A stretch of 11,110 nucleotides of DNA from contig JACRGO010000171.1 of NCBI GenBank assembly GCA_016212295.1, positions 1 to 11,110 on the forward strand, in the 5' to 3' direction. The notes below the pieces were generated by a model. It was not told the DNA's origin. It made no database searches and saw only the letters and a program-made list of their open reading frames with translations. A program made the position numbers and the translations under genes. This DNA is from Nitrospinota bacterium (GTDB lineage Bacteria; Nitrospinota; Nitrospinia; JACRGO01). Numbering within the stretch: the first letter of the stretch is position 1; each line of letters starts with the position of its first letter. This document shows, piece by piece, positions 1 through 11,110 of this stretch.

Positions 1-107
1 CCAACATCGAACGTCCAACATCGAAGTAAGAAAAATTCGTTTTACGTTTTAAATCCTTTCTTCCTTTTTCGACGTTCGACGTTCAATGTTGGATGTTCGA
101 TGTTCAA
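1..107. repeat. Inverted-repeat element, AACATCGA type
   Basis: The left arm (1-27, built from CCAACATCGAACGT-like words) is the imperfect reverse complement of 69-107 (GACGTTC, AATGTTGGATGTTCGATG). An AT-rich centre separates them. The element may extend left of the window. Downstream of the Hda-like gene; 108-209 holds nothing else I can identify except a T-run on the minus strand after that gene's stop. Confidence 0.75.
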
Positions 108-209
108 TTCTTTAAAGTCCGCCCGAAGGGCGTTAAGTTCAGAGTAAAGTCACTTTCCCTTACATTATATGATGTTTTTGATTCTTTTGGGGTTCGTAAT
201 AAAAAAAAA

Positions 210-971
210 TTATTTTTCCAAAGATCCGAGGGCTTCCTGGATCAAGGGAATGGTGGCCTTGCGGCGCGTCAGTAGAGAATAGCGGTTGATTTCCTCTATT
301 ATCAACCGGAGGGAGCGGAAGTCGCGTGGATAGTGGTTCAGGATGTAGTCGATTTCTTTTTCCTCAAGGGCCAGCTTTTTCTCCCCGGCCAGCCTTTTCA
401 GGATTTTTCTCTTGGCCTCTTCGTCCGGCGGGCCAAGCCTTGCCGTCAACCCCCAGGCCAGCCTAGACGCAAGCCTTGGGGAAAGGGAGTTTGTCCTGGT
501 GGGAGGGTTTTTGCCCGTGGCGATGAAAAGTTTTTGGGTTTCGCGGAAATGATTGAAGAGGTGAAAAAGCGATTCCTGAAGGGCAGGGTAGGGGGAGGCG
601 TCTTCCACGTCGTCAACGAGCAGCGCGCCGGAGTCCTTATAGCGGGAAACAAGGCCAACCACCGCGCCTTCCGTGTCCGGGGAGCGTGACAGTTCCTCCA
701 GCGTCCTGCCAAGGGGCAAAAATTTCACGGCCATGCCAGGCTGCTTGGCTGCCAGTTCATTTCCAATTGCGTGAAGGAGGTGGGTTTTGCCGCAGCCGGT
801 TTCTCCATGAAAAAAAAAGCTTTTTTCCATGTCCGCCACTTCATCGCAAATTTTTTTGGCCATTCCGAAGGCCGTTTCGTTCCCCTCGAAAACGAAAAAA
901 TTTTCAAAAGTATAAACGAGATCGAATTTAAAAGGGAATAATTGCTGGCGGAGGGGGCTGTCCGATTTCAT
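210..971 (-). CDS. Hda/DnaA-type AAA+ ATPase
   Basis: A 253-residue protein related to the ATPase core of the replication initiator DnaA but without its C-terminal DNA-binding domain, as in Hda. Visible: the DnaA-like entry motif YTFENFFVFEGN (20-31), Walker A GETGCGKT (56-63), Walker B LLVDD (117-121), a sensor-1 stretch IATGKNPP (150-157), a box VII-like segment SRLAWGL with the candidate arginine finger R170, and a C-terminal lid DFRSLRLIIEEINRYSLLTR resembling Hda's. The N-terminal QQLFPF (9-14) looks like a sliding-clamp binding motif; Hda uses QLSLPL at the same place. By analogy it would bind DnaN and stimulate ATP hydrolysis on DnaA, or act as a DnaA-like loader; both are inference. 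The ATG at 971 has no good Shine-Dalgarno, and an inverted-repeat element begins 9 nt upstream, so its promoter lies in or beyond that repeat. Family certain, exact role moderate. Confidence 0.85.
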   Translation of the reverse strand: MKSDSPLRQQLFPFKFDLVYTFENFFVFEGNETAFGMAKKICDEVADMEKSFFFHGETGCGKTHLLHAIGNELAAKQPGMAVKFLPLGRTLEELSRSPDTEGAVVGLVSRYKDSGALLVDDVEDASPYPALQESLFHLFNHFRETQKLFIATGKNPPTRTNSLSPRLASRLAWGLTARLGPPDEEAKRKILKRLAGEKKLALEEKEIDYILNHYPRDFRSLRLIIEEINRYSLLTRRKATIPLIQEALGSLEK

Positions 972-979
972 GGAATATT

Positions 980-1072
980 ATTCACCGCGGAGACACAGAG
1001 GCGCAGAGATTTTTGTAAAAATTTAAAGTTCCATACTTTTTTTCTCCGCGTCTGCGATCTCCGCGGTGAAAA
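980..1072. repeat. Inverted-repeat element, CACCGCGGAGA type
   Basis: Arms TTCACCGCGGAGACACAGAG... (981-1010) and its near complement (1041-1070, ending CTCCGCGGTGAA) flank 30 nt of AT-rich DNA. The outer 13 bp match exactly. The left end is 9 nt from the start codon of the Hda-like gene. Confidence 0.85.
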
Positions 1073-1078
1073 TGTGGG

Positions 1079-1130
1079 ACGTTCAATGTTTGGGCACGAT
1101 GCATCGTGCCCTTACTGTTAGATGTTCAAT
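1079..1130. repeat. Repeat arm interrupted by a 20-bp palindrome
   Basis: GACGTTCAATGTT and GTTAGATGTTCAAT together resemble the right arm of the 1-107 element, but they are split by the perfect palindrome GGGCACGATGCATCGTGCCC (1092-1111) and a few flanking bases. This looks like one repeat inserted into another. It abuts the ahbD stop codon and has no T-run on the minus strand, so it is not a good terminator. Confidence 0.6.
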
Positions 1131-1133
1131 CTT

Positions 1134-2297
1134 TTATTCCTGGCTTTCCTTGCCCGCAATGCGCGTGGGCTCGTATATGCAGTAAGGCTCTTCCTCCATA
1201 TAATCCCCGGTTTCATAATAGGCCCTGGCGCGGCATCCCTCGCAAACCTTCTTGAACTCGCAGACGCCGCATTTGCCGCCGAGCTGGTCTGTGTCGCGCA
1301 GTCTTGCGAAGACGGAGGATTTTTCCCATATTGATTTAAAGGACTCCTTGAGGACATTCCCAGCCTCAACAGGGAGGTATCCGCAGGGGAAGACCTGGCC
1401 CTTGTGCGAGACGAAGCATATAGAGCTGCCCGCCAGGCATCCCTTGGTCATTGCCGCCATGCCGTGGGTCTTTGGCGTGATTTTAATTCCTTCCTCCTTG
1501 GCCCGCTGGCGCATGATCCTGAAATAATGCGGGGCGCAGGTGGCCTTGGTCTGGATTTTATTTTCCTTTGAAACATCGTAGAACCAGTTGAGCAGTTCCT
1601 CGTATTTTTTGGGGTCCAGCATCTCCTCGTCCGCTATCTCGACCCCGCAGCCCACGGGAACCAGCATGAAGATGTGAAGGGCCACGGCCCCTAAATCAAG
1701 CGCCAGTTGATAAAGCTCCTTTGCCTGGTGCGCGTTGTGGCGGGCGATGGTGCTGTTGATCTGGACCTCCACTCCCGCCTTCTTCAGGTGGTTAAGCCCC
1801 TCTATGGCGCGGTTAAAGGAGCCTTTGAGTTTGCGGAAGGAGTCATGGGTCTCGGCGTCGGCCCCGTCAAAGCTGATGGAGACCCTCTGGATGCCGGACG
1901 CCTTGACCTTTTCCGCTACGTTGGCGTCAACCAGGGTCCCGTTGGTGGCAAGGGCGCAGATAAGCCCCTTTTCCTTTGTCGTGTATTCCGCGATTTTGAA
2001 TATATCCGGCCTGAAGAGCGGCTCTCCGCCGGAGAGAACAAGGATCGGCCTCCCGGTCTCCGCGATGGAATCGATCATCCGGAATGCCTGCTGAGTTGTT
2101 AAATCGTCCTTCATCAACTGGCTGCTTACGTCTAACCGCCTGCAGTGGACGCATTCCAGGTTGCACCCGGCGGTGGTTTCCCAGAAAACGAGTTGGAGCT
2201 TGTTGGTTGCCGCTTTCATGAACATGGCGGCCTGATGTCCGCTGTGGTCTGTTTCCTTGATTTCCTGAAAGGTCTCTTTTATGTTTTTAGGATGCAT
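1134..2297 (-). CDS. ahbD: AhbD, heme b synthase (radical SAM/SPASM)
   Basis: A 387-residue cytoplasmic radical SAM enzyme. AhbD oxidatively decarboxylates the two propionates of Fe-coproporphyrin III to the vinyl groups of heme b, the last step of the siroheme-dependent heme pathway. Visible: the [4Fe-4S]-SAM motif CNLECVHC (C45, C49, C52), GGEP at 90-93, SISFDG at 140-145, and a C-terminal SPASM region with C287, C305, C343, C346, C352, C355 and C373 for auxiliary clusters. The central LVPVGCG and TCAPHYFRIMRQRA segments match my recollection of AhbD rather than NirJ or PqqE. It lies 300 bp downstream of ahbC on the same strand, which strongly supports the call. The ATG at 2297 has an AAGGA about 12 nt upstream, slightly far; M25 or M27 are alternative starts. 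The stop codon is 2 nt from a repeat arm. The siroheme decarboxylases AhbA/AhbB are not in the window. Confidence 0.85.
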   Translation of the reverse strand: MHPKNIKETFQEIKETDHSGHQAAMFMKAATNKLQLVFWETTAGCNLECVHCRRLDVSSQLMKDDLTTQQAFRMIDSIAETGRPILVLSGGEPLFRPDIFKIAEYTTKEKGLICALATNGTLVDANVAEKVKASGIQRVSISFDGADAETHDSFRKLKGSFNRAIEGLNHLKKAGVEVQINSTIARHNAHQAKELYQLALDLGAVALHIFMLVPVGCGVEIADEEMLDPKKYEELLNWFYDVSKENKIQTKATCAPHYFRIMRQRAKEEGIKITPKTHGMAAMTKGCLAGSSICFVSHKGQVFPCGYLPVEAGNVLKESFKSIWEKSSVFARLRDTDQLGGKCGVCEFKKVCEGCRARAYYETGDYMEEEPYCIYEPTRIAGKESQE

Positions 2298-2359
2298 TAT
2301 TTAGTGTTGTCCTTGGTAACTTGTTAATTAAATCCTTGTCAAAGCAGCAGGAATTTTTT

Positions 2360-2592
2360 AACCACAAAGCGCGCAAAGTACAAAGTTTATGAAGCTCCAA
2401 ATCTCAATTGCCAAATAACAAATAAATCTCAATAACCGAAATTACAAGAAAATAAACAAAGAAATTGTTTTGGACATTCATTAATTGAGATTTGTAATTT
2501 ATTTGTAATTTGTTATTTGTCTTTTGGAATTTTGTTTCCACTTTGGTTGCGGCGAAGCCGCGCCGCGTTCTTATTGAATTCTCTGTGGTGAA
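2360..2592. repeat. Nested inverted-repeat spacer between ahbC and ahbD
   Basis: An outer pair begins AACCACAAAGCGCGCAAAG (2360-2378) and ends CTCTGTGGTGAA (2581-2592). Inside it, 2392-2432 (CCAAATAACAAATAAATCTCAA) is imperfectly complementary to 2484-2532 (TTGAGATTTGTAATTTATTT...). A small GCGGCGAAGCCGC hairpin lies at 2549-2561. No gene is seen in the 300-bp spacer 2298-2597. Confidence 0.7.
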
Positions 2593-2597
2593 TTGCC

Positions 2598-3875
2598 TTA
2601 GGAAACAGCGGTAAGGGCCTCAGGCACAGGGAAAAGTTCACCCTTTTCCTCGAGCGTTTTCCAATCCTCAGGCGTCAAACCAATCTCTTCATCCGTGAGA
2701 TAACAGCCCGGATCAGGGGCGAAGGGGTCGCCGTATACCAGGTCGGCCCGGACCCTCAATGACCCGCCGCACGCCTTGAACCACTTGCACAGGCTGCATT
2801 TCCCTTTTATGCGGCTCGGCCTGGACTTGAGTCCGGCCATGAGCTTGTCAGAGGTGTCCAGCCAGATTACGCTGAATTTTCTTTCGCGCACGTTCCCGAA
2901 GGAGTAGTGCATCCAGAATTGGTCGGCGTGGACGTTTCCCAGGAAGTCTATGTCCCCGAATCCCACGCCGGAGCTGTATGTCCCGCCGCCGTTCCACTCA
3001 AGCTGTTTCAGCACCTCCGCGGCTTTTTGCGGATCATTTTGCAAAAGCTTCATGTAAAGGTAGATGCCGTCCACATGGTTATCAACCGTCAGTATGTCCT
3101 TGTCCATGCCGCGCTTATGGAAGTCCTCGGTCCTGTCCAGAATAATATCCATTGCGTGCCTGGTCTCCTGGTGGGTAAGGTCGTTTCCCTGGATGTCCCT
3201 GCCTCTTCCGGAATAAACGAGATGGTAAAAGCAGGCCCGCTGAATATTTTCCGCCTCAATGAAGTCGAATATCTGGTTAAGGTTTTCATAGTTATGGCGG
3301 GTGAGGGTAAGGCGCAACCCCACTCGCTGTCCGGTCTCCACGCAATTCCTGAACCCGGTCATTGCCTGCTCGAACGCCTTTTCCTTTCCGCGGAAATAGT
3401 CGTTGATTTCTCCTATGCCGTCCAGGCTGATGCCCACGTAGGCCATGCCGATCTCGTGTAGTTCCCTGGCTATGTCCTTGGTGATGAGGGTGCCGTTGGT
3501 GCTGAGGGTGGTTCGTATTCCCTTGCCCTTGGCGTAGCGGACCAGTTCAAAGAGGTCCGGGCGCACCAGGGGCTCGCCGCCTGAAAAAAGGAGGGCCGGG
3601 ATTTTGAATTCCGCGAGGTCATCGATAAGGGCCTTTCCTTCTTCGTTTGTCAGCTCGCCGGCGTACTTTTTTCCTTCCGAGTCGCTGTAGCAGTGGATGC
3701 ATTTGAGATTGCAGGAGCGGGTGACGTTCCAGGCCGTGACAGGCCGCCTCTCGGCGGCGGTTTTCGGGGTGGCGTGGGCCATCGGCCGGGCCGCCATGTG
3801 CTCGGACTGATGGCCGTAACGTATGGCGTCACCTGGATTTTCGTGGCCGCAATAAAGTTTTGATATTCCAATCAT
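2598..3875 (-). CDS. ahbC: AhbC, 12,18-didecarboxysiroheme deacetylase (radical SAM)
   Basis: A 425-residue radical SAM/SPASM enzyme. AhbC removes the two acetate side chains of 12,18-didecarboxysiroheme, giving Fe-coproporphyrin III for AhbD. Visible: the N-terminal signature MIGISKLYCG typical of the family, the radical SAM motif CNLKCIHC (C55, C59, C62), GGEP at 99-102, STNGTL, GISLDG, the central FYHLVYSGRGRD and TVDNHVDG segments, GNVHADQFW, and a SPASM-like C-terminus with C360, C363, C369 and C391. The C-terminal APDPGCYLTDEEIG also fits AhbC. Length matches the family (about 390-430); residues 20-45 are a variable linker. The start is secure: GGAGA sits 7 nt before the ATG, after a run of A. 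A possible promoter is listed upstream. ahbD follows after a repeat-filled 300-bp spacer, so cotranscription is possible but unproven. Confidence 0.88.
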   Translation of the reverse strand: MIGISKLYCGHENPGDAIRYGHQSEHMAARPMAHATPKTAAERRPVTAWNVTRSCNLKCIHCYSDSEGKKYAGELTNEEGKALIDDLAEFKIPALLFSGGEPLVRPDLFELVRYAKGKGIRTTLSTNGTLITKDIARELHEIGMAYVGISLDGIGEINDYFRGKEKAFEQAMTGFRNCVETGQRVGLRLTLTRHNYENLNQIFDFIEAENIQRACFYHLVYSGRGRDIQGNDLTHQETRHAMDIILDRTEDFHKRGMDKDILTVDNHVDGIYLYMKLLQNDPQKAAEVLKQLEWNGGGTYSSGVGFGDIDFLGNVHADQFWMHYSFGNVRERKFSVIWLDTSDKLMAGLKSRPSRIKGKCSLCKWFKACGGSLRVRADLVYGDPFAPDPGCYLTDEEIGLTPEDWKTLEEKGELFPVPEALTAVS

Positions 3876-3897
3876 TAATTATCTCCTTTTTTTTATT

Positions 3898-3927
3898 ATG
3901 ATAAGCGATAGGGTTGGTTTAAATCAA
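3898..3927 (-). promoter_or_regulatory. Possible sigma-70 promoter for ahbC
   Basis: On the minus strand TTGATT (3927-3922) and TATCAT (3903-3898) are separated by 18 nt. The predicted transcript would start roughly 20 nt before the ahbC ATG and include its GGAGA site. This is a match by eye to a degenerate consensus in AT-rich DNA. Confidence 0.35.
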
Positions 3928-3935
3928 AGGGAAAT

Positions 3936-4100
3936 AAAATTCCAAATGACAAAATTCAAATTCCAAACAAAATCCAAATGGCTCAACGTTTGTTCGCAGG
4001 CCCCAGCCTGAAGGCGGGAGTTAATACCTACCCATAGGGGTGAAATATTACATTAGTCTATTCGTGACATTCGTGTTCTTTATTTTGGTTGTGGCCAAAC
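3936..4100. repeat. Degenerate repeat spacer upstream of ahbC
   Basis: Reiterated AATTCCAAAT/ACAAAATTCAAA words occupy 3938-3979, without a clear complementary arm. Farther on, ATTCGTGACATTCGTGTTC (4061-4079) resembles half of the CACGAA-type element, and TTTTGGTTGTGGCCAAACCGCGC echoes the GGTTGCGGCGAAGCCGCGC of the ahbC-ahbD spacer. It appears to be a mosaic of decayed repeats. Confidence 0.45.
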
Positions 4101-4104
4101 CGCG

Positions 4105-4944
4105 CTAGGACTCCAATCCCAAATTTGGCGGAATAGCGGTGAATTCCTCCACGTCCTCGAAGAGGAGTTGGGCGTTGACCAGCAAGATGAACTTATCACC
4201 TTTCAGGTTTCTTGCGGTTTTTCCCACCAGATGGTTTTGAAGCCGGCCGGAAAAGCCCGGAATGTCTTGAACGCTCTCCTCCTGTAAATATTCCACGGAC
4301 TCCACTGAGTCAACTGAGAGGCTTATGGTCTTGTCCTCATGGTGAAGGACCATCGATATTTCAGTCATGGATTCATGAAGGAGCTTGCGGGCCGTTTCAA
4401 ACAGATTTACCAGCTCAGCGAGGATGCCATGCCGGGTTTCTTCTATGCGCCGGTATGCCTGGCCGTGTTCTCCACTTTTCACGAGGTCTATGACTTCGCC
4501 CGCCAGGGAGTGGATTCGCTTGTGGGGCGCGTCAAACTTTTTCATGTGGTTTTCAAGGATGATATTGGGCGCTTTGTAGCTATCGTACCACTTGCCGAAT
4601 TTGCATTGATGGGGATCGGTGGCAAGTTTGAAGACACGCGACTCCCGCACGGACGCCTCCAGCTCCGCCAGCCAGTTTTTGTGGTCTTGCTCCCGCTCCT
4701 TCAACAGTTCAATAAGGTTTTCCGTTTCAGTTTGAACAGTCGGCATCTTCAATATTTTCCGCAAATCAGCCACGGTTATGACCTTATCCCGCAGCTTCAT
4801 CACACCCCGTATGTAATCAGGGACCTGCGGTATTCTGTTCAGCTTGGGTAAGACCACCATCTCAGTCACAAAAATGCTGTAGATGCCGAAATACCGGTCT
4901 CCTATCTTGAAAATGATCCATGGAAATTTTGTTTCGAATGTCAT
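4105..4944 (-). CDS. CheW-like scaffold with an internal CZB zinc-binding domain
   Basis: A 279-residue chemotaxis-type adaptor. Residues 8-68 are the first half of a CheW domain (WIIFKIGDRYFGI, IPQVPDYIRGVMKLRDKVI, VADLRKIL). Residues 195-266 are the second half (ISMVLHHEDKTISLSVDSV, then KGDKFILLVNAQLLFED). Between them is a helical CZB (chemoreceptor zinc-binding) domain, about 75-190, with KFGKWY. The CZB three-His/one-Cys zinc site can be read as H88, C114, H141 and H145; the 27- and 4-residue spacings between the last three equal those of DgcZ (C52, H79, H83). CheW normally couples receptors to CheA. Here the fold is split at the loop where CheW usually has a short linker, so zinc or an oxidant sensed by CZB could modulate scaffold function (inference). 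No other chemotaxis gene is in the window. No strong Shine-Dalgarno precedes the ATG at 4944; the next ATG is at residue 29, inside the CheW fold, so 4944 is preferred. Confidence 0.85.
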   Translation of the reverse strand: MTFETKFPWIIFKIGDRYFGIYSIFVTEMVVLPKLNRIPQVPDYIRGVMKLRDKVITVADLRKILKMPTVQTETENLIELLKEREQDHKNWLAELEASVRESRVFKLATDPHQCKFGKWYDSYKAPNIILENHMKKFDAPHKRIHSLAGEVIDLVKSGEHGQAYRRIEETRHGILAELVNLFETARKLLHESMTEISMVLHHEDKTISLSVDSVESVEYLQEESVQDIPGFSGRLQNHLVGKTARNLKGDKFILLVNAQLLFEDVEEFTAIPPNLGLES

Positions 4945-5008
4945 AGCGCGGCTTGTTTAAAAAAATATTTATATACTTTACAAGGTCACAAACGGTGATT
5001 TATTATTA

Positions 5009-5250
5009 ACCACGAAATACACGAACTACACGAAAAAATTACAGAATAATTCTTTCAACCTGGGCCTTTGGATAATGTCCGGTTTATAGATTTGCCGGAG
5101 CTGCTCGCCTTTATAAAAAAGGCTAAGCTCTTTTTGGGAAATGAAAGGAATATTTTGCCTGCAAAGTTCTTTTTGAATACTGCCCCCTGAATGGAAAAAT
5201 ATTCCTTGAATAAAATTTTTTCGTGTGTTTCGTGTATTTCGTGGTTCAAT
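5009..5250. repeat. Inverted-repeat element, CACGAA type, enclosing a protein remnant
   Basis: The 33-nt left arm (5009-5041, beginning AACCACGAAATACACGAA) matches the complement of 5213-5247 with only about two differences, the best-preserved arms in the window. Unlike the other elements its interior is long (about 170 bp) and carries the GxxExxY-like fragment. It fills much of the 480-bp geneless interval 4945-5424. Confidence 0.85.
5047..5187 (-). pseudogene. Remnant of a GxxExxY-type protein
   Basis: Minus-strand translation of this stretch gives IQKELCRQNIPFISQKELSL followed by FYKGEQLRQIYKPDII. This resembles the core of GxxExxY proteins (compare the family pattern YxxALxxELxxxGIPFxxQxxLPVxYKGxxLGxYRxDFI). 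It then diverges (QRPRLKEL) where the family has its VELKA motif. The GxxExxY motif itself is degraded to GGSIQKEL and the N-terminal third is missing, so this is a fragment of about 47 codons, not a gene. The family is thought to have a PD-(D/E)XK nuclease-like fold. The fragment lies wholly between the arms of the 5009-5250 inverted repeat; the frame upstream of it is repeat-encoded (NHEIHETHEK / RNTRNTRK type translation). Confidence 0.5.
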
Positions 5251-5283
5251 TGCTTTTCTAAAAGAAGAATTAAAACCGCTGTG

Positions 5284-5407
5284 TTCCTGCTTTCGCGGGA
5301 ATGGCTGGTGAAAAATCACCATTTGTAACCATATTGAGTATAACTTATTATAACCGCAAAGAAGCAAAATTTATAATCTGAAAATTTTTTCTCTCCGCGT
5401 TTGGTTA
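5284..5407. repeat. Hairpins and an inverted repeat downstream of nagZ
   Basis: TTCCTGCTTTCGCGGGAA (5284-5301) is a hairpin of the widely dispersed ATTCCCGCGAAAGCGGGAAT type. GGTGAAAAATCACC (5307-5320) is a second small hairpin. TAACCGCAAAGAAGCAAAAT (5351-5370) and its imperfect complement ending CGCGTTTGGTTA (to 5407) form a third inverted repeat. Apart from these and the 5009-5250 element I see nothing in 4945-5424. Confidence 0.6.
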
Positions 5408-5424
5408 ACATATTAGCCTTTGAA

Positions 5425-6426
5425 TCAAACCGTCAGACGGTTTTTCAGCCTCATTACACGTTCCAGTGATTCATCTATCCGCTTTTCCTGGATGCGTCCG
5501 CTTTTCACAGCGTTCTGGAGAGACCGGAAGGCGGTTTCCTGTTTTTCGCGGTCCCGGCAAATCAGAAGAATATCGCAGCCGGCCTCAACCGCCCTGACGC
5601 ACGCCTCCGGGAAATCGTGGCATTCAGGCACGGCCCCCATCTCCATGTCATCGGAAAAAACAAGTCCCTTAAAGCCCATTTCCTCCCGGAGGAGACCGGT
5701 GAGTATCCGGCGCGAAAAGGTGGCGGCGCATTGCGGGTCGATATTTTTATAGACAACGTGCGCGCTCATGAGCATTTCAAGTCCGCCTTTTATTCCATTG
5801 ACAAAGGGGACCAGCTCCACCTTTGCCATCTGTTTCATTGAAGTATCAACTTCAGGGAGGCACGCATGGGAATCAAGGGAGGTGTGGCCGTGGCCGGGAA
5901 AGTGTTTTCCAACCGGGAATACCCCGCCTTCCATGAACCCTTGAATGGCGGCCACGCCGTGCCTGGAAACCAGGAGCGGATCAGGACCGTACGATCTGTC
6001 CCCTATGATCGGATTATCCGGATTAGTGTCCACATCCAGCACCGGGGCAAAGTTGATATTAAGTCCCGAGTCACGAAGTTCCTTTCCAACCGCCCTGGCG
6101 TTTTCTCTGGTTTTTTCAGGTGCATTCAATTCGCCCCAGGTCCTGTTTGGCGGAGACTCAATAAAAGGCGGCCCAAAGCGCTTGACCCTGCCGCCTTCCT
6201 GGTCCACTCCTATGAATAGGGGAGGAGCGCCGGGGTTATAGCGGAGATTCCACTCCTGGATAGTGGAACAAAGGTTCCGGACTTGTCCTTTGTCCTTGTA
6301 ATTCCTGGAAAAGAGTATAACGCCGCCGAAGGGAAAGTCCTTGAAAAATTCGAGCAGATCATCGGAAGGGGAGGGACCCTCAAACCCCACCATGATCAAC
6401 TGCCCGATTTTTGAGAGGAGGTTCAT
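5425..6426 (-). CDS. nagZ: NagZ, beta-N-acetylhexosaminidase (GH3)
   Basis: A 333-residue glycoside hydrolase family 3 enzyme with no signal peptide, hence cytoplasmic. NagZ removes N-acetylglucosamine from GlcNAc-1,6-anhydroMurNAc-peptides during peptidoglycan recycling. Visible (numbered from the ATG at 6426): the start MNLLSKIGQLIMVGF, VDQEGGRVKRF (74-84), the NagZ signature KHFPGHGHTSLDSH (174-187) with the catalytic His/Asp pair, MSAHVVY, and the nucleophile segment FSDDMEMG (257-264, nucleophile D259). The frame stays open upstream to a TTG at 6522, which would add 32 residues. Those codons come from an inverted-repeat element (NIEYRTPNFE-type spurious translation) and have no counterpart in NagZ, so I chose 6426. 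No clear Shine-Dalgarno is present for either start. It stands alone, 180 bp downstream of the DAHP synthase gene. Confidence 0.93.
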   Translation of the reverse strand: MNLLSKIGQLIMVGFEGPSPSDDLLEFFKDFPFGGVILFSRNYKDKGQVRNLCSTIQEWNLRYNPGAPPLFIGVDQEGGRVKRFGPPFIESPPNRTWGELNAPEKTRENARAVGKELRDSGLNINFAPVLDVDTNPDNPIIGDRSYGPDPLLVSRHGVAAIQGFMEGGVFPVGKHFPGHGHTSLDSHACLPEVDTSMKQMAKVELVPFVNGIKGGLEMLMSAHVVYKNIDPQCAATFSRRILTGLLREEMGFKGLVFSDDMEMGAVPECHDFPEACVRAVEAGCDILLICRDREKQETAFRSLQNAVKSGRIQEKRIDESLERVMRLKNRLTV

Positions 6427-6447
6427 GTGCAAGGAAAAAAAGAATTT

Positions 6448-6523
6448 TGAACAAGGAATAATGAATTTCGAAGGGGGAAAAGTGCAGACTTCAAAATTCG
6501 GTGTTCGATATTCGATATTCAAT
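6448..6523. repeat. Inverted-repeat element, AATATCGAA type, upstream of nagZ
   Basis: 6448-6474 (TTGAACAAGGAATAATGAAT...CGAAG) is imperfectly complementary to 6489-6523 (CTTCAAAATTCGGTGTTCGA, then TATTCGATATTCAAT). It is the source of the misleading 32-codon upstream extension of nagZ. The remainder, 6524-6606, shows only a short ACTAAAGT direct repeat on the minus strand. Confidence 0.65.
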
Positions 6524-6606
6524 TGAACTTGTTGAGTTGGTATTGCTAATAACGTATGGTAGGCACTTTAGTTCACTTGAAACTTTAGTCACTCAGCTTT
6601 ATGTTC

Positions 6607-7626
6607 CTATAAATGCTTCCCTTCCAACTTGATGTACGGCCTCAGATCATCCATAAGCTTCTTGAATTTCTTTGGCTTCAAGGATTGGGGACCGTCCGAA
6701 TATGCCTCAGCCGGTCGGGGGTGGACTTCAATCATAAGACCGTCCGCCCCGGCGGCCACTGACGCCTTGGCCATGGTTTCCACCAGGTGCCAATAGCCGG
6801 TAGCGTGGCTGGGATCAACGAATACCGGCAGATGGGTCTCGGCCTTAAGCACCGGTATAGCGCTTATGTCCAGTGTGTTGCGGGTCGCTGTTTCAAAGGT
6901 GCGTATGCCGCGCTCGCAAAGGATGACTTCCTTATTGCCCTCGGACATTATATATTCCGCCGACATGAGGAATTCCTTGATGGTGGTCATCATGCCCCTC
7001 TTCAAGAAAATTGGCTTCGGTATCTTGCCTATCTCCTTGAGGAGGGAGAAGTTCTGGACGTTCCTCGCCCCGATTTGCAGTATGTCAGCGTACCTGGCCA
7101 CAAGGTCGGCTTCCCTGGGGTTCATCACCTCTGTCACTATTGGAAGTCCGGTGGCGTCCCGCGCCTCGGCCAGGAGTTGCAGGCCTTCCTCCTCCATGCC
7201 CTGAAAGGCGTAAGGTGAGGTCCTTGGTTTATAGGCCCCGCCCCTGAGTATCTGGGCGCCGGCTTCCTTGACCGCCCTGGCCGTTTCCACTATTTGTTCA
7301 CTTGACTCCACGGAGCACGGTCCAGCCATTACAACGAATTGGCTGCCGCCGATTTTAACGCCGTTTACGTCTATAACCATCTTTTCCTTGTGCAGTTCCT
7401 TGCTGGCCAGTTTATAAGGCTTCAGGATTTCTATGACGTTTGAAACGCCGGGTGAGGACTCCATGTAATTTTTCAGTTCCATCTTGTCCCTTTCATCACC
7501 GATGGCGCCGATGACAGTTTGCTCCACTCCCTTGATCACATGGCTTTTATAACCAAAGTCCTCGATTTTTTTTATAACATGGTTGATCTGTTCCAGGTTG
7601 GCGTCATGTTCCATTACAATAATCAT
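6607..7626 (-). CDS. aroF: DAHP synthase, class I-beta (AroF type)
   Basis: A 339-residue 3-deoxy-7-phosphoheptulonate synthase. It condenses phosphoenolpyruvate with erythrose 4-phosphate as the first step of the shikimate pathway to aromatic amino acids. Residues 1-70 form the ferredoxin-like regulatory domain fused to the TIM barrel, as in the Thermotoga enzyme, where it mediates Phe/Tyr feedback. The catalytic part shows [54 protein letters not shown] and IEVHP...SDGPQSL. Metal ligands are C104, H274, E300 and D311, each offset by two from the Thermotoga residues I recall. A TTG at 7638 would add four residues, but the ATG at 7626 has GAGGTG just upstream and gives the usual N-terminus MIIVM, so 7626 is the better start. 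No chorismate mutase is fused. Confidence 0.95.
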
Positions 7627-7768
7627 TTCACACCTCAAAAAAATAAAAAGTCATTAGTCACTTTAATCTTGATCTTGAAAGTCTAACATAAGGCCGCCAT
7701 TTAGTCTATATTAGATACTTACACGTGCACTCTGAGAATTCGCCTCTCACAATTTTAAAAAAGACATA

Positions 7769-7890
7769 GAACGCGGATTACGCGGATGAGACGGATCTAC
7801 ACGGATTTAAAACGTATAAATTTAGATTATTGAAAATAGAAATCATAAAAAATCCGCGCGAATCCGTTTTATCCGTGTCATCTGTGTTCC
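7769..7890. repeat. Inverted-repeat element, ACGCGGAT type
   Basis: The left arm 7769-7810 (AACGCGGATTACGCGGATGA...) pairs imperfectly with 7848-7890 (AAATCCGCGCGAATCCG... ATCCGTGTCATC). Each arm is a run of degenerate 9-10-mers ending in GGAT. It lies in the 359-bp geneless interval 7627-7985, which otherwise holds the following repeat and no gene. Confidence 0.8.
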
Positions 7891-7894
7891 ATTA

Positions 7895-7985
7895 AAATTT
7901 AAAATATCTTTTGTTGGATTTCAGATTTGTGGCAGCTTTTTTTATATTCTCCCAATCAAAAATCTGAAATTTCAAATATTTTTGG
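7895..7985. repeat. TCTGAAATTT repeat, left copy
   Basis: TTTCAGATTT (7919-7928) and AAATCTGAAA (7960-7969) are a perfect 10-bp inverted pair. The 21-nt stretch 7895-7915 is the exact reverse complement of 9028-9048. TTTTTATATTCTCCCAATC (7940-7958) also has an inverted counterpart near 9059-9081. The copies flank the divergent gene pair 7986-8996. Confidence 0.7.
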
Positions 7986-8297
7986 CTAGACCTTTAACTG
8001 TCTTCCGATTTTTTCCTCGACACTTTTAATCTTGCCTGATAAACGGCCGTTTTTCCCTTTCCGGTAATCTATCTTTATGCCGCATGTGATCCTGTTGCAA
8101 TCCTCCCGCATCCGGTCGAAGCACCTTTTAACGACACCCATCACTTCGTCCCACTCTCCCTCTAAAATCGTGCCCATTGCGCTGAGCCGGTAATCCAGCC
8201 CGGATTTGTCTATTATATCCAGGGACCGGGCCACCTCCCGGCTGACGCTTTCCCCTTTATCCAAGGGAGTCATGGAAAATTCCAAAAGAACTGACAT
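7986..8297 (-). CDS. MTH1187/YqgV-family thiamine-binding protein
   Basis: A 103-residue protein of the MTH1187/YqgV (Thiamine_BP, formerly DUF77) family, small ferredoxin-like proteins that bind thiamine or related ligands as oligomers. Visible: the N-terminal strand SVLLEFSMTPLDKGESVS, a LDYRLSAMGTILEG segment (the family's YxxxxMGTxxEG motif), WDEVMGVVKRCFD, and the C-terminal helix KIKSVEEKIG. Length is normal. The start is well supported: AAGGAG lies 7 nt before the ATG. It is divergent from the coiled-coil membrane protein gene, with 276 bp between the starts. Its cellular role is not established; homologues often sit near thiamine or hydroxymethylpyrimidine transport genes, which are absent here. 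Confidence 0.88.
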   Translation of the reverse strand: MSVLLEFSMTPLDKGESVSREVARSLDIIDKSGLDYRLSAMGTILEGEWDEVMGVVKRCFDRMREDCNRITCGIKIDYRKGKNGRLSGKIKSVEEKIGRQLKV

Positions 8298-8449
8298 AGC
8301 GGTCTCCTTATCTGGAAGTTAAAATTTTATATTATTACGTTCAGAAATTTGCGTTTCCCACGTAAGTTTTTTAACCGCTTCTTGGAGTGCGCGTGGCCGC
8401 ACGATGCTCAAGGCTAGAATACTATGTTCATGGCTTTTTTTCAATTCGT

Positions 8450-8521
8450 CGCGGATTTGCAATCCCCCTTCGGATTAAAAATTCAGGCGGAATATGCGTT
8501 ACAGGCTGCAAACCTGTAACG
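8450..8521. repeat. GCGGATTTGCAATCC repeat and GTTACAGG hairpin
   Basis: GCGGATTTGCAATCC (8452-8466) is followed by a complementary-looking GGATT. GTTACAGG (8499-8506) pairs perfectly with CCTGTAAC (8514-8521) around CTGCAAA. GCGGATTTGC recurs at 9009-9018. The rest of the 276-bp divergent spacer 8298-8573 contains only the promoter listed. Confidence 0.65.
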
Positions 8522-8538
8522 AGCAGTAAAATTTCCGG

Positions 8539-8567
8539 TTGACACCCCTCGCTGTTCCGGTTAAACT
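8539..8567 (+). promoter_or_regulatory. Sigma-70-type promoter of the coiled-coil gene, predicting a leaderless mRNA
   Basis: A perfect -35 TTGACA (8539-8544), a 17-nt spacer and TAAACT (8562-8567) lie immediately before the gene at 8574. The expected transcription start, about 7 nt after the -10 box, falls on or next to the A of the start codon. This agrees with the absence of a Shine-Dalgarno there. Confidence 0.5.
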
Positions 8568-8573
8568 TGATCC

Positions 8574-8996
8574 ATGAGAAAGACACTTCCTTTTTTGTTC
8601 CTTCTTTTCATTGCCCTCTGCCATGCCCCTGTCCTTGCCGTGGAAACCGCTCCCCGGATATCCGACAGGGAAATCATAGAAAATTTATCCGATTTACGGG
8701 GCGATATCAAGGAATTAAAGGCCGGACAGAAGGCCCTTGAACAGCGGTTTGACGATATGAATAATTCCGTCAACAAACGGTTCGATATCCTGCAATGGAT
8801 GCTTGGGCTTTTCATTACCGTTGCTATTTCCTTAATGGGAATTATGGGGCGGATCCTCTGGAATCAACAGAAGAAACTAACCCAGATAGAAACCTCCCTT
8901 GAGGCGCAAAAGGAGGAGCTTTCATTCCTGAAATCCCTCATTGAGAAACTCCAGTCCCTCATCGAAAAACTCATGCCGCCAAAAGGCGTATTGTAA
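8574..8996 (+). CDS. Signal-peptide and transmembrane coiled-coil protein, unknown function
   Basis: A 140-residue protein I do not recognise as a named family. Residues 1-22 are a clear signal peptide (basic MRK, hydrophobic core, VLA just before V23). Residues 30-70 are a charged helical, coiled-coil-like segment (LSDLRGDIKELKAGQKALEQRF). Residues 73-96 form a transmembrane helix. Residues 98-133 are a second coiled coil, ending in a near-duplication SLIEKLQ/SLIEKLM. With cleavage, the first coiled coil would be periplasmic and the second cytoplasmic. Similar small signal-peptide, coiled-coil and TM proteins are common in Desulfobacterota-like genomes. The ATG is preceded by no Shine-Dalgarno; a good sigma-70-type promoter ends 6 nt upstream, suggesting a leaderless mRNA. 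The next ATG lies beyond the signal peptide, so the start is fairly safe. Confidence 0.8.
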   Translation: MRKTLPFLFLLFIALCHAPVLAVETAPRISDREIIENLSDLRGDIKELKAGQKALEQRFDDMNNSVNKRFDILQWMLGLFITVAISLMGIMGRILWNQQKKLTQIETSLEAQKEELSFLKSLIEKLQSLIEKLMPPKGVL

Positions 8997-9008
8997 TTTC
9001 CGCTCGTA

Positions 9009-9085
9009 GCGGATTTGCGATAAACCTAACAAAAGATATTTTAAATTTCAGATTGCGGATTTTAGATTGGAAGAATATAAAAACA
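9009..9085. repeat. TCTGAAATTT repeat, right inverted copy
   Basis: 9028-9048 is the perfect reverse complement of 7895-7915. The sequence after it (ATTTCAGATTGCGGATTTTA, then GATTGGAAGAATATAAAAA) mirrors the 7936-7970 copy with small indels. GCGGATTTGC lies just before it (9009-9018). Confidence 0.7.
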
Positions 9086-9088
9086 AAA

Positions 9089-9157
9089 TATCCTGCGCAT
9101 CCTTATCCCTGTTAAATTTGTTTTTTTGGGCAGGGATGGACAAGATAGGCAGGATAG
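9089..9157. repeat. Inverted-repeat element, GGATGGACAGGAT type
   Basis: TATCCTGCGCATCCTTATCC (9089-9108) is imperfectly complementary to 9131-9157 (CAGGGATGGACAAGATAGGC, AGGATAG) across a T-rich 20-nt centre. The geneless interval 8997-9456 (460 bp) holds the previous repeat, this element, the 9235-9268 terminator and the possible promoter at 9341; nothing else stands out. Confidence 0.7.
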
Positions 9158-9234
9158 TTGCCGGTATCCTAAAAGCCTTTGGTCTTCAGCCTTCTGTCTG
9201 AGCATCTAAGTATCCTCAACAAAAATAACTGCTT

Positions 9235-9268
9235 AAGCCTGCCTGTTTATCGGGCAGGCTTTTTTTAT
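9235..9268 (+). terminator. Intrinsic terminator
   Basis: AAGCCTGCC (9235-9243) pairs perfectly with GGCAGGCTT (9253-9261) around a 9-nt loop and is followed by a T-rich run (TTTTTTATTA). It would end plus-strand transcription from the coiled-coil gene 240 bp upstream and insulate the EboD-like gene. Confidence 0.8.
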
Positions 9269-9340
9269 TATGTAACCTTTAAAAATAATAATGAAAACCT
9301 GTCGGCCTATTTTTGTAATTACTTTTATATTACGTCATTT

Positions 9341-9369
9341 TTGACTTTCTCCGGTATTTCTGATAGATT
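9341..9369 (+). promoter_or_regulatory. Possible promoter for the EboD-like gene
   Basis: TTGACT (9341-9346), a 17-nt spacer and TAGATT (9364-9369) lie downstream of the 9235-9268 terminator and about 90 nt before the preferred ATG, giving an untranslated leader of about 80 nt. The surroundings are AT-rich, so a chance match is possible. Confidence 0.4.
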
Positions 9370-9456
9370 TTGGATACATTTTAAAGTTAGAAAAGATTCC
9401 CCACTCCCACCTTCCTTTTTTTTGCGCATACCATACTATCTCATCCTTTGCGCCTT

Positions 9457-10698
9457 ATGAAAAAAAATCCAGGCCACATGGACGTATCAGCCGGAAATTC
9501 CAATAATACGAAGCAATTCCAGAGCGAGGAATACAAGCAGGAATTCATGGTAAGACACAACTATCCGGTGTGCTTCACCAGGGACCTTTTTTCTCCTAGA
9601 AACCCGCTTCTTGCATCCATCCTTGACCGGTTCAAGGAGGGGAGGAAATATCGCGCCGCCGTATTCGTGGATTCTGGAGTGGCAAAGGCCCATCCTTCCC
9701 TGATGTCAAGGATTGAGAAGTATTTCAAGGCCAGAAAGGAAATGGAACTTGCCTTCGCGCCTGTGACTGTCCCGGGCGGAGAGAAGGCAAAAAGGGGATG
9801 GAAGCATGTCAAGGAGATTATGCGGCTGCTGAATGACCACCATTTGTGCCGCCATAGTTACGTGGCGGCGATTGGCGGAGGAGCTGTGCTGGACATGGTT
9901 GGATTCGCTTCCTCAATTGTCCATCGCGGCTTAAGGGTAGTACGCGTCCCCACCACCGTTCTGGCCCAAAATGACGCTGGGGTAGGGGTGAAAAACGGGA
10001 TCGACGATTATGGGGCGAAAAATTTCGCCGGGACTTTTTCCCCCCCTTTTGCCGTGCTTAACGATTTTAATTTCCTTCATACCTTGTCTGGCAAGGAATG
10101 GAAAGGAGGCATAGCGGAGGCGTTCAAGGTGGCCATCATCAAGGACAGGGAATTCTTGGAGTTTCTTTGTGAAAACGCCGTGGCGTTGGGAAAACGGGAC
10201 CTTCCCCTGATGGAGAAGATGATCAGGCGCTGCGCGATTTTGCATCTGGAGCACATACGGAATAGCGGCGACCCGTTTGAATCAGGGTCCGCCAGGCCAT
10301 TGGATTTCGGCCATTGGTCCGCCCACAGGATGGAAGTCGCCTCGAATTACAGGATAGGGCATGGACAAGCGGTGGCGGTGGGCATTGCCCTTGACTCCTT
10401 TTACGCCATGCGTTTGGGTCTTTTGAGCCGGCAGGAATTCCAAATGATAATTGAGGCATTGGCCGCGTCGGGTTTGCCCCTCTGGTATGGTCTACTGGAA
10501 AAAAGAGGGGAGGGGGGGAGGCTTGATATTCTGGAGGGCCTGGGCCAGTTCCAGGAGCATCTCGGCGGCGGACTCTCCATCACCCTTCCCCAGGGGCTGG
10601 GAAAAAAATGCGATGTGCACAGGATAGAGGAAGGGATAGTGGAGGAAGCGGTTCGTTATTTTAAGGATTTAGGGCAAGGTCAGCCGTTCAGTCACTAA
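9457..10698 (+). CDS. EboD-like sugar-phosphate cyclase (3-dehydroquinate synthase superfamily)
   Basis: A 413-residue NAD-dependent cyclase of the DHQ-synthase superfamily. Visible (from the ATG at 9457): the nucleotide-binding turn GGGAVLDMVG (140-149), VRVPTTVLAQNDAGVGVKN (162-180), KNFAGTF, and the metal-site residues E221 (IAEAFK), H286 (DFGHWSAH) and H302 (GHGQAVAVG). It lacks canonical AroB wording: the RxxLNxGHTxGHA block is replaced by ARPLDFGHWSAH, and the C-terminus FQEHLGGGLSITLPQGLG matches my recollection of EboD, the cyclase of the ebo cluster (scytonemin precursor export, eustigmatophyte-associated clusters). Substrate unknown, probably a heptulose phosphate rather than DAHP. 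No eboA, B, C, E or F neighbour is in view. The frame is open to a TTG at 9448; no start has a good Shine-Dalgarno. The ATG at 9547 (M31) has AGGA nearby but would cut into sequence that seems conserved. Residues 1-25 are low-complexity. A terminator follows 60 bp after the stop. Confidence 0.82.
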   Translation: MKKNPGHMDVSAGNSNNTKQFQSEEYKQEFMVRHNYPVCFTRDLFSPRNPLLASILDRFKEGRKYRAAVFVDSGVAKAHPSLMSRIEKYFKARKEMELAFAPVTVPGGEKAKRGWKHVKEIMRLLNDHHLCRHSYVAAIGGGAVLDMVGFASSIVHRGLRVVRVPTTVLAQNDAGVGVKNGIDDYGAKNFAGTFSPPFAVLNDFNFLHTLSGKEWKGGIAEAFKVAIIKDREFLEFLCENAVALGKRDLPLMEKMIRRCAILHLEHIRNSGDPFESGSARPLDFGHWSAHRMEVASNYRIGHGQAVAVGIALDSFYAMRLGLLSRQEFQMIIEALAASGLPLWYGLLEKRGEGGRLDILEGLGQFQEHLGGGLSITLPQGLGKKCDVHRIEEGIVEEAVRYFKDLGQGQPFSH

Positions 10699-10757
10699 TT
10701 AAGATCGAACTGAGCTGGAAAATAAGCTTTTATATTAAAAGAGGGGTTTTGTTGCAA

Positions 10758-10789
10758 AAAAAACCTCCTATAATTCCAGGAGGTTTTTT
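10758..10789 (+). terminator. Intrinsic terminator of the EboD-like gene
   Basis: An 11-bp stem AAAAAACCTCC (10758-10768) / GGAGGTTTTTT (10779-10789) with a 10-nt loop lies 60 bp after the stop codon. Poly-A before and poly-T after the stem mean it could work in both directions. Confidence 0.85.
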
Positions 10790-10806
10790 AGATCAACAAG
10801 TATGTA

Positions 10807-10830
10807 TGGCTGGGGGACCAGGATTTGAAC
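10807..10830 (-). other. tRNA 3'-end fragment, probable attachment-site remnant
   Basis: On the minus strand this 24-nt stretch reads as the end of a tRNA: GTTCAAATC (T-loop region), CTGG (3' T-stem), TCCCCCA (3' acceptor strand), a G discriminator and CCA. The TCCCCCA-G-CCA end suits a tRNA-Gln (5' TGGGGGA), but no matching 5' acceptor strand, anticodon arm or full 5' T-stem is found where the rest of the gene should be (10831-10885). Tyrosine integrases commonly target tRNA 3' ends, so this looks like the duplicated end left by integration. The CCA end points left, so an element would lie to the right. Confidence 0.55.
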
Positions 10831-11022
10831 AAGGTCAAGCCTAAGAATTTCTCTTTATTTTCAATAGGTTAGAATTGTCAGAAATAGAGTCGGATACCTT
10901 TTGGATACCTTTTGGTCTAAAAACCTGTTTTAAAGTATCCGTTAAAACATGCGCATATTTTTTAGTTGTGTTAGAATTGGTAGTGTAGAAAAAAGGAGAC
11001 CTGAGTTATAAAGGAAGCAAAA
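10831..11022. other. Geneless AT-rich stretch at a presumed element boundary
   Basis: Between the tRNA fragment and the hairpin I find no credible coding frame. It holds the tandem 11-mer, the two TTAGAATTG nonamers, and an AAAAAAGGAGAC (10990-11001) that looks like a ribosome binding site but has no start codon at proper distance. Confidence 0.4.
10892..10913. repeat. Tandem 11-mer direct repeat
   Basis: GGATACCTTTT occurs twice with no gap. A nonamer TTAGAATTG also appears twice nearby (10869-10877 and 10971-10979). These lie 60-150 bp inside the presumed element end marked by the tRNA fragment and could be integrase or excisionase arm sites, though that is speculative. Confidence 0.6.
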
Positions 11023-11083
11023 GCCCTCCATTTATGGTAATAAAATAGTTCACCACAAACTATAAAACCATAAAAAGGAGGGC
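11023..11083 (+). promoter_or_regulatory. Two-part hairpin sequestering a ribosome binding site
   Basis: GCCCTCCATTTATGGT (11023-11038) pairs with ACCATAAAAAGGAGGGC (11067-11083), with one bulged base and one mismatch. Inside it ATAGTT (11045-11050) pairs with AACTAT (11058-11063) around a 7-nt loop. The outer 3' arm contains the whole GGAGG (11077-11081) of the gene starting at 11087, so the folded RNA would hide the ribosome binding site. IS200-type transposase genes use such an arrangement to suppress read-in translation; an RNA-based regulator is the alternative. Confidence 0.6.
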
Positions 11084-11086
11084 AAT

Positions 11087-11110
11087 ATGGGTTTGACCCC
11101 ACGCAATACA
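11087..11110 (+). CDS. 5' end of an unidentified gene, cut by the window edge
   Basis: An ATG at 11087 opens a frame (MGLTPRNT) that runs off the window. It is credible as a real start because AAGGAGG lies 5 nt before it. That ribosome binding site is the 3' arm of a strong hairpin (11023-11083). Eight residues are too few to identify the product. Position inside a possible integrated element and the sequestered ribosome binding site would suit a transposase, but that is a guess. Confidence 0.5.

Follow-up and report, generated by a model that had tools for sequence, protein, structure and literature searches.

An internally deleted GxxExxY gene between inverted arms

The element studied here lies between the protein genes 4105-4944 and 5425-6522 of the window, by which we mean the whole stretch of 11,110 nucleotides analysed. 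Its left inner arm (5008-5040, plus strand; AACCACGAAATACACGAACTACACGAAAAAATT) contains three CACGAA units at 9-nt spacing, and its right inner arm (5214-5246, minus strand) is the reverse complement of the left one, with agreement at 31 of 33 positions (94%; inverted repeat I3). The two 33-nt arms are separated by 173 nt. The preliminary description had reported about 31 of 33 matching positions and ranked this repeat above all others here; both points hold, with a start one base to the left of the 5009 given there, and the pair is the best matched of those listed at this length. A longer arm pair of the window (arms of 50 nt separated by 1390 nt) reaches only 82% complementarity. When the window was shuffled 20 times with its dinucleotide composition kept, the best inverted repeat of 33 nt with arms no more than 300 nt apart had 21-24 matches, compared with 31 in the real sequence.

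The interior (5041-5213, minus strand) carries the remnant of a GxxExxY (PD-(D/E)XK) gene. The minus-strand open reading frame 5367-5026 matches TIGR04256 over profile positions 31-65 (E 2.7e-4, 21.3 bits, below the curated cut-off of 35) and PF13366 (E 3.7e-4, 21.3 bits, below the cut-off of 22); the remnant, which is a deleted fragment, thus stays below the curated cut-offs of both families. Alignment of the DNA to L002, an intact copy on contig C107 of the same genome (G000), settles the matter, and on this comparison the weak profile match is genuine: the remnant region aligns in two blocks, at 95% and 91% identity. The earlier reading of the minus-strand interior as a decayed GxxExxY gene is therefore borne out. 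Read from the alignment, the remnant has two internal deletions relative to L002, of about 130 nt and 58 nt. The larger removed the ExK and Q/Y region and the smaller the GxxExxY motif, and because of these losses the window copy would be unable to encode an active enzyme; CRQNIPFISQKEL..IYKPDII is retained.

Intact genes and deletion derivatives in the same genome

G000 encodes four intact GxxExxY genes, and all four lie between inverted arms, built from CACGAA (L002), CGCGGAT (L003), CACGGA (L004) or CAGGAT (L001) units. The CACGAA arms of L002 are 85% complementary over 39 nt, stand 358 nt apart and flank an open frame of 134 codons; its product (134 aa, no stop) matches TIGR04256 over profile positions 3-116 with 139.2 bits. 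L002 is the kind of copy that the preliminary description had envisaged, a full GxxExxY gene inside the same arms. Differently deleted relatives of L002 were found at six or more sites besides the window (C187, C209, C200, C174, C153 and C49). Like the window copy, these are non-coding deletion derivatives with both terminal inverted repeats, present in several copies, as is typical of MITEs. Pattern searches, from which all genome-wide counts for G000 derive, detected 155 tandem CACGAA pairs in this genome, against 2 for the reversed pattern.

Nested and neighbouring repeats of the window

The inner arms are enclosed by an imperfect outer inverted repeat that is absent from the preliminary description. 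Its left arm (4972-5001, plus strand; TATACTTTACAAGGTCACAAACGGTGATTT) pairs at 24 of 30 positions with its right arm (5313-5342, minus strand), and the same outer sequence recurs at C187, C174, C153, C114 and C54. The left outer frame of the window is common to C187, C174 and C153, and the right outer frame wholly or partly so; the window copy may thus have spread with the outer repeat, and its movement in particular may be due to it. Through L002 and C49, which have at most about 9-14 nt of the left outer frame in common with the window, the inner unit is present at other sites without that frame. The dispersed outer repeat (TATACTTTACAAGGTCACAAAYGGTGATTT) has partial occurrences elsewhere, including C54, C114 and C138 of G000, and the one at C138 resembles an outer-repeat copy without an inner element.

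Two further repeats of the window show the unit patterns of GxxExxY elements. The first, a gene-free hairpin (981-1070), has CRCRRAG units (TTCACCGCGGAGACACAGAGGCGCAGAG ... CTCCGCGTCTGCGATCTCCGCGGTGAA; unit pattern at 986-1008) in the arm grammar of these elements. The second, a gene-free inverted repeat (7767-7890), has CGCGGAT/CACGGAT units like those at the GxxExxY genes L003 and L069 (unit pairs 7772-7787 on the plus and 7871-7886 on the minus strand). In both cases, the arms were read from the sequence. A third gene-free inverted repeat (3-104; repeats I8 and I9) follows a second arm grammar, with heptad units (AACATCG/AACGTCC) that are those of L375, a TIGR02436 locus in the congener G001. 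The suggestion that short inverted repeats in the other spacers are relatives of a GxxExxY element was thus right in part: gene-free internal deletions do occur at several sites, but some spacers of the window hold heptad-armed repeats of the second class, and therefore not all of its short inverted repeats are such relatives.

Another gene-free inverted repeat of the window, with heptad-like units, is found at 2396-2532, and its part 2396-2432 is similar to the arms of L363 and L390 (CAAATAACAAATAAAT). The window also encodes two radical SAM genes of the kind known from the alternative haem pathway, one above the cut-off for heme b synthase (ahbD; 1134-2297) and one with a NirJ1/AhbC match below cut-off (2598-3875).

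GxxExxY genes lie between inverted arms in many phyla

Within the phylum of the window, 38 of 42 GxxExxY genes with usable flanks scored above the 99% shuffle threshold. We also fetched 80 named loci from Chloroflexota, Planctomycetota, Acidobacteriota, Pseudomonadota, Cyanobacteriota, Bacteroidota, Verrucomicrobiota and other phyla. Among the 77 with usable flanks, 60 were bracketed (score of at least 14), compared with 1 of 65 control ORFs from the same loci; the named loci are the 80 top-scoring matches to a single subfamily-weighted query and so do not sample the family at random. Flanks mispaired between different GxxExxY loci reached 16%, because the arms have a motif in common. The layout of inverted arms brackets most GxxExxY genes in more than 10 bacterial phyla, contrary to the lack of association that the preliminary description had named as evidence against its proposal.

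Across 77 genomes of the phylum, CGCARAG pairs occurred at 778 sites and the reversed pattern at 33. The median number of arm-pair sites per genome was 11 with a GxxExxY gene and 0 without one (uncorrected for phylogeny). Many arm-pair sites were also present in G021, G034 and similar genomes in which no GxxExxY gene was detected. Hairpins of the ACCRCRRAG type are abundant in several of the genomes examined.

Spread by plasmids or phages was considered as well; a single GxxExxY query of plasmid and phage records returned 8 plasmid records and no phage, a near absence. Five plasmid loci, picked as best matches, scored 18-34.5 (Bacteroides, Sphingomonas, Bernardetia and Gemmatirosa) and 11 (Treponema), and the single locus on a viral contig, likewise a best match, scored 21.

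Arm anatomy and coupling to the nuclease

Anchored alignment of the GxxExxY arms showed TT[A/C]ACCRCRRAG followed by more CRCRRAG units, and the usual arm has three tandem units (CRCNRAK in general) at 8-10-nt spacing. In 47 elements with at least three units on both sides, the spacing vectors of the left and right arm are equal in 91%, compared with 21% between elements. The two arms of one element agree in 94.7% of unit letters and in 52% of spacer letters. Conserved units and spacing with drifting spacer letters would fit recognition of units at a set spacing; equal spacer lengths would also be expected from a hairpin with symmetric internal loops. A reading of the arms as RNA hairpins found no support, as G.U mismatches did not significantly outnumber A.C mismatches in the sense strand of the arms (p 0.08 and 0.87) and an Rfam search of the window gave no match.

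The units are coupled to the nuclease clade. On the nuclease tree, the last letter of the unit (position 7, G or T/A) undergoes 3 changes against 17.2 in shuffles, and 3 against 12.3 within the phylum of the window; since a dozen unit labels were assigned manually and the shuffling disregards common descent of orthologous copies, these values indicate that arms and gene travel together and do not by themselves indicate binding. Positions 2 and 5 do not follow the nuclease tree in other phyla, and the coupling is carried by position 7, position 4 and the phylum of the window.

A second family with heptad arms

TIGR02436, a small multi-copy family of four-helix bundle proteins that is frequent in these genomes, with 19 matches in G000, was chosen as a specificity control. 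We examined loci L327-L396 (G000, G001 and relatives) and the plasmid loci L397-L406. As a negative control the family failed, being bracketed as often as GxxExxY: 52 of 59 loci passed the same threshold (mispaired flanks, 1.5%). Bracketing is thus not unique to GxxExxY, and with an unrelated family showing the same layout, the layout alone is no proof that the nuclease moves the element.

The arms of the two families are built differently. The autocorrelation of TIGR02436 arms peaks at lags 7 (0.55) and 14 (0.50), and that of GxxExxY arms at lags 8-10 (0.39, 0.40 and 0.34). A tandem CRCNRRK pair is present in 133 of 160 GxxExxY arms, compared with 3 of 104 TIGR02436 arms. That each of two families has its own arm grammar within the same genomes is the strongest argument that the arms are matched to the protein, and it is also the reason to keep alive the alternative that the genes are passengers (see below).

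Ten plasmid loci of TIGR02436, nine cyanobacterial and one from Gemmatirosa, were taken from the best matches; they have heptad-like units, and nine score at least 14.5 and the tenth 13.5. Two plasmid copies are located inside CRISPR operons, one of them between cas10 and a Cmr3-type gene, the other between cas6 and cas4.

The predicted nuclease

Residues D61, E71 and K73 are invariant in 19 GxxExxY relatives, as are the G, E and Y of the motif after which the family is named. The AlphaFold2 model of the relative L086 (mean pLDDT 94.9) has a restriction-endonuclease-like fold. The closest solved chain is 4ic1, the Cas4 protein SSO0001 (Z 10.1 over 98 residues, rmsd 3.2); the next matches, to restriction enzymes, Hjc and Cas4 at Z 6-8, are on their own not specific. 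A sequence search of the PDB gave no match. With the conserved D, the E-x-K and the modelled fold, the family is assigned to the PD-(D/E)XK group with putative nuclease activity, the window copy having lost ExK. No recognised transposase gene was detected inside the arms, where the only gene matches TIGR04256/PF13366.

The GxxExxY genes are under purifying selection (dN/dS 0.05-0.22 in eight computable pairs), and stops were found in 4 of the 80 named copies.

Signs of mobility and residence

The comparison of empty and filled sites suggested in the preliminary description yielded relatives without the element at two sites. At the L036 site, the flanks are about 500 bases apart in G025 and are joined over tens of bases in its congeners G040, G026, G005 and G016. 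The L042 site (G028) is near-empty only in G063 and G027, since G062, G045 and G024 carry other repeats there. For L044, G060 was tried as an empty site and was unusable, its contig being rearranged after the gene. Positions 2630-2800 of L036 (G025) contain a different intergenic repeat, which most genus g5 genomes have in many copies.

L060 and L066 occupy one site in two genera. Their gene windows are 94-99% identical, their 100-nt flank windows 57-82% and the windows straddling the element edges 84-91%, which points to a recent exchange of one element between genera at one site. L078 and L083 are different GxxExxY elements, although they occupy one site in two congeners and their flanks are 96% identical. 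Other sites are shared by elements across genera or families, an argument for long residence. Among elements at the same site in different genera, L101/L103, L102/L158 and L100/L150 lie between co-directional genes, read as a MoxR-type ATPase and a DUF58-type gene, carA and carB, and two dehydrogenase subunits.

Among 65 anchored elements, none had four or more equal bases directly outside (null 0.6%), and with offsets the values were close to the null; the element ends are approximate in this test, and very short or shifted target duplications could escape it. The lack of target duplication suggests insertion that is not of the usual transposase type. Together with the sites shared across genera or families and the near absence from plasmid and phage records, it argues against simple transposition. 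Congeners are too diverged for insertion boundaries at base level, and no DNA synteny was found at the window between G000 and its congener G001.

Proposed mechanism and alternatives

Gene and arms co-occur far above controls, and copies with and without an intact gene are present at different sites. We propose that 5008-5246 is what is left of a tiny, selfish, IVS-like, nuclease-carrying element, a decayed and non-autonomous copy with internal deletions, and give this reading a probability of roughly 0.6. The evidence for mobility consists of comparative traces, and the autonomous element is putative: it would be about 0.45-0.5 kb long, with one PD-(D/E)XK GxxExxY nuclease gene between two inverted arms. 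The nuclease would recognise the units of its own arms, as duplex DNA or as an extruded hairpin, and cut there, and host repair would then place a copy of the element at the break, much as in homing. We put recognition, cutting and repair-driven homing at about even odds, and it is from sequence comparison that we infer the nuclease to be the driver of movement. Homing-like copying would explain why no target duplication was detected, why elements turn over at one site and why the deletion derivatives have both arms.

A wider reading, which we hold tentatively and at somewhat less than even odds, is that these are widespread minimal selfish elements in which an orphan protein recognises its own inverted unit arrays. 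They would comprise at least two unrelated lineages, one with a nuclease and CRCNRAK units and one with a four-helix bundle and heptads. The nuclease lineage would move without a classical transposase, by arm cutting and homing via host repair, and the rRNA IVS and many intergenic hairpins of environmental bacteria would be members or relics.

The alternative that survives best is that the hairpins are moved by another agent, such as a reverse transcriptase or a transposase of host or foreign origin, with the GxxExxY and four-helix-bundle genes as cargo. The layout common to two unrelated protein families, the many gene-free copies, some of them in genomes without a detected gene, and the nesting of the window copy in a dispersed outer repeat speak for such transport. 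Free exchange of cargo, however, would not lead one to expect an arm grammar that tracks the protein family or a unit letter that tracks the nuclease clade, and the genes have kept their catalytic residues under purifying selection. We therefore regard carriage by another agent as unlikely, while taking it seriously.

It is considerably less probable that the arms are regulatory or processing sites, such as an operator or an RNA stem, of a useful chromosomal nuclease gene that is not selfish. Purifying selection on the gene and long residence at orthologous sites, often within operons, are consistent with a host function, but the many sites with deletion derivatives, the patchy occurrence of the element where synteny is kept, the exchange between genera (L060/L066), different elements at one site in close relatives and the missing wobble bias of the sense RNA all argue against it. 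That simple repeats flank small ORFs by accident and the remnant is a spurious HMM match, as its 21.3 bits against a cut-off of 35 might suggest, can practically be dismissed given the 91-95% DNA identity to an armed intact gene, the bracketing of 60 of 77 loci against 1 of 65 controls, and shuffles that stay at or below 24 of 33.

Comparison with known systems

The reading of the window copy as a nuclease-carrying selfish element has several parallels. If the link between gene and arms holds, it provides a testable function, that of an arm-specific nuclease, and a plausible origin for gene-free repeats. In the open-licence literature searched, GxxExxY is named in 2 papers, which give no functional data, and PF13366 in 1; no role was described there for the proteins or for the arm repeats, whose sequences had no match concerning bacteria, and an earlier description may exist elsewhere.

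Rpn (YhgA-like) nucleases are of the PD-(D/E)XK type. They have been studied for a role in DNA mobilisation, but they are a different family (PF04754, named transposase_31), and the abstract of the paper mentions no bracketing unit arrays (PMC5350276). MITEs, too, derive by internal deletion from an element with a gene and retain both arms; unlike in MITEs, the parent of the GxxExxY derivatives has no recognised transposase, and no target duplication was detected. RAYT/REPtrons and TIRtrons also have one gene between inverted repeats and many gene-free repeat copies, but their gene is an HUH tyrosine transposase (PMC3733652), whereas that of the window element is a PD-(D/E)XK GxxExxY gene.

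The closest layout is that of the 23S rRNA IVS. In Coxiella burnetii it is about 0.43 kb long and contains one small orphan S23p ORF and a 28-bp stem of terminal inverted repeats with tandem GACAGAT heptads; such IVS have been termed selfish, are sporadic and have decaying ORFs (PMC4990558). A small ORF between inverted arms of tandem short units is common to the IVS and the GxxExxY element. The IVS, however, lies within rRNA, is cut from the RNA by RNase III and has a four-helix-bundle ORF and heptads, whereas the GxxExxY element has a nuclease and CRCNRAK units. The window copy, located between protein genes and with a nuclease remnant, has neither the 23S rRNA helix nor the S23p ORF, and it matches the Coxiella IVS in layout only; with the TIGR02436 elements, the match to that IVS extends to the ORF family and the arm grammar. 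The heptad-armed family thereby ties the puzzle of the 23S rRNA IVS to intergenic elements found genome-wide, which makes the proposed mobility of the IVS testable outside rRNA. The occurrence of the layout in two unrelated families points to a class of apparently mobile elements that has received little attention, and we file the layout of the GxxExxY element as a variant of IVS-like selfish elements, with a nuclease gene and an arm grammar of its own.
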